This document shows, one piece after another, positions 1 through 64,000 of a stretch of 64,000 nucleotides of DNA. Made by a program: the position numbers and the translations under genes. The DNA is from Carboxylicivirga sp. M1479. Lineage in GTDB: Bacteria; Bacteroidota; Bacteroidia; Bacteroidales; Marinilabiliaceae. Under the pieces are notes generated by a model that did no database searches, was not told where the DNA came from, and worked only from the letters and a program-made list of their open reading frames with translations. Numbering within the stretch: position 1 is the first letter of the stretch; every line of letters starts with the position of its first letter. The stretch covers positions 1 to 64,000 of the forward strand of contig NZ_VKDE01000031.1 in NCBI RefSeq assembly GCF_007097485.1, in the 5' to 3' direction.

Positions 1-107
1 ACTTATATTTAGATCAGAAAAGAAAGCTTGGCATTGCCAAAAGAATACAAAAACAGATTGACAAATATGGATTTAACCCTGATGAACTCAACTTTGCATC
101 AAGCTGA
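1..107 (+). CDS. 3' end of a gene cut by the window edge
   Basis: An open frame entering from the left edge (codons in phase from base 3) runs 34 codons to a TGA at 105-107. The residues are lysine- and arginine-rich (LYLDQKRKLGIAKRI near the start, ending NFASS), with an amphipathic look. No start is inside the window. The family cannot be recognised from this tail; a helical C-terminus of a DNA-binding or coiled-coil protein would fit but is a guess. The next 160 bases hold no gene that I can see. Confidence 0.4.
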   Translation, partial: LYLDQKRKLGIAKRIQKQIDKYGFNPDELNFASS

Positions 108-268
108 TTTACAGGACTTAAATTTTACGTTAGTCAGAATATAAGAATTGCTAAAGCGACAATCTTTAATGCCTTTTTAAGAAATGTCATTGTATTTTGT
201 TTGATATTACATGCGAAATAGTTCATCGTAACAAATACGTGAACTTATTGTAGGAAATAGAATGAACC

Positions 269-652
269 TTATCCTAATGTTGTGGTCATGTAATACTCTA
301 AAGGCAACGAAAAGTAGGTAATATACTGTGTGATGATCTGTTCAATTGGTTGGACTTGTAGTTTGTCTCTACTATTAAGCAATGTTGTCAAATCTTGACT
401 AAATATTTTGACTTGACAAATGAACTCTTGAAATGTACTGAGGAACTGTAAATTATTTCGTTCTTGTGCAGTTTTTCGATACGAAATAAAACCTTGTATC
501 TTATCAGTGCCAGCAACAAGTTCTGTTTGTGTTGAATTAGTCAAATATGATAAATTGCGGTATGCAAAGCCAGAAGTCGAAAATAATCCCACAAACATGA
601 CTATCCCAAGGGATAATTTAAATAGGATTTTATATAATTTTCTCTTACTCAT
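269..652 (-). CDS. small exported or membrane-anchored hypothetical protein
   Basis: A 127-residue protein of unknown function. I start it at the methionine of MSKRKLYKILFKLSLGIVMF because this gives a basic N-terminus followed by a hydrophobic segment (about residues 10-30), a typical signal peptide or anchor. The upstream in-frame methionine (base 730) would place 26 extra residues before it. The mature part is polar, rich in Gln, Thr and Leu, with no motif I recognise. It stands alone, divergent from the next gene. Confidence 0.5.
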   Translation of the reverse strand: MSKRKLYKILFKLSLGIVMFVGLFSTSGFAYRNLSYLTNSTQTELVAGTDKIQGFISYRKTAQERNNLQFLSTFQEFICQVKIFSQDLTTLLNSRDKLQVQPIEQIITQYITYFSLPLEYYMTTTLG

Positions 653-873
653 TCTAGTGTAAAAGTACGAAATAACAATCAGCCTGAAAAATACGTGTGA
701 CGATTGTGTTGAGGTGGATTGTGTAGCCATCCTTTTAGCCTGATCTTACAATGTATTGTTAGCTGACCAAAATCATCCCTCTTTTCTTCTCATCCCAACA
801 TTTTTAACTTATTTTGCTCTTCTTTGTTTAACAAGTCTGTTAGTCTAATTTCTAATTGTCTATTATCTGCCCA

Positions 874-3855
874 ATGAATAATAATATCGACGAGTTAGCA
901 CTCTCCAATTTATATAACCGCAAACGTTCCGATCGTGATATCTTTCAGGAGCTGATGGCTTTTAAGGTGAAAGAAGTATTGCTTATTGCCAACCACTACG
1001 ATGCTTACAGTATTGTGCGTGAGGGACGCTTTTTTGATAAGATTTTTGGCGAATATCTGCAGCTAAATCTTTTTACCGCGCCGCGTATTACCAGTGTTGC
1101 TACCTGTGCCGAAGCCGAAGAGTTAATGGCTGAGCGTGATTTCGATATGATCATCCTTATGGCTGGGCTCGATAAGCAATTGCCCCTACAAATGAGTGCC
1201 CGTTTAAAAGAGGTGCAGCCCAATGTGCCAATTCTTTTGATGGTTAATAACAATGCCGATCTGAAATTTTTCGACGAAGCCAGTGGTAACATTGAGCATA
1301 TCGATCGGGTGTTTGTGTGGAATGGCGACTCACGCGTGTTTTTGGCCATGATTAAATATGTTGAGGATAAAATGAATGTGGCCAACGATGTAAAGGTGGG
1401 CGATGTACGCGTTATTCTCCTGGTTGAGGATTCGCAAAAATACTATACCCGCTACTTGCCCTTGTTGTATTCAATTATCATGCGACAAACCCAGGCGATA
1501 CTGGAGGAAGAGTCGAGCGATCAGTTACACAAAATAATGAAGATGCGTGTGCGTCCGAAAATTTTGCTGGTAAGTAACTATGAAGATGCCGTTGAAATTG
1601 TCGACGAGTACCTGGATAATTTAATTTGTGTTATATCCGATGTGCAATATGCTCGCAATGGGGTTGACGATGTGGATGCGGGGGTTGAGTTGATTAAATA
1701 TGTGAAGTCAAAAACCATCATCCCCACATTACTGCAGTCATCGGATCCTGCTAATGCCTTAAGGGCAGAGGCTGTTAATTCCGATTTTATCGATAAAAAC
1801 TCCGATAGCCTAAGTCTCGATATTTATAATTTCATCCATCAGAAACTGGGCTTTGGTAATTTTGTATTTAAAAATAGCCGTGGTGCCAAGGTGGCAGTAG
1901 CCCGTAATATGAAAGAGTTTTTGGAGTGCATTCAAGATGTATCGCCCGAGTCGCTTTTGTATCATGCCCGACGAAATGGTATTTCAACCTGGTTAATGGC
2001 TCGTGGCGAAATAACCATCGCTAAGCAATTGCGCCCATATCGTATTGAGGATTTTGATAGCTTTACAAAGCTACGCCAGGCCATACTCGATGTGTTTGAA
2101 GATGTTCGCTTGAAACGTTTACGTGGTAAGGTGGTCATGTTCGATAAAGAAAAAGTAAAAAGTAGCCGTTACATTGTTCGCATTGGCGAAGGTTCATTTG
2201 GTGGTAAAGGGCGAGGTGTGGCTTTCTTGAGTAATTTTATCGAGAATATTAGTTTCGATCGCATTGTTGATGATATTAATATTCGCATTCCTGCCACAAC
2301 CATCATTGGCGCTGGTGAGTTCACGCATTTCATTGAGAAGAATAATTTATATACCCTCGCTTTTGTTGAGAAGAAGTACGACGAGATTAAAGAGTTATTC
2401 CTGAAATCGGATTTAAGCGATGAGGTGAATGAGAAGCTCATGCAATATGTTGAGGTGATGGATCAGCCCTTGGCCATTCGATCGTCTGGTTTGTTTGAAG
2501 ATAGCCTCTTGCAACCTTTTGCTGGTGTTTATGCCACCTACATGGTGCCGAATAATCATCCAGATATAAATGAACGATTTAAGCAATTGTGTACGGCGGT
2601 CAAGTTGGTTTATGCATCCATGTTTAGTGATCCTGCCAAGGCCTATTTCGATGCTGTTAATTACAAAATTGAAGAGGAGAAAATGGCCGTCATCATCCAG
2701 GAAGTAGTGGGTGGTAAAGTGGGCGATCGTTTCTATCCTCACATCAGTGGTGTGGCTCAATCATACAATTATTATCCTTTTTCTTACATGAAACCCGAAG
2801 ATGGTTTTGCAGTATTGGGTGTTGGTTTAGGTAAGTATGTGGTTGGTGGCGAAAAGGCCTACCGCTTTTGTCCCAAGCACCCAAAGCTGGAACTGAATTC
2901 TATTCAGGATCAGATTAAAGATTCGCAAACGCACTTTTATGCCTTGGATCTGGAGAAAGAGGACTATTGTTTGGAAACAGGAGGCGAAGATGCCGCCATC
3001 GTCAAGCTAAATATTAAAGAGGCCGAGGAAGATGGTAACCTTAAGCATTGTGCCACGGTGTATGATTATAGTTATGATCGCATGGTCAATGATTTTTCAA
3101 AACGTGGCCCTCGTGTGATCAACTATTCCAATATTTTAAAATACGATTACATTCCACTGTCGCGAACGCTTGATATGTTGCTTCGCTTTTTTAAAGAAGC
3201 CATGGGTGCACCAGTGGAGATTGAGTTTGCTGTAGACTTAGAACCGGGACGCCGTAATCTGCCAACTTTACATCTTCTTCAGATAAAACCATTAATCAGG
3301 GTTGAGAACAATGTCAACATCGATTTTGATGAGGTGGATAAGAGTAAAATGATTCTGCAGTCTATTAAAGGCATGGGTAATGGGCGCTTAAATCACATCA
3401 AAGACGTGGTGTACATGAACATTGATGTGTTTGATCGTACTAAAACAGCTGAGATGGGAGCCGAAATGGCTGAAATCAATAAGTACTTTGAGGAGCAGGG
3501 TAAGGAATATGTGCTGGTTGGCCCTGGTCGTTGGGGTACCCGCGATCGCTTTACGGGCATTCCAGTGTTCTGGTCGCAAATATCCCATGCACGTGTTATT
3601 GTGGAGATGGGCTTGCCAGATTTTCCTTTGGATGCATCCTTGGGTTCTCACTTCTTCCATAATGTCACTTCCATGAATGTGGGGTATTTTAGTGTGCATA
3701 ATAATGGCGAGGAGCAGTTTGTTAATCTGGATATGCTGAAAGAACAAACGCTAGTGCGTGAAACAGTGTATTTCCGCCACGTAGAATTTAATGAGCCATT
3801 GACTATACTGATGGATGGCAAACAGCAAAAAGCAGCCATTGTCGTTAATGATTAA
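874..3855 (+). CDS. receiver-like / PEP-pyruvate-binding domain fusion protein (PPDK-type N-domain)
   Basis: A 993-residue soluble protein. Residues about 25-165 and 178-335 look like two response-regulator receiver folds; the second keeps an acidic pair (LLVEDS) at the usual place. From about residue 435 there is a PEP/pyruvate-binding ATP-grasp domain as in pyruvate phosphate dikinase and PEP synthase: glycine-rich GEGSFGGKGRGVAF, then AIRSSGLFEDSL and FAGVYAT near 535-560, and LLQIKPLIR near 803. I do not see the phosphohistidine swivel domain or the TIM-barrel PEP domain that complete dikinases carry, so it cannot be assumed to make PEP. The start is the ATG at 874; an in-frame TTG 18 bases upstream is less likely. 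It is followed by acs on the same strand, behind a terminator. Exact reaction unknown. Confidence 0.75.
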   Translation: MNNNIDELALSNLYNRKRSDRDIFQELMAFKVKEVLLIANHYDAYSIVREGRFFDKIFGEYLQLNLFTAPRITSVATCAEAEELMAERDFDMIILMAGLDKQLPLQMSARLKEVQPNVPILLMVNNNADLKFFDEASGNIEHIDRVFVWNGDSRVFLAMIKYVEDKMNVANDVKVGDVRVILLVEDSQKYYTRYLPLLYSIIMRQTQAILEEESSDQLHKIMKMRVRPKILLVSNYEDAVEIVDEYLDNLICVISDVQYARNGVDDVDAGVELIKYVKSKTIIPTLLQSSDPANALRAEAVNSDFIDKNSDSLSLDIYNFIHQKLGFGNFVFKNSRGAKVAVARNMKEFLECIQDVSPESLLYHARRNGISTWLMARGEITIAKQLRPYRIEDFDSFTKLRQAILDVFEDVRLKRLRGKVVMFDKEKVKSSRYIVRIGEGSFGGKGRGVAFLSNFIENISFDRIVDDINIRIPATTIIGAGEFTHFIEKNNLYTLAFVEKKYDEIKELFLKSDLSDEVNEKLMQYVEVMDQPLAIRSSGLFEDSLLQPFAGVYATYMVPNNHPDINERFKQLCTAVKLVYASMFSDPAKAYFDAVNYKIEEEKMAVIIQEVVGGKVGDRFYPHISGVAQSYNYYPFSYMKPEDGFAVLGVGLGKYVVGGEKAYRFCPKHPKLELNSIQDQIKDSQTHFYALDLEKEDYCLETGGEDAAIVKLNIKEAEEDGNLKHCATVYDYSYDRMVNDFSKRGPRVINYSNILKYDYIPLSRTLDMLLRFFKEAMGAPVEIEFAVDLEPGRRNLPTLHLLQIKPLIRVENNVNIDFDEVDKSKMILQSIKGMGNGRLNHIKDVVYMNIDVFDRTKTAEMGAEMAEINKYFEEQGKEYVLVGPGRWGTRDRFTGIPVFWSQISHARVIVEMGLPDFPLDASLGSHFFHNVTSMNVGYFSVHNNGEEQFVNLDMLKEQTLVRETVYFRHVEFNEPLTILMDGKQQKAAIVVND

Positions 3856-3880
3856 ATTGGAAAGACCAACTATATTGAAT

Positions 3881-3908
3881 GAGGCCGTATTTGTTACGGC
3901 CTTTTTTT
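3881..3908 (+). terminator. Rho-independent terminator after the PEP-binding fusion gene
   Basis: A 7-bp GC-rich stem (GGCCGTA / TACGGCC, 5-nt loop) is followed by seven T residues, 25 bases after the stop codon. Confidence 0.85.
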
Positions 3909-4008
3909 ATTATTAAAGACAAATCAGTCTTAAATGTTGATTATGAAATTATCTATTTATACCTTGATGACAATCACATTGTTAACCAAGAGATAAACTG
4001 ATAATTTT

Positions 4009-5898
4009 ATGATGGATTCAAAAGGTTTTGTGCATCCCTCGCACGAAGTAAAGGCGTATGCAACCATTCAATCATACGACGAATTGTACCAAGATTCAAT
4101 TGAAAACAGAGAAGAGTTCTGGGCTAAAGAAGCTGCACTGTTGGAGTGGTATAAGCCCTGGAATAAGGTTTTGGATGATAGTCAGCACCCATTCTATAAA
4201 TGGTTTGTGGGTGCTAAAACCAATATCATTCACAATGCCATTGATCGACATCTTAAAACGGCTACCAGAAATAAGTTAGCACTTATTTGGGAGGGCGAGC
4301 CTGGAGATTTAAAGACCTACTCCTACCATGCATTAAATCGCGAAGTGGCCGAATTTGCCAATATCCTTAAAGCAATGGGAGTGCATAAGGGGGATATTGT
4401 GACCATATACATGCCTCAAATTCCGGAGCAAATATTTGCTATGTTAGCCTGTGCTAAAATTGGTGCTGCCCATAGTGTCGTGTATGGCGGTTTTAGTCAC
4501 GAGGCATTAGCCGAGCGGATTAATGCAGCCAATAGTCGGGTGGTGATCACTGCCGATGGAGGTTATCGCCGGGGGAAAGCGACTAAGCTAAAGGATATTG
4601 TGAACAAAGCAATGGAATTATCGCCAACCATGGAAGTGTGCATCACGGTAAAACGCACTGGCGAAGAAGTGTATATGGAGAATGACCGTGATTATTGGTA
4701 TCACGATTTGAAAGCATTACCCATAGCCAGTCATAAGTGCGACACCGAACAGATGGATGCAGAAGATATGCTATTCCTTTTATATACTTCAGGATCCACT
4801 GGTAAGCCAAAGGGTTTGGTGCACACACACGGCGGCTATAGTGTTTACACCTCTGCTACTCATCGCATGGTATTTGACATTAAGCCTGAGGATCGTTGGT
4901 GGTGTGCGGCCGATCCAGGCTGGATTACGGGACATAGTTATATGGTCTACGGTCCTTTAATTAATGGATCCACAATCTTTATGTACGAGGGGGCTCCTAA
5001 TCATCCTTACCCTGATCGCTGGTGGCGTATGGTTGATAAATATGGAATTACAGTGCTATATACCTCACCAACAGCCATTCGTGGTTTAATGCGTTATGGC
5101 GAATCATGGGTTAACCGGCACGATTTAAGTTCGCTCAGGTTGCTTGGTTCTGTGGGCGAGCCTATCAATCCAGAGGCATGGCGTTGGTATCACGAGGTTG
5201 TGGGCGATAAAAAATGCCCAATTATGGATACCTGGTGGCAAACTGAAACTGGCGGCTTTGTTATTACTCCTTTGCCAGTTACACCTTTAAAGCCTGGCTC
5301 TGCTACTAAGCCTTTTTTCGGTCATGAAGTGGGAGTGGTTGATGAATCCGGAAAAGATGTTGGCGTTAATGAAGTGGGAGCCTTGGTTATTAAAAATCCC
5401 TGGCCAGGCATGGCGCGTACCATCATGGATGATGATGAACGTTATCATGAAACCTATTGGTCGAAGTTTGAGGATCAAAAATATTATCATGCGGGTGATT
5501 CTGCACGAAAGGATGAAGATGGATATTATTGGATTATAGGTCGTAGTGATGATGTGATAAAGGTAAGTGGCTATCGTTTGGGAACAGCCGAAATTGAAAG
5601 TGCAGCTGTGAGTCATCCCGATGTTGCAGAGGCGGCAGCTATTGCTTTACCGCACGAACTAAAAGGAAGCGGCATACATGTTTATGTTATTTTAAAATCT
5701 GGCAAAGAGGGTAGTAAAGAGTTGGCAAAGCTCTTGCTTGATCATGTATCCAAGGTGATGGGGCCAATAGCCCGTCCTGAAGAAGTGATATTTGCCGATG
5801 CTTTACCTAAAACACGTAGTGGGAAAATTATGCGTCGTGTATTAAAAGCACGAGCGTTGGGCGAAGATGAAGGAGATTTGAGTACTTTAGATGATTAA
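4009..5898 (+). CDS. acsA: acetyl-coenzyme A synthetase (AMP-forming)
   Basis: Converts acetate, ATP and CoA to acetyl-CoA through an acetyl-adenylate. The 629 residues match the family (about 630-660). Visible signatures are the adenylate-forming P-loop motif YTSGSTGKPKGLVHTHGG near residue 260, DTWWQTETGG near 407, the hinge region GRSDDVIKVSGYRLG near 511, and the C-terminal PKTRSGKIMRR, whose lysine (about K606) is the catalytic residue regulated by acetylation in characterised Acs enzymes. Two ATG codons are adjacent at the start; the first is used here. It sits after the PEP-binding fusion gene and converges on fabD with a shared terminator. A propionyl-CoA synthetase is a less likely alternative. 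Confidence 0.93.
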   Translation: MMDSKGFVHPSHEVKAYATIQSYDELYQDSIENREEFWAKEAALLEWYKPWNKVLDDSQHPFYKWFVGAKTNIIHNAIDRHLKTATRNKLALIWEGEPGDLKTYSYHALNREVAEFANILKAMGVHKGDIVTIYMPQIPEQIFAMLACAKIGAAHSVVYGGFSHEALAERINAANSRVVITADGGYRRGKATKLKDIVNKAMELSPTMEVCITVKRTGEEVYMENDRDYWYHDLKALPIASHKCDTEQMDAEDMLFLLYTSGSTGKPKGLVHTHGGYSVYTSATHRMVFDIKPEDRWWCAADPGWITGHSYMVYGPLINGSTIFMYEGAPNHPYPDRWWRMVDKYGITVLYTSPTAIRGLMRYGESWVNRHDLSSLRLLGSVGEPINPEAWRWYHEVVGDKKCPIMDTWWQTETGGFVITPLPVTPLKPGSATKPFFGHEVGVVDESGKDVGVNEVGALVIKNPWPGMARTIMDDDERYHETYWSKFEDQKYYHAGDSARKDEDGYYWIIGRSDDVIKVSGYRLGTAEIESAAVSHPDVAEAAAIALPHELKGSGIHVYVILKSGKEGSKELAKLLLDHVSKVMGPIARPEEVIFADALPKTRSGKIMRRVLKARALGEDEGDLSTLDD

Positions 5899-5901
5899 TA
5901 A

Positions 5902-5936
5902 AAATAAAGGGCAAGCTTACTGCTTGCCCTTTATTT
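5902..5936. terminator. bidirectional terminator between acsA and fabD
   Basis: The stem GGGCAAGC / GCTTGCCC with a 5-nt loop is flanked by A-rich sequence on the left and T-rich on the right, so it can end transcription from acsA (plus) and fabD (minus). Confidence 0.85.
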
Positions 5937-5977
5937 TTTATCTTTAATCTATTAGATTAATATCTAATAGTCTTTTT

Positions 5978-6868
5978 CTAGCCTTGGAAAGTGCTATAAC
6001 CTGCAGTTTCCATTTTACGATCAACTTTCTTTACCAAGCCTTGTAATACTTTACCCGGCCCAACTTCAGTAAAAGATGATACACCATCGTTAATCATATT
6101 CTGTAGTGTTTGTGTCCAACGAACAGGAGCAGTTAATTGTGCAACTAGGTTTCCTTTAATAGTTGCAGGATCGGTAACCGCTTGTGCGTTCACGTTTTGG
6201 TAAACAGGGCAGATAGGCGCGTTAAACTCAGTTGCTTCTATTGCAGCTGCTAGTTCAGTACGTGCAGGCTCCATTAATGGTGAGTGGAAGGCTCCTCCAA
6301 CAGGAAGTTTGATAGCGCGTTTAGCACCTTTTTCTGTTAATACCTCACATGCCTTGTCTACTCCAGCAATTGAACCAGAAATAACCAATTGGCCAGGGCA
6401 ATTATAGTTCGCAGCAACTACAACTTCTTCAATGCTTTCGCAAACTTCTTCTACAATAGCGTCTTCAAGTCCAACGATAGCAGCCATTGTTGATGGCTCA
6501 ACCTCGCAGGCTTTTTGCATTGCTAAGGCGCGCTGAGAAACTAGTTTTAAACCATCTTCAAAATTCATAGCACCCGCAGACACTAAAGCAGAGAATTCGC
6601 CCAATGAGTGTCCTGCTGTCATTTCTGGCTGAAATGTGTCGCCCAATGTTTTTGCTAATATTACCGAATGTAAAAAGATAGCTGGTTGTGTAACTTTTGT
6701 TTGCTTTAGGTCTTCATCAGTACCGTCAAACATTAAGTCTGTAATGCGAAATCCTAATATGTCATTCGCTTTTTCAAATAGTTCCTTTGCCATAGGTGAG
6801 TTCTCATACAAGTCTTTACCCATTCCAACGTACTGGGCACCCTGACCCGGAAATACAAATGCTTTCAT
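5978..6868 (-). CDS. fabD: malonyl-CoA:ACP transacylase FabD
   Basis: Loads malonyl groups from CoA onto acyl carrier protein for fatty-acid elongation. It is 296 residues long, normal for the family. Catalytic features are the N-terminal FPGQGAQYVGMG (residues 6-17), the nucleophile elbow GHSLGE with Ser88, Arg113 in SQRALAMQ that binds the malonyl carboxylate, and His195 in GGAFHSPLM. The start is placed at MKAFVFPGQG; a 16-residue upstream extension lacks family similarity and falls in the leader hairpin. It is monocistronic here, not in a fab operon, with a long structured leader that may control it. Confidence 0.95.
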   Translation of the reverse strand: MKAFVFPGQGAQYVGMGKDLYENSPMAKELFEKANDILGFRITDLMFDGTDEDLKQTKVTQPAIFLHSVILAKTLGDTFQPEMTAGHSLGEFSALVSAGAMNFEDGLKLVSQRALAMQKACEVEPSTMAAIVGLEDAIVEEVCESIEEVVVAANYNCPGQLVISGSIAGVDKACEVLTEKGAKRAIKLPVGGAFHSPLMEPARTELAAAIEATEFNAPICPVYQNVNAQAVTDPATIKGNLVAQLTAPVRWTQTLQNMINDGVSSFTEVGPGKVLQGLVKKVDRKMETAGYSTFQG

Positions 6869-6889
6869 AATTCTATTTGTTTTATTATT

Positions 6890-6936
6890 GCAGGTCACAT
6901 GCGTTGTTAAGAACATTAATTAATTGTGTGACCTGC
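6890..6936 (-). promoter_or_regulatory. stem-loop in the fabD leader
   Basis: A perfect 9-bp inverted repeat (GCAGGTCAC / GTGACCTGC) encloses a 29-nt AT-rich loop, ending about 20 bases before the fabD start codon. There is no T-run after it in the direction of fabD, so it looks like a leader structure and not a terminator. Confidence 0.5.
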
Positions 6937-7045
6937 TTAATAATTTAAATTTTTAATAACTCATCATCCCGGTATTAGCTGCCTTTAGTTGAAAACAACA
7001 AAGGCTCACGGTTGACGAGAGCCATTAATCTTTTATTTATCGGCG

Positions 7046-7053
7046 CAAAGATA
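7046..7053 (-). promoter_or_regulatory. probable promoter -7 box for fabD
   Basis: On the minus strand this reads TATCTTTG, matching the Bacteroidetes TAnnTTTG box. It lies about 180 bases upstream of the fabD start, implying a leader of about 170 nt that contains at least two hairpins. No convincing -33 TTTG was found. Confidence 0.4.
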
Positions 7054-7272
7054 AAGCATAAAAAAGGATAGGACCTAATAATTAGAACAACAATTGCAAA
7101 ATCGACTTTTCATACTTGATGTTCTAAACTATCAGTTTTATAGTGATATAGGGGTTTTACCAATCTTATTTTCCTATGATTTCCTTGCAGTGTATTTGTT
7201 TCGTGTCAGTTTTATAACAGTCAACATGTCTTAATGTGTTTACAATAGTCATTAAATGTTTTGAGTCTGATT

Positions 7273-7346
7273 AAAACGAACCATAAGAATGGCTTCTCAT
7301 GCTGGAGAATGAGAAGCTGCCGAGTCTCGTTTAGTAATTTTTTTAA
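7273..7346 (+). ncRNA. possible structured RNA or orphan terminator
   Basis: The core stem GCTTCTCAT / ATGAGAAGC (7292-7300 / 7309-7317) is enclosed by AAACGA / TCGTTT (7274-7279 / 7327-7332), and a T-rich tract follows at 7338-7344. No gene lies upstream on this strand, so it is either the end of an unannotated small RNA or a leader element of the rpsL transcript. Sequence alone does not separate these. Confidence 0.3.
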
Positions 7347-7658
7347 AAATTAAACCCTTAAAATGAACGTGTAAATTCAATTAATAAAGCTGTACACAGA
7401 GTAATTGTTGAATTTATTTTGTAGTTCCATCTGGGACCAAAAATAAATATATACAGATGAAATAAAATATTTAAAAACAATGTAGGGTCGTACTTACTTG
7501 TGGCACGAATTTAGTTATACAATGACGGTTTTGCTGTTCAGTCTTTCGTCATTACAATGGAACATATGGGTGGACTAACAATTTGTCTACTAGAGAGAAA
7601 AATAGAATTTTTTCAAAAAAAATAGCATTTAGAATGCACGTTTTCCATTGTAAATTAG

Positions 7659-7666
7659 TACTTTTG
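7659..7666 (+). promoter_or_regulatory. candidate -7 box upstream of rpsL (P1)
   Basis: TACTTTTG fits the Bacteroidetes TAnnTTTG consensus, 122 bases before the rpsL start. No clear -33 element at the expected distance. Confidence 0.35.
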
Positions 7667-7732
7667 CAGCGCTTTTTTGTCTAAAATTGTCAAAAAGGCT
7701 GAAAATCAGTGGGGTTTTACAAGGTATTAGTG

Positions 7733-7740
7733 TACCTTTG
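7733..7740 (+). promoter_or_regulatory. candidate -7 box upstream of rpsL (P2)
   Basis: TACCTTTG fits TAnnTTTG exactly and lies 47 bases before the rpsL start, a normal distance. It probably drives the start of the str-S10-spc-alpha transcript, perhaps together with the box at 7659. Confidence 0.5.
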
Positions 7741-7787
7741 CGCTCCGTTTAAAAACGAAATTGTTTAATACAATATATTTAAATTTT

Positions 7788-8171
7788 ATGCCAACAATTC
7801 ATCAGTTAGTTAGAAAAGGACGAACAAAGCAGGTGGAAAAAAGTAAGTCACGTGCTTTAGATGCATGTCCTCAGAGACGAGGAGTGTGTGTAAGGGTGTA
7901 CACAACTACACCAAAGAAGCCTAACTCAGCCATGAGAAAGGTAGCAAGGGTGCGTTTAACCAATGGTAAAGAGGTTAATGCTTACATTCCAGGAGAAGGT
8001 CACAACTTACAAGAGCACTCAATCGTATTAGTACGTGGTGGTCGTGTAAAAGATCTACCAGGTGTTCGTTATCACCTAGTGCGTGGAGCATTAGATGCAT
8101 CAGGAGTAGACGGTCGTACGCAGCGCCGTTCAAAATATGGTACTAAGCGACCAAAGGCTGCTAAAAAGTAA
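7788..8171 (+). CDS. rpsL: 30S ribosomal protein S12
   Basis: Decoding-centre protein of the small subunit, 127 residues. [11 protein letters not shown] (Lys43/44) and [13 protein letters not shown] (Lys88) are the loops where streptomycin-resistance changes occur in other bacteria; both lysines are the sensitive wild type. Asp89 is the position methylthiolated by RimO in E. coli. The start is the ATG of [11 protein letters not shown]; a TTG nine codons upstream is spurious. First gene of the ribosomal cluster; rpsG follows after 119 bases. Confidence 0.97.
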
Positions 8172-8290
8172 TTTAAGACATTGTGAAGTGCGTTGTTTAC
8201 TTGGTTAATACACTGGATGAGTAAATGTAAACACATTGAAGACTAGTTAAAACAGCCAAGAGAGAATAACAAAGTAAACAAAAAGAGAAG

Positions 8291-8767
8291 ATGAGAAAAA
8301 GTAAACCAAAAAAGAGGATCCTCCTTCCGGATCCAAAGTTCAACGATACAACTGTTACACAATTTGTGAATAACATGATGTTGGACGGTAAGAAATCAAT
8401 CGCTTTCAAAATCTTTTACGATGCTATGGATCGTATTGCTGATAAAGCAGAAAAAGAAGGAAAGCCTGTATTGGAAATTTTCAAAAAAGCACTTGAAAAC
8501 ATTACTCCATCGGTGGAGGTTAAAAGCCGTCGTGTTGGTGGCGCTACTTTTCAGGTTCCAACTGAAATTCGTCCATCCCGAAAAGTATCTATCGGCATGA
8601 AACACTTGATTTTGTTCTCGCGCAAGCGTAGCGGAAAATCAATGGCAGAGAAATTATCTGCTGAAATTGTTGCTGCATACAATTTAGAAGGCGCTGCCTT
8701 TAAAAAGAAAGAAGATATGCATAAGATGGCTGAAGCCAACCGTGCATTTGCTCACTTCAGATTTTAA
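8291..8767 (+). CDS. rpsG: 30S ribosomal protein S7
   Basis: Primary 16S rRNA binder that nucleates assembly of the small-subunit head. 158 residues, usual length, with N-terminal [17 protein letters not shown] and the conserved [16 protein letters not shown]. It lies between rpsL and fusA as in the str operon, 25 bases before fusA. Confidence 0.97.
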
Positions 8768-8792
8768 TATAATTAGTTAAGAAATTATTGTC

Positions 8793-10904
8793 ATGGGAAA
8801 GGCAGATCTTAAAAAGACCAGAAATATTGGCATTATGGCCCATATCGATGCTGGTAAAACAACGACTACCGAGCGTATCTTGTTTTACACTGGTATCACT
8901 CACAAAATTGGTGAGGTGCACGATGGTGCGGCTACAATGGACTGGATGGAGCAAGAGCAAGAGCGTGGTATTACCATTACTTCTGCTGCTGTTACAACCA
9001 ACTGGATTTACGAAGGTGTTGAAAATAAAGTAAACATTATTGATACTCCGGGTCACGTTGACTTTACAGTTGAGGTAGAGCGCTCTTTACGTATCTTAGA
9101 TGGTGCAGTTGCATTATTTTGTGCGGTAGGTGGTGTTGAGCCTCAGTCTGAAACAGTTTGGCGTCAGGCTAATAAATATAACGTACCACGTATTGGTTTC
9201 GTTAACAAAATGGACCGTTCAGGTGCTAACTTTTTCGAAGTAGTACGTCAGGTTCGTGAAATGTTAGGAGCTAATCCAGTACCTCTTCAAATTCCAATTG
9301 GAGCTGAAGAAACATTCGAAGGTGTTATCGACTTGATCGAAAATAAAGCCGTTGTTTGGTACGATGATGAGCAAATGGGTTCACGTTACGAACTACAAGA
9401 GATACCAGAAAACTTGAAAGCTGAAGCTGAAGAGTGGAGAGGTAAATTAGTAGAAGCTGTAGCTGAGCACGATGATGAATTGATGGAGAAGTATTTTGAA
9501 GATCCTGATTCAATCACTCGTGATCAGATGTTAGAGGTGATTCGTAAGGCTACTATTGCTCAGACAATTACTCCAATGATGTGTGGATCAGCCTTTAAAA
9601 ATAAAGGTGTTCAGCGCTTGTTAGATGCTGTTATTCAGTACTTGCCATCACCTAGTGATATTGGCGAAATTGAGGGTACTAACCCAAAAACTGATGAGCC
9701 TGTAAGTTACAAGATGGACGAAGATGAGCCATTGTCAGCATTAGCATTTAAAATTGCAACTGACCCATTTGTTGGTCGTTTAGCATTTATGCGTGTTTAC
9801 TCTGGTAAAATCGAAGCTGGTTCATACGTACTAAATACTCGTACTGATAAAAAAGAACGTATTTCACGTCTATATCAGATGAAATCGAACAAGCAGTTGC
9901 CTCGTGAGGTAATTGGTGCTGGGGATATTTGTGCCGGTGTTGGTTTTAAAGATATTCGTACTGGAGATACTCTTTGTGACGAGAAACACCCTATCGTTCT
10001 TGAATCAATGGATTTCCCAGAGCCAGTAATTGGTGTTGCGGTTGAGCCATTGTCTCAAAAAGATATGGATAAACTAGGTACTGCACTTGGTAAATTATCT
10101 GAAGAAGATCCAACATTCCGCGTACAAACTAACGAAGATACAGGTCAAACAGTAATCTCAGGGATGGGAGAGCTTCACCTTGAAGTATTGATCGACCGTT
10201 TAAAGCGTGAGTTTAAAGTAGAATGTAACCAAGGTCAACCACAGGTAACTTACAAAGAAACGATTACTAAAGAAGTAGAACTTCGCGAAGTATTCAAGAA
10301 GCAGTCTGGTGGTCGTGGTAAATTTGCCGATATCCAGTTCCGTATGGGTCCTGCTGATGAAGGTAAAACAGGTCTTCAATTCGAAAGCATCATTAAAGGT
10401 GGTAACATTCCTAAAGAATTTATCCCTTCAATTGAAAAAGGATTTAAAGAAGCCATGATCAATGGTGTACTGGCCGGTGCCGAAGTTGAAAGCTTGAAAG
10501 TAACTGTTTTTGATGGTTCTTTCCACGCAGTCGATTCAGACCAGTTATCATTTGAAATTTGTGCCCGTCAAGGATTTAAATCAGCATCAGCTCAAGCTAA
10601 GCCTCAATTATTGGAGCCTATCATGCGTGTTGAAGTTGTTACTCCTGAAGAGTACATGGGTGATATTATTGGTGACTTCAACAAGCGTCGTGGTCAAGTA
10701 GAAGGTATGGAATCAAAAGCTGGTGCTCGTGTAGTAAAAGCTAAGGTGCCATTGGCTGAGATGTTTGGTTATGTAACCTCTTTACGTACTATTTCATCAG
10801 GACGTGCTACATCATCAATGGAATTCTTAGAGTACGCTAGCGTACCTCGTCAGATTGCTATTGAAGTAGTAAAAGAAGCAAAAGGAAAAGTAGAATTATT
10901 ATAA
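8793..10904 (+). CDS. fusA: elongation factor G
   Basis: GTPase that drives ribosomal translocation and, with RRF, subunit splitting. 703 residues, full length. GTPase motifs: P-loop AHIDAGKT at 16-23, DTPGH at 84-88, NKMD at 138-141. The later domains show [13 protein letters not shown] (domain III), the tail-side [17 protein letters not shown] and GDFNKRRG (domain V). It is followed by rpsJ after 18 bases, so the str and S10 operons are joined here; no tuf gene follows. Confidence 0.97.
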
Positions 10905-10922
10905 CAATTAGTGTTCTCCACT

Positions 10923-11228
10923 ATGAGTCAGAAAATTAGAATAAAACTTAAATCTTACGATCACAACTTGGTTGACAAATCAGCTGAGAAGATTGTAAAG
11001 ACAGTTAAGAGCACTGGTGCAGTAGTAAGCGGTCCTATTCCGCTTCCTACTCACAAGCGTATCTTCACTGTGTTGCGCTCCACATTTGTGAACAAGAAAT
11101 CACGTGAGCAGTTTCAATTATCATCTTACAAGCGTTTGATCGATATCTATAGCTCAACAGCTAAAACGATCGATGCTTTGATGAAGCTTGAATTGCCAAG
11201 TGGTGTAGAAGTAGAAATTAAAGTGTGA
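10923..11228 (+). CDS. rpsJ: 30S ribosomal protein S10
   Basis: Small-subunit head protein, also NusE in antitermination complexes. 101 residues from [14 protein letters not shown]; an in-frame ATG four codons upstream is less likely. [14 protein letters not shown] and [10 protein letters not shown] are the family signatures. It opens the S10 block. Confidence 0.96.
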
Positions 11229-11248
11229 TAATCTTAAATGTTTAAACA

Positions 11249-11866
11249 ATGCCAGGACTAATTGGAAAAAAAATCGGAATGACTTCCGTTTTCAGTGCCG
11301 ATGGGAAAAATGTTCCATGCACTGTTATCGAAGCAGGCCCTTGCGTAGTTACCCAGGTTAAAACTGTGGAAACTGACGGTTACGAGGCTGTACAGTTGGC
11401 GTTTGATGACAAAAGAGAGAAAAGCACGACACAACCAGAAGCCGGTCACTTTAAAAAGGCTGGTTCAACACCAAAGCGTAAAGTTGTCGAATTCCACGAA
11501 TTCGAGAACGAATTGAAGCTAGGTGAAGAGGTTGACGTTAAGCTTTTTGAAGAAAACTCGTTTGTTGATGTTACAGGCATCTCAAAAGGTAAAGGTTTTC
11601 AAGGTGTCGTAAAACGTTACAACTTTAGAGGTGTGGGTGATGCAACCCACGGTCAGCACAACCGCTTACGCGCTCCTGGATCTATTGGTGCTGCATCCTA
11701 CCCAGCAAGGGTTTTTAAAGGAATGCGCATGGCAGGTCGAATGGGTGGCGAAAATGTTAAGGTCGAAAACCTTAAAGTGATTAAAGTAATTCCTGAGAAC
11801 AACCTTATTTTAATTAAAGGATCTGTACCAGGAGCAAAAGGCTCATATCTAATTATTGAAAAGTAA
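11249..11866 (+). CDS. rplC: 50S ribosomal protein L3
   Basis: Early-assembly 23S rRNA binder near the peptidyl transferase centre. 205 residues beginning [15 protein letters not shown], with the [14 protein letters not shown] and [20 protein letters not shown] loop. Its TAA stop overlaps the rplD start by one base (TAATG), suggesting translational coupling. Confidence 0.97.
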
Positions 11867-12495
11867 TGGAACTGAACGTATTAACAATTGAAGGAAAAGA
11901 AACCGGAAGAAAGGTAACATTACCTGAGACGGTGTTCGGAATTGAGCCCAGCGACCATGCCATTTACTTGGATGTAAAACAATACTTGGCTAATAATCGT
12001 CAAGGGACTCATAAGTCTAAGGAACGTGCAGAGATAGTAGGTAGTACTCGTAAGATCAAGAAACAAAAAGGTACTGGTACAGCACGTGCTGGTAGCATTA
12101 AGTCTCCTGTTTTCGTAGGTGGAGGTCGTGCATTCGGTCCTCGTCCGCGTAACTACCGTTTTAAGTTGAATAAAAAACTTAAACAGTTAGCTCGTAAATC
12201 TGCGTTAGCTTATAAAGCACAAACACAAATGATCACTGTATTAGAAGACTTCAACTTAGAAGCTCCTAAAACAAAAGACTTTGCAGCTATGGTTACAAAC
12301 CTAAAGCTAAACGGTCAGCGTTCATTGCTCGTGTTAAAAGAAGCTAACGACAATATCTACCGTTCAGCTCGCAATATTCAGCGTGCAGAGGTAGTGACAC
12401 TAGATGAACTAAATACATTTGACATCATGAAAGCTAAAAACTTGGTGTTAGTAGAAAGTTCAGTAGAAGAATTCGGTAAACTGTTTAACGCATAA
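11866..12495 (+). CDS. rplD: 50S ribosomal protein L4
   Basis: Large-subunit protein lining the exit tunnel; in E. coli it also represses the S10 operon. 209 residues. The extended loop [13 protein letters not shown] followed by [13 protein letters not shown] is clear. One-base overlap with rplC, 11 bases before rplW, with a rare AAGGAGG-like sequence just before rplW. Confidence 0.96.
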
Positions 12496-12506
12496 GGAGG
12501 CTCGTC

Positions 12507-12797
12507 ATGAAAGTTATTATTAAACCGATTGTAACTGAAAAAATGACAGAACTAAGCGAAAAGTTGAATCGCTTTGCATTCGTAGTTGATAAAGGAGCTA
12601 ATAAGCTTCAAATCAAAGACGCTGTAGAAGAGTTATACAACGTAAGTGTAGAGTCTGTCAATACAATGGTATACGCCGGTAAATCAAAATCGCGTTATAC
12701 TAAGAGTGGAGTTATTGTTGGTAGAACAAATTCCTTCAAAAAAGCAGTGGTAACACTAGCCGAAGGAGATACTATTGATTTTTATAGCAATATCTAA
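12507..12797 (+). CDS. rplW: 50S ribosomal protein L23
   Basis: Exit-tunnel protein and docking site for trigger factor and SRP. 96 residues with [11 protein letters not shown] at the N-terminus and [19 protein letters not shown]. Preceded by taaggaggctcgtc, an unusually good Shine-Dalgarno sequence for this phylum. rplB follows after 5 bases. Confidence 0.96.
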
Positions 12798-12802
12798 TAA
12801 AA

Positions 12803-13627
12803 ATGGCAGTAAGAAAACTAAAGCCCACAACACCGGGGCAGAGACACAAAATTATTGGTGCGTTTGATACGATTACATCAGCGACACCAGAAAAGTCCTT
12901 ATTGAGGCCATTAAAAAAGTCTGGTGGTAGAAATAACACTGGTAAAATGACCGTTAGAAATATCGGTGGTGGTCACAAGAGGAGATACAGGGTAATCGAC
13001 TTTAAGCGTAATAAAGACGGTGTTAATGCAACAGTTGAGTCAATTCAGTACGACCCTAACAGGAGTGCTCGTATTGCTTTACTTGCTTACGCTGATGGAG
13101 AAAAAAGGTACATTCTTGCACCTAATGGGTTGCAGGTAGGTCAAGCAATTGCTTCAGGATCAGGGGTTGCTCCTGAGATCGGTAACAGCTTGCCTTTAAG
13201 CGAGATTCCTTTAGGTTCCATTATTCACAACATCGAATTGCGTCCGGGTCAAGGAGGTACAATGGCACGTAGTGCTGGTACTTTTGCACAATTGGCTGCT
13301 CGTGAGGGAAAATACGCGGTTGTTAAATTGCCTTCGGGTGAAACCAGAATGGTATTGGTAACTTGTCGTGCTACTTTAGGTGCGGTTGGTAACTCTGATC
13401 ATGCGCTAGAACGTTCAGGTAAAGCTGGTCGTAGCCGTTGGTTGGGTCGCCGTCCACGCGTACGTGGTGTAGCAATGAACCCAGTCGATCACCCAATGGG
13501 TGGTGGTGAAGGCCGTTCATCAGGAGGACACCCAAGATCTCGTACAGGGGTATTGGCGAAAGGTTTCAAAACCCGTCATCCTAAGAAGGCTTCTAATCAA
13601 TACATCATTGAAAGAAGAAAAAAATAA
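12803..13627 (+). CDS. rplB: 50S ribosomal protein L2
   Basis: Large-subunit protein needed for subunit joining and peptidyl transfer. 274 residues, starting [15 protein letters not shown]. The C-terminal loop [20 protein letters not shown] carries the conserved histidine region. Sits between rplW and rpsS as in the S10 operon. Confidence 0.97.
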
Positions 13628-13647
13628 CCGGTTAATTTAAACGAATT

Positions 13648-13917
13648 ATGAGCAGATCATTAAAAAAAGGCCCATTTATCGACTTTAAACTGGAAAAGAA
13701 AGTTCTTACACAGAACGAGTCAGGTAAGAAAACAGTTATAAAAACTTGGGCGCGTGCTTCTATGATTTCTCCGGAATTTGTAGGTCACACAATTGCTGTG
13801 CACAACGGTAATAAGTTTATCCCGGTTTATGTTACTGAGAATATGGTAGGACACAAATTAGGCGAATTTGCCCCAACCCGTACATATCGCGGTCATGGTG
13901 GTAATAAGAAAAAGTAA
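13648..13917 (+). CDS. rpsS: 30S ribosomal protein S19
   Basis: Small-subunit head protein that contacts the A-site tRNA and intersubunit bridges. 89 residues, [18 protein letters not shown] with the conserved [20 protein letters not shown]. Standard S10 position. Confidence 0.97.
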
Positions 13918-13955
13918 TTGGCCTGCCAATATTTAAATTCTTTAAACAGTAAAAA

Positions 13956-14375
13956 ATGGGTGCAAGAAAAAGAATAAGAGCTGAAAAAATAAAGGAAGCC
14001 AAGAAGACCGATTACTTCGCAAGGCTTTGCAATGTACCGACTTCACCTAGGAAAATGCGTCTTGTTGCCGACATGATCCGAGGTAAAGAGGTAAACCTAG
14101 CTCTGGATATGCTGAAATTTTCATCAAAAGAAGCTTCCAGAAGGGTTGAGAAACTGTTGCTTTCTGCTATAGCTAATTGGAAAGAAAAGAACGAAGGTGT
14201 TCGCATCGAAGACGCTAACCTTTATGTGAGTGAGATCGCGGTTGATTCAGGCCGTATTTTGAAACGTTTGCGTCCGGCCCCTCAAGGTCGTGCTCACCGT
14301 ATCAGAAAGCGTTCTAACCACGTAACGTTACGCGTTGCAAGCAAAGTAGTATCAAGTGAAACACAAGAAAACTAA
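13956..14375 (+). CDS. rplV: 50S ribosomal protein L22
   Basis: Exit-tunnel protein with a long beta hairpin ([19 protein letters not shown]) that forms the tunnel constriction; changes there confer macrolide resistance in other species. 139 residues, with a basic N-terminal extension ([17 protein letters not shown]) beyond the E. coli form, common in Bacteroidetes. Confidence 0.96.
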
Positions 14376-14382
14376 TAGCTAG

Positions 14383-15102
14383 ATGGGACAAAAAGTTAAT
14401 CCAATTAGTAACAGGTTAGGGATCATCAAAGGATGGGATTCTAACTGGTATGGAGGAAAAAACTATGGCGATAAGCTATTAGAAGACTCCAAAATCAGAA
14501 AGTACCTCAATGCACGTTTAGCTAAAGCAAGTATCTCACGTATCATTATCGAACGTACTTTGAAATTGGTAACAATTACCGTTTTCACTGCACGTCCTGG
14601 TATCATTATTGGTAAGGGAGGTTCTGAAGTAGATAAACTAAAAGAGGAGCTTAAGAAAATTACTGACAAAGAGGTTCAAATTAACATCTTTGAAGTAAAG
14701 AGACCAGAGTTGGATGCTATTATCGTAGCAAACAACATCGCTCGTCAAGTGGAAGGACGTATTGCTTATCGTCGTGCTATTAAAATGGCTATCGCTTCTA
14801 CTATGCGAATGGGAGCTGAAGGAATCAAAATTCAGATTTCTGGACGTTTGAACGGTGCTGAAATGGCTCGTAGCGAAATGTACAAAGAAGGTCGTACACC
14901 TTTACATACATTACGTGCGAACATTGATTATGCACAGGTGGAAGCCCTAACTAAGATGGGTATCACCGGTATCAAAGTTTGGATCTGTAAGGGAGAAATT
15001 TATGGTAAGCCAGATTTATCTCCAGCCTTCAACACCAAGGAAAAAGGTGGTGGAAACCGTGGAGGCGGTAGAGGTCCGAGAAGAAGAAATAATAAGAAGT
15101 AA
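14383..15102 (+). CDS. rpsC: 30S ribosomal protein S3
   Basis: Forms the mRNA entry pore with S4 and S5. 239 residues: [14 protein letters not shown] start, KH-type domain with [16 protein letters not shown], and a Gly/Arg/Asn-rich C-terminus. Starts 7 bases after rplV. Confidence 0.97.
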
Positions 15103-15132
15103 TTCTCCTTTCACAATAATTGATTAGGAACG

Positions 15133-15564
15133 ATGTTACAACCAAAGAAAGTAAAATTTAGAAGAAGGCAGAAAGGCCGGATGAAAGGTGACGCTCAACG
15201 TGGGCAGGAACTAGCTTTCGGATCTTTCGGTATAAAAGCCTTACAGAGCAAATGGATTACAGGTCGTCAGATTGAGGCTGCCAGGGTTGCGGTAACACGC
15301 TACATGCAGCGTCAAGGACAGATCTGGATTAGAATATTCCCCGACAAACCAATTACCAAAAAGCCTGCGGAAGTACGTATGGGTAAAGGTAAAGGTAGTC
15401 CAGAGGGATTTGTGGCCCCTGTTACTCCAGGACGCATCATTTTAGAATGTGAAGGAGTACCTTACGAAGTAGCTAAAGAAGCATTGCGCCTAGCAGCACA
15501 AAAGCTTCCTGTAACTACAAAATTCGTTGTGAGAAGAGATTATGTTGAATCGACAAATGCTTAA
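15133..15564 (+). CDS. rplP: 50S ribosomal protein L16
   Basis: Binds near the A and P sites and helps tRNA positioning. 143 residues, [19 protein letters not shown] start, [15 protein letters not shown] loop and the conserved RAFxxA-equivalent helix [16 protein letters not shown]. rpmC starts 4 bases after its stop. Confidence 0.97.
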
Positions 15565-15568
15565 TGAC

Positions 15569-15766
15569 ATGAAAGTAGAAGAAATCAAAGAATTAAGTGT
15601 AAGCGAAATTGTTGAGCGTATTGAAACTGAAACTGCTGCATTGCAACAGTTGGAGTTAAATCACACAACATCGCCATTGGAAAACCCAATGCAGATTAGA
15701 CATTCTCGTAGAAATATTGCGCGCTTGAAGACTATTTTAAGTCAAAAGCAACTAACTGAAAAATAA
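15569..15766 (+). CDS. rpmC: 50S ribosomal protein L29
   Basis: Small two-helix protein next to L23 at the tunnel exit. 65 residues from MKVEEIKELSVSEIVE, with the HTTSPLENPMQIRHSRRNIARLKT signature split across helix two. Two ATG codons further upstream lie inside rplP and are rejected because the L29 fold begins at MKVEEIKEL. Confidence 0.94.
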   Translation: MKVEEIKELSVSEIVERIETETAALQQLELNHTTSPLENPMQIRHSRRNIARLKTILSQKQLTEK

Positions 15767-15773
15767 TTAACAG

Positions 15774-16028
15774 ATGGATAGAAATCTTAGAAAAGAGCGT
15801 ACAGGTATTGTAGCTAGTAACAAGATGGATAAGTCTATCGTCGTATCTGTAGAGATCCGCGAAAAGCACCCCATCTACGGTAAGTTTGTGAAAAAGACAA
15901 AGAAATTTCACGCGCACGATGAAGACAACACCTGCAATACTGGGGACACCGTGAAAATCATGGAAACACGTCCTTTGAGCAAGACGAAACGTTGGAGATT
16001 AGTTGAAATTCTAGAAAGAGCTAAGTAA
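15774..16028 (+). CDS. rpsQ: 30S ribosomal protein S17
   Basis: OB-fold 16S rRNA binder involved in early small-subunit assembly. 84 residues; [33 protein letters not shown] and [16 protein letters not shown] are characteristic. Separated from rplN by two bases. Confidence 0.97.
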
Positions 16029-16030
16029 TC

Positions 16031-16396
16031 ATGATACAACAAGAATCTAGACTTGCAGTTGCTGATAACAGTGGAGCCAAAGAAGTATTATGTATCCGTG
16101 TTCTTGGTGGAACACGGAAACGTTATGCCGGAGTGGGCGATCGTATCGTGGTAACTGTAAAAAGCGCCACGCCTGGCGGGGAATTGAAAAAAGGAACCGT
16201 TACCAAGGCCGTAGTAGTGCGCACAAAAAAAGAAGTTAGACGTCAAGATGGTTCCTACATCCGCTTTGATGAAAACGCTTGCGTTTTACTGAATGCTGCC
16301 GGAGAAATGAGAGGAACTCGTATTTTCGGACCTGTTGCCCGTGAGGTAAGAGAGGGATATATGAAAATCGTATCACTGGCGCCTGAAGTACTTTAA
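16031..16396 (+). CDS. rplN: 50S ribosomal protein L14
   Basis: Large-subunit interface protein. 121 residues: [19 protein letters not shown] start, [19 protein letters not shown] and [14 protein letters not shown]. First gene of the spc block, continuous with the S10 block. Confidence 0.97.
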
Positions 16397-16416
16397 TCAT
16401 CAAAGAGATTAGAACA

Positions 16417-16737
16417 ATGGGTAAATTGCATATTAAAAAAGGCGACATCGTTATTGTTAACGCCGGTGTCAACAAAGGCCAGGAAGGGAAAGTACTTGAG
16501 GTATTTCCTAACAAATCCCGCGCTATTGTTGAGGGTGTTAACTTAGTGAGTAAGCACACTAAGCCTAATGCTGAAAGTCCGCAAGGAGGTATAGTCAAGA
16601 AAGAGGCTCCTATTCATATTTCAAATTTGAATGTGAAAGATCCTTCAACAGGAAAACCAACTCGTATTGGTCGTAAGTTGAATGAAGAAGGAAAACTGGT
16701 TCGTGTTTCAAAAAAATCAGGGGAGGAAATCAAGTAA
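16417..16737 (+). CDS. rplX: 50S ribosomal protein L24
   Basis: Assembly initiator near the tunnel exit. 106 residues with the KOW motif [20 protein letters not shown] near the N-terminus. Its stop overlaps the rplE start by one base (TAATG). Confidence 0.96.
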
Positions 16738-17294
16738 TGAGTTATACACCTAGTTTAAGAAAACAGTATTCGGAGCAGATTGTACCAAACTTAATGAAAG
16801 AGTTTGGTTTCAAATCAATCATGCAGGTTCCTAAGTTAGAAAAGATCGTTATTAATCAAGGTCTTGGTTCAGCTACTGCTGACAAGAAAATGATTGAGAA
16901 CGCTCTTAAAGAACTTACGACTATCACTGGCCAAAAGGCCGTGGCTACGCTTTCAAAGAAAGATATTTCGAACTTTAAGCTTCGTAAAAAGATGCCAATT
17001 GGTGTAAGAGTAACCTTACGCCGCGAGAACATGTATGAATTCCTAGAACGATTGATTCGTGTGGCTTTGCCACGTATTCGTGACTTCAAAGGAGTGAATA
17101 GTAAACTCGATGGAAAAGGAAATTACACCTTAGGTATCGAAGAGCAAATCATTTTTCCTGAAATAAATATTGACAATGTGTCAAAGATATTGGGTATGAA
17201 TATTACCTTTGTCACTTCTGGAAAAACAGATGAGGAAGCTTACGCTCTATTGAAAGAGTTTGGTTTACCATTTAAAAACGCAAAAAAGAACTAG
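16737..17294 (+). CDS. rplE: 50S ribosomal protein L5
   Basis: Part of the 5S RNA particle at the central protuberance. 185 residues; [19 protein letters not shown] and [11 protein letters not shown] are diagnostic. One-base overlap with rplX; rpsN follows after 4 bases. Confidence 0.97.
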
Positions 17295-17298
17295 TTAT

Positions 17299-17568
17299 AT
17301 GGCAAAGGAATCAATGAAAGCCCGCGAAGTAAAAAGGGCTAAACTTGTTGCCAAATATGCTGAAAAGCGTGCTAGACTATTGGAAGAGGGTGATTATGCA
17401 GGCTTGCAAAAGCTTCCTAAAAATGCTTCTCCAGTACGTATGCACAACCGTTGCAAAATAACCGGACGTCCGAAAGGTTATATGCGACAGTTTGGCCTTT
17501 CAAGGATTCAGTTCCGTGAAATGGCTTCAGCTGGTTTAATCCCTGGGGTTAAAAAAGCAAGTTGGTAA
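17299..17568 (+). CDS. rpsN: 30S ribosomal protein S14 (zinc-independent form)
   Basis: Small-subunit head protein. 89 residues from [14 protein letters not shown]; a possible start 39 bases upstream inside rplE is rejected. It is the long C-minus type: [21 protein letters not shown] lacks the two CxxC pairs of zinc-binding S14. Confidence 0.96.
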
Positions 17569-17583
17569 GAGTGTTAAATATTG

Positions 17584-17603
17584 TCCCGGTAATATTGCCG
17601 GGA
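17584..17603 (+). promoter_or_regulatory. hairpin in the rpsN-rpsH gap
   Basis: TCCCGG / CCGGGA with an 8-nt loop in the 54-base gap before rpsH. In E. coli an mRNA element in this operon binds S8 for feedback control, but that site is near rplE and has a different shape; here only the simple stem is seen. No T-run follows, so it is not a terminator. Confidence 0.35.
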
Positions 17604-17622
17604 TCAATTTAATCTTTATAAA

Positions 17623-18018
17623 ATGACAGATCCAATAGCAGATTTCCTGACACGAATCAGGAACGCCATCATGGCGGGTCATAGGGTTGTTGAAGTTCCG
17701 GCTTCCAATCTTAAAAGAGAGATGACCAAAATCCTTTTCGAGAAAGGGTACATCTTAAATTACAAATTCATCGAAGATGACAAGCAAGGAATTGTGAAGA
17801 TCGCACTTAAGTACGATCCAAGCACAAAAGTTCCTGCTATCAAAGCTCTGAAAAGAGTGAGTACACCTGGTTTACGTTCGTATGCTGGGTATCGTAGCAT
17901 CCCCCGAGTTCTTAACGGACTAGGTATTGCTATCGTGTCGACTTCGCGAGGTGTAATGACGGATAAAGAAGCCCGAGTACAGAAAATCGGAGGTGAAGTA
18001 TTGTGTTACGTTTATTAA
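17623..18018 (+). CDS. rpsH: 30S ribosomal protein S8
   Basis: Central-domain 16S rRNA binder and, in E. coli, translational repressor of the spc operon. 131 residues; [15 protein letters not shown] start and the C-terminal [20 protein letters not shown]. Confidence 0.97.
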
Positions 18019-18030
18019 AAAAGAAGAATT

Positions 18031-18582
18031 ATGTCTAGGATAGGAAAAGCGCCGATTAGCATACCTTCAGGAGTGAACGTAACAGTTAAAGACAATACAG
18101 TGACAGTTAAAGGCCCTAAAGGCGAACTGACACAGGATTTTCACCCTGAAATGGAAATAAAAGTTGAGGAAGGAACAATAACAGTTGTTCGTCCTAACGA
18201 AGAAAAAGAAACTCGTGCACAGCACGGACTTTACCGCTCACTGATTAACAATATGGTGATTGGAGTTTCAGAAGGTTACGTAAAGGAATTAGAATTAGTA
18301 GGTGTAGGTTACCGTGCTACTAACCAAGGTCAATTACTTGAGTTAGCATTAGGTTTCTCTCACCCTATTCAATTACTTCTACCTGCTGAAATTAAAGTTG
18401 AAGCTGTTACTGACAGAAAAAGCAATCCGATTATTAAGCTTGAATCAGCAGATAAGCAATTAATTGGTCAAGTATGTGCCAAGATTCGGTCAATGCGTAA
18501 GCCTGAACCTTATAAAGGTAAAGGAGTTCGTTTTAAAGGCGAAGAAATTCGTCGTAAGGCCGGTAAATCTGCAAAAGTTTAA
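18031..18582 (+). CDS. rplF: 50S ribosomal protein L6
   Basis: Large-subunit protein near the factor-binding site. 183 residues, MSRIGKAPISIPSGV start, VTVKGPKGEL and C-terminal RKPEPYKGKGVRFKGEEI, the L6 signature. Confidence 0.97.
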   Translation: MSRIGKAPISIPSGVNVTVKDNTVTVKGPKGELTQDFHPEMEIKVEEGTITVVRPNEEKETRAQHGLYRSLINNMVIGVSEGYVKELELVGVGYRATNQGQLLELALGFSHPIQLLLPAEIKVEAVTDRKSNPIIKLESADKQLIGQVCAKIRSMRKPEPYKGKGVRFKGEEIRRKAGKSAKV

Positions 18583-18602
18583 TTTAATTTAAATTAGGAA
18601 TT

Positions 18603-18959
18603 ATGGCTTTTTCGAAAATAGAGAGAAGACGAAAAATTAAATTGCGCGTTCGCAAAAACATTAGCGGAACCGCAGAGCGTCCAAGAATGTCAGTATTTAG
18701 AAGCAATAAGCAGATTTCTGTTCAGTTAATTGATGATGTTAATGGTAAAACATTAGGAGCATCATCGTCTTTATTAAAAGAAATTGCTGACCAGAATGGT
18801 ACTAAGTCTGAAGTAGCCGCATTAGTAGGTAAAAGTATTGCCGAAGTAGCTGCAAAGGCAGGTATTACTGCAGTTGTGTTCGATAGAAATGGATACCTTT
18901 ATCATGGTAGAGTTAAACAATTAGCCGACGCTGCTCGTGAAGCAGGGCTTAAATTCTAA
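18603..18959 (+). CDS. rplR: 50S ribosomal protein L18
   Basis: 5S RNA-binding protein of the central protuberance. 118 residues; [24 protein letters not shown] and the C-terminal [20 protein letters not shown] are typical. Confidence 0.96.
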
Positions 18960-18965
18960 CAAACG

Positions 18966-19484
18966 ATGGCTGGAAATAACAAAAGAATCAGAAACAATAA
19001 CGATCTAGAATTAAAAGATCGTTTGGTTGCTATCAACAGGGTGACTAAAGTGACCAAAGGTGGTAGAACCTTTAGTTTTTCTGCCATTGTAGTGGTTGGA
19101 AACGAGAACGGCGTTGTTGGCTGGGGTCTTGGTAAAGCTGGTGAAGTAACAACAGCAATTGCTAAAGGCGTTGAAGCTGCCAAAAAGAATCTAGTTAAAG
19201 TACCTATTATCAATGGTACTGTTCCTCATGAGCAATTAGCTCGTTACGGTGGTGCAAGTGTATTTATGAAGCCTGCATCTCATGGTACCGGAGTAAAAGC
19301 TGGTGGTGCGATGCGTGCCGTATTAGAGAGCGTTGGTGTAACTGATGTATTAGCGAAGTCAAAAGGATCTTCAAATCCTCACAACTTGGTGAAAGCAACT
19401 ATTGAAGCACTAACAGAATTGCGTGATGCTGCAACTATTGCTGAGCAACGAGGTGTTTCAATGGAAAAAGTATTTAACGGATAA
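18966..19484 (+). CDS. rpsE: 30S ribosomal protein S5
   Basis: Decoding fidelity and mRNA-entry protein. 172 residues, with the dsRNA-binding-like segment [27 protein letters not shown]-like [10 protein letters not shown], and [15 protein letters not shown]. Changes in the first loop give spectinomycin resistance in other species. Confidence 0.97.
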
Positions 19485-19495
19485 ATTAAGGACAA

Positions 19496-19672
19496 ATGGC
19501 TAAGATAAAAGTAACTCAGGTTAAGAGTAAGATCGGGGCCACGACCAGACAGAAAAACACACTGGTTGCCCTTGGTTTGAAGAAGCTTCAGCAAACCGTT
19601 GAACATGAAGCCACACCTCAGATTGAAGGAATGGTTCAAAAAGTACTGCACCTAGTGTCAGTAGAAAGATAA
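19496..19672 (+). CDS. rpmD: 50S ribosomal protein L30
   Basis: Short 58-residue protein starting MAKIKVTQVKSKIGATTRQ, with LVALGLKKLQQTVEHEATP, the L30 helix-strand signature. It fills the gap between rpsE and rplO where L30 is expected. Starts 11 bases after rpsE. Confidence 0.95.
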   Translation: MAKIKVTQVKSKIGATTRQKNTLVALGLKKLQQTVEHEATPQIEGMVQKVLHLVSVER

Positions 19673-19701
19673 TTTGGTAGAACGAATTAGAGGAAATTAA
19701 T

Positions 19702-20148
19702 ATGAATTTAAATAACTTAAGACCTGCAAAGGGTTCGGTAAAGACCTCAAAGCGTATCGGTCGTGGACAAGGTTCTGGTCGCGGTGGCACATCTACTCGT
19801 GGACATAAAGGAGCTAAGTCACGTTCTGGTTACTCACGTAAGTTTGGTTTTGAGGGCGGTCAAATGCCTTTGCAGCGACGTGTTCCTAAATTCGGATTTA
19901 AAAACATTAACCGTGTAGAGTATAAAGCTGTTAACATTGAAATGTTACAAGTTTTAGCTGAAAAACGTGAGTTAAGTGTTATAGATCCGGAAGCTTTAAT
20001 GCAAGCCGGTTTAGTTAGCAAAAACGACTTGGTTAAAATTCTTGGTAATGGTGAGTTAAAAGCTAAATTAGAAGTGAAAGCTCATGCATTTTCTGAGTCA
20101 GCAACCAAAGCGATTGAAGCTGCAGAAGGAACCGTAGTAAAACTGTAA
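19702..20148 (+). CDS. rplO: 50S ribosomal protein L15
   Basis: Late-assembly large-subunit protein. 148 residues, [20 protein letters not shown] start, then the glycine-rich [22 protein letters not shown] (split here for length) and [15 protein letters not shown]. secY follows after 4 bases. Confidence 0.97.
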
Positions 20149-20152
20149 TTGA

Positions 20153-21499
20153 ATGAAACTATTCGAAACCATCCGCAACATCTGGAAAATTGAGGATCTA
20201 AGATCCAGAATCACAACTACATTTGGACTACTATTAATTTATAGGTTAGGTTCTTTTGTTGTGCTTCCTGGTATTGATCCGACGCAACTAAGTGCGCTAA
20301 AAAGTCAAACAAGGGACGGTGTATTAGGCCTACTCGATATGTTCTCAGGAGGTGCGTTTTCTAACGCTTCTATCTTTGCATTGGGTATCATGCCATATAT
20401 CTCTGCTTCTATCGTCATTCAATTGATGGGAATAGCAGTACCTTACTTTCAACGTCTTCAAAGGGAAGGTGAAAGTGGACGTAGAAAGATCAATCAGATA
20501 ACTCGTTATTTGACTGTTTTGATTTTAGTAGTACAAGCACCAGGTTACTTAACTAACCTTTTCAATCAGTTGCCAGACGCGGCTTTTGTAGCTACAGGTT
20601 GGGCGTTTACAGTTACTAGTACAATCATTTTAACTGCCGGAACAATGTTCGTGATGTGGTTAGGTGAGCGTATTACCGATAAAGGTATTGGTAACGGTAT
20701 TTCCCTAATCATCATGATTGGTATTATTGCTCGCTTACCTCAGTCGATGTTTGCCGAGTTCATATCAAGAATGGAAGCTGCTAGTGGAAGCGGTGGTTTG
20801 GTTATGTTGCTAATCGAGTTTGTTGTGTTGTTCTTTGTATTTGCTGGAACAATCGCTTTAGTTCAGGGTACTCGTCGTATTCCTGTACAGTATGCAAAGC
20901 GAATTGTTGGTAATAAGCAGTACGGAGGCGTTCGTCAATACATTCCATTAAAAGTGAATGCAGCTGGTGTTATGCCAATCATTTTTGCTCAGGCAATTAT
21001 GTTTATACCTGTAACGTTTGCAAATTATGCAGATAGTGAAGTAGCAAGTGGATTTGCGTCTATTTTTGCCAACTTTACTGGGGTAGGATATAATGTGATC
21101 TTTGCCCTAATGATTATTGCATTTACTTATTTCTATACGGCTATTACAATCAATCCAACGCAAATGGCGGAAGATATGAAACGTAATGGAGGATTTATAC
21201 CAGGTGTTAAGCCAGGTAAGAAAACGGTTGAATTCTTAGATTCAGTAATGTCTAAGATCACGCTTCCGGGTTCTGTATTCCTTGCATTAGTTGCAATCTT
21301 ACCTGCTTTTGCGATGATGGCTGGAGTTGATCAAGGTTTTGCACAGTTTTTTGGTGGTACATCATTACTAATTTTAGTAGGTGTAGTATTAGATACTTTG
21401 CAGCAAATCGAAAGTCATTTGTTGATGAGACACTATGACGGATTAACGAAGTCGGGTAGAATTATGGGCAGATCCGGTGGCGGAGCTGCTGCATTATAA
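20153..21499 (+). CDS. secY: Sec translocon channel SecY
   Basis: Protein-conducting channel of the inner membrane, working with SecE, SecG and SecA. 448 residues with ten hydrophobic segments; the GERITDKGIGNGISLIIMIG region, GTRRIPVQYAKR (cytoplasmic loop 4) and NPTQMAEDMKRNGGFIPG (loop 5) that contact ribosome and SecA are clear. No adk follows, unlike many bacteria. Confidence 0.97.
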   Translation: MKLFETIRNIWKIEDLRSRITTTFGLLLIYRLGSFVVLPGIDPTQLSALKSQTRDGVLGLLDMFSGGAFSNASIFALGIMPYISASIVIQLMGIAVPYFQRLQREGESGRRKINQITRYLTVLILVVQAPGYLTNLFNQLPDAAFVATGWAFTVTSTIILTAGTMFVMWLGERITDKGIGNGISLIIMIGIIARLPQSMFAEFISRMEAASGSGGLVMLLIEFVVLFFVFAGTIALVQGTRRIPVQYAKRIVGNKQYGGVRQYIPLKVNAAGVMPIIFAQAIMFIPVTFANYADSEVASGFASIFANFTGVGYNVIFALMIIAFTYFYTAITINPTQMAEDMKRNGGFIPGVKPGKKTVEFLDSVMSKITLPGSVFLALVAILPAFAMMAGVDQGFAQFFGGTSLLILVGVVLDTLQQIESHLLMRHYDGLTKSGRIMGRSGGGAAAL

Positions 21500-21520
21500 T
21501 GTTGTTATACGATCATTGAC

Positions 21521-22306
21521 ATGATTTATTTAAAGACTGACGAAGAAATTGAATTAATGCGCATTAGCAACCAATTGGTGGCTAAAACGCTAGGTGAAGT
21601 TGCAAAGGCTATTAAGCCAGGTGTTTCTACGTTAGAGCTAGATAAAATAGCAGAGACCTTCATTAGAGATAATGGAGGTACTCCTGCCTTTTTAAATTAT
21701 CAGGGTTTCCCTAACACACTATGTACTTCCGTTAATGAACATGTAGTACATGGTATACCAAGTGATAAACCTTTGCAAGAAGGGGATATTGTTTCGGTTG
21801 ATTGTGGGGTTTTATTAAATGATTTTTACGGTGATTCAGCCTATACTTTTCCAATTGGACAAGTTGCACCTGAAGTAAAAGCATTATTAGATGCTACCAA
21901 AGAATCGTTATATAAAGGCATTGAACAAGCAATTGAAAACAACCGCTTAGGTGATATAGGTAATGCTATCCAAACTTACACAGAGGATCTCGGTTATACC
22001 GTTGTTCGCGAAATGGTAGGGCATGGAATAGGAAAAAACTTACATGAAGCGCCTGAAGTGGCTAATTATGGTAAAAAGGGAAACGGTACTAAATTAAAGA
22101 CCGGTATGGTTATTGCTATCGAGCCAATGATCAATTTAGGCAAGCGCCAAATTGTTCAGGAAGATGATGGATGGACCATTAGAACGATCGATAATAAAGT
22201 GTCTGCTCATTATGAACATACTGTAGCAATAAGAAAAGGTAAGGCTGATATACTTTCTAGTTTTAAATTTGTAGAAGAAATATTATCTTTGCAGTCTGAA
22301 AAATAA
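21521..22306 (+). CDS. map: methionine aminopeptidase, type I
   Basis: Removes the N-terminal methionine from nascent proteins with two metal ions. 261 residues. Ligands by motif: substrate His in NEHVVHGIPSD, Asp pair in VSVDCGVLLNDFYGDSAYTF, His in GHGIGKNLHEAP, and Glu in IAIEPMIN and the C-terminal HYEHTVAI segment. Sits between secY and infA, the usual Bacteroidetes order. Confidence 0.96.
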   Translation: MIYLKTDEEIELMRISNQLVAKTLGEVAKAIKPGVSTLELDKIAETFIRDNGGTPAFLNYQGFPNTLCTSVNEHVVHGIPSDKPLQEGDIVSVDCGVLLNDFYGDSAYTFPIGQVAPEVKALLDATKESLYKGIEQAIENNRLGDIGNAIQTYTEDLGYTVVREMVGHGIGKNLHEAPEVANYGKKGNGTKLKTGMVIAIEPMINLGKRQIVQEDDGWTIRTIDNKVSAHYEHTVAIRKGKADILSSFKFVEEILSLQSEK

Positions 22307-22321
22307 AAAGTTATAGAAATT

Positions 22322-22540
22322 ATGGCGAAACAAGCCTCTATAGAACAAGACGGAACAATCATTGAAGCCTTATCCAATGCCATGTTTAGAGTGGAATTGG
22401 AAAACGGACACATCATTACTGCACATATCTCTGGTAAAATGCGTATGCATTATATTAAGATCTTACCAGGTGATAAAGTAAAGGTAGAGATGTCTCCGTA
22501 TGATTTGACAAAAGGAAGAATTTCCTATAGATACAAATAA
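22322..22540 (+). CDS. infA: translation initiation factor IF-1
   Basis: OB-fold factor that occupies the A site during initiation. 72 residues: [29 protein letters not shown] and the C-terminal [13 protein letters not shown] are diagnostic. Confidence 0.97.
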
Positions 22541-22554
22541 TAAAGTGACTGATC

Positions 22555-22671
22555 ATGAAGGTTAGAGCATCTGTAAAGAAAAGAAGTGCCGATTGCAAAA
22601 TCGTAAAACGCAAAGGGCGCTTGTATGTGATTAATAAAAAGAATCCCAAGTTTAAACAACGTCAAGGATAA
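22555..22671 (+). CDS. rpmJ: 50S ribosomal protein L36
   Basis: A 38-residue protein, [20 protein letters not shown] then [18 protein letters not shown]. Only one cysteine (Cys14) of the usual zinc ribbon ligands is present and the His is replaced, so it is a zinc-free type, as is common in Bacteroidetes. 14 bases after infA, 11 before rpsM. Confidence 0.95.
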
Positions 22672-22682
22672 ATTATAAGATT

Positions 22683-23060
22683 ATGGCAAGGATTGCTGGA
22701 GTTGACATACCGTCAAACAAAAGAGGTGAGATAGCTTTGACTTATATCTTCGGAATAGGTAGAAGCCGTGCCCAAGAGATTCTTCAGAATGTTGGCGTTG
22801 ACGCTAATATGAAAGTTTCAGACTGGACTGACGAACAAATTAAAGCTGTTCGTGAAAGTATTTCCGACAATTATAAAATTGAAGGTGAATTACGTTCTGA
22901 GGTTCAATTAAACATCAAGCGATTGATGGATATTGGATGTTACCGTGGTATTCGTCACCGTATCGGATTACCATTGCGTGGGCAGTGTACTAAAAACAAT
23001 GCTCGTACTCGTAAGGGTAAGAAGAAAACTGTTGCAAATAAAAAGAAAGCCACTAAATAA
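22683..23060 (+). CDS. rpsM: 30S ribosomal protein S13
   Basis: Head protein forming bridges to the large subunit and contacting P-site tRNA. 125 residues, [19 protein letters not shown] start and C-terminal [20 protein letters not shown] followed by a lysine-rich tail. Confidence 0.97.
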
Positions 23061-23070
23061 TAAGTAAGAT

Positions 23071-23460
23071 ATGGCAAAGAAGTCAGGATCTCAAAAGAAG
23101 AGAGTTGTTAAAGTGGAGGCTGTTGGTCAAGCTAACATCCATTCCTCTTTCAATAACATAATCATTACATTGGCCAATCAAAATGGTCAAGTGATTTCTT
23201 GGTCTAGTGCAGGAAAAATGGGTTTCCGTGGTTCTAAAAAGAACACACCTTATGCTGCGCAAATGGCTGCTACTGATTGTTCAAAAGTAGCATTCGATTT
23301 AGGACTAAGAAAGGTAAAAGTTTATGTTAAGGGGCCAGGAAACGGTCGCGAGTCTGCGATTCGTTCTATCCACGCAGCAGGTATTGAAGTAACAGAAATT
23401 GTTGATGTTACACCACTACCGCATAATGGATGTCGTCCTCCAAAAAGAAGAAGAGTTTAA
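23071..23460 (+). CDS. rpsK: 30S ribosomal protein S11
   Basis: Platform protein next to the E-site mRNA. 129 residues; [38 protein letters not shown] and the C-terminal [15 protein letters not shown]. Confidence 0.97.
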
Positions 23461-23606
23461 TAACTCGACTAGTTGTTAACCATAGGTTTTTGATGGCAAA
23501 TTTTGAATACGAGAATTGGTTATATGATTATTTCTCCTCTCTATAATCTAGCGGCTGCCATATTCAATATTTAAAATCAAAAATTTAAAATCAAAAATTT
23601 AGAAGA
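23461..23606 (+). promoter_or_regulatory. probable structured leader of rpsD (S4 autoregulation candidate)
   Basis: This 146-base gap is far longer than the other alpha-block gaps (5-11 bases). It can pair ATGGCA (23493-23498) with TGCCAT (23556-23561), and inside that GAGAA (23511-23515) with TTCTC (23532-23536). A 14-bp unit TTTAAAATCAAAAA is repeated twice (23570-23597) just before the start codon. S4 is the known feedback regulator of the alpha operon in other bacteria, so an S4-binding leader is a reasonable inference, not shown. Confidence 0.45.
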
Positions 23607-24212
23607 ATGGCTAGATATATTGGTCCAAAAACAAAAATCGCCCGTAAATTCGGTGAAGCGATTTATGGTCCGGATAAAAATTTCGAAAGAAGAAATTTTC
23701 CTCCTGGGCAACACGGTAATAATCGTAGACGCAAAACAAGCGAATACGGATTACAGTTAAAAGAAAAGCAAAAAGCTAAATACACTTATGGTGTATTAGA
23801 AAAGCAATTCCGTAACCTGTTTAAAAAAGCTTCTCGAAGCAAAGGTATTACAGGTGAGGTATTACTAGGCTTTTTAGAATCTCGTTTAGATAACGTTGTT
23901 TATCGTATGGGAATAGCTCCTACAAGAGCAGCTGCAAGACAGCTTGTATCACACCGTCACATTGTTGTGGATGGTGGAATCGTCAATATCGCTTCTTATC
24001 AGGTAAAAGCCGATCAGATTGTGGGTATTCGCGAAAAGTCAAAATCGCTTGAAGTTATTTCAAACTCTTTGGCAAATACAGGTGTGCATAAATATTCCTG
24101 GTTAGAATGGGATCAAGATTCATTTGCAGGTAAATTCTTGAATGTACCTGAAAGAAGTGATATTCCTGAAAATATTAAAGAACAGTTGATTGTTGAATTG
24201 TATTCTAAATAA
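23607..24212 (+). CDS. rpsD: 30S ribosomal protein S4
   Basis: 16S rRNA primary binder and fidelity protein. 201 residues, [17 protein letters not shown] start, S4 RNA-binding domain with [20 protein letters not shown] and [14 protein letters not shown]. Preceded by the long leader described separately, which suggests own control; rpoA follows after 9 bases. Confidence 0.97.
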
Positions 24213-24221
24213 TTAATTCTT

Positions 24222-25214
24222 ATGGCAATATTAGCATTCCAAAAACCAGATAAAGTAATTATGCTGGAAGCCGACGAAAAATTCGGCAAATTTGAATTTC
24301 GTCCGCTTGAACCAGGGTATGGTATTACCGTTGGAAATGCCTTAAGAAGAATATTGTTGTCCTCTTTAGAGGGATACGCAATTACAACTGTTAAGATCGA
24401 AGGCGTAGATCACGAATTCACTAGCATCCCTGGTGTTATTAATGATGTTACCCAGATCGTTCTTAATCTTAAGCAGGTTCGCTTCAAAAACTTGGTAGAA
24501 GATACAGAGCAGGAAACTGTGACTGTAAGTATTTCAGGGAAAGAAGAGTTTACAGCTGGTGATTTAAATCAATTCATGACAGGGTTTGAAGTATTAAACC
24601 CAGAGTTAGTAATTGCTAAGATGAACCCAGAGGTAAATCTGCAGATGGTATTGACCATTGAAAAGGGAAGAGGTTATGTTCCTTCTGAGGAAAACAAACC
24701 AGCTGAGGCAGAATTTGGTTTAATTGCTATCGATTCAATCTTTACTCCAATTCGCAACGTTAAGTATGCGATTGAAAACTATCGTGTAGAGCAAAAAACT
24801 GACTATGAAAAGTTAGTTTTGGAAATTGAGTCAGATGGTTCAATACATCCTAAGGATGCCTTAAAAGAGGCCGCAAAAATATTGATTTATCACTTCATGT
24901 TATTCTCTGATGAAAAGATTACTCTTGACTCAGATGAGAAGTTTGGCAACGAAGAGTTTGATGAAGAAGTATTACACATGCGTCAGCTTCTTAAAACTAA
25001 GCTGGTAGATATGGACTTATCAGTACGTGCGCTTAATTGTTTAAAAGCGGCCGATGTGGAAACACTTGGCGAACTTGTAACATTTAACCGTAACGACTTA
25101 CTTAAGTTCCGTAACTTCGGTAAGAAGTCACTTACTGAGTTAGACGATTTGTTACTCAACATGGGACTAACTTTCGGAATGGATACCGCAAAGTATAAAT
25201 TAGACAAGGAATAA
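24222..25214 (+). CDS. rpoA: RNA polymerase alpha subunit
   Basis: Dimerises to start core assembly; the C-terminal domain contacts UP elements and activators. 330 residues. N-domain: [20 protein letters not shown] (about 28-47). C-domain: [20 protein letters not shown] and [16 protein letters not shown]. Typical alpha-block position before rplQ. Confidence 0.97.
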
Positions 25215-25219
25215 TAGCG

Positions 25220-25744
25220 ATGAGACATAGAAAGAAATTTAATCATTTAGGTCGTAAGAGCGCACATCGTAAAGCGATGTTAGCTAACATGGCTTCGTCT
25301 TTAATTCTTCACAAAAGAATTAAAACAACCGTTGCTAAGGCTAAAGCATTACGTATGTATGTGGAGCCTCTTATCACTAAAACAAAAGAGCTTAGTACTG
25401 TTGAAGAACGTACACACGCTCAAAGAACTGTATTTGCATCTTTAAAAGATAAGTTTGCAGTTAAGGAGTTATTTGGTGAGGTTGCTGAAAAAGTAGCTGA
25501 CAGACCAGGAGGTTATACTCGTATTTTAAAGTTAGGTAACCGTTTAGGTGATAACGCAGAAATGTGTTTGATCGAATTGGTTGACTATAACGAAAACATG
25601 TTAAGCGAGAAGAAAACCTCTACAGCAGGTAAGAGAACAAGACGCGGACGTAGAAAAGCTACGGTTGCTTCGGAAGCTCCTGCTCAGAATGAAACTTCAA
25701 ATGAGCAGGCCTCTGATTCTACAGAAGCTGAATCAAAAGAATAA
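25220..25744 (+). CDS. rplQ: 50S ribosomal protein L17, C-terminally extended
   Basis: Large-subunit protein near the tunnel exit. 174 residues: the core ([20 protein letters not shown] to about residue 118) is normal, followed by an extra tail of about 50 residues, first Lys/Arg-rich then acidic and Ser/Glu/Ala-rich. Such tails are common in Bacteroidetes L17. Last gene of the cluster; two terminators follow. Confidence 0.96.
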
Positions 25745-25754
25745 ATCATTGATT

Positions 25755-25786
25755 AAAAAGGAAAGACTATGGTTTTTCCTTTTTTT
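25755..25786 (+). terminator. first terminator after rplQ
   Basis: AAAAGGAAA pairs with TTTTTCCTTTT around an 8-nt loop, with a T-run continuing to 25786. Confidence 0.7.
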
Positions 25787-25799
25787 CATAAAATGCTTA

Positions 25800-25838
25800 A
25801 AAGGGGATAATGGCGAAATAGCATTATCCCTTTTTTTT
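25800..25838 (+). terminator. second terminator after rplQ
   Basis: GGGATAATG / CATTATCCC stem with flanking A and T runs (eight T residues after the stem), 14 bases after the first. The stacked pair closes the ribosomal super-cluster before eno. Confidence 0.85.
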
Positions 25839-25862
25839 AGAAGATTATCAATCAATACATAA

Positions 25863-27176
<1,314 letters not shown>

Positions 27177-27200
27177 TAATATTTCCATATGATATAAGAT

Positions 27201-27232
27201 AGGCTGGCCATTTTTTGGTCAGCCTTTTTTTT
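27201..27232 (+). terminator. terminator after eno
   Basis: AGGCTGGCC / GGTCAGCCT stem (one G-U pair) with a T-rich loop and eight T residues after it. Confidence 0.85.
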
Positions 27233-27328
27233 GTCTTCAATGCCATTAAACAATTTAGGAGCTTGGACGTTATAAAATAGCTTAACCTCACGCAGAAGCA
27301 TATTATTAATTCTATCAGCTCACTAAAT

Positions 27329-28642
27329 ATGGATTATATTAAGGAAAAAATTCTCGAGATTGGCCGACCAAAGGCCGAAATGGTTAAAGATTTACTCAAA
27401 AAGCATGGTGATGATGTTATACAAGATGTGACACTTGGACAAGTGTTAACAGGTATGAAAGGTATGGTTTCATTACTAACTTGTACATCAAAGTTAGATG
27501 CTGATGAAGGTATTCGATTCAGAGGCTATACAATTCCTCAATTACAAGAGTTACTGCCTAAAGTAAACGAAGGTGGTGAACCATTGCCAGAAGGTTTGTT
27601 TTATCTGATGCTAACGGGTGAATTACCAACCAAAGAGGATGTAAATCATATCAGTGAGCAATGGGCACAACGGGCACAAGGAATTCCGTCGCATGTGTTT
27701 AACGTTATTAATGCCTTACCTAAGGACGCACACCCGATGATTCAGTTTAACACTGCCATTTTAGCAATGTCAACAGAATCTCAATTTAGAAAGGCCTACC
27801 TAACAGGAATGGATAAGAAAGACTATTGGAGTCCTACATACGAAGGTGTTATGGATTTAATAGCTAGATTACCCGTTATTGCTGCCTATATTTACCGTCG
27901 TGTATTTCACGATGAACAGTATATCGAGATTGATCCTAGTCATGATTGGGCAGCTAACTTAGCGCATATGATGGGGCATGACAGCGATGAAGTGCATCGA
28001 TTAATGCGCCTTTATACTGTTATCCATGCCGATCATGAGGGAGGTAATGTATCGGCGCATGCTACGCACTTGGTAGGTTCAGCATTGTCAAATCCTTACT
28101 ATAGTTTTTCAGCAGGGATGAATGGTTTAGCAGGTCCTCTTCATGGTATGGCTAACCAAAATGTAATGCACTGGATTCATAAAATGATGCGTGAAATTGG
28201 TAGTGAAAACCCAACCGAGTCGCAAATAAAGGAATACGCTGAAATGACACTTAAAAATGGACAGGTTATACCTGGATATGGCCATGCCGTGCTTAGGAAA
28301 ACGGATCCACGCTTTACGGTGCAACTTGAGTTTGCTAAGAAGTATGCCCCTAATGCTCCGTTAATTCAAATGGTGGATAAAATTTACAATGTGGTGCCGG
28401 ATTTGTTATCGAAAACAGGAAAAGTTAAGAATCCTTGGCCAAATGTTGATGCAATTAGTGGATCCTTGTTGTCATCTTTCGGTATAACTGAATATCCTAT
28501 TTATACAGTTTTATTTGGAGTGTCAAGATCTTTAGGTGTATTAACTCAATTAATTTGGGATCGATTATATGGATTGCCAATTGAACGACCAAAGTCGCAG
28601 AACCTCAAGTGGTTCGTTGATAAAGTTAATTATCAAAAATAA
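27329..28642 (+). CDS. gltA: citrate synthase, eukaryotic (mitochondrial) type
   Basis: Condenses oxaloacetate and acetyl-CoA to citrate. 437 residues. It resembles the mitochondrial si-type enzyme and not the usual bacterial hexameric form: GIRFRGYTIPQLQ, PLPEGLFYLMLTGELPT, DHEGGNVSAHATHLVGSALS, GLAGPLHGMANQ, PGYGHAVLRKTDPRF and VLFGVSRSLGVLTQLIWDR follow the animal enzyme almost segment by segment. The catalytic triad is present as His236 (HEGGN), His319 (PGYGHAVLR) and Asp374 (NVDAISG). The symbol is used for function only. Stands alone behind its own terminator; icd and acn are not adjacent. Confidence 0.92.
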   Translation: MDYIKEKILEIGRPKAEMVKDLLKKHGDDVIQDVTLGQVLTGMKGMVSLLTCTSKLDADEGIRFRGYTIPQLQELLPKVNEGGEPLPEGLFYLMLTGELPTKEDVNHISEQWAQRAQGIPSHVFNVINALPKDAHPMIQFNTAILAMSTESQFRKAYLTGMDKKDYWSPTYEGVMDLIARLPVIAAYIYRRVFHDEQYIEIDPSHDWAANLAHMMGHDSDEVHRLMRLYTVIHADHEGGNVSAHATHLVGSALSNPYYSFSAGMNGLAGPLHGMANQNVMHWIHKMMREIGSENPTESQIKEYAEMTLKNGQVIPGYGHAVLRKTDPRFTVQLEFAKKYAPNAPLIQMVDKIYNVVPDLLSKTGKVKNPWPNVDAISGSLLSSFGITEYPIYTVLFGVSRSLGVLTQLIWDRLYGLPIERPKSQNLKWFVDKVNYQK

Positions 28643-28649
28643 ATATTTT

Positions 28650-28674
28650 AAAGAGGCTTAGGCCTCTTTTTTTT
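28650..28674 (+). terminator. terminator after citrate synthase
   Basis: AAGAGGC / GCCTCTT with a short loop, followed by eight T residues. Confidence 0.85.
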
Positions 28675-28783
28675 GCCTTAGAATTGAGGGGATGTTTCGC
28701 TCCAAAGTTTTTTTTCATTGCTAATGTCTTTATTAATCATCTAACCGTAAAAGATCAGTTGTTTTTTATTACTTTTATCAACA

Positions 28784-31700
28784 ATGAGTGTGTTGATTCA
28801 AAGGTTATTTGGTCATTCTTTTCGATGTAATGGCGGTTGTAGGTACAAAGCAGTTATTATTCTGCTAGTTGTATGTGCTACTTTATCCAGTGCGCAAAGT
28901 AATCGATTATCTGTTGATAGGTTTACAATTAAAGAGGGCTTATCTAATAGTCATATCACTACTTTGTTCCAAGATAGTAGAGGTTATATTTGGGTTGGTA
29001 CATCTGATGGACTCAATCGTTATGACGGTTATGGTTTTGCTATTTATCGCCATCATCCTTTGATCGATAGTACTATTGTTGGTAATTATATTCAATCAAT
29101 TATTGAAACACCGGATGGTAATATTTGGATTGGTACACGAAATAGTGGGATTGCCGTCTGGCAACGTGAAACTGGTACCTTTTTAAATATTGGTAAAGAG
29201 TCGGATTTATTTAAAGGTTTACGTGAAAATGGTGTTTATGGCATGCAGTCTATCGGCGATTATGTGTGGACTAAAACGCGTAATGCCATAGCGAAGATTA
29301 ATCATCAGACCAAGGAGTTTACAAAGTACGATCATTATTCATCTGTTCTAAAGAAAGGAAACAGTTCATCTTATTCCGTTGCTTCCACAATTGGTAAAGT
29401 GTGGTTTGGCTCAAAAGATGGTATTCAATGTATTAATAAGGAAGACGATGTGCTGCATCGTATAGAGGCAGGTAAGCTGGATAAGCAAGTAGAAGTTAGT
29501 AGTCTAGTTGTTGTGTCGGATACAATTTTGTTAGCTGGATCAGAAGAAGGGCTGTGGAAGTATGATATTAATAACGGTGTAATCAACCAGGTTTATAAGA
29601 AAACAAATCAACGTAATGTCGAGGGCATTAATACCATGTATGCTTGTGATGATGGTAAGATTTGGTTAGCAACAGCTAATGGCTTAATGTACTCGCATGC
29701 GCCTTACGATGATTATCTTCATTATGAAGTCAGTCAGCAGTTTATTGATCCATTGCGTAAGATAACAGCTATACTTGTTGATGCTAGTGGGTTATTATGG
29801 CTCGGTACCGAACAGGATGGTTTATTCAAGATTGATCAAAAGCCGTCGAAGTTTTCATCTATCTCTGTGAACGATGATATGGAATACCCCATAGATTGTT
29901 ACGATTTTAATTCGGTGTTTGTAGATGATGAAAACAATCTATGGTTAGGTACGGCACAAAAAGGTATTTATCGAATAAATCGTGATACAAAACAGTTTAA
30001 GCATTATACTATTTATCCTGCGTATGTCGATAAAAATGACCCTGATGTAAACTGTATTTACAAAGATTCAAAAGGTAACATGTGGTTTGGAACCGACGAA
30101 GGTATCTTTAAAATGCTTGCAGGCAGTCAGCGTATACATGAGTATGATTATACTTTGAGTAGCGACTTTAGATATCTGTTAAAAACCAATGTGATTAACG
30201 ATATTATAGAAGATAGATTGGGGCATATGTGGTTTGCCAGTCAGTTTGGTTTGTATCGATTTGATGGAAATAAAATTGTGAGTTATTGGTCAGATAGTGA
30301 TGCTGATTATAGCTTATGTGATGATGAAGTGAATGTGCTGTTTGAGGATGAAGAAGGGCAAATTTGGATTGGAACCAATAATGGTATTAACATTTATAAT
30401 GTGGTCAGTCGTACTTTTGAAAGCATTCGTAATCAGGATGGAAAAGATAAGGTGTTAAGTCACAACATAATTTCCGCATTTGCAGAAGATCATGATAAGA
30501 TTGTTATAGGTACGCACTCTGGACTATCATACTTTGATAAAAATGCAAAGACCACATCCTTTTGGATGGATGATGATTTATTGAGTGGAAAGGTATATGC
30601 TGTTGAGATAGATGATTACAACCGAATTTGGGTTAGTACTGGTATTGGTATATCTTCAATAATACCTGGAACCCCACCCTTCCACTACAATAATAGCGAT
30701 GGTGTACCTGATTATAATTTTAATGTAGGAGCATCGTGCAAATACATGGATAATCAATTGTTTTTTGGTGGTGACAAAGGTTTAACAATTATTGATTCTC
30801 AGGATGTGCCCACTAATATTAACAAGCCAAAGGTAGTGGTTAACGATGTAAAGGTTTTCAGAAAGGGTCGTATACAGGATTCGTATGAAGGGGAATTGGA
30901 AAAGATTGAGGTGTTGTATAGACGAAATACCATGATCAGAGTGTCTTTTGCAGCTTTGGAATACACTTATCCTTCGGCCAATACCTATCGAATAAAGTTA
31001 GAGGGTCACGATGAAGAATGGCGAGATGTAACTTATACTAATTTTGTTAATTTTTCTAACCTATCACCAGGAGAATATACCTTGCGTGTAAAGGGTGCCA
31101 ATAACGATGGTGTTTTAAGTAACAACGAAGCGAAATTAGAGATTGATGTTGTTCCTCCTTTGTGGATGTCGGGTTATGCTTATGCCTTTTATTTAATTTT
31201 TGGCATACTGCTGATTCAAACACTAATTAATTACCGAATAAGGAATTATCGAAAGGCATATAAGGCGCTTAATGAAAAGGCCTTGGATAAGAAAAGAATT
31301 GAAGTTCAAAAAGAGTCCTTGTCAAGAGTGCACCAGAGCCTTACGGATAGTATTAGTTATGCCAAGCGTATTCAAGAGGCCATGATACCATCTGAAGAAA
31401 TGGTGAAGAAGATTGTGCCAGAGTCGTTCATCTATTATCGTCCAAAAGATATTGTGAGTGGTGATTTTTATTGGGTTTATCGTAAAGATCATCAGGTGTT
31501 TTTTGCTGCCGTTGATTGTACTGGCCATGGTGTTCCTGGGGCTTTTATGTCCATTATTGGATATGATTTGTTAAAGAAAATTGTTGAGATACAGGAAGAG
31601 CATAGTCCCGGCCGAATATTGGATCAGTTAAGCCGTGAGGTGGCTCTAACCTTTCAAAAGAATGGTCAGGATGGAAGTTTGAATAAGCAAAGTGTTGACG

Positions 31701-32110
31701 ATGGTATGGATGTGGCGCTTATTAAACTCGATGAAGAGCGCAGGGTTCTGCATTTTGCTGGTGCCATGAATCCACTGTATATTATACGGGATAATGAGTT
31801 GATGACCATAAAGGGCGACCGTTTCCCTATTGGTTACTCTGACGATACCAAGCAGCTTTCATACTCTAATCACGAGATAGAAGTATATCCTAATGATGCC
31901 ATCTATTTATTCTCCGATGGTTTTGCCGATCAGTTTGGTGGGCCAGAGGGTAAGAAGTTTAAATACCGTCGTTTTCGCCACCTCTTACTTAATATTCACA
32001 AGCTGCCAATTGATGATCAGAAAGCGATTCTACATCAGAAGATGGAAGAGTGGATGGGTACCGAATATGAGCAGGTAGATGATATTCTATTGATGGGATT
32101 TCGATTGTAA
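28784..32110 (+). CDS. sensor with two-component-type beta propellers, Y_Y_Y domain and SpoIIE-type phosphatase
   Basis: 1108 residues. After an N-terminal hydrophobic segment (about 20-38) come repeated reg_prop units forming a periplasmic double propeller (for example GYIWVGTSDGLNRYDG, GNIWIGTRNSGIAVW, GQIWIGTNNGINIYN). A Y_Y_Y domain follows (about 715-795, FAALEYTYPSANTYRIKLEG), then a transmembrane helix (about 802-822), a short coiled coil, and a PP2C-like SpoIIE phosphatase from about 885 with GDFYWVY, AVDCTGHGVPGAFMS and LFSDGFADQFGG. It thus resembles Bacteroidetes hybrid sensors but has a phosphatase output instead of a kinase. Likely partner: an anti-sigma antagonist, not encoded nearby. 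Ligand unknown. Confidence 0.85.
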   Translation: MSVLIQRLFGHSFRCNGGCRYKAVIILLVVCATLSSAQSNRLSVDRFTIKEGLSNSHITTLFQDSRGYIWVGTSDGLNRYDGYGFAIYRHHPLIDSTIVGNYIQSIIETPDGNIWIGTRNSGIAVWQRETGTFLNIGKESDLFKGLRENGVYGMQSIGDYVWTKTRNAIAKINHQTKEFTKYDHYSSVLKKGNSSSYSVASTIGKVWFGSKDGIQCINKEDDVLHRIEAGKLDKQVEVSSLVVVSDTILLAGSEEGLWKYDINNGVINQVYKKTNQRNVEGINTMYACDDGKIWLATANGLMYSHAPYDDYLHYEVSQQFIDPLRKITAILVDASGLLWLGTEQDGLFKIDQKPSKFSSISVNDDMEYPIDCYDFNSVFVDDENNLWLGTAQKGIYRINRDTKQFKHYTIYPAYVDKNDPDVNCIYKDSKGNMWFGTDEGIFKMLAGSQRIHEYDYTLSSDFRYLLKTNVINDIIEDRLGHMWFASQFGLYRFDGNKIVSYWSDSDADYSLCDDEVNVLFEDEEGQIWIGTNNGINIYNVVSRTFESIRNQDGKDKVLSHNIISAFAEDHDKIVIGTHSGLSYFDKNAKTTSFWMDDDLLSGKVYAVEIDDYNRIWVSTGIGISSIIPGTPPFHYNNSDGVPDYNFNVGASCKYMDNQLFFGGDKGLTIIDSQDVPTNINKPKVVVNDVKVFRKGRIQDSYEGELEKIEVLYRRNTMIRVSFAALEYTYPSANTYRIKLEGHDEEWRDVTYTNFVNFSNLSPGEYTLRVKGANNDGVLSNNEAKLEIDVVPPLWMSGYAYAFYLIFGILLIQTLINYRIRNYRKAYKALNEKALDKKRIEVQKESLSRVHQSLTDSISYAKRIQEAMIPSEEMVKKIVPESFIYYRPKDIVSGDFYWVYRKDHQVFFAAVDCTGHGVPGAFMSIIGYDLLKKIVEIQEEHSPGRILDQLSREVALTFQKNGQDGSLNKQSVDDGMDVALIKLDEERRVLHFAGAMNPLYIIRDNELMTIKGDRFPIGYSDDTKQLSYSNHEIEVYPNDAIYLFSDGFADQFGGPEGKKFKYRRFRHLLLNIHKLPIDDQKAILHQKMEEWMGTEYEQVDDILLMGFRL

Positions 32111-32222
32111 ATTGATTAATCTTGAGTTGTCGAATTGGTAAACTGTCGAATTGAAAGAACAAACTCATAATTAGAACGACCAGATTCAAGTCCTACTAAT
32201 AATATCATTTTGATTATTAATT

Positions 32223-32286
32223 CCGATCGATTAATGACAGTGTTAAATGCAAAGCAAGTTTAACACTAAGGTCATTAACTAATCGG
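32223..32286. repeat. long imperfect hairpin
   Basis: Three successive perfect pairings, CCGAT/ATCGG, TTAATGAC/GTCATTAA and GTGTTAAA/TTTAACAC, form a 64-nt hairpin with small internal bulges and an 11-nt loop. It sits between two convergent genes, just before a strong terminator. Confidence 0.55.
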
Positions 32287-32289
32287 TAT

Positions 32290-32335
32290 AAAACTACAAC
32301 AGCCCGACATTTGTCGGGCTGTTGTAGTTTTATTG
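32290..32335. terminator. bidirectional terminator between the SpoIIE sensor and ychF
   Basis: A perfect 20-bp inverted repeat with a 2-nt loop (32290-32309 / 32312-32331), GC-rich in the centre and with A4/T4 ends, serving both convergent genes. Confidence 0.85.
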
Positions 32336-32387
32336 TCTATCTTCTAACAGCGAATTTTATTCGCGATCTAGGCGTCTACAGTCTTTT

Positions 32388-33488
32388 TTAAACGTTAAAG
32401 CGGAAGTGCATAATGTCACCATCCTGCACTACATATTCTTTTCCTTCTACACTCATTTTACCGGCCTCTTTACAGGCTAATTCAGAGCCTAACTCAACAA
32501 AGGTATCGTACTTAATAACCTCAGCACGGATAAAGCCTTTTTCAAAGTCGGTGTGGATAACACCAGCAGCCTGAGGAGCAAAGAAACCACGATGAAAAGT
32601 CCAGGCACGTACCTCTTTTTCTCCAGCAGTAAAGTAAGTTTGAAGATCGAGTAGTTTGTAGGCCGAACGAATTAACTTGGCTACACCAGATTCTTTTAAA
32701 CCCATGTCTTCCAAAAACTCCTGACGCTCTTCGAATGTTTCTAACTCTGCAATCTCCGATTCTGTCTTGGCAGCAATCATCAAAATCTCAGCATTTTCTT
32801 CTTTAACAGCTTCGCGTAAGGCCTCAACATGTTTGTTACCTTCCAGCACCGAGTCTTCATCTACATTACAAACGTACATTACTGGTTTGTTGGTAAGTAA
32901 ATATAAGTCTTTAGTAACTTTTTCTTCCTGCTCGGTTAATTCAATTGTACGAGCCGATTTGCCATCTTCAAATGCTGCTTTATAGCGATGTAGTACTTCA
33001 ACCAATTTTTTGGCATCCAAATCCTTACCTGATTTGGCCACTTTTTCAGTTTTCTGAAGGCGTGCATCAACCGTTTCTAAATCTTTGAATTGAAGCTCCA
33101 GATCGATAATCTCCTTATCTCTAACTGGATCAACTGATCCATCCACATGGGTCACATTATCATCATCAAAACAACGTAGAACATGAATGATGGCATCTGT
33201 TTCACGTATGTTAGCTAAGAACTTATTACCCAAGCCTTCACCCTTGCTGGCACCTTTTACCAAACCTGCAATATCAACAATTTCAACAGTTGTTGGAACC
33301 ACGCGTTGCGGGTTCACTAACTCTTCCAATTTAACTAATCGCTCGTCGGGCACAGTTATTACACCCACATTTGGCTCAATGGTACAAAAAGGGAAGTTAG
33401 CCGACTGAGCTTTGGCGTTTGATAAGCAATTAAAAAGGGTTGATTTTCCTACGTTGGGTAAGCCAACGATTCCGCACTGTAATGCCAT
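32388..33488 (-). CDS. ychF: ribosome-associated ATPase YchF (Obg family)
   Basis: Universally conserved P-loop NTPase that binds ribosomes and prefers ATP (Ola1/YchF). 366 residues: GLPNVGKSTLFNCL at the N-terminus, DIAGLVKGASKGEGLGNKFL as switch II, a helical middle region, NKPVMYVCNVDE in place of NKxD, and a C-terminal TGS domain (TAGEKEVRAWTFHRGFFAPQ, AGVIHTDFEKGFI). Start MALQCGIVGLPN. Confidence 0.96.
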   Translation of the reverse strand: MALQCGIVGLPNVGKSTLFNCLSNAKAQSANFPFCTIEPNVGVITVPDERLVKLEELVNPQRVVPTTVEIVDIAGLVKGASKGEGLGNKFLANIRETDAIIHVLRCFDDDNVTHVDGSVDPVRDKEIIDLELQFKDLETVDARLQKTEKVAKSGKDLDAKKLVEVLHRYKAAFEDGKSARTIELTEQEEKVTKDLYLLTNKPVMYVCNVDEDSVLEGNKHVEALREAVKEENAEILMIAAKTESEIAELETFEERQEFLEDMGLKESGVAKLIRSAYKLLDLQTYFTAGEKEVRAWTFHRGFFAPQAAGVIHTDFEKGFIRAEVIKYDTFVELGSELACKEAGKMSVEGKEYVVQDGDIMHFRFNV

Positions 33489-33528
33489 TGTATTATGTCT
33501 TAATTTGTTACTTGATTGTTTTGCGCTG

Positions 33529-33536
33529 CAAAAGTA
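33529..33536 (-). promoter_or_regulatory. probable -7 box for ychF
   Basis: Minus strand reads TACTTTTG, 41 bases upstream of the ychF start, matching TAnnTTTG. A TTG occurs 22 bases further upstream as a possible -33. Confidence 0.5.
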
Positions 33537-33571
33537 GTGGTTTTTTACTTAAAAGTATCAAGATAAAACAA

Positions 33572-33614
33572 GGATCGCATCTTTATAACCATGATTGGAA
33601 TAATGATGCGATCC
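33572..33614 (-). terminator. distal hairpin downstream of hutH
   Basis: Perfect 10-bp stem GGATCGCATC / GATGCGATCC with a 23-nt loop; on the minus strand a short T-rich stretch follows (TTGTTTT). Lies 3' of the hutH terminator and before the ychF promoter. Confidence 0.5.
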
Positions 33615-33642
33615 ATATTTTCTTCGAATAGCTATTAAAAAC

Positions 33643-33684
33643 GGATGACATCTTTAATACTGAAGTTTTAAAAAGATGTCATCC
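33643..33684 (-). terminator. terminator of hutH
   Basis: Perfect 13-bp stem GGATGACATCTTT / AAAGATGTCATCC with a 16-nt loop; on the minus strand it is followed by G then TTTTT. It shares the ends of its arms with the next hairpin (AAAGATGnnATCC). Confidence 0.75.
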
Positions 33685-33718
33685 TATACTATTTTATTAG
33701 CTCGAGGCTGAATTATAT

Positions 33719-35224
33719 TTATTCGCCAAACTCACCAAATTCTCCTTTCTGAAGAAAGTCAATACTTTTCTCAATCTCTTTATACATGATTTTGTCTTCC
33801 TTAACAAAGTCAACACACTCGCGGTATTGCTTTAAGAAATCCTCAAGGAAAGGAGATGTTTTTGCAGGACGACGGAATTCCATTGCCTGAGCAGCATTAA
33901 ATAATTCCATGGCCAATACTCGCTCAACATTCTGAGCAATTTTTAATGCTTTTGTAGCGGCATTACCACCCATGCTTACATGATCTTCCTGTTCGTTTGA
34001 TGATGGAATACTATCAACAGATGATGGTGTTGCCATTTGCTTATTTAAGCTGACGATAGAAGCTGCTGAATATTGTGGAATCATAAAGCCACTGTTCAAA
34101 CCAGGATTAGCAACCAAAAATTCTGGTAAACCGCGTTCGCCAGAAATCAAACGGTATGTACGACGCTCAGAAATGCTTCCTATTTCAGCCATGGCTATTG
34201 ATAAGAAATCCATTGCTAAGGCCAATGGTTCACCGTGGAAGTTACCGCCTGAAACAATTAAGTCATCCTCAGGGAATACCATTGGGTTATCTGTTACCGA
34301 GTTAATTTCGGTTAATACAACATTGGCAACGTAGTTAATGGCATCTTTAATAGCACCATGTACCTGAGGTACGCAACGGAATGAATAAGGATCCTGTACG
34401 TGCTTTTTCTCGCGAGTAATAATTTCACTACCCTCTAAAATGGCTTTAATATTACGAGCTGTTTCAATTTGTCCTGGATGAGGGCGCACAGCATGTAATT
34501 GTGGGAAGAAAGGTTCAATACGTCCGTCGAAAGCATCCAATGATGTGGCTGCAATAATATCGGCATATTTAGATAAGCGGAAAGCCTTTAATAAAGTATA
34601 CACCCCATGTGAGCTCATGAATTGTGTTCCGTTTAGTAAAGCAAGGCCTTCTTTTGCGCCTAGTTTAATTGGTTCCCAGTTGTTCTCGGCTAACACATCA
34701 GCTGCCTGGCGTAATTCACCTTTGTAATGTACTTCGCCATGACCAATTAATGGTAAAAATAAGTGAGCCAAAGGAGCAAGGTCGCCCGAAGCACCCAATG
34801 AACCTTGTTCAAATACAATTGGGTAGATGTCGTTATTAAAGAAATCGCACAGACGTTCTACCGTTTTTAACTGCACCCCTGAGTTACCAATGCTTAAGGC
34901 ATGAATCTTTAGCATTAACATTAACTTAACCACATCGCGTGGCACCTCACGACCAATACCACAAGCATGGCTCATTACCAGGTTTTCTTGTAATTTACTA
35001 AGGTCATCGTTTGAAATAGAGATGTTACATAGCGAACCAAACCCGGTGTTGATGCCATAAACAGGACCATCGTGGTTAGCAATCTTATTATCGAGGTACT
35101 GCTTACAATGTTCAATGCGTTGAACTGATTCTTCTGAAATTTCAAGGTGGTAACCTTCTCTAAGGATGGTTTCAATAATTTCAAATGAAAGAGGTGCTGG
35201 TGATATTTGAAAAGTTTTTTGCAT
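33719..35224 (-). CDS. hutH: histidine ammonia-lyase
   Basis: Deaminates L-histidine to urocanate. 501 residues from MQKTFQISPAP; two upstream in-frame starts lie in non-similar sequence. The MIO cofactor tripeptide Ala145-Ser146-Gly147 is in GSLGASGDLAPLAH. Selectivity points to histidine rather than tyrosine or phenylalanine: Ser85-His86 (NLVMSHACGIG) and the glutamate in SSNEQEDHVSMG. No hutU, hutI or hutG lies beside it, so the pathway must be completed elsewhere or the enzyme has another role. Confidence 0.9.
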   Translation of the reverse strand: MQKTFQISPAPLSFEIIETILREGYHLEISEESVQRIEHCKQYLDNKIANHDGPVYGINTGFGSLCNISISNDDLSKLQENLVMSHACGIGREVPRDVVKLMLMLKIHALSIGNSGVQLKTVERLCDFFNNDIYPIVFEQGSLGASGDLAPLAHLFLPLIGHGEVHYKGELRQAADVLAENNWEPIKLGAKEGLALLNGTQFMSSHGVYTLLKAFRLSKYADIIAATSLDAFDGRIEPFFPQLHAVRPHPGQIETARNIKAILEGSEIITREKKHVQDPYSFRCVPQVHGAIKDAINYVANVVLTEINSVTDNPMVFPEDDLIVSGGNFHGEPLALAMDFLSIAMAEIGSISERRTYRLISGERGLPEFLVANPGLNSGFMIPQYSAASIVSLNKQMATPSSVDSIPSSNEQEDHVSMGGNAATKALKIAQNVERVLAMELFNAAQAMEFRRPAKTSPFLEDFLKQYRECVDFVKEDKIMYKEIEKSIDFLQKGEFGEFGE

Positions 35225-35350
35225 GATCATTAAATTGGTGCACGTTGGCTTGCGCACAGTGCAGGATTAAAATAGTACTCTGAACGTGACGTTCTAAGCA
35301 TATAAATTACAATAATATTGATAGATTGGGTGGTTGTTATGATTTTTAAT

Positions 35351-35492
35351 ACGCTGGAGCGGATATGTAATCCGTGTCGGTATTCAGGTATGGCACAGAT
35401 TACAAATCTGCGCTAGCATCCTTCGTTATTGCATCATAACAAAAGCATCTGCGATGCTCAGGGGCAACGGATATCACCTCCAAAGGAGATGA
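35351..35492. repeat. REP-like cluster of short palindromes
   Basis: Four small hairpins in about 140 bases: CGGATATGTAATCCG (35360-35374), GCACAGATTACAAATCTGCGC (35393-35413; split arms CAGATT/AATCTG), GCATCTGCGATGC (35445-35457) and CTCCAAAGGAG (around 35478-35488). The GGATTACA/CAGATTACAAATCTG style is what I know from REP sequences mobilised by RAYT-type transposases in Bacteroidetes; no transposase gene is here. Confidence 0.45.
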
Positions 35493-35529
35493 AAACCTGA
35501 TCTCTATTTTTTAGTATTCGACCCATAAA

Positions 35530-35563
35530 AAAGCGGGGTAAGCAATTTGATGCCTACCCCGCA
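35530..35563 (-). terminator. terminator of hisS
   Basis: GCGGGGTA / TACCCCGC stem with a 14-nt loop that itself can pair GC/GC; T6 follows on the minus strand. 20 bases after the hisS stop. Confidence 0.8.
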
Positions 35564-35582
35564 AACTTAGATAATTTATATC

Positions 35583-36947
35583 TTACAAGTTGATGACTTT
35601 AATCAATTCATCAATGCTTAATTTACTTTGCTCGCCACTTTCCATGTTTTTGACTGTTACAACTTGGTTATTGCGCTCATCTTCACCCGCCAATAATACA
35701 AATGGGATTTCTTTTTTATTGGCATAATTCATTTGCTTTTTCATCTTAACAGCATCGGGAAAAAGTTCGGCATTAATTCCGGCTTTTCTTACTTGTGTGA
35801 GTATGTTTAAAGCATATAATTCGTCTTCACCACCAAAATTAACAAACATAGCGCGCGTTTTTGCGCCATCGGCTTTGGGGAATAGCTCCAGTTGGTTCAT
35901 GACATCGTAAATGCGATCGGCACCAAATGAAATGCCTACACCCGAAACGTCCTTAAGACCAAAAATACCTGTTAGGTCATCGTATCGGCCACCACCGGTA
36001 ATACTTCCTATTGCTACATCTTTGGCTTTAACTTCAAAGATAGCGCCAGTGTAGTAGTTGAGGCCACGTGCTAAGGTCAGGTCTAGTTCAACCTCTAAAT
36101 CCAGGTTTAGAGTATCCAGATAGTTGAGTACTACTTCTAACTCATCAACTCCCTTTAAGCCAACTTCTGACGATGCCAATACCTCGCGTAGTTTGGCAAC
36201 CTTGTCGCGGTTAGAGCCACTCAACATGATGATAGGCTGGATGGTGTCGATAGCTTCTTGTGATAAACCTTTTGAAACCAACTCTTCATTCACCTTATCC
36301 AGGCCAATTTTATCTAGTTTATCGATGGCTACGGTAATGTCCACTATTTTATCGGAGGCATTAATAATTTCAGCAATACCCGAAAGTACTTTGCGGTTGT
36401 TGAGTAGCAATGCCACGTTGATGTTCAATAAGCGATACACTTCATCCACAATCTGAATCAGTTCCACTTCGTTTAATAAGGAATTACTCCCCACTACATC
36501 CACATCGCACTGAAAAAACTCGCGGTAACGACCCTTTTGTGGACGATCGGCACGCCATACTGGCTGAATCTGGTAGCGCTTAAACGGAAAGCTGATTTCA
36601 TTTTGGTGTTGCACCACAAAGCGAGCGAATGGTACCGTTAAATCGTAACGTAATCCTTTTTCGCTTATTTGAGACATCACTTTGTTGGATGCTTTTTCGC
36701 TTAACAAGGCTGAATCAGCTTTTTTAAGGTAATCGCCCGAATTCAAAATCTTAAACAATAGTTTATCACCTTCTTCGCCATACTTGCCAAGCAGCGTGCT
36801 CAGGTTCTCCATTGCTGGTGTTTCAATGGGTAAATAACCGTACTTCTGAAATACGCTTCTAACCGTGTCGAATATGTAATTACGTTTCACCATTTCGGCT
36901 GGCGAAAAGTCTCTGGTTCCCTTTGGAATGCTAGGTTTTTGAGCCAT
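35583..36947 (-). CDS. hisS: histidyl-tRNA synthetase
   Basis: Charges tRNA-His. 454 residues from [16 protein letters not shown]; the 14 residues upstream are not family-like. Class II motifs: [19 protein letters not shown] (motif 1 region), [20 protein letters not shown] (motif 2), [13 protein letters not shown] (motif 3); the histidine-specific [15 protein letters not shown] and GGGRYDDL are present. C-terminal anticodon domain about 360-454. Confidence 0.96.
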
Positions 36948-36986
36948 ATCTATTGTCTGTTTTGCTATTCTTATTTTAAAACGTGC

Positions 36987-36994
36987 CAAAGATA
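36987..36994 (-). promoter_or_regulatory. probable -7 box for hisS
   Basis: Minus strand TATCTTTG, 40 bases before the hisS start codon, an exact TAnnTTTG match. No clear -33 box. Confidence 0.45.
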
Positions 36995-37122
36995 CTAAAA
37001 AAGAGCGGAGAGGAGGAAATGAAAGGCGGGAAGAAGAATTTTAAAACAGCGCAAGAATATTCAGGATATGTAAAATTCCCCTTATACTATTATCTTTAAT
37101 CCATTAACCAAACACAACAAAC

Positions 37123-37797
37123 ATGAAATTTGCCTTATACCCTAACACCTTAAAAACAGCCAAGAAAGGAAGCTGCATTGGGAAAATCCAATTGGACGAG
37201 ATTGTTGATACCAGGAAGTTGATTCAGCAAATGAGCGAACGAGGAAGTGGTATCAGAGAATCCGAGGCTTTAGCCTGTATAACTGAGTTTTTTGCCGTTA
37301 TTGAAGACAACTTAAAAAATGGATGCGGTGTAAATACGCCCTTGTTTAAAATTAAACCAAGCCTAAGAGGTACATTCGATGGGTTTGATGATAAATATAA
37401 TGCATCCAAACACCAAGTGGTTTTCAATATATCGAGGGGTAAGCTATTGAAAGATTTGTCGGGTAAGGTAAAACCCGACCGTTCAATTCCTAGGTCAAAA
37501 TCTCCTGAGATTAAGGCTATTATTGATGTGAAAAGTCAAATGCCTGTTACGCAACTTAGCCCATATGGTGTGCTACGAGTTCGAGGGAATAATTTTTTGT
37601 TTCCAATGAATGATGACAAGGCAGGGGTATATTTAAATAATACTTCTACTTCGGTACGTCTCACAATTCTTTCTGCGCAAAGGAATGAATTAATCGTTGT
37701 TCTGCCAGCCATCGTTACTGATTTCAACCATATTGAGATTCTTACTAGACCTCAGCATCACAGTGATTATATGAGATGTACATATAAGGTAGGTTAA
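37123..37797 (+). CDS. HU-like DNA-binding protein with C-terminal DUF4469-type domain
   Basis: 224 residues. The first about 125 resemble the divergent HU/IHF-like domain of Bacteroidetes proteins (ESEALACITEFFAVIEDNLKN, GVNTPLFKIKPSLRGTFDGF); the C-terminal part (about 140-224) is a small beta-domain of the IPT/TIG-like DUF4469 class, with SPYGVLRVRGNNFLF. Such proteins are abundant in Bacteroidales; nucleoid or nucleic-acid binding is inferred only. The palindrome array begins right at its stop codon. Confidence 0.65.
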   Translation: MKFALYPNTLKTAKKGSCIGKIQLDEIVDTRKLIQQMSERGSGIRESEALACITEFFAVIEDNLKNGCGVNTPLFKIKPSLRGTFDGFDDKYNASKHQVVFNISRGKLLKDLSGKVKPDRSIPRSKSPEIKAIIDVKSQMPVTQLSPYGVLRVRGNNFLFPMNDDKAGVYLNNTSTSVRLTILSAQRNELIVVLPAIVTDFNHIEILTRPQHHSDYMRCTYKVG

Positions 37798-37911
37798 TCT
37801 TGATTTATAAGTCAATGTGCCATATATCAGTAGATATATGAGTAAAATATCAATTGGTATGTAATATGAATATCAGCCGATATTTATAGGAAATGTCAGT
37901 TGATATTTTGT
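37797..37911. repeat. array of five palindromes with a 23-bp period
   Basis: Imperfect palindromes centred at 37807.5, 37830.5, 37853.5, 37876.5 and 37899.5, exactly 23 bp apart. Units 2-5 share ATATCAnnnGATAT: CATATATC/GATATATG (37821-37840, perfect), ATATCAATTGGTAT (37847-37860), AATATC/GATATT (37869-37884, perfect), AATGTCAGTTGATATT (37892-37907). The first, TTGATTTATAAGTCAA (37800-37815), is diverged. No ORF crosses the array. It reads as a multi-operator or iteron-like array upstream of the small winged-helix gene at 38065. Confidence 0.7.
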
Positions 37912-38064
37912 AGATGATTAGTGAGTTATGTGCCACTGCTACTTATAATGTTGAGATGTTAGTATGCCGGTACTTTAATATCGGCTGTTGTATTCTTAAA
38001 CATTTTCGCTTCACTATTTGTAGTTAAAAAAGACGAATTGATAAAAAATTTAAAACACAATGAT

Positions 38065-38244
38065 ATGTCAAACGCAACAACAGTATTAGACGCCATGAGA
38101 CAAGCAGGTAAGCCGGTTCGTACTGGTGATATAGTTGATTTAAGCGGCTTGGAACGGAAAGAAGTGGAAAAAGCAATGAAACAACTTAAGGTTGAAGCAA
38201 AAATTGTTTCACCCAAGCGCTGTTTTTGGGAGCCTGCTAAGTAA
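38065..38244 (+). CDS. small winged-helix (MarR/ArsR-like) protein
   Basis: A 59-residue protein made of a single winged helix-turn-helix: VLDAMRQAGKPVRTGDIVDL, SGLERKEVEKAMKQL as the recognition unit, then the wing AKIVSPKRCFWEPAK. The start is the ATG at 38065; a TTG nine codons upstream is less plausible. Too short for a ligand domain, so probably a DNA-binding modulator. The palindrome array lies about 160-260 bases upstream, making self-regulation possible. Confidence 0.7.
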   Translation: MSNATTVLDAMRQAGKPVRTGDIVDLSGLERKEVEKAMKQLKVEAKIVSPKRCFWEPAK

Positions 38245-38309
38245 TGCCTAATGAATAACAAAATGATTGATAAAGCATTTTGCTTATATCATGGGTTTAT
38301 GCCGGAACA

Positions 38310-38344
38310 GAATCACAGCTTGATTTTTTATCAATCTGTGATTC
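38310..38344. terminator. hairpin between convergent genes
   Basis: GAATCACAG / CTGTGATTC with an inner GAT/ATC pairing around TTTTTT. No T-run after the stem on either strand, so termination would be weak. Lies between the winged-helix gene (plus) and the PAS-LuxR gene (minus). Confidence 0.4.
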
Positions 38345-38371
38345 GTAATCGGTATAAGCATTTTTGAGATG

Positions 38372-39043
38372 TTAGTTTTTTCTACAACAATTGCTCAATG
38401 TTGTTTCTAAATTTTCATTGGCATTAAGTTGTAATTTTTTTCTAATACGCTTGCGTGCAGCATAAACGCCATCGGTAGTAATATTGAGCTCTTGCGATAT
38501 TTGTTTGCTATTGAAATGTTGAGCTATTAAACTGCATATTTTTAAATCGTTATTACTTAATATAGGAAAGCATTTGCCAATTTGTTGGCTGGTATGCTGG
38601 AATGTATTGTTTTTATTTTTGCTACGTTCAGCAGTGAGTTCCCGCTGTAATACAATAATGTTTTGTTTTAGGCATAACTTCTCAATGTCAACACTATCAT
38701 CATGTATTTCTTTTACATGGCCAATTAAGTATTTTTTATTGTTAATATTCTGATAATGTGTGTGTAGTTTGCATGCGAATAATTCTCCATCCTTTCTTTT
38801 GCATACATGTGTGTGGTAACCATCGAAATTAATGTGTTCGATGGTCATTTCATCTGGGTAGAAAGGAGCAAAGTCATCAGGCATTAAGTCTTTTAAATCG
38901 TGCTTTTTAAAGTCTGACATGGAATGGTAGTGGTATAAATCCAATGCTTTCTGGTTGCCTGATACAATTTGACCATTCAGTTGGGCAATAACAATTGCTT
39001 CATTAGGTAAAACATTTAGTATGGGTGTATTCAGGTATTCCAT
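38372..39043 (-). CDS. PAS domain, LuxR-type transcriptional regulator
   Basis: 223 residues from MEYLNTPILNVLP. Residues about 10-115 form a PAS domain (EAIVIAQLNGQIVSGNQKAL, KDLMPDDFAPFYPDE, CKRKDGELFACKLHTHY). A short coiled linker follows, then a LuxR/GerE helix-turn-helix (about 160-215: LSNNDLKICSLIAQHFNSKQ, ISQELNITTDGVYAARKRIR). There is no kinase or receiver domain, so the signal probably acts directly on the PAS domain. Ligand and targets unknown. Confidence 0.8.
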   Translation of the reverse strand: MEYLNTPILNVLPNEAIVIAQLNGQIVSGNQKALDLYHYHSMSDFKKHDLKDLMPDDFAPFYPDEMTIEHINFDGYHTHVCKRKDGELFACKLHTHYQNINNKKYLIGHVKEIHDDSVDIEKLCLKQNIIVLQRELTAERSKNKNNTFQHTSQQIGKCFPILSNNDLKICSLIAQHFNSKQISQELNITTDGVYAARKRIRKKLQLNANENLETTLSNCCRKN

Positions 39044-39196
39044 GTGGTTAATTATCAAGTTTTACAAAGCTAAATTAAAAAACACATATGTACCATAAAT
39101 GTACCAATGGATTTTTATACTGTATCGTTAAATCCTGATAGTTTTGTATGTAAGAATATCAATTAATTTATTATTTCCCGATTCATACATTTACAG

Positions 39197-39226
39197 TTGC
39201 CTTCTCAAATTCCCCTGAGAAGGCAA
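39197..39226 (-). terminator. hairpin downstream of the wbuC-like gene
   Basis: Perfect TTGCCTTCTC / GAGAAGGCAA stem, 10-nt loop, 12 bases after the stop. The T-rich tail is on the plus side, so on the minus strand it is a stem without a U-tract. Confidence 0.45.
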
Positions 39227-39237
39227 TTTCCTTTTTA

Positions 39238-39708
39238 TTAGAAGGAACATTGTTTTATTAATTTCTTCATGTATGTCAGTGCAGTGCAGTGCTCATCTTC
39301 AGACGGCGCCCATGGGGCAAAGTGTTTGTCGTTGTGTGGGTTGTAAGGTCCATCTTTAACTTCATAAACACAGGTGTTGGGCTCGAGAGCGATTATTGTG
39401 TGATAACGGCCGGGAGGTATTTCAATTCCGAAGATGCCTTTCTCCCTGTTAAGTATGCTTGATTGTTTAATAGAGCCATCATCATTAAAAAGAATAACTA
39501 ATAATTGTCCTTTTAAAATGATGAATGCTTCACGTTTGTCGGGGTTCTCATGTTTGTGTGGCTGCACGTAACTATTGGGTTCTATTCCATTTAACATGCG
39601 CTGTAGTAAATCGTCATCATTTTTATGAAAGTTGTAATTAGTCCGTTTGCGTACTGATTTTACTGCTTTATCGGATAGTTGTTTCAAAAGGCTATTATCA
39701 ATAATCAT
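39238..39708 (-). CDS. WbuC-family cupin protein
   Basis: 156 residues from MIIDNSLLKQLSDKAVKS. A cupin fold is indicated by SYVQPHKHENPDKREAFIIL (His pair and Glu/metal-binding strand) and GIEIPPGRYHTIIALEPN (second cupin motif). The family is usually found in O-antigen or capsule loci but its reaction is not established. Here it is next to a signalling gene, with no polysaccharide cluster, so context gives no help. Confidence 0.75.
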   Translation of the reverse strand: MIIDNSLLKQLSDKAVKSVRKRTNYNFHKNDDDLLQRMLNGIEPNSYVQPHKHENPDKREAFIILKGQLLVILFNDDGSIKQSSILNREKGIFGIEIPPGRYHTIIALEPNTCVYEVKDGPYNPHNDKHFAPWAPSEDEHCTALTYMKKLIKQCSF

Positions 39709-39842
39709 GGCATGTAAAATTGAATGAATTTTATCTATAAAAATACAACAGTTGGTCAAGTAAACCCTTCCGTTTGTCACTAGTCTATTAACTTTTTAAA
39801 GTTTGTTCGTACAAAAATGTACATACCGTTAGTTGAAAAGAA

Positions 39843-40946
39843 ATGGGTAATACAATTTTATTGGTTGATGATTCTCGGTTAGAGTTAGAAATTCTTACTG
39901 GTATCATTACAAAAGATGAACCGTTCCGGAACATTGTTACTGCGAACAATGGAGAGGAAGCTTGCCGAATGGCTGTTCGGCATCAACCTGATTTGATTAT
40001 TATCGATTGGGAGATGCCTGGTATGAATGGTATTGATACTTTAAAAGTTTTAAAGAAAAATGACCTGACAAAGAATTTACCCGTTATTCTTATTTCAGGT
40101 GTTGAGTTTACCGATAAAATTAAAGAAGCATTTAGTGAGGGAGCTGCCGATTTTATTCAAAAGCCGGTTAATCCTGAGGAGTTGCACGCACGCGTGAATT
40201 CAGTTTTACGCAATTATGCTCATTTCAAATCACTAAAGGATCAATCCAATAAGCTCACATTAGCCAATCATAAAAATGAACGGATACTTCGCTCTATTTT
40301 GCCTCTACCCATATTAATGCAAATCAAAGAGTACGGATCAATTCCGCCAAAGCGTTATAAAGATTGCGTGGCTATTTTTGTTGACATGGTAGATTTTACT
40401 ACTAAAACCGGCAAGATGTCGCCATCGGTATTGTTGCGCGAATTACACGAACTATTTAATGGTTTTGATGCTGTAATTGATGAGCACTTTTGTACTCGCA
40501 TAAAAACAGTGGGGGATGCTTACATTGCCGTTTGTGGCATGTTTTATACGCCTGATAAAATTGAAATAGAAGCTGCCTCAGCCGCTGTGAAGATTCGTGA
40601 ATACATTATTAAACGAAATACAGAGAGTCAGATTAAATGGGAAGTGAAAATAGGCCTATACAATGGTGATATTATCGGTAGTTCAGTAAGTCCGAGTAAC
40701 CTTAGTTTTGATATATTCGGAGAAACGGTTAACATGGCTTCGCGCTTTCAAACCATGTGTGAACCCATGCAAATTAATGTGTCGGAGAGTTTGAGTAAAC
40801 CCCTGTCTGAAGCCTACAAGTTAATTACTCGTGTTCCTCGTAAAGTAAAAGGCAAAGGTGTGATGCCAATGTACTACATCCATCATCCTATAAAAACAAT
40901 AGAAAAAGAGGAGGTAGTACTAATGCCTGCCCCCTCTATGCAATAA
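39843..40946 (+). CDS. response regulator fused to a class III adenylate/guanylate cyclase
   Basis: 367 residues. Receiver domain 1-125: acidic Asp9/Asp10, phosphoacceptor Asp55 in LIIIDWEMPG, conserved Lys107 in FIQKPVNP. A short helical linker leads to a class III cyclase domain (about 170-355). Metal aspartates are Asp181 (FVDMVDFT) and Asp225 (TVGDAY); base-selecting Lys221 and Asp290 (FDIFGE) fit adenine; Asn297 and Arg301 (VNMASR) are the transition-state residues. All catalytic positions are present, so phosphorylation-controlled cAMP synthesis is likely. No cognate kinase is adjacent. Confidence 0.85.
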   Translation: MGNTILLVDDSRLELEILTGIITKDEPFRNIVTANNGEEACRMAVRHQPDLIIIDWEMPGMNGIDTLKVLKKNDLTKNLPVILISGVEFTDKIKEAFSEGAADFIQKPVNPEELHARVNSVLRNYAHFKSLKDQSNKLTLANHKNERILRSILPLPILMQIKEYGSIPPKRYKDCVAIFVDMVDFTTKTGKMSPSVLLRELHELFNGFDAVIDEHFCTRIKTVGDAYIAVCGMFYTPDKIEIEAASAAVKIREYIIKRNTESQIKWEVKIGLYNGDIIGSSVSPSNLSFDIFGETVNMASRFQTMCEPMQINVSESLSKPLSEAYKLITRVPRKVKGKGVMPMYYIHHPIKTIEKEEVVLMPAPSMQ

Positions 40947-40959
40947 GGTATATCTTTAT

Positions 40960-42645
40960 CTACTTAATTAGCTTCTTATAACGTATGCGATGTGGTGTTG
41001 TGTCACCTAGTCTACGTTTTTTATTCTCTTCGTACTCGGTGTATGAGCCTTCGAAATAGTAAACTTTCGATTCTCCTTCGAATGCTAATATGTGAGTTGC
41101 CACACGATCAAGGAACCAGCGGTCGTGAGAGATCACCACGGCGCAGCCTGCAAAGTCTTCCAATCCTTCTTCAAGCGCACGTAAGGTATTAACATCAATG
41201 TCATTGGTTGGCTCATCCAGTAAAAGTACGTTGCCTTCTTCTTTAAGTGCCATGGCAAGGTGTAGTCGATTGCGTTCTCCACCCGATAAAATTTCACATT
41301 TCTTTTGCTGGTCGTTGCCTGCAAAATTAAAGCGTGATAAATAGGCGCGTGCATTAATTTCTTTGTTGCCCATTCGTATTAATTCATCGCCCTGCGAGAT
41401 GACTTCATAAACCGTTTTTCCTGGTGTGATATCGTCGTGCGATTGATCAACATAGGATACCTTAACGGTTTCTCCAACCTCAAAAGTTCCTGCATTGGCC
41501 TCTTCTAATCCCATAATTAATCGGAAAAGGGTTGTTTTACCCGCGCCATTTGGGCCAATTACCCCAACAATACCATTTTTAGGAAGTGTAAATTCAAGGC
41601 CTTCAAAAAGTAGTTTGTCGTCAAAACCTTTAGCCACATCGTGTGCCTCAATAACCTTCTCGCCTAAACGGGGGCCGTTAGGAATAAAGATTTCAAGTTT
41701 TTCTTCTTTTTCTTTAACGCCTTCCTTCATCAGGTTGTCGTATGCATTCAAGCGAGCTTTGTTTTTAGCATGACGTGCCTTAGGAGCCATTCGTACCCAC
41801 TCTAACTCACGTTCTAGTGTTTTACGTCGTTTTGAAGCTTGCTTTTCTTCATTGGCCATGCGCTTGGTTTTCTGGTCTAACCACGATGAGTAGTTGCCTT
41901 CCCAAGGAATACCTTCTCCACGATCCAGTTCAAGAATCCAACCAGCCACATTATCCAAGAAATAGCGGTCGTGAGTAATACCAATTACGGTTCCTTTGTA
42001 TTGCTGCAGGTGTTGTTCTAACCACTGTACCGATTCCGCATCAAGGTGGTTGGTAGGTTCATCAAGCAATAGAATATCTGGCTCTTGTAGTAATAAACGG
42101 CACAAAGCAACACGTCTTCTCTCTCCACCCGACAGCACGCGAATTTCTTGATCTTCTGGAGGGCAACGCAGGGCGTCCATGGCGCGATTAAGCTTAGTGT
42201 CAAGGTTCCAGGCGTCGTGCTGATCAATTAATTCCTGCAGTCTCGCCTGTTCATCCATTACGGCCTGCATCTTATCAGGATCTTCCAATACTGCAGGGTC
42301 TGCAAATTTTTCGTTGCAGGCCTCGTACGCTTTTAAAGTGTCCACCACTTCTTGAACACCCTCTTCTACTACCTGGCGAACAGTTTTGTTTTCGTCAAGT
42401 TGTGGTTCTTGTTCTAAATAACCGACAGAATAACCCGGTGAAAAAACGACATCTCCCTGATAGTTTTTCTCAAGGCCGGCAATGATTTTTAACAGAGTAG
42501 ATTTACCCGATCCGTTGAGTCCTATAATACCAATTTTGGCACCATAAAAAAATGAGAGGTAAATATTATTCAGTACTTTTTTTTGCGGTGGGAAAGTTTT
42601 ACTTACCCCAACCATGCTAAAGATTATCTTCTTATCGTCAGACAT
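40960..42645 (-). CDS. ettA: energy-dependent translational throttle EttA (ABC-F)
   Basis: 561 residues, two ABC domains without membrane parts: Walker [10 protein letters not shown] and GPNGAGKTT, signatures [11 protein letters not shown] and [11 protein letters not shown], Walker [12 protein letters not shown] and [11 protein letters not shown]. The arm after the first signature region and the linker [20 protein letters not shown] match EttA, which binds the ribosomal E site and gates the first elongation steps according to ATP level. Resistance-type ABC-F is less likely. Confidence 0.93.
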
Positions 42646-42993
42646 ATTGTAGTTGTTTTTTGCAAAAGTAATGAATAGATTATTAATACTATAGTTGTTG
42701 ATTCATAGAATAGGGCAATCGTACCATAATTGAAGTAAATAAGCGATGAATTTTTACTTAATGATTCGCTTTCATGGATATCCATTTGATTTGTGATGAT
42801 GAGCGAATTCACGAAAATGTGATATGCTGGAGAGAGAAATAGGGTGAGGTCTAATTGTCTAAAAAATTGACACTTCATCAGGCAGTTGTATAGTACTCAA
42901 GCGGTATTTTGGGTGTCTATTTAGAAAGTGAGTTAAGTCATTGATTACCTGTAGTGGTTTCTGTTTCTTTGTAGCACTCAAAGTAAGGGGAAG
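42646..42993. other. 348-bp non-coding stretch
   Basis: Between ettA and the small ORF. Apart from the ettA -7 box I see only AT-rich sequence without strong hairpins or codon bias. Confidence 0.5.
42663..42670 (-). promoter_or_regulatory. probable -7 box for ettA
   Basis: Minus strand TACTTTTG, 17 bases upstream of the ettA start, giving a very short leader. Confidence 0.45.
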
Positions 42994-43170
42994 TTGGGGA
43001 AAAAGAAGTATTCACGGCCTGTTATCCAATCGTATGATCTGGATAGAGATATTTGTTTGGTATTGTCATCCGATGGGTTTGGCGAACTACCAACGCCTCC
43101 TGGTACGCAAAAAACTGATGCTGTAAATACATTTGATGAAAACCCATTTGACCAAACAGCATTTGAATAG
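42994..43170 (+). CDS. small acidic-tailed peptide, TTG start
   Basis: A 58-codon frame starting at a TTG: MGKKKYSRPVIQSYDLDRD, then a hydrophobic ICLVLSS, then DGFGELPTPPGTQ and an acidic tail ending NPFDQTAFE. The layout (KKY-x-P-x-I start, short hydrophobic patch, Gly/Pro and Asp/Glu-rich tail with NPF) is like the many short Bacteroidales peptides of unknown role. An AAGGGG purine stretch precedes the start. No ATG is available in frame. Real but unproven. Confidence 0.45.
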   Translation: MGKKKYSRPVIQSYDLDRDICLVLSSDGFGELPTPPGTQKTDAVNTFDENPFDQTAFE

Positions 43171-43341
43171 TTAACTGTTGAAAGCGATTAGCTGTGGATT
43201 CATGAGCTGAGACGAAATGCGATAATTGCCTTACTTGTTAGCTATGTGTCACAATTTCTAAACTTCTAAATAGCAAATCTTCTGGAACAGGGGTTTGTTA
43301 CTCCCCATAGGAATTCAATAATCGGATGGTATAAAACAAAA

Positions 43342-43373
43342 AAAAGGAGAAACAAATTAATGTCTCTCCTTTT
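43342..43373 (-). terminator. terminator of GIY-YIG/tRNA unit 1
   Basis: AAAAGGAGA / TCTCCTTTT hairpin followed by T7 on the minus strand; the same hairpin recurs after each unit, 374 bp apart. Confidence 0.8.
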
Positions 43374-43375
43374 AG

Positions 43376-43453
43376 TGGGCGATGAGGGAGTCGAACCCCC
43401 GACCCTTCCGTGCATTGCAACGGAATGTTCTAAACCAACTGAGCTAATCGCCA
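43376..43453 (-). pseudogene. tRNA-Val-like sequence with aberrant anticodon arm (copy 1)
   Basis: Same body as the three neighbouring tRNA-Val genes (identical D-loop, T arm and acceptor 3' side), but base 1 is T so the 1-72 pair is lost, the D stem has a C-A mismatch (GCTC/GAAC), and the anticodon arm is replaced by TTCCG-TTGCAATGCA-CGGAA with a 10-nt loop. It is 78 nt long and lacks CCA (ends ACTA). Probably not a working tRNA. Its first nine bases carry the stop codon of the GIY-YIG gene. Confidence 0.6.
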
Positions 43454-43692
43454 TTGATAAGTTTGATAGTTCTTTGTTTACTCTTCCATTTTTTGACTTG
43501 TTTCTCTCTGTCAAAAGCTTCTTTTTTGGTTTTGTATATTTCGAAGTGTGCTACTTCCCAGTCACTAGCTTGTCCAGTGTAACCAATGTGCTTCATATTG
43601 TGCTTAGAAAGTCTTGATTCGAGCGTGTCGCAGGTCGCTCCGATGTAGTACTTATCTTTCGATGGCGAATGCAGGATGTAAAAGAAGTACAT
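43444..43692 (-). CDS. GIY-YIG nuclease family protein (copy 1)
   Basis: 82 residues, MYFFYILHSPSKDKYYIGAT, the minimal single-domain GIY-YIG (UPF0213/URI) fold. Active-site candidates are Tyr5 (FYIL), Tyr16 (YYIG), Arg27 (ESRLSKHN) and Glu63 (DREKQVKKWK). The last codons, ATC AAT GGC GAT TAG, are read from the 5' end of the adjacent tRNA-like sequence. Transcribed with the tRNA array. Likely a selfish or repair-type nuclease, substrate unknown. Confidence 0.8.
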   Translation of the reverse strand: MYFFYILHSPSKDKYYIGATCDTLESRLSKHNMKHIGYTGQASDWEVAHFEIYKTKKEAFDREKQVKKWKSKQRTIKLINGD

Positions 43693-43715
43693 TGGATTAG
43701 AATTTAGTGTACAAA

Positions 43716-43747
43716 AAAAGGAGAAATAAATTAATGTCTCTCCTTTT
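43716..43747 (-). terminator. terminator of GIY-YIG/tRNA unit 2
   Basis: Same hairpin as at 43342, one base different in the loop. Confidence 0.8.
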
Positions 43748-43749
43748 AG

Positions 43750-43827
43750 TGGGCGATGAGGGAGTCGAGCCCCCGACCCTTCCGTGCATTGCAACGGAAT
43801 GTTCTAAACCAACTGAGCTAATCGCCA
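43750..43827 (-). pseudogene. tRNA-Val-like sequence with aberrant anticodon arm (copy 2)
   Basis: Identical to copy 1 except that the conserved T54 of the T loop is C (CTCGACT for TTCGACT), a change that would hurt folding further. Confidence 0.6.
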
Positions 43828-44066
43828 TTGATAAGTTTGATAGTTCTTTGTTTACTCTTCCATTTTTTGACTTGTTTCTCTCTGTCAAAAGCTTCTTTTT
43901 TGGTTTTGTATATTTCGAAGTGTGCTACTTCCCAGTCACTAGCTTGTCCAGTGTAACCAATGTGCTTCATATTGTGCTTAGAAAGTCTTGATTCGAGCGT
44001 GTCGCAGGTCGCTCCGATGTAGTACTTGTCTTTCGATGGCGAATGCAGGATGTAAAAGAAGCACAT
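43818..44066 (-). CDS. GIY-YIG nuclease family protein (copy 2)
   Basis: Same 82-residue protein as copy 1 except MCFF for MYFF at residue 2; the other nucleotide difference inside the gene is silent. Catalytic residues are intact. It starts about 58 bases after the last true tRNA-Val gene. Confidence 0.8.
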   Translation of the reverse strand: MCFFYILHSPSKDKYYIGATCDTLESRLSKHNMKHIGYTGQASDWEVAHFEIYKTKKEAFDREKQVKKWKSKQRTIKLINGD

Positions 44067-44089
44067 TGGATTAGAATTTAGTGTACAAA

Positions 44090-44121
44090 AAAAGGAGAAA
44101 CAAATTAATGTCTCTCCTTTT
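44090..44121 (-). terminator. terminator after the tRNA-Val array
   Basis: Same AAAAGGAGA / TCTCCTTTT hairpin immediately 3' of the last tRNA-Val gene. Confidence 0.8.
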
Positions 44122-44123
44122 AG

Positions 44124-44198
44124 TGGGCGATGAGGGAGTCGAACCCCCGACCCCTTGGGTGTAAACCAAGTGCTCTAAACCAACTGAGCTAATCGCCC
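44124..44198 (-). tRNA. tRNA-Val (UAC), copy nearest the GIY-YIG units
   Basis: 75 nt cloverleaf: acceptor GGGCGAT/ATCGCCC, D stem GCTC/GAGC, anticodon stem CTTGG/CCAAG with loop TTTACAC (anticodon TAC), T stem GGGGG/CCCTC. The 3' end is followed by CTA, not an encoded CCA. Confidence 0.95.
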
Positions 44199-44221
44199 TA
44201 AAAATATATGTCGTGTTAATA

Positions 44222-44299
44222 TGGTGGGCGATGAGGGAGTCGAACCCCCGACCCCTTGGGTGTAAACCAAGTGCTCTAAACCAACTGAGCTAATCGCCC
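44222..44299 (-). tRNA. tRNA-Val (UAC), middle copy
   Basis: Identical cloverleaf to the neighbouring copies; the CCA tail is encoded (44222-44224). 23 bases separate it from the next copy. Confidence 0.95.
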
Positions 44300-44361
44300 T
44301 GAATATTTTCAGGTAATTTCAATAATTACATTTGTAATGATTTCGTTTAATCATTAATAGT

Positions 44362-44439
44362 TGGTGGGCGATGAGGGAGTCGAACCCCCGACCCCTTGGG
44401 TGTAAACCAAGTGCTCTAAACCAACTGAGCTAATCGCCC
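44362..44439 (-). tRNA. tRNA-Val (UAC), first copy of the array
   Basis: Identical cloverleaf, CCA encoded (44362-44364). It is the first in the transcript, about 24 bases after the predicted start site. Confidence 0.95.
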
Positions 44440-44469
44440 CTTTGTGCTGATCTCCTTAGAAAAGCGATG

Positions 44470-44501
44470 CAAATGTATGTCTCTTTTTTCTCTCCTCCAA
44501 A
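44470..44501 (-). promoter_or_regulatory. promoter of the tRNA-Val array
   Basis: Minus strand: TTTG (44501-44498), 20-bp spacer, TACATTTG (44477-44470), a complete Bacteroidetes -33/-7 promoter. It directly follows the folC stop codon. Confidence 0.7.
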
Positions 44502-44502
44502 T

Positions 44503-45804
44503 TTAATTGATGTTTTCTAAAATATCCGCAACGATAAATGTGCTTCCTCCAATGAAAATCAGATCGTTGTCAGATGCATTTTTTTTAGCAGCCTCAAGTG
44601 CTTTGTCAACCGAATGGTATGTTTTGCCATTTAGTCCGTGCTTTTGGGCCATCTCTTGCAGTGTATTTTCGTTTAAACTACGTGGTATGGATGCCTTGGT
44701 AAAATAATAGCTAGCTTTTTTCGGAAGTATATCTAAAACAGCTTCATGGTCTTTGTCGTTAACCATGCCAAGTACAAAATGTAATTGATCGTGAGGCGTA
44801 TTTTGTATTTGCTCCACAAGCATTATCATTCCATCAAGGTTGTGCCCCGTATCACAAACTATTCTTGGGTTATAGCCCAGGTGTTGCCATCTGCCTAACA
44901 ATCCCGTGTTATTTACCACATTTTCTAAACCATCGTAAAGGTGCTTAGTAGTGATAGATACCCCTTGTTTTTGCAATTGTTCAACGCACGCTAAAACGGT
45001 AATGATGTTTTTTTGCTGATAGCTACCTAATAAATCCAGTTTTAAATCTTTATAAACTAATTGTTCATCTTTATATATCTGGAAAATCTGCTTCTCATCA
45101 ATAGAAAATGTCGCAGTTGATATTTCGAAATTTTGATCGGCAAAAACAATGTTTGTTTCTTTCTCTTTTGCAACAGCTTTAAAGACTGGGGCTGTTTGTG
45201 TATGGCTTTGTCCAATAATTAAAGGGACGTCTTTTTTAATAATGCCCGCTTTTTCATAGGCAATTTTATCCAACGAATTACCTAGGAAAGCAGTATGGTC
45301 AAGACCAATGTTGGTAATGGCTGATATTAATGGTGAAATTATATTGGTAGAATCAAGACGACCTCCCATGCCTACTTCCATAATGGCGATGTCAATCTCT
45401 TCCTTTTTGAAATAGTCAAATGCCATGGCAACCGACATCTCAAAAAATGATGGTTGTAGGGATTGGATTATTTGTTGATGTTGCCCTACAAAATCCACCA
45501 CTGCCTGCTCACTTATCATCTCGCCATTGATTCGAATTCGCTCGCGAAAATCTTTAAGGTGGGGCGAGGTATAGAGGCCTACTTTGTATCCAGCTTCTTG
45601 CAATATGGATGCAATGCAATGAGATACAGATCCTTTGCCGTTTGTTCCACCAATGTGAATTGTTTTATAAGCTTTATGCGGATGCTGAAAATATTTATCG
45701 AGAGCGAGCGTTGTTTCAAGATCTGCCTTATAGGCTGCTTTACCCACCCTTTGATACATGGGGAGTTGAGCGAATAAAAAGTCGAGCGTTTCTTTGTAAT
45801 TCAT
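44503..45804 (-). CDS. folC: bifunctional folylpolyglutamate / dihydrofolate synthase
   Basis: Adds glutamate to dihydropteroate and folates. 433 residues of the Mur-ligase type: P-loop HIGGTNGKGSVSHCIASIL near residue 51, MEVGMGGRLDSTNII, NIGLDHTAFLGNSLDKIAYEKAGI, and C-terminal FVLGMVNDKD. Close to and divergent from phoH. Confidence 0.93.
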   Translation of the reverse strand: MNYKETLDFLFAQLPMYQRVGKAAYKADLETTLALDKYFQHPHKAYKTIHIGGTNGKGSVSHCIASILQEAGYKVGLYTSPHLKDFRERIRINGEMISEQAVVDFVGQHQQIIQSLQPSFFEMSVAMAFDYFKKEEIDIAIMEVGMGGRLDSTNIISPLISAITNIGLDHTAFLGNSLDKIAYEKAGIIKKDVPLIIGQSHTQTAPVFKAVAKEKETNIVFADQNFEISTATFSIDEKQIFQIYKDEQLVYKDLKLDLLGSYQQKNIITVLACVEQLQKQGVSITTKHLYDGLENVVNNTGLLGRWQHLGYNPRIVCDTGHNLDGMIMLVEQIQNTPHDQLHFVLGMVNDKDHEAVLDILPKKASYYFTKASIPRSLNENTLQEMAQKHGLNGKTYHSVDKALEAAKKNASDNDLIFIGGSTFIVADILENIN

Positions 45805-45808
45805 ATCG

Positions 45809-45816
45809 CAAAAATA
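45809..45816 (-). promoter_or_regulatory. possible -7 box for folC
   Basis: Minus strand TATTTTTG only 5 bases before the folC start codon, which would give an almost leaderless mRNA. May be coincidental. Confidence 0.3.
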
Positions 45817-45879
45817 TTGCTTATTGTCATTCTGTAGGTGTTTTTTTCTATATCTTTAAGAGAAACAAAACCGTACCTT

Positions 45880-47199
45880 ATGGCTAAAAAGATTTTTATT
45901 CTAGACACAAATGTTCTTCTACATGACCACAAATGTATATACAACTTTGAGGAAAACGATGTAATTATTCCGATAGTTGTACTTGAAGAACTCGATCGAT
46001 TTAAAAAGGGAAATGATCTTATTAATTTTCAAGCTCGTGAGTTTGCCCGTGAAATGGATAAGATGGCGGGAGAAAAAGCCTTTAAAGAGGGTATTCCTTT
46101 GGGTGTAAAAAAAGGGAAATTATTTGTTGCTACAGGTAAGCCAACGCCCGAGGTAATGAAAGAGTCATTTAATGAAAATACCTCCGATCATCGTATTTTA
46201 GCAGTTGCCTTACATGTTAAATCACAGTTTCCGCGTCGTCAAACAGTTTTAATCACTAAGGATATTAATCTTCGACTGAAGGCGAAGTCACTTGGTTTAG
46301 CATCTGAAGATTACGAAAACGACAAAGTGAAAGACATTGATGTGCTTCATAAAGGTGTTGAAATTCATGAAGGATTTGATCGGGAATTGATTGAAGCGCT
46401 CTATCAGCACCAAGGGGTTCCAATAGGCGAGTTTCCGATGAAAGAAGATTTGCCAGCCAACCAGTATTTTGTTCTTCGAAATGGAAATCAATCAGTCTTA
46501 GCGCACAATGATTCTTTTTCTGGATTAATTAAGCGTGTAGAAAAGCATGGTGCGTATGGAATTGAGCCGCGTAATGCCGAGCAAACTTTTTCATTAAATG
46601 CCTTGTTGAATCCCGATATTAAATTGGTGTCGCTAACTGGTAAGGCGGGTACAGGTAAAACCCTTTTGGCCTTGGCAGCAGCCTTACAGCAGCATAAACT
46701 GTATAATCAAATATTGCTAGCTCGGCCAATTGTACCGCTTGCAAATCGCGACTTAGGCTTTCTGCCAGGTGATGTTAACGAAAAGATTGGACCATACATG
46801 CAGCCATTATTTGATAACCTTGGCGTAATCAAAAGCCGTTTTAAGGCCACTAGCCGTGAGGTCAATAATTTGGATGAGATGTTGAAGAACGAACAACTCA
46901 TTATTACACCACTTGCATACATAAGAGGACGTAGTTTATCCGATGCTTTTTTTATTGTTGATGAGGCACAGAACTTAACACCTCATGAAGTAAAAACGAT
47001 TATTACCCGTGCAGGTGAGGGAACAAAAATGATATTTACTGGCGATGTGCAGCAGATTGATTCTCCTTACCTCGATTTACAATCCAATGGATTGGCATAT
47101 TTGACCGATAAGATGAAAGGGCAAGATATATTTGCACACGTTAACTTGGTTAAAGGCGAACGAAGTGATTTGGCAGAGCTCGCTTCTGATCTGCTTTAA
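45880..47199 (+). CDS. PhoH-like protein with N-terminal PIN domain (PhoH2 type)
   Basis: 439 residues from MAKKIFILDTNVLLHDHKC; a frame extension 14 codons upstream is unlikely. Residues 1-140 are a PIN RNase domain with acidic residues in ILDTNVLL (Asp9), LEELDRF and SDHRILAVA, TKDINLR. The PhoH ATPase part begins about 215: Walker A LTGKAGTGKTLLAL near 253, RPIVPLANRDLGFLPGD, Walker B FFIVDEAQNL, and FTGDVQQID. PhoH2 proteins of mycobacteria unwind and cut RNA; the same is inferred here. No antitoxin gene is adjacent. Confidence 0.88.
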   Translation: MAKKIFILDTNVLLHDHKCIYNFEENDVIIPIVVLEELDRFKKGNDLINFQAREFAREMDKMAGEKAFKEGIPLGVKKGKLFVATGKPTPEVMKESFNENTSDHRILAVALHVKSQFPRRQTVLITKDINLRLKAKSLGLASEDYENDKVKDIDVLHKGVEIHEGFDRELIEALYQHQGVPIGEFPMKEDLPANQYFVLRNGNQSVLAHNDSFSGLIKRVEKHGAYGIEPRNAEQTFSLNALLNPDIKLVSLTGKAGTGKTLLALAAALQQHKLYNQILLARPIVPLANRDLGFLPGDVNEKIGPYMQPLFDNLGVIKSRFKATSREVNNLDEMLKNEQLIITPLAYIRGRSLSDAFFIVDEAQNLTPHEVKTIITRAGEGTKMIFTGDVQQIDSPYLDLQSNGLAYLTDKMKGQDIFAHVNLVKGERSDLAELASDLL

Positions 47200-47207
47200 A
47201 ATACTCT

Positions 47208-47240
47208 AAAGGCTCCAGTTTATCGGAGCCTTTTTATTTT
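47208..47240 (+). terminator. terminator after phoH-like gene
   Basis: AAAGGCTCC / GGAGCCTTT stem, 8-nt loop, T-rich tail. Confidence 0.85.
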
Positions 47241-47308
47241 TCTGCTGAGGCAGTCATGGCCTCAATATTCGTTTACATGCAAGTCACATCAGCTATAAGC
47301 TTTTTTCC

Positions 47309-47316
47309 TACCTTTG
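47309..47316 (+). promoter_or_regulatory. probable -7 box for mtaB
   Basis: TACCTTTG, 21 bases upstream of the mtaB start codon. Confidence 0.5.
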
Positions 47317-47337
47317 CATTTTCCATATTTTAAGAAG

Positions 47338-48654
47338 ATGATTGATACTTCGGTTTTTGAAAATAAAAAAGTAGCGTTCCATACTTTTGGGTGTAAGCTA
47401 AATTTTAGTGAAACATCAACAGTGGCTCGTACGATGATTGAGGCGGGGTTTGCAAAAGTAGATATCTCTGAGTCTGCCGATGTGTATTTGTTTAATACGT
47501 GTTCAGTAACCGAGCTGGCCGATAAAAAGTGTAAGCAGGTTATACGTAAGGCGATAAAGCAAAATCCGAATGCATTTATTGTTGTAACAGGTTGTTTTGC
47601 TCAGTTAAAGCCCGATGCTGTTTCGCAAATAGAAGGCGTGGATTTGGTTCTGGGCTCCAATGAAAAATTTGATATTCTTCAGTATATAGAGGATTTTAAA
47701 AAAGGTGATAAAACCGAAATACATGCTGGTAAAATAGGTTCAAATAAAGAGTTTAAGCCATCTTATTCATTTGGCGATCGTACGCGTTGCTTTTTAAAGG
47801 TGCAAGACGGATGTGATTACTTTTGCAGCTATTGTACCATTCCTTTTGCTCGCGGGCGAAGTCGTAGCGATACCGTGGCTAATACCGTGGCACAAGCAAA
47901 AGAGGCTGCTGTTGGAGGTGCCAAAGAAATAATTCTAACAGGTGTTAATATTGGCGAATTTGGAAATGCTAACGGAGAGACATTTTTTGAGCTGATACAA
48001 GCCTTGGAAAAAGTATCCGAGATTGAACGTTTTCGAATTTCATCCATCGAGCCTAATCTACTAACCGATGAAATAATTCAATTTGTAGCTGCTTCTAAAA
48101 AGTTTATGCCTCATTTTCATATTCCCTTGCAGTCTGGTTCTGATAAAGTTCTTGGTTTAATGAAAAGGAAATACGACACGGCCCTATTTCGATCAAAAAT
48201 TGAACGTGTCAAAAATCTAATTCCGCATGCATTTATTGGTGTTGATGTGATTGTGGGCGTGCGAGGAGAGAGTCAAGCTGATTTTGAAACCACTCTTCAT
48301 TTTTTAGAGAGTCTCGATATATCACAGTTGCATGTGTTTACTTATTCTGAGCGACCTAATACGCAGGCTTTAAAAATAGATGAGGTAGTGCCAATTCCGC
48401 AGCGTAAAGAGCGAAGCAAGGTGCTACATCAGCTCTCTGAAAAGAAAACAAGGCATTTTTATAAGCAATATATTGGAGAAGAGATGCCAGTGTTGTTTGA
48501 AGGAGCTGAACACAATGGTTTGATTCATGGGTTTACTTCTAACTACATTAAGGTTGAAGTGCCATTTAACTCATCACTTAGCAATACGATTTTGCCAGTT
48601 CGGCTGAAACATTTGTCGTTTGATACCTTAAATATGGTTGGCGAATTAATATAA
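47338..48654 (+). CDS. mtaB: tRNA t6A37 methylthiotransferase MtaB
   Basis: Radical-SAM enzyme that adds a methylthio group to t6A37 of tRNAs. 438 residues from MIDTSVFENKKVAFHTFGCK. N-terminal UPF0004 domain cysteines lie in TFGCKLN, FNTCSVTE and VTGCFAQ; the SAM cluster is Cys159-x3-Cys163-x2-Cys166 (CDYFCSYCTIPFARG). The motif order and spacing, and the TFGCKLNFSE start, point to MtaB rather than MiaB or RimO. First gene of a short run of same-strand genes. Confidence 0.9.
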   Translation: MIDTSVFENKKVAFHTFGCKLNFSETSTVARTMIEAGFAKVDISESADVYLFNTCSVTELADKKCKQVIRKAIKQNPNAFIVVTGCFAQLKPDAVSQIEGVDLVLGSNEKFDILQYIEDFKKGDKTEIHAGKIGSNKEFKPSYSFGDRTRCFLKVQDGCDYFCSYCTIPFARGRSRSDTVANTVAQAKEAAVGGAKEIILTGVNIGEFGNANGETFFELIQALEKVSEIERFRISSIEPNLLTDEIIQFVAASKKFMPHFHIPLQSGSDKVLGLMKRKYDTALFRSKIERVKNLIPHAFIGVDVIVGVRGESQADFETTLHFLESLDISQLHVFTYSERPNTQALKIDEVVPIPQRKERSKVLHQLSEKKTRHFYKQYIGEEMPVLFEGAEHNGLIHGFTSNYIKVEVPFNSSLSNTILPVRLKHLSFDTLNMVGELI

Positions 48655-48672
48655 ACAGGTAATTTTAGAGAG

Positions 48673-49461
48673 ATGAATTACGAAGCGATCTGTAGACAAG
48701 TGTGTGAAGTGGCTATCCAAACAGGGCAGTTTATTAGTGAAGAACGTGCTAATAATCGGGTTGATGTAGAAGTGAAAGGAAGCAACGATTTTGTAACTCA
48801 GGTTGATAAAGGTGCTGAAAAAAGGATAGTTGATGCATTGAGTGAGCTGTTGCCTGAAAGTGGTTTTATAGCTGAAGAAGGCACTTCAAATAAGAAAGGA
48901 AAGGTTTATAACTGGATTATTGACCCGATTGATGGAACAACCAATTTTATTCACGGACTTGCACCATACGCCATCAGTATTGCCTTGCAGGAAAATGATG
49001 ATTTGGTACTTGGGGTTATCTACGAAGTTGGACTTAAAGAGTGTTTTTCAGCATTCAAGGGTTCACCTGTTTTTTTAAACGGCAAAAAAGTGAATGTATC
49101 TAATACGGATACCGTTAAGGATAGTCTGATTGCAACGGGATTCCCGTATTCCAATTATAAACGGTTGGATGGATTTATGAATTCAGTCCGTTACTTTATG
49201 GAACACTCCAGGGGATTACGACGATTGGGTTCAGCAGCTACAGATTTGGCCTATGTGGCTTGCGGTCGTTTTGATTCGTTTTACGAATATAATTTAAAGC
49301 CTTGGGATGTGGCTGCAGGCGCTTTTTTAGTGCAGCAGGCTGGTGGTTGTGTATGTGATTTCGATGGCGGTAATAACTATCTGTTTGGCCAGGAGATTAT
49401 CGCGACGAACAAGGCAAGTTTTGAAGAATTTACGAATGTTATCAAAAAAATAATGGATTAA
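48673..49461 (+). CDS. inositol monophosphatase family protein
   Basis: Magnesium-dependent sugar or inositol phosphatase of the SuhB type. 262 residues: FIAEEGTSN, WIIDPIDGTTNFIHGL (metal-binding DPIDGT), LRRLGSAATDLAYVACGRFD and the C-terminal LKPWDVAAGAFLVQQAGG. The true substrate cannot be read from sequence. Four bases before the acyltransferase gene, so co-transcribed. Confidence 0.88.
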   Translation: MNYEAICRQVCEVAIQTGQFISEERANNRVDVEVKGSNDFVTQVDKGAEKRIVDALSELLPESGFIAEEGTSNKKGKVYNWIIDPIDGTTNFIHGLAPYAISIALQENDDLVLGVIYEVGLKECFSAFKGSPVFLNGKKVNVSNTDTVKDSLIATGFPYSNYKRLDGFMNSVRYFMEHSRGLRRLGSAATDLAYVACGRFDSFYEYNLKPWDVAAGAFLVQQAGGCVCDFDGGNNYLFGQEIIATNKASFEEFTNVIKKIMD

Positions 49462-49464
49462 ATC

Positions 49465-50361
49465 ATGCAGAAAATTGGTAATTATATTGCGCTTGGGTTC
49501 TTATGGTTGTTTAGTCTACAGCCGTTTTTTATGCTCTATATCTTTTCCGATATACTCTATCATGTAATTCGTTTGATCGGTTATAGAAGAGCTGTGATCA
49601 ATGAAAATCTACGCTATGCTTTCCCTGATAAATCGAAGGATGAGATTAGAAATATTAGACTGAAATTCTATAAAGGATTTTGTGATAGTATGATTGAAAC
49701 TATAAAGCTACAGACCATTAGTGAGAAGCAGATGCGCAAGCATGTGAGGGTGAAAAATGTGGAGTATCTGAATAAATTGGCTGATGAGGGGAAAGATGCG
49801 ATTGGTGTTATGGGGCATTATTCCTGTTGGGAGTGGGTACCATCTTTAAACTTACATACCAAACATTTGGCGTGTGCTACTTATCGTCCCTTGGTTAATG
49901 TTGAGTTTGATAAGTACATGTTAAAGCTTCGTGAGAAATGGGGTAACCTTAATTTTACCATGCGCGATACCATGCGTGAGATTGTAAAGCTAAAACGAAA
50001 AGATCAACGTTTTTTAATTGGATTAATTGCTGATCAATCGCCCGATAAAAATAAAATCCAATATTGGACCGAATTTTTAAATCAGAACACGGCCGTTTTG
50101 TTAGGGCCAGAAAAAATGGCTAAAGCATTAAAGTCGCCAGTTGTATTTTTAAAAATGACGCGTTTAAAGCGCAGTTACTACGAAATTGAAGTTATTCCTT
50201 TAGTCGAAAAGCCTGAGTTAACAGAAGATTATGAAGTGACTGAAATTCACTTGAAATGCTTAGAAGGTATTATTAAGGAGCGACCAGAAGATTGGTTATG
50301 GTCACATAAACGATGGAAATACTCTGAAGTGAGAGAATTAAATACTAAACCCAACGCATAA
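49465..50361 (+). CDS. lipid A biosynthesis (Kdo2-lipid IVA) acyltransferase, LpxL/HtrB family
   Basis: 298 residues with an N-terminal hydrophobic anchor (about 5-35). It carries the family HX4E active site (GHYSCWEW, His/Glu), NLNFTMRDTMREIVKL and QSPDKNKIQYWTEFLNQNTA. Adds a secondary acyl chain to lipid A at the inner membrane. Lies between the phosphatase and glycosyltransferase genes with 1-4 base gaps, a small envelope operon. Confidence 0.88.
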   Translation: MQKIGNYIALGFLWLFSLQPFFMLYIFSDILYHVIRLIGYRRAVINENLRYAFPDKSKDEIRNIRLKFYKGFCDSMIETIKLQTISEKQMRKHVRVKNVEYLNKLADEGKDAIGVMGHYSCWEWVPSLNLHTKHLACATYRPLVNVEFDKYMLKLREKWGNLNFTMRDTMREIVKLKRKDQRFLIGLIADQSPDKNKIQYWTEFLNQNTAVLLGPEKMAKALKSPVVFLKMTRLKRSYYEIEVIPLVEKPELTEDYEVTEIHLKCLEGIIKERPEDWLWSHKRWKYSEVRELNTKPNA

Positions 50362-50362
50362 G

Positions 50363-51388
50363 ATGTCAAAAACGGCTGTTGTTATCCTTAATTGGAATGG
50401 TAGAGCTTTGCTAGAGAAGTTTTTACCAATTGTGGTCAAGCATTCGAATATTCCTGATGTTGATGTTATTGTGGCTGATAATGCATCGACAGATGAGAGT
50501 GTGAACTTTTTGAATGAGCACTATCCAATGATTCGGATAATTGAGTTGGATAAGAACTATGGATTTGCCGGAGGGTATAATAAGGCATTACAAGAGCTTG
50601 ACGCTGACTATTATGTATTGCTTAATAGTGATGTGGCACCAGAAACCAATTGGTTAGCTCCTTTGATAAAGGCAATGGAAGAAAATGATAAGCTTGGGGC
50701 ATGCATGCCTAAAATTAGAGCTTATCATGTGCCGCAGAGCTTTGAGTATGCGGGCGCATCAGGAGGTTTTATTGACATCTTTGGTTATCCTTTTTGCCGT
50801 GGGCGCATACTTGATAGCATAGAGGAGGATAATGAGCAATACAACGAGCCTATGTCTGTCTTTTGGGCTAGTGGTGCTGCTTTAATGATAAATGCCCAAC
50901 TGTATAAAAAATCTGGAGGTTTGGATGCCAGTTTTTTTGCTCACATGGAAGAGATTGATTTATGTTGGAGAATCCGCAACATGGGATATGATATTCAGGT
51001 TATACCATCGTCGGAAGTGTTGCATGTTGGTGGAGCAACGCTGAGTCAGCAAAGTTCGCATAAAACGTATTTGAATTTCCGCAACAACCTATTGATGTTA
51101 GTGAAAAACCTGCCAGGAAATATCGTTCTACCCATTGTTTTTATGCGCATGGTTTTAGATGGTGTGGCTGGTCTACACTTTATTCTGAAAGGCGAGTTAA
51201 AGTTCTTTACGGCTGTTTTAAAGGCGCATTTTAGTTTTTATGCTCGATTACCTAAAGTAATTAGTCAGCGTAAATTAACGGCTGAATGGAGGCCTAAAGG
51301 AAAGCACAAAGAAATCTATCCGCGCAGTATAATTTGGGACTATTACATAAAGGGTATTCGTCGCTTTAGTCAGTTAAGGCACTTCTAA
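50363..51388 (+). CDS. glycosyltransferase family 2
   Basis: 341 residues, rhamnosyltransferase-like GT-A fold: VVILNWNGRALLEKFL start, VIVADNASTDES, DADYYVLLNSDVAPETNWL (the DxD-like metal site is NSD) and DASFFAHMEEIDLCWRIRNMG. Transfers a sugar in surface polysaccharide or glycan assembly; acceptor unknown. Converges on murF with a 4-base overlap of the 3' ends. Confidence 0.88.
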   Translation: MSKTAVVILNWNGRALLEKFLPIVVKHSNIPDVDVIVADNASTDESVNFLNEHYPMIRIIELDKNYGFAGGYNKALQELDADYYVLLNSDVAPETNWLAPLIKAMEENDKLGACMPKIRAYHVPQSFEYAGASGGFIDIFGYPFCRGRILDSIEEDNEQYNEPMSVFWASGAALMINAQLYKKSGGLDASFFAHMEEIDLCWRIRNMGYDIQVIPSSEVLHVGGATLSQQSSHKTYLNFRNNLLMLVKNLPGNIVLPIVFMRMVLDGVAGLHFILKGELKFFTAVLKAHFSFYARLPKVISQRKLTAEWRPKGKHKEIYPRSIIWDYYIKGIRRFSQLRHF

Positions 51389-52683
51389 ATATATTCCAGT
51401 ATCTCCTCTAATTTATTACTCCTCGATCCTTTAATTAAGATGTATGAATTTTGGAATGGACTTTTTTTAATTCTTGAAATTAAGCTTTCATTATCAGTGA
51501 AATGCTCAATGTTTGATGTGTCGATGGATAGCTTATCGAACTCTTGCCCTATCAACATTGCTTTATCAAATTGTAAGTTGCTAATTTGAGAAATCAGTTT
51601 TTTGTGCTCGCTTATGCAGTCATCGCCCAATTCTTTCATACCTCCTAAAATAAGAACTTTGTTGTTGGCTTCAATGTTGGCGAAGTTCTGTATGGCTACC
51701 TGCATGCTCGATGGATTAGCATTGTAGGCATCCATGATAATTTGGTTGCTATCCGACTGAATAAATTGTGAGCGATTGTTTGTTGGCGTATAGTCTTGAA
51801 TGGCCTTGTTAATGTCGTTTGTAGAAACACCTAAATGGTGTCCAATGCAAATAGCTGATAGTATATTTTCAAGGTTGTAGTCGCCAATTAGTTGTGTGCT
51901 AGCTTGTTTTTTTGTGTTATCTACTGTTTGCCACTCCAACTCAATAAATGGATTATTGTTGGTTATATGTCCCTTGATGGAGCCGCTCTCTATACCATAC
52001 TCTGTCCTGTTGGATATTGTATTGGCCATTTCTTGTAGGTACTCATTATCTTTGTTGATAAACAAAAAACCGTTGTTATTTTTAAGGTATTGGTAAAGTT
52101 CTCCCTTAGCCGTTTTAACACCTTCGAATGAGCCAAATCCCTCCAGGTGTGCTTTCCCAACATTTGTTATGAGTCCATAGTTTGGTTCAGCAATTTTACA
52201 AAGTAATTCAATTTCACCAACGTGATTAGCTCCCATCTCAACAATGCCTATGTCTAACGATTTATCCATGCTCAATAGGGTAAGAGGCACCCCAATATGA
52301 TTGTTGAAATTACCAGATGTAGCTTTGATGTTAAATTTCTTTGCTAGCACTGCCGCCACAAGCTCTTTTGTTGTTGTTTTTCCGTTAGTTCCGGTAATTG
52401 CAACGATGGGTATTTCGAGGTATCGTCGATGAAAGTTGGCCAACTCCTGAAGCGTTTGTAAAGTGTCATCAACAATGAATGTATTTTTATTAGCAGCCAA
52501 AGCAGGGTCGCTAACAATGGCAAAGGCAGCACCCTTGTTCAATACATCAAGAGCATATTTATTGCCGTCAAAATTGTCTCCTTTTAAGGCGATAAAAAGT
52601 GCATTGGTGTTATCTCCTCTGCTATCGGTTGATACTTTAGAGCAAGATAAAAAGGCTTGATGAATGGCTGCAATTTGACTCAT
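51385..52683 (-). CDS. murF: UDP-N-acetylmuramoyl-tripeptide:D-Ala-D-Ala ligase MurF
   Basis: Last cytoplasmic step of peptidoglycan precursor synthesis. 432 residues, Mur-ligase fold: VSTDSRGDNTNALFIALKGD near residue 18, P-loop ITGTNGKTTTKELVAAVLAK near 95, GIVEMGANHVGEIELLCKIA, NRSQFIQSDSNQIIMDAYNANP and ILGGMKELGDD. Downstream of gldJ on the same strand, separated by a terminator and its own promoter; gldJ-murF adjacency is conserved in Bacteroidetes with T9SS. Confidence 0.94.
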   Translation of the reverse strand: MSQIAAIHQAFLSCSKVSTDSRGDNTNALFIALKGDNFDGNKYALDVLNKGAAFAIVSDPALAANKNTFIVDDTLQTLQELANFHRRYLEIPIVAITGTNGKTTTKELVAAVLAKKFNIKATSGNFNNHIGVPLTLLSMDKSLDIGIVEMGANHVGEIELLCKIAEPNYGLITNVGKAHLEGFGSFEGVKTAKGELYQYLKNNNGFLFINKDNEYLQEMANTISNRTEYGIESGSIKGHITNNNPFIELEWQTVDNTKKQASTQLIGDYNLENILSAICIGHHLGVSTNDINKAIQDYTPTNNRSQFIQSDSNQIIMDAYNANPSSMQVAIQNFANIEANNKVLILGGMKELGDDCISEHKKLISQISNLQFDKAMLIGQEFDKLSIDTSNIEHFTDNESLISRIKKSPFQNSYILIKGSRSNKLEEILEYI

Positions 52684-52723
52684 TGTTGTGTCTTTGTTGT
52701 TTGATACGATCTGTTCTCGAAAA

Positions 52724-52731
52724 CAAAAATA
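52724..52731 (-). promoter_or_regulatory. probable -7 box for murF
   Basis: Minus strand TATTTTTG, 41 bases before the murF start; it overlaps the T-run of the gldJ terminator. Confidence 0.4.
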
Positions 52732-52764
52732 AAAAAAGAGGCTAACTTAAAAAGCTAGCCTCTT
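52730..52764 (-). terminator. terminator of gldJ
   Basis: AAGAGGCTA / TAGCCTCTT stem, 11-nt loop, T7 after it on the minus strand, 21 bases after the gldJ stop. Confidence 0.8.
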
Positions 52765-52785
52765 GATAATATTCTGCTATAAGAA

Positions 52786-54285
52786 TTATTTTTTTGCATT
52801 GCTTACAGGACTTCCTACACGAGTCATTGCACATCGGAAACCTAAGTCGTCACGACTCTCTCTCTCGTCTAAGTAACGACGAGCACCAGGAGCTAACCAA
52901 TAAGCACGGTCTCTCCAACCACCACCTTTGTATACTCTTGAGCGGTCAGATACCAAGCTACCCAAGCTGCTGTTTGGCGATCCGGCATACATGTTACCTG
53001 TGTTGTAGTCACCATCATTCCAGTCAGTACCGTTAGCTGCATTAGAGGTGGCGTCACCATCTGCGAAGTTACGGTTATCGGCTGTTCTATAGTTTTTACG
53101 ATTAAGGATGTCTTTGTCTTCCTCGTTGCGGTAACGAATGCGTCCAAGGCTATCTTTTTCTACGATATATCCTTCTTCATCCAAAACTTTTTGTTGGAAT
53201 ACGTTACCTCGATATGGGCTAAACTCCTCAACATCTTCAAAAGATAAAGGACGATAAACATCAGCAACCCACTCGTTAACATTACCAGCCATACAATATA
53301 AACCGTAATCGTTCGGATAATATGATTTTACCTGAACAGTGATGTCTCCACCATCATTAAGGTTACCAGCCATACCCATCATATCACCAGCACCTCTAAC
53401 GAAGTTAGCCATCATTTTGCCACGTTCATTTTTATCAGCATTACGTGTGATGTGTCCATCCCAAGGGTAAATACGACGATTGGTCATGCGCTCATCGTAT
53501 GAGTTGCCAATTAAACCAAGTGCAGCGTATTCCCATTCGGCTTCTGTTGGTAGGCGGTAGCGAGGTAATAATATACCATCATCCCAACGTACTCTACGTG
53601 TATCGTTGTTTGGATTCAAGTCTTCAACTGGGTTTTTTCCTTGAATACCTTCGTATTGCCCATATAAATATGCTTCGGTGTTGAAGTTATTTTCTCCAAT
53701 CTGATTTACATCAAATTCCATAATGCCTTCATCCACTAAAATCATTTCATTAACACGGTCAGTACGCCATTTGCAATAATCTTGCGCTTGAACATGACTA
53801 ACACCAACTACCGGGTAATCAGCATATGCTGGGTGACGTAAGTAGTTTTCTATCATTGGCTCATTGTAGGCCATCGGACGACGCCAAACCAATGTGTCAG
53901 GTAGTGCTTTTCGGTACACCTCTGGATAATCAACATAAACACGCTGGACCCAAAAAAGGTATTCCAAATAGTCAATGTTTCTAACTTCCGACTCATCCAT
54001 GTAAAATGAAGGAACGGTTACTCTGCGTGGGGCATTATTCCATTCGTATAAAACATCTTGTTCCACACGACCCATAATAAATGTACCACCCTCAATAAAA
54101 ATTAATCCAGGTCCTGTTTCTTGCTCATAGCCCGACTTATACTCAAATCCACCATTGTCAGGGTTGTTATACTCCCAACCTGTTGCCGAAGAAACAGTTT
54201 TGTTTCCTCCGCCCTTACTACATGACGATAAGCCTAGTAAGCTAAAAGCTAAAACAGCTAAAATAACTGCGGTATTTAATCTCAT
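52786..54285 (-). CDS. gldJ: gliding/T9SS lipoprotein GldJ
   Basis: Outer-membrane lipoprotein needed for type IX secretion and, in gliding species, motility; it stabilises the PorK/GldK ring. 499 residues. Signal peptide with lipobox LSSC (Cys22). Starting at MRLNTAVILAVLAF gives the best signal peptide; a methionine ten codons upstream is possible. The body is a formylglycine-generating-enzyme (SUMF1/lectin-like) fold: IEGGTFIMGR, SFYMDESEVRNIDYLEYLFW, PVVGVSHVQAQDYCKWRT, RLPTEAEWEYAA, YCMAGNVNEWV and DDLGFRCAM. YLEYLFW and TDRVNEMILVDEGI favour GldJ over GldK. Lies beside murF and divergent from porU. Confidence 0.88.
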   Translation of the reverse strand: MRLNTAVILAVLAFSLLGLSSCSKGGGNKTVSSATGWEYNNPDNGGFEYKSGYEQETGPGLIFIEGGTFIMGRVEQDVLYEWNNAPRRVTVPSFYMDESEVRNIDYLEYLFWVQRVYVDYPEVYRKALPDTLVWRRPMAYNEPMIENYLRHPAYADYPVVGVSHVQAQDYCKWRTDRVNEMILVDEGIMEFDVNQIGENNFNTEAYLYGQYEGIQGKNPVEDLNPNNDTRRVRWDDGILLPRYRLPTEAEWEYAALGLIGNSYDERMTNRRIYPWDGHITRNADKNERGKMMANFVRGAGDMMGMAGNLNDGGDITVQVKSYYPNDYGLYCMAGNVNEWVADVYRPLSFEDVEEFSPYRGNVFQQKVLDEEGYIVEKDSLGRIRYRNEEDKDILNRKNYRTADNRNFADGDATSNAANGTDWNDGDYNTGNMYAGSPNSSLGSLVSDRSRVYKGGGWRDRAYWLAPGARRYLDERESRDDLGFRCAMTRVGSPVSNAKK

Positions 54286-54605
54286 AGCACTTTGATATTG
54301 TATTCTATTTATCAATTATTTACGAACTCCAGAGTTGCTCATCGTTATTGGGCAACTGTCTACTTTATACTGCAAAAATATAAAAAGGTTATACCTAAGC
54401 TTCTATTTCAGTCTTTTTTTTAATGCTTGCCCAATACGATTAGGCAATTTTTCAAGATTCAAAACGTTAAAAATATAAATTTCTTGTACAGAAGAGCCTA
54501 TTTTTATGTTTTTTGATGAACTTTTAGGCGTATTCGTAGTATAATTGATAGTGTAATAGTTGTTGTGAGCGCTTTTATAGCGTTTGTTATAAGGGAAAAT
54601 AAGGA
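54286..54605. promoter_or_regulatory. divergent gldJ / porU control region
   Basis: 320 bases without a gene. An inverted pair of related motifs, GCCCAATAACGAT on the minus strand (54341-54353) and GCCCAATACGAT on the plus strand (54429-54440), each inside a short hairpin (54334-54356 and 54427-54447), flanks the gldJ -7 box TATTTTTG (54380-54373, minus). The porU promoter was not identified with confidence. Confidence 0.4.
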
Positions 54606-57600
54606 ATGAAAAGATTACTATATATAATTCTCATATTTTGTTGTCACTTAGGTTTATCTGCTGAAGGTATAAAAGGCGATCTCGTTTTTAAATGGGTGGA
54701 TGTTAATAATGAGGGGATGCGCCCTTTTGTTCTTGAGGAATATGAAGGCGTGCACGATGTGACACAACTACCAATGAGGTTAACGATTATACCATTGGGA
54801 GCTGATGTAAATATTGACTCTATTAAAGTAGCTTATTCCTTTGAAAGTATTGCGATCGATTCGGATATGCAATTGGCAGCTTTGGCAAATTTTAATCCGC
54901 TTGACTTAACTGTTGTAACGCAAACAATTTCATGTATACGTGGAGAAAACTATTTGCAATTGGAATGGTTGCCGATTGTGTTTGATGAATTGGAACAGCG
55001 TTATCGTAAAATTACGAATGTAGAATATGCCGTTACGATGGCAAAAAAGCAAGCGGTTTCTATACTCAAAAGCAATAAAGCATCATTGGAAAGCTCTGTG
55101 CTGGCGCAGGGTAAATGGGTTAAAATTAAAGTGGGTGAAACAGGGGTGCATAAAATACCATATTCACAATTAACAAGTTGGGGGTTTTCAAAGCCTGAAG
55201 CTGTTAATGTGTTTGGTAATGGTGGAAATATGTTGCCACGATCAAATACAGCTTTTCGACATGAGGATGTGGTTGAAAATGCCGTGCTTCATTCTGGTAA
55301 TGCCATATACTTTTATGCCCAAGGTTCTACCGCCTGGCAATATAACAGCCAGCGTAAAATGTTTGAACACCGTTTACACGATTACACCGATGAGGCCTAC
55401 TATTTTTTATCTGAAGAGAATGGAATTGGAAAAAGAGTTGCTCTTAGTGATAAAATGAGAGATACCTTTAATGCAGAAACCAATGAATTTGATTCCTATC
55501 ATTTTTATGAGTTGGAAAATCAAAACCTCTTAAAATCAGGAATTGAGTGGTACGGTTTAAGGTCCGATCCAGGTAAAACAAGGACATACTCGTTTAATTT
55601 CGAGAATAAAACATTCGATAGTGATGTGAAGATTCTAACGCATGTTATTGCACGTAGTAATGTTAACTCATATTACGAAACGATCGTAGACGGAGCGGTG
55701 ATTCAGAATATAAATATTACCAAAGTAGATTATGGTAATCAAGTGGGTGCATTTGCTAATGAAGGAATTGCCTTTGGTACTTTTTCACCTATCAATAATG
55801 CTTTTGATGTCAATCTAAAATATAATTCAAGTTCTAATGGAGCAAGTGGGTGGCTTAGCTCTATTTGTTTAAATGTCAAAGAAACTATTAAGGTAAGTGA
55901 TCAATTAAGTTTTCGTAATGCAGATTTATATGGAGCCGGTTTATCAACGCGTTTTTATATCGATGGAGTTAATAGTAATGTGTTGCTTTGGGATGTTAGT
56001 GACTGTGTTGAGCCCCGCGAAATTACCATTGAAGATTATGCTGGAGTAGATGGATTTACCTATTTAACCGATGAGCTTTGTGAATTTGTTGTTTTTGATA
56101 AATCAGCTAGTTTGCCACAACCTCAATTTGAAGAAACATTGGAAAATCAGAACATACGAGCGTTGCCAGTTCCTGATATGCTTATTGTAGCTCATCCACT
56201 ATTCGAAGATGAAGCACGTCGCTTAGCAACGATCCATCAGGAACACTCAGGGCTACATTCTGAAATAGTTTTTCCTTATCAAATTTATAATGAGTTCTCA
56301 TCAGGGTCTCCAGATATCAGTGCTATACGTGATTATGCCCGCTACCTTTATAAAAAGGATGCGAAGTTTAAATATATGCTTTTGTTTGGTGATGGTTCTT
56401 TTGATAATCGTACAAACAGTGAAGAAAATACGAACTACATATTGACTTATCAGTCAGATAATTCAATAAATATTAAAAATTCCTACGTCACAGATGATTT
56501 TTTTGGATGTTTAGATGATAATGAAGGGAATAACATCTTGTATGATAAGCTCGACATTGGTATAGGTCGATTTCCTGTGAGTGATACCGAGCAAGCCAAA
56601 GTGATGGTTGATAAAGTGGATACGTATCTTAACTCAAGTGCAGTAGGGCCATGGAAAACAAAAATAACTTTCCTGGCTGATGATGGAGACTCTAATCTTC
56701 ATATGTCACAGGCTGATGGCTTGTCAACACAGGTGTATAATGATCATCCATCATTCAACCACGATAAAATATACTTTGATGCATACCCGATCACAACAAC
56801 ATCATCGGGTGATAAGTATCCGGATGTAAATGCTGAAATTAAAAAATGTATCACTGATGGGACCTTGCTTTTTAACTACACCGGGCACGGAAGTGAAAGG
56901 CAGTTGGCTCATGAAAATGTATTGGATATTACAGCCATTAAATCATTCACAAATATGGATCGACTGCCTGTATTTGTAACCGCTACTTGCGAGTTTAGTC
57001 GATTTGATAATTTTCATGAAACATCAGCAGGAGAGTGGGTTGTTCTTTCGTCACTTGGTGGAGGTGTGTCGTTGTTAACTACTACTCGTATTGCATGGTC
57101 TTATGAGAATTATCAGATTAATAAAAGTTTCTACAAAAATATTTTTCAAAAAACCGAGAGTGGTGAAAAAGTGCGTTTGGGCGAGGTGATAATGGAAACC
57201 AAAAATGCGATTGGTAATAGTGTAAATAAGTTGAATTTTACATTGTTAGGTGACCCTGCTTTGCAATTAATTTACCCAACAGGTGAAATTAATACCAAAA
57301 GTATTAATGGTGTTGAAGATCCAGAACAAAGAGAGCCGATTAAAGCTTTGTCAATTGCCGATGTAGAAGGGGAGATTCTTGGTTCTACTTCTACAAATTC
57401 TGAGGTGTCCATGGTAGTGTATGATAAGCCAATTACTGTGAAGACTTTAGGTAATAAAGGGGCGGTACCTTTTAGTTATCAGGTCTATCAAAATCAAATA
57501 TATAACGGAGTGCTTGATACGGATGGGCAGCATTTTTTAGCATCATTTATTGTGCCGAAGGATATTCGTTATAATGTTGGCGAGGGGCGTGTAAGCTATT

Positions 57601-58337
57601 ATGCGTTTGATGAAAGTGGAAGAGAATATTTTGGTGCCGATAATGAGGTTTTGATAGGAGATGTATCAGATAACCCACCCCACGATACGGAAGGGCCAAC
57701 AATTACTATGTGGTTAAATGATCCAAGTTTTGTTGATGGTGATATAACAGGTTCGCAGCCGGTATTGCATGCCGAATTTCACGATGAAAGCGGGGTTAAT
57801 ATTAGTGGCGTTGGAATTGGCCACGATATTACGCTTGTCATCGACGATCAACGCTCTCTTCCTAAAATGCTTAATAGTTATTATCAAAGTGATAAGAATA
57901 GCTTTAAAAGCGGACGACTTGTATATCAATTGCCACAGTTGGCCGAAGGTAAACACACCTTGGAACTTAAAGCGTGGGATAACCTTAATAATTCATCAGT
58001 TGCTTCACTTAGTTTTGAGGTGCATTTAGATGGCGCATTAAAAATAGAAAATGCTTCAGTATACCCGAATCCTGTTGAACCAGGTATAAGCACCAAAATA
58101 TACTTTGAGCACGATGCACCCAATATGTTGCTTGATGTAACATATGCCGTCTATAGTCTGAGTGGTCGTTTAATAGAACAATATGAAATACAGCAGCCAG
58201 CCATAGGAAACGCCATTAATCCAATTGAATGGACTCCGGGTAACTTGCAAAAAGGTTTATATATTCTGCAGTGTGAAATTAAATCTCCGGAAAACCAAAT
58301 TGGAAGATTCTCAAAAAAAATACTTGTAGTTAGATAA
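54606..58337 (+). CDS. porU: type IX secretion sortase PorU
   Basis: Cysteine peptidase of the gingipain family (C25) that removes the C-terminal sorting domain of T9SS cargo and links it to anionic LPS. 1243 residues, signal peptide about 1-20 (LLYIILIFCCHLGLSAEG). The peptidase dyad is His761 (NYTGHGSERQL) and Cys795 (VTATCEFSRFD). A C-terminal T9SS-like domain (about 1155-1243: ASVYPNPVEPGISTKIYF ... GLYILQCEI) is typical of PorU. Followed by porV after 77 bases, as in Flavobacterium and Porphyromonas. Confidence 0.92.
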   Translation: MKRLLYIILIFCCHLGLSAEGIKGDLVFKWVDVNNEGMRPFVLEEYEGVHDVTQLPMRLTIIPLGADVNIDSIKVAYSFESIAIDSDMQLAALANFNPLDLTVVTQTISCIRGENYLQLEWLPIVFDELEQRYRKITNVEYAVTMAKKQAVSILKSNKASLESSVLAQGKWVKIKVGETGVHKIPYSQLTSWGFSKPEAVNVFGNGGNMLPRSNTAFRHEDVVENAVLHSGNAIYFYAQGSTAWQYNSQRKMFEHRLHDYTDEAYYFLSEENGIGKRVALSDKMRDTFNAETNEFDSYHFYELENQNLLKSGIEWYGLRSDPGKTRTYSFNFENKTFDSDVKILTHVIARSNVNSYYETIVDGAVIQNINITKVDYGNQVGAFANEGIAFGTFSPINNAFDVNLKYNSSSNGASGWLSSICLNVKETIKVSDQLSFRNADLYGAGLSTRFYIDGVNSNVLLWDVSDCVEPREITIEDYAGVDGFTYLTDELCEFVVFDKSASLPQPQFEETLENQNIRALPVPDMLIVAHPLFEDEARRLATIHQEHSGLHSEIVFPYQIYNEFSSGSPDISAIRDYARYLYKKDAKFKYMLLFGDGSFDNRTNSEENTNYILTYQSDNSINIKNSYVTDDFFGCLDDNEGNNILYDKLDIGIGRFPVSDTEQAKVMVDKVDTYLNSSAVGPWKTKITFLADDGDSNLHMSQADGLSTQVYNDHPSFNHDKIYFDAYPITTTSSGDKYPDVNAEIKKCITDGTLLFNYTGHGSERQLAHENVLDITAIKSFTNMDRLPVFVTATCEFSRFDNFHETSAGEWVVLSSLGGGVSLLTTTRIAWSYENYQINKSFYKNIFQKTESGEKVRLGEVIMETKNAIGNSVNKLNFTLLGDPALQLIYPTGEINTKSINGVEDPEQREPIKALSIADVEGEILGSTSTNSEVSMVVYDKPITVKTLGNKGAVPFSYQVYQNQIYNGVLDTDGQHFLASFIVPKDIRYNVGEGRVSYYAFDESGREYFGADNEVLIGDVSDNPPHDTEGPTITMWLNDPSFVDGDITGSQPVLHAEFHDESGVNISGVGIGHDITLVIDDQRSLPKMLNSYYQSDKNSFKSGRLVYQLPQLAEGKHTLELKAWDNLNNSSVASLSFEVHLDGALKIENASVYPNPVEPGISTKIYFEHDAPNMLLDVTYAVYSLSGRLIEQYEIQQPAIGNAINPIEWTPGNLQKGLYILQCEIKSPENQIGRFSKKILVVR

Positions 58338-58414
58338 TAAAAGTAGACTTTTGCAGTTCTTTAATTACTTGCCTAAATCTTAACGATAGTTTTTGACGAA
58401 GAAAGTATTATATA

Positions 58415-59572
58415 ATGGATCAGAAAATGAAGCAAACATTTATGAAGATAAGCCTTGTTTTGGCTTTTGTAATGTGTTGGAATGTAATAAGTGCCCAAAG
58501 TGATGGCAACAATGCTATTACCACAGCAGCACCTTTTTTAAATATTAATCCAGATTCACGTTCGGGTGGTATGGCCGATGCTGGAGTTGCCTCCTCACCA
58601 GATATGAATTCGCAGCATCTAAATCCTGCAAAATATGCATTTATCGATGGCGAAATGGGTGTGGCGATATCTTTTACACCATGGTTGCGTAAGTTGGTTA
58701 ACGATATAAACATGTATTATGCATCGTTTTATTATCGTTTAGATAAGATGCAAACAGTAAGTGCCTCATTACGTTATTTTTCACTTGGTAATATTGATTT
58801 TACCGATGAAAGTGGAAACATCATGTACAGTGGTAAACCTAATGAGTTTGCGCTTGATGCAGCCTATTCACGTGTTTTATCTGATAAGTTTTCTGGTGCA
58901 GTAGTCTTTCGTTATATTAGATCAGATTTGACCAATGGCTATTCAAACGGAGGTGGTGATTTGGAAGCAGGTAATGCCTTTGCTGCCGATATTGGTTTTT
59001 ACTTTAAGCAGCCATTACGAGTTGATCGTAAGGATGCTGAGATTAGTGCTGGTATTAACATCTCTAACATTGGTTCAAAAATTAGCTACGATGGAATTAA
59101 TAAGGAATATATTCCAACTAATTTAAAAATAGGAGCAGGTTATCAAATGGAGTTGGATCGTTACAATGCAATTGCATTTAATCTAGATTTTAATAAACTA
59201 CTAGTGCCATCGAACCAAATTAGACCTGATGATGCTGATGAAGATTGGGTAGATCCTAATAAAGATAAGTCGGTGCCTGCTGCAGTTTTTGGCTCGTTTA
59301 GTGATGCGCCAGGTGGTTTTCAGCAAGAACTCCAAGAGATTACTATTTCGGCAGGTTTAGAGTATTGGTATAATAAGCAGTTTGCTTTACGTGCAGGATA
59401 CTTTCATGAGCATGAGAATCAAGGTAACCGAAAGTTTGCATCAGCAGGTGCTGGTCTGAAATTTAACATGTTTACCTTAGATGCTTCATATATTATTCCA
59501 TTGGTGCAGAATAACCCATTGGGTAATACAATGCGTTTTTCTTTGTCATTTGATTTAAGTGATATGCGATAA
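58415..59572 (+). CDS. porV: T9SS outer-membrane shuttle protein PorV (LptO)
   Basis: 385 residues, signal peptide ending near NVISAQ (about residue 28), then a beta-barrel of FadL/PorV type with PFLNINPDSRSGGMADAGVA at its N-terminus, a family hallmark, and aromatic alternating strands to the C-terminal FSLSFDLSDMR. It collects cargo from the SprA/Sov channel and passes it to PorU. Start MDQKMKQTFMK; an internal methionine (residue 5 or 10) is possible. Confidence 0.92.
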   Translation: MDQKMKQTFMKISLVLAFVMCWNVISAQSDGNNAITTAAPFLNINPDSRSGGMADAGVASSPDMNSQHLNPAKYAFIDGEMGVAISFTPWLRKLVNDINMYYASFYYRLDKMQTVSASLRYFSLGNIDFTDESGNIMYSGKPNEFALDAAYSRVLSDKFSGAVVFRYIRSDLTNGYSNGGGDLEAGNAFAADIGFYFKQPLRVDRKDAEISAGINISNIGSKISYDGINKEYIPTNLKIGAGYQMELDRYNAIAFNLDFNKLLVPSNQIRPDDADEDWVDPNKDKSVPAAVFGSFSDAPGGFQQELQEITISAGLEYWYNKQFALRAGYFHEHENQGNRKFASAGAGLKFNMFTLDASYIIPLVQNNPLGNTMRFSLSFDLSDMR

Positions 59573-59593
59573 CAACAATATTCATTATATTTG

Positions 59594-59630
59594 AAAAGAC
59601 CTTAAGGAATTTCCTTAAGGTCTTTTTTTT
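59594..59630 (+). terminator. terminator after porV
   Basis: AGACCTTAAGGAA / TTCCTTAAGGTCT, near loop-less, followed by T8. Strong. Confidence 0.9.
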
Positions 59631-59793
59631 TGTTAGTGTCAATTGAATTTGTCCTGATAGTCACCTATCAAGTTTATTTAAAATTTGAAAGGATATTGAA
59701 TTTCATGAGACGATTCATAAGAGTAATTTGTCATACAGTAGAATGACAAAACTGGCGAGTTCCGTAAAGCAAATGAAAGTAAATTATAATCAT

Positions 59794-60276
59794 ATGAAGA
59801 TAAGAGTAGGTTTTGGGTATGATGTTCATCAATTAGGCGAGGGAGAAGAGTTGTGGATTGGCGGGATTAAAGTTGAACACACAAAAGGAAGTATAGGACA
59901 CTCTGATGGAGATGTATTGATTCACGCGATTTGTGATGCCTTACTAGGAGCTGCCAATAAGCGCGATATTGGTTTCCATTTCCCCGATACGGATGCTGAG
60001 TTGAAAGGAATCGATAGCAAAGTGTTATTGAAAAAAACAGTTGAGATAGTGCAAGGTGCAGGTTATGAGATAGGTAATGTAGATAGTACCATTGCATTGG
60101 AACGACCAAAGTTGAAGAACTTGATTCCTGAAATGCAAATTACATTGGCCAATGTAATGGGTATTGAAATTGATGACATAGCCATTAAAGCTACAACAAC
60201 TGAGAAGTTAGGCTTTGTTGGGCAACAAGCTGGCATAGCTGCCTATGCAACGGTTCTTATTGAGCGTACCAAATAA
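59794..60276 (+). CDS. ispF: 2-C-methyl-D-erythritol 2,4-cyclodiphosphate synthase
   Basis: Non-mevalonate isoprenoid pathway enzyme, trimeric, zinc-dependent. 160 residues from MKIRVGFGYDVHQLGEG; codons upstream do not match. GYDVH and HSDGDVLIHAICDALLGAA carry the metal ligands; FPDTDAE and IAIKATTTEKLGFVGQQAGIAAYA are the substrate loops. The thioredoxin-like gene follows after 10 bases. Confidence 0.95.
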   Translation: MKIRVGFGYDVHQLGEGEELWIGGIKVEHTKGSIGHSDGDVLIHAICDALLGAANKRDIGFHFPDTDAELKGIDSKVLLKKTVEIVQGAGYEIGNVDSTIALERPKLKNLIPEMQITLANVMGIEIDDIAIKATTTEKLGFVGQQAGIAAYATVLIERTK

Positions 60277-60286
60277 ATGTAAAAAG

Positions 60287-60571
60287 ATGAACTTAGCCGA
60301 ATTGAAATACTTTTCACACCAACGTTGTTCTGTTTGTAAGGTTTTAAAGCCCAAAATTGAAGAGTTGTTGAAAGCGAAATTTCCAAAAGTGAAATTTGAG
60401 TATGTAGATATTGAATTAGAGCCATCTGTAGCTGCTGATCATCAGGTTTTTACTGCCCCAACTATTTTGGTGTTTTTCGAAGGAAAGGAATACTATCGCT
60501 TTGCACGTAACCTTTCAATTGAACAATTGGAATCATCAATTTCACGACCTTATCAACTTTTATTTGAATAA
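60287..60571 (+). CDS. thioredoxin-like protein with CxxC motif
   Basis: 94 residues. Redox motif CSVC (HQRCSVCKVLKPKIEELL) and the cis-proline loop FTAPTILVF identify a thioredoxin fold. Lacks a signal peptide, so cytoplasmic. The WCGPC of classical thioredoxin is not conserved, so function may be specialised. Start is the ATG of MNLAELKYFS. Confidence 0.8.
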   Translation: MNLAELKYFSHQRCSVCKVLKPKIEELLKAKFPKVKFEYVDIELEPSVAADHQVFTAPTILVFFEGKEYYRFARNLSIEQLESSISRPYQLLFE

Positions 60572-60627
60572 GAAGGTTGGTTTTCATTTTATTACTGTAA
60601 ATTATATTTTTATCGAAATGCCAATCC

Positions 60628-62457
60628 TTGAAAACTAGATTACTACTCATATTACTTTCTCTACTTTCAATAACTGCTAATGCTCAGGAGTTATTGAAAA
60701 TTAGGAAAATATCATTTAGTGGGAATAGTGCTATAAGTGGATCTAAGTTAAAGGAAGAAATTAATATTGAAGCCTCAAGCAAGTTTAATGAACGCTTTTT
60801 TGATAAAGAAGCCGACCTGTATACCTTACCTTTATATGAGGAGAACTTAAACCGAATACGTTACGCCTATCAGAAAGAGGGATTTTTAAACATTAGCTTT
60901 AACGACCCTATCGTTAAAGTTACGCGAAAGAATAAGGTTAAATTAACTTTCAAAATCAATGAGGGTGAGCCCATAAAGGTTTCCAGTATTCTTTTTACAA
61001 TTGATTCTGTTGTTAAAACGAAAGAATTATTATCTAAAAAAACACAACGAAAACTCAAATTGCAATCTCAATTGAAAGTTAATAAGCGCTTTCGGGATGA
61101 GTGGTTTTATGAAGACAAAAACTTTATCGGTGAAGAGTTTAATAACATGGGGTATGCCTATGCACAAGTAAAGCATAAGATGGCGGTTGATACCTCCTTG
61201 AATACCGCTGATATCAATTGGCTTATTGATAGTGGTAAAGATTGTTATTTTGGGCCTATTATGGTGCAAGGTAATGAAAGGGTTAAAACTAAGCGTGTTA
61301 TGAAGCAAGTGCGATTTAAAGAGGGCGATGCTTGGTCGAAGTATGAGATTGATGAAACTCAAAAGCAAATTTATAACATTGGAATGTTTAGGGTCGCATC
61401 TATTAAAACATTAATAAGTGATGAAAAACCCGATACTCTCCCTACCCTTATAGTCTTAAAGGAAGCTCCACGTTGGATTTCGCGCTTTGGTGTTGGATAT
61501 GGTCGCGAAGATAAGTTTAGGGTATTTGCCGATATACAATATTTGGGGTTTCCAACGCGTACGGGACGGTCAAGTTTATATGCAAAGCATTCAGGTTTAG
61601 AGCCATATAATTTTCAATACAAGTTTACCCAGCCAGCTGTTATTCTTCCCTTTAACTCAATTATTGTTAATCCCTTTATAATGAAACAGCATGAGCCGTC
61701 GTATCAAATAGAACGAACGGGGGTTAACCTTACCTTTTTGCAGCATTTTTCAGAACAATTTAATACATCGGTTAATTTTTACATTGAGGAGGTAAATTCT
61801 GACTCAACCGTTGTTGAACCTACTCTAACTATTTCGGATTATAGCGATGGAGCAGATAGTTATAGCAAATCTGGTTTTGCCCTGGGTTTTATCTATTTTA
61901 ATGGGGAACCGCGTCTTGATCCAGTAACTGGTTTTTCCCTTGCCTTTAATATAAAACGGAATGGCACTTTTGTTGAAGAATCAATACCATTTTACCGTAG
62001 TTTAATTGAGTATAAGAAATATTGGGGCATAAAGCCAGGCACAACACTTGCCTTTAAAGCCAAATTAGGGTATGCCCGAATGGTTTATGATGACGGATTG
62101 GTTCCTGTTGAAGAACGTTTCTATGCCGGGGGTAGTTATTCTGTTAGAGGTTGGGCGCGTTCTCAATTAGGGCCAAAAGATGATGCGGGTGTGCCAACCG
62201 GAGGTAATAGTTTGTTAGAAGGTAGTATTGAGTCTCGTCATTTGATTGCACCAAAATTGGTTTTTGCTGCTTTTGTCGATGCAGGTAATGTTTGGCACGA
62301 TTCATTTGGATATCGTCTTGATGATTTACACTATGCAGCTGGAGTTAGTATACGTTTTAAAACCCCTATTGGCCCTGTTGGGATTGATGTAGCTAAGCCA
62401 ATATTTGATGAAGAAAAGAAGTGGCAATTACATTTTAATATTGGTAATCCATTTTAG
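60628..62457 (+). CDS. tamA: outer-membrane assembly protein of the Omp85 family (TamA-like)
   Basis: 609 residues, TTG start (no in-frame ATG; a stop lies upstream), signal peptide MKTRLLLILLSLLSITANAQ. POTRA domains in the first about 260 residues (VKVTRKNKVKLTFKINEGEP, IDETQKQIYNIGMFRVASI), then a barrel of the surface-antigen/D15 type with VEERFYAGGSYSVRGWARS (VRGF-like signature) and the C-terminal GPVGIDVAKPI, QLHFNIGNPF. The next gene is tamB, which supports the TamA call over BamA. Confidence 0.88.
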   Translation: MKTRLLLILLSLLSITANAQELLKIRKISFSGNSAISGSKLKEEINIEASSKFNERFFDKEADLYTLPLYEENLNRIRYAYQKEGFLNISFNDPIVKVTRKNKVKLTFKINEGEPIKVSSILFTIDSVVKTKELLSKKTQRKLKLQSQLKVNKRFRDEWFYEDKNFIGEEFNNMGYAYAQVKHKMAVDTSLNTADINWLIDSGKDCYFGPIMVQGNERVKTKRVMKQVRFKEGDAWSKYEIDETQKQIYNIGMFRVASIKTLISDEKPDTLPTLIVLKEAPRWISRFGVGYGREDKFRVFADIQYLGFPTRTGRSSLYAKHSGLEPYNFQYKFTQPAVILPFNSIIVNPFIMKQHEPSYQIERTGVNLTFLQHFSEQFNTSVNFYIEEVNSDSTVVEPTLTISDYSDGADSYSKSGFALGFIYFNGEPRLDPVTGFSLAFNIKRNGTFVEESIPFYRSLIEYKKYWGIKPGTTLAFKAKLGYARMVYDDGLVPVEERFYAGGSYSVRGWARSQLGPKDDAGVPTGGNSLLEGSIESRHLIAPKLVFAAFVDAGNVWHDSFGYRLDDLHYAAGVSIRFKTPIGPVGIDVAKPIFDEEKKWQLHFNIGNPF

Positions 62458-62458
62458 T

Positions 62459-64000
62459 ATGATAAAGAAAATATTGAAATATGGATTATTCATCATCAGC
62501 TTCATTTTGATACTGATTGTGGGTTTGTTGGCTTATACACAAACTAGTCTTTTTCGCGAGCAATTACGAGTGAAAGTTTTACAACTAACCAACCCCTTGT
62601 TTAATGGAGATATAGATGTTGGACAAATAAATGGCAACTTATACCAAACGATTCACTTATCGGATGTGTCCTTAATAGAGGGAGATTCCACCGTAGCAAA
62701 TATCGATTCACTGTATGTAAAGTATCAACTTATAGATTTAAAAGACAAGCATATTAGAATTGATACCTTGTATATTCACTCTCTACATTTCAATTTGTGG
62801 TACAAAGATACCGCCAAGATGCATTTGATGTACGTGCTCGATAAACTGGTTAAAAAAGAACGAACTAAAACACCATTTTTCCCAGTAATACTTGATTTTG
62901 GTTACATAGAGATTGTTGATGGAGCGGGAAAATATCAAATGAAATATGGAGCTGAACCCATTCAATTTTCTGATTTCGAATTAAGCGCAGATGCTTTTTT
63001 TAAAAACAAACATGTAGAGGTTGATTTGCACCATTTGCACACCAGTGCAAAATCTCCTGATGTTAATTTAGAGAATGTGAGCGTTCGATTTAAGAAGATG
63101 GGGCGCTATATGGAGTTTGACAGCCTAATGCTTAAAACGAACCACTCCCAGCTAGTTGGAAGTGGTAGTTATTCCAATCGAGGAGATTATCATGTTAATA
63201 TACAGGCTGAGCCAATTGCTAGTAACGATATTAGTTCTGTGTATTCTGGTATCGGCATAAAAACAATACCCGATTTAAGGGTGCGTGTCGGGAAAGAAGG
63301 TACAGCCCTAAATACCAGTTTGTATGCTTTTAATGGAAGCAAAAGTTTGGGTCTGAAAGGTATAGTATATGATTTAACTCAAGTGCTAGCTGGAGAACTT
63401 AATCAGATTAAGTATGAGGCTGTTCTTGCATTTAATCAATTTGTTCCTGAAGAATGGATTGATATTAAGAGAACAGGTGCCTATTTAAATGGCTCATTGG
63501 ATATAGTTGGAGATGATATTTTGGACTATAAAGATGACCTTAGGATAGAGGCACGATTTAATAATTCGTCTTATAATGGTACGGTAACAGACACCTTGCA
63601 CTTCGATGCGATACAAGCAAATAATGTGGTTGATGCGAGTGTTTTACTTGTTTATAACCAAAGCAGGAGTAATGGAGAGTTAGTTATTAACGACTTGTAT
63701 AACGTTCCCATCTATACGGCTGATTTTATTACTCAAAACCTCGATTTAGAGGCGATAGAGCCCCGCCTGGAAAACACAGTCGTTAATGGTCAAATTAGCA
63801 TTTCAGGCACTCGCATTTTATCTGGGAACAGGCAGTTTCAAACCAAAGCCAACTTAAACAATGGAACAATTTATAATGTGGGTTTTGATTCTTTGTTGGT
63901 GCAAGGGCGTTTAAATAATGGATTATTACAATTAGATACACTTGGCATTATAACGAGTGATCATAATGCCGTTAGCTCAGGGGAATATCATCTAAAAACC
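62459..64000 (+). CDS. tamB: TamB-like translocation and assembly protein, truncated by the window
   Basis: Starts with ATG one base after the tamA stop and stays open for 514 codons to the window edge. Single N-terminal membrane helix (YGLFIISFILILIVGLLAYT), then repeated beta-strand segments rich in asparagine and hydrophobic alternation (for example GQINGNLYQTIHLSDVSL, TLYIHSLHFNLWYKD), as in the AsmA/TamB bridge proteins. The family C-terminal DUF490 is outside the window. Confidence 0.85.
   Translation, partial: MIKKILKYGLFIISFILILIVGLLAYTQTSLFREQLRVKVLQLTNPLFNGDIDVGQINGNLYQTIHLSDVSLIEGDSTVANIDSLYVKYQLIDLKDKHIRIDTLYIHSLHFNLWYKDTAKMHLMYVLDKLVKKERTKTPFFPVILDFGYIEIVDGAGKYQMKYGAEPIQFSDFELSADAFFKNKHVEVDLHHLHTSAKSPDVNLENVSVRFKKMGRYMEFDSLMLKTNHSQLVGSGSYSNRGDYHVNIQAEPIASNDISSVYSGIGIKTIPDLRVRVGKEGTALNTSLYAFNGSKSLGLKGIVYDLTQVLAGELNQIKYEAVLAFNQFVPEEWIDIKRTGAYLNGSLDIVGDDILDYKDDLRIEARFNNSSYNGTVTDTLHFDAIQANNVVDASVLLVYNQSRSNGELVINDLYNVPIYTADFITQNLDLEAIEPRLENTVVNGQISISGTRILSGNRQFQTKANLNNGTIYNVGFDSLLVQGRLNNGLLQLDTLGIITSDHNAVSSGEYHLKT

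Follow-up and report, generated by a model that had tools for sequence, protein, structure and literature searches.

As far as the available part of its report goes, SegB of phages T4 and T6 is a free-standing GIY-YIG homing endonuclease that lies by tRNA genes, cuts inside them, and drives tandem amplification of tRNA and nuclease via homologous recombination (PMC13096335). In the same text, its authors see no isotype preference and give the motif RAWTSGAAC (PMC13096335), which to us reads as the reverse complement of the T-loop. A 2006 paper on the GIY-YIG superfamily (PMC1564403) mentions tRNA three times in its accessible text, never in connection with tRNA-linked units, and that text has no words beginning with Bacteroid. 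In the open PMC literature, we found phage SegB as the only tRNA-linked case and no chromosomal tRNA-linked GIY-YIG units. I-TevI and the other group I intron homing endonucleases are intron-borne, and many tRNA introns sit in the anticodon loop. Integrative elements of the tRNA-targeting kind integrate into tRNA genes, where they reconstitute an intact tRNA. Cleave and Rescue gene drives are engineered and combine a nuclease with a working copy of the disrupted gene, the rescue copy being recoded.

We analyzed a 64,000-nucleotide stretch of DNA from Carboxylicivirga sp. M1479 (the window). Its minus strand carries, in this order, tRNA-Val 1, 2, and 3, a terminator, and then twice the series of GIY-YIG gene, tRNA-like copy, and terminator (Table 1). 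The initial annotation had described a 374-bp unit occurring twice with 4 differences 3′ of three tRNA-Val genes, and we recovered all three tRNAs and both units (starts at 43339 and 43713, exactly 4 differences). It had also placed the unit boundary exactly at the tRNA 3′ end, which found no support, as the repeat continues through the terminator; the 67 nt from 44087 match the start of the first 374-bp unit with 0 differences. A CTA 3′ end is indeed common to tRNA 3 and both tRNA-like copies. However, its proposed role as a boundary mark had to be abandoned, since the tRNA 3′ end varies among congeners: the same tRNA ends in CACTTT or CACAGA in element-free congeners and in CACTTA in a relic-only congener. 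A similar terminator follows tRNA 3 in element-free congeners, and tRNA 3 in the window is indistinguishable from a native gene. The uninvaded tRNA-Val 1 and 2 are identical in sequence.

Table 1. Features of the tRNA-Val locus in the window
Feature	Coordinates	Strand	Remarks
tRNA-Val(UAC) 1	44365..44439	-	intact, without element; ARAGORN and Rfam (70.4 bits); present in congeners too
tRNA-Val(UAC) 2	44225..44299	-	intact, without element; ARAGORN and Rfam (70.4 bits)
tRNA-Val(UAC) 3	44124..44198	-	intact, element directly 3′; ARAGORN and Rfam (70.4 bits)
Terminator hairpin, interval between tRNA 3 and nuclease 1	44085..44122	-	
GIY-YIG nuclease gene 1, 82 aa	43818..44066	-	Pfam PF01541, 57 bits; model pLDDT 91.7
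tRNA-Val-like copy 1, hairpin-marked	43750..43827	-	TTCCGTTGCAATGCACGGAA in place of anticodon arm; contains nuclease 1 stop codon
Terminator hairpin, copy 2	43711..43748	-	
GIY-YIG nuclease gene 2, 82 aa	43444..43692	-	1 residue different
tRNA-Val-like copy 2, hairpin-marked	43376..43453	-	contains nuclease 2 stop codon
Terminator hairpin, copy 3	43337..43374	-	array end

Each tRNA-like copy reproduces tRNA-Val from base 2 through to its 3′ end, except that a 20-base hairpin stands in for the anticodon arm; it thus differs from tRNA-Val in the first acceptor base and the anticodon arm. Because the first acceptor base is altered, the copy could hardly be a working tRNA; the two copies scored 40.5 and 36.5 bits with Rfam vs. 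70.4 for the tRNA-Val genes. The nuclease stop codon, TAG, lies within GGCGATTAG at the start of the tRNA-like sequence, and a hairpin and T run follow 3′ of each copy, both as initially annotated; that the tRNA serves chiefly as a stop-codon donor found no support. The D arm of this copy has decayed in Carboxylicivirga marina and one more congener, in which the hairpin is still paired. A comparison of the window with C. marina shows one stem pair of the hairpin changed on both sides, from T-A to C-G. The genome from which the window comes has a second element, in which nuclease copies follow two tRNA-Asn genes (contig C1 64906-65441) and the tRNA fragments contain TCCCGA hairpins. The window also holds annotation traps: ARAGORN reports a tRNA with anticodon “caat” at 43375-43453, and the open frame of nuclease 2 extends back into tRNA sequence (43444-43794; 116 aa, matching Pfam PF01541 at 55.3 bits when scanned as such). 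A 58-aa frame at 42994-43170 is 41% identical to one that lies near this locus in C. marina (L008, 1083-1247).

This layout departs from each of the known systems. Integrative elements that target tRNAs have a recombinase, whereas we found no site-specific recombinase in the 374-bp unit, whose sole gene matches GIY-YIG only and which has hairpin-marked tRNA copies instead. Unlike the intron-borne homing endonucleases, the element matched no intron family (window 43000-44700, E up to 1) and has an intact tRNA alongside. SegB is a phage gene of proven activity, whereas elements of the window type are chromosomal and their cleavage is predicted from sequence. Hairpin-marked tRNA copies belong to the window-type elements and go unmentioned for SegB in the part of its report available (PMC13096335).

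The 82-aa nuclease comprises a single GIY-YIG domain, and neither Pfam nor the structure model revealed an additional DNA-binding domain that would account for isotype specificity. The catalytic residues of the domain are kept, in agreement with the initial description of a minimal GIY-YIG gene with intact catalytic residues; Y5, Y16, G18, R27, H31, N32, and E63 are among the positions invariant in 20 aligned relatives. By sequence and fold, the nearest solved structures are the UPF0213 proteins (1zg2 and 1ywl), followed by SLX1 and I-TevI. The sequence profile matched 1zg2 with an E-value of 2.4e-12; Foldseek matched GIY-YIG structures, every E-value being >0.001, and the match to I-TevI, with which the catalytic fold is in common, was weak. 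The nuclease is evolving under purifying selection (dN 0.077, dS 2.8, and dN/dS 0.03 against C. marina). Among 19 nuclease pairs, dS was saturated in 8, and the highest dN/dS in the remainder was 0.45.

Matches to the nuclease were found in 32 of 60 relatives and in 255 of 395 genomes across the phylum (up to 13 candidates scored per genome). From the latter search, we took the 110 loci, the window’s own among them, that ranked highest against a profile made for the most part of tRNA-linked proteins. In all, 134 loci were considered, of which 118 were testable and 16 were partial or at contig ends; six UPF0213-like loci were set apart before counting, after their tRNA-free context had been seen. 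An adjoining tRNA or tRNA-like sequence was found at 114 of the 118 testable loci (114 of 124 if the six UPF0213-like loci count as misses), and no tRNA was found at the other 4. At 100 loci, the tRNA was upstream on the same strand at a distance of no more than 500 bp, with a median gap of 52 nt (over 103 loci with an upstream tRNA, partial ones included). Another 14 loci had it downstream or in some related arrangement, and one of the 14 (L017) has tRNA-like sequence only. The labeled isotypes were Asn, Val, Asp, Met, Gly, Ala, Ser, Lys, Phe, Pro, Arg, and Thr. Multiple nuclease copies occurred at 50 of 134 loci, and 48 of 95 spacers of at least 25 nt contained a hairpin followed by T’s (1.35 in shuffles). 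At one locus (L012), several tRNA-Val-like copies that ARAGORN does not name stand in a row, some without an intervening nuclease gene.

Because the profile was biased toward tRNA-linked proteins, we also carried out a census of every Pfam GIY-YIG place in eight complete single-contig genomes. This gave 103 places; 17 with frames of at least 400 aa were set aside, and the other 86 were grouped by hand into 53 loci. Thirty of these small-GIY loci were tRNA-linked, 29 within our limits (500 bp before and 300 bp after) and one (L257) ∼545 bp after a tRNA, and Leu and Cys were added to the isotypes. At an A1 E-value of 1e-18 or lower, 25 of 29 loci were near a tRNA. By chance, ∼0.3% of strand-specific positions would fall in the 500 bp that follow a tRNA, given 42-65 tRNA genes in each genome. 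Of the 23 loci without an adjoining tRNA, 18 were of UPF0213 or TN type and one (L250) of another type by eye; no tRNA was found at L264 and L268, and the pieces flanking L267 read by eye like the start of a tRNA-Leu. Scattered, tRNA-free homologs, the outcome that would count against tRNA association, were looked for in both samples, and linkage prevailed at 114 of 118 and 30 of 53 loci. The UPF0213-like proteins are the closest solved relatives by sequence and fold, but their loci and similar ones lie away from tRNAs (0 of 6 loci and 0 of 18 in the census tRNA-linked, as sorted by eye with the context already known). The six UPF0213-like controls fall inside the Val part of the weakly resolved nuclease tree, and their genomic context differs. 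At L269 (543-1298), a nuclease gene of the same kind lies ∼160 bp after a tmRNA gene, with an apparent direct repeat of ∼50 bp on both flanks; a tmRNA copy 3′ of this nuclease was looked for and not found.

We then compared the tRNA sequences on either side of the nuclease. An upstream tRNA and sufficient sequence were available at 98 loci. At 67 of them, the neighboring tRNA recurs 3′ of the nuclease with a score beyond the 99th percentile for tRNAs of other isotypes; at the remaining 31, no fragment of the locus’s own tRNA exceeded the threshold. Most partial copies extend to the tRNA 3′ end, and spacer-inclusive alignments continue through the spacer. The order is mirrored, with a tRNA start fragment, the nuclease, and then the full tRNA, at the tRNAs for Ser and Arg, at some of those for Pro, and at a few others. 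Start fragments also lie upstream of the intact tRNA at 28 of 106 testable loci of ordinary order (a survey that includes seven extra tRNA-Ala loci, one of which, L185, is the same place as L076). The partial pieces can be as short as 15-16 nt, on either side of the nuclease. A perfect TCC..GGA hairpin marks 58 of 73 delimitable fragments (1.2 in shuffles and 0 of 73 in nuclease coding controls), the other 15 having none by the rule used. The hairpin takes the place of tRNA bases in registers that recur to the base: 26/27 to 44/45 in Ala, 28/29 to 45/46 in Val, 27 to 45 in Arg, mostly 50/51 to 59/60 in Asp, and mostly 37 to 48 in Met, with several registers in Gly and Asn (for Asn, mainly 28|36, 57|61, and 36|47). 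Hairpins of this kind are not confined to the elements. TCCCGA..TCGGGA palindromes are dispersed at 4-36 per genome in six genomes, a few of them inside elements, and the reversed pattern occurs 0 or 1 times. We found no tRNA or GIY gene in 20 palindrome stretches of two genomes picked away from known elements; such palindromes flank a 5S rRNA gene on each side (L180), and one lies where a cobalamin riboswitch ends (L183).

To relate the nucleases to their tRNAs, we built a tree (∼83 columns; many forks unresolved) from 135 nuclease domains; 113 carried one of 12 isotype labels. Nuclease clades track tRNA isotype across host families: the tree had 31 isotype changes, compared with 81.0 after shuffling (SD 2.6; minimum 72 of 1,000 shuffles) and 69.0 after shuffling within host family (SD 2.8; minimum 58 of 1,000). 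The nearest labeled row had the same isotype for 88 of 113 domains (11.6 expected), as did the nearest row from another host family for 55 of 113. Hairpin register behaved similarly. At 60 loci, it changed 21 times on the nuclease tree vs. 27.2 when shuffled within isotype and, within tRNA-Asn, four times vs. 8.4 (0 of 1,000 shuffles as low in either case). No such signal appeared within Gly (3 changes vs. 2.6 expected) or Asp (2 vs. 2.0), and the registers of Ala and Val are invariant.

Among close relatives, the element is present or absent at a fixed site, whereas fixation in all relatives would have spoken against mobility. In 14 Carboxylicivirga genomes, two (G011 and G004) have folC, three tRNA-Val genes, and the ABC gene contiguous with the element absent. 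The window genome is occupied, as is C. marina, judged by the ABC gene 3′ of its nuclease copies. In G009, where the contig ends in an apparent nuclease start, the site is probably occupied, and G010 keeps an apparent relic start. No nuclease was found in the stretch covered in G002, G003, and G005, and the remaining contigs end too early. For tRNA-Ala(GGC) in a genus of Flavobacteriia, we examined 30 loci, the best of 61 genomes searched. The tRNA was in the expected orientation at 26 (three of another sequence type), and a nuclease accompanied 7 of these (one broken, L195). The sister of one occupied locus, with a 97% identical neighbor protein, is empty, and some empty loci, such as L201, keep a hairpin relic. 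Of 30 loci read for tRNA-Gly in another family, 11 had the tRNA by the same neighbor gene; 5 of these had a nuclease match (two partial) and 6 had none.

Several species of one genus have the element at the same position. For eight occupied species at one locus, the trees of the nuclease and of the neighboring gene conflict: the nuclease data reject the neighbor grouping (AU p 0.009 for protein and 0.0002 for DNA), and the neighbor data reject the nuclease grouping (AU p 0.0009), in a test of ∼83 columns in which the groups were named after identities had been seen and the neighbor grouping is itself weakly supported. Old paralogs with differential loss could mimic this conflict. The highest cross-genus protein identity was 73%, so that no very recent wide transfer was caught. 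Searches found no phage carriers of the window protein and, for this and one Met-type protein, no matches in viral contigs.

An insertion can be delimited at the tRNA-Ala locus by comparing occupied L202 with its empty sister L197. The host sequences of the two match through tRNA base 27 (135 bp, 95.6%), and the match resumes at base 46 (899 bp, 86.8%). Between these points, L202 has an imperfect hairpin, a complete tRNA-Ala with terminator, the nuclease, and a second hairpin; a comparison of L185 with L186 places the breakpoints at bases 27 and 45. The native tRNA-Ala gene is thus split at the anticodon arm. The insert’s tRNA-Ala and terminator are 94-95% identical over ∼121 bp to those of L199 and L203, from another host clade, whereas their match to L197 stops 8 bp after the tRNA; they thus look foreign in L202. 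By contrast, L215 has a native-looking terminator on the left and a foreign-looking one on the right. This rules out that the donor terminator always lies on the left. We searched seven genomes, and all four occupied ones had one near-identical full tRNA-Ala(GGC), that of the insert. What is left of the native gene is a start fragment and an end fragment (in G482, only the end fragment was found). The other 15 full-length matches (87% identical) were all tRNA-Ala(UGC). Because the only intact copy found is the insert’s, the host presumably could not lose the insert without losing tRNA-Ala(GGC). We saw no recoded, cleavage-proof rescue tRNA, and the arm alleles of tRNA-Ala do not segregate by occupancy.

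Linkage, partial-tRNA units, empty alleles, conflicting trees, and tandem arrays bear out the initial suggestion of a tRNA-associated element. The element consists of a minimal GIY-YIG gene, often behind the terminator of a tRNA and commonly with a hairpin-marked partial copy of the same tRNA. Probably, the window unit is one copy of a phylum-wide, isotype-specific class of homing-type selfish elements in or beside tRNA genes, for which the tRNA sequence would serve as both target and homology arm, and we infer from the sequences that they propagate by cleavage. The nuclease would cut the tRNA gene of the matching isotype in or close to the arm exchanged for the hairpin, and the host would repair the break from the element-bearing allele with the tRNA sequence as homology. 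The hairpin would delete the target from the element’s own arms, and recombination between tRNA copies could yield the tandem arrays. The anatomy fits homing of this kind as well as tandem growth like that of SegB. The partial copies lose one arm to the hairpin, whereas the adjacent intact tRNA is unchanged and keeps the presumed target arm; low expression behind the terminator is one possible shield for it. Since this intact neighbor keeps the arm and tRNA-Val 1 and 2 are uninvaded, the activity of the element may be low or need flanking sequence. Counting against homing are the junctions, which differ among loci (L202 vs. L215), the 31 loci with no fragment of their own tRNA above the threshold, the 15 fragments with no hairpin, the lack of a register signal within Gly and Asp, the cross-genus identity of at most 73%, the missing additional DNA-binding domain, and the few loci at which no tRNA was found (4 of 118, and L264 and L268 in the census).

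Instead of homing, the gene may have arisen or landed once per tRNA and been inherited since, with tandems made by unequal crossing-over and the isotype clades reflecting descent. Cross-genus identities of at most 73%, near-identical tandem copies, and a position common to several species of one genus would all agree with such a static passenger. We nevertheless consider it unlikely, since presence differs between sister species at one locus, the nuclease and neighbor trees each reject the other’s grouping, and the hairpin register tracks nuclease clade within tRNA-Asn. Slightly less credible is a system at the RNA level, in which the substrate of the GIY-YIG protein would be the matching tRNA or its precursor, and the tRNA-like RNA with its hairpin would serve as a decoy or antidote, much like the RNA of type III toxin-antitoxin systems. 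Isotype specificity, the tRNA-like sequence adjoining the nuclease gene, and the two-sided change of one hairpin pair between the window and C. marina would suit it. However, tRNA pieces dwindle to 15-16 nt on either side, the relatives in sequence and fold are UPF0213, SLX1, and I-TevI, and native tRNA genes are split at the DNA level.

That tRNA genes are the usual integration sites of elements that restore an intact tRNA raises the thought that the nuclease is cargo left behind by lost tyrosine-recombinase integrative elements. We regard this as very improbable: the 374-bp unit has no integrase and room for one small gene, and the 5′ and 3′ parts of the tRNA as well as internal arms are all used. 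The least plausible reading, to which we give almost no credence, is a domesticated repair nuclease that homogenizes tRNA gene copies for the benefit of the host. Its SLX1-like relatives, purifying selection, and the near-identical tandem units point in that direction, but its patchiness in close relatives, the relics, and the split host tRNA contradict it.

For the homing-type element, the tRNA-Ala locus offers a further, tentative reading as a natural form of cleave and rescue, which we hold to be possible rather than probable. The nuclease would break one tRNA gene at one arm, and the element would supply a working tRNA on which the host comes to depend, the native gene ending as a hairpin-scarred or split pseudogene; clades would be specialized by isotype and arm and share the hairpin as scar or shield. 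This reading rests on one tRNA-Ala locus in several species. It resembles Cleave and Rescue drives in pairing a nuclease with a working copy of the disrupted gene, whereas those drives are engineered and no recoding was seen at the natural loci.

These results turn poorly described small GIY-YIG genes of Bacteroidota into an apparent family of tRNA-gene parasites, whose target sites can be read, since isotype, arm, and base register are recorded in many loci. They also explain a source of annotation errors, in which false tRNAs are called and nuclease frames extended into tRNA sequence. The family would provide a natural parallel to nuclease-plus-rescue gene drives and a way in to how an 82-residue nuclease may distinguish tRNA genes.
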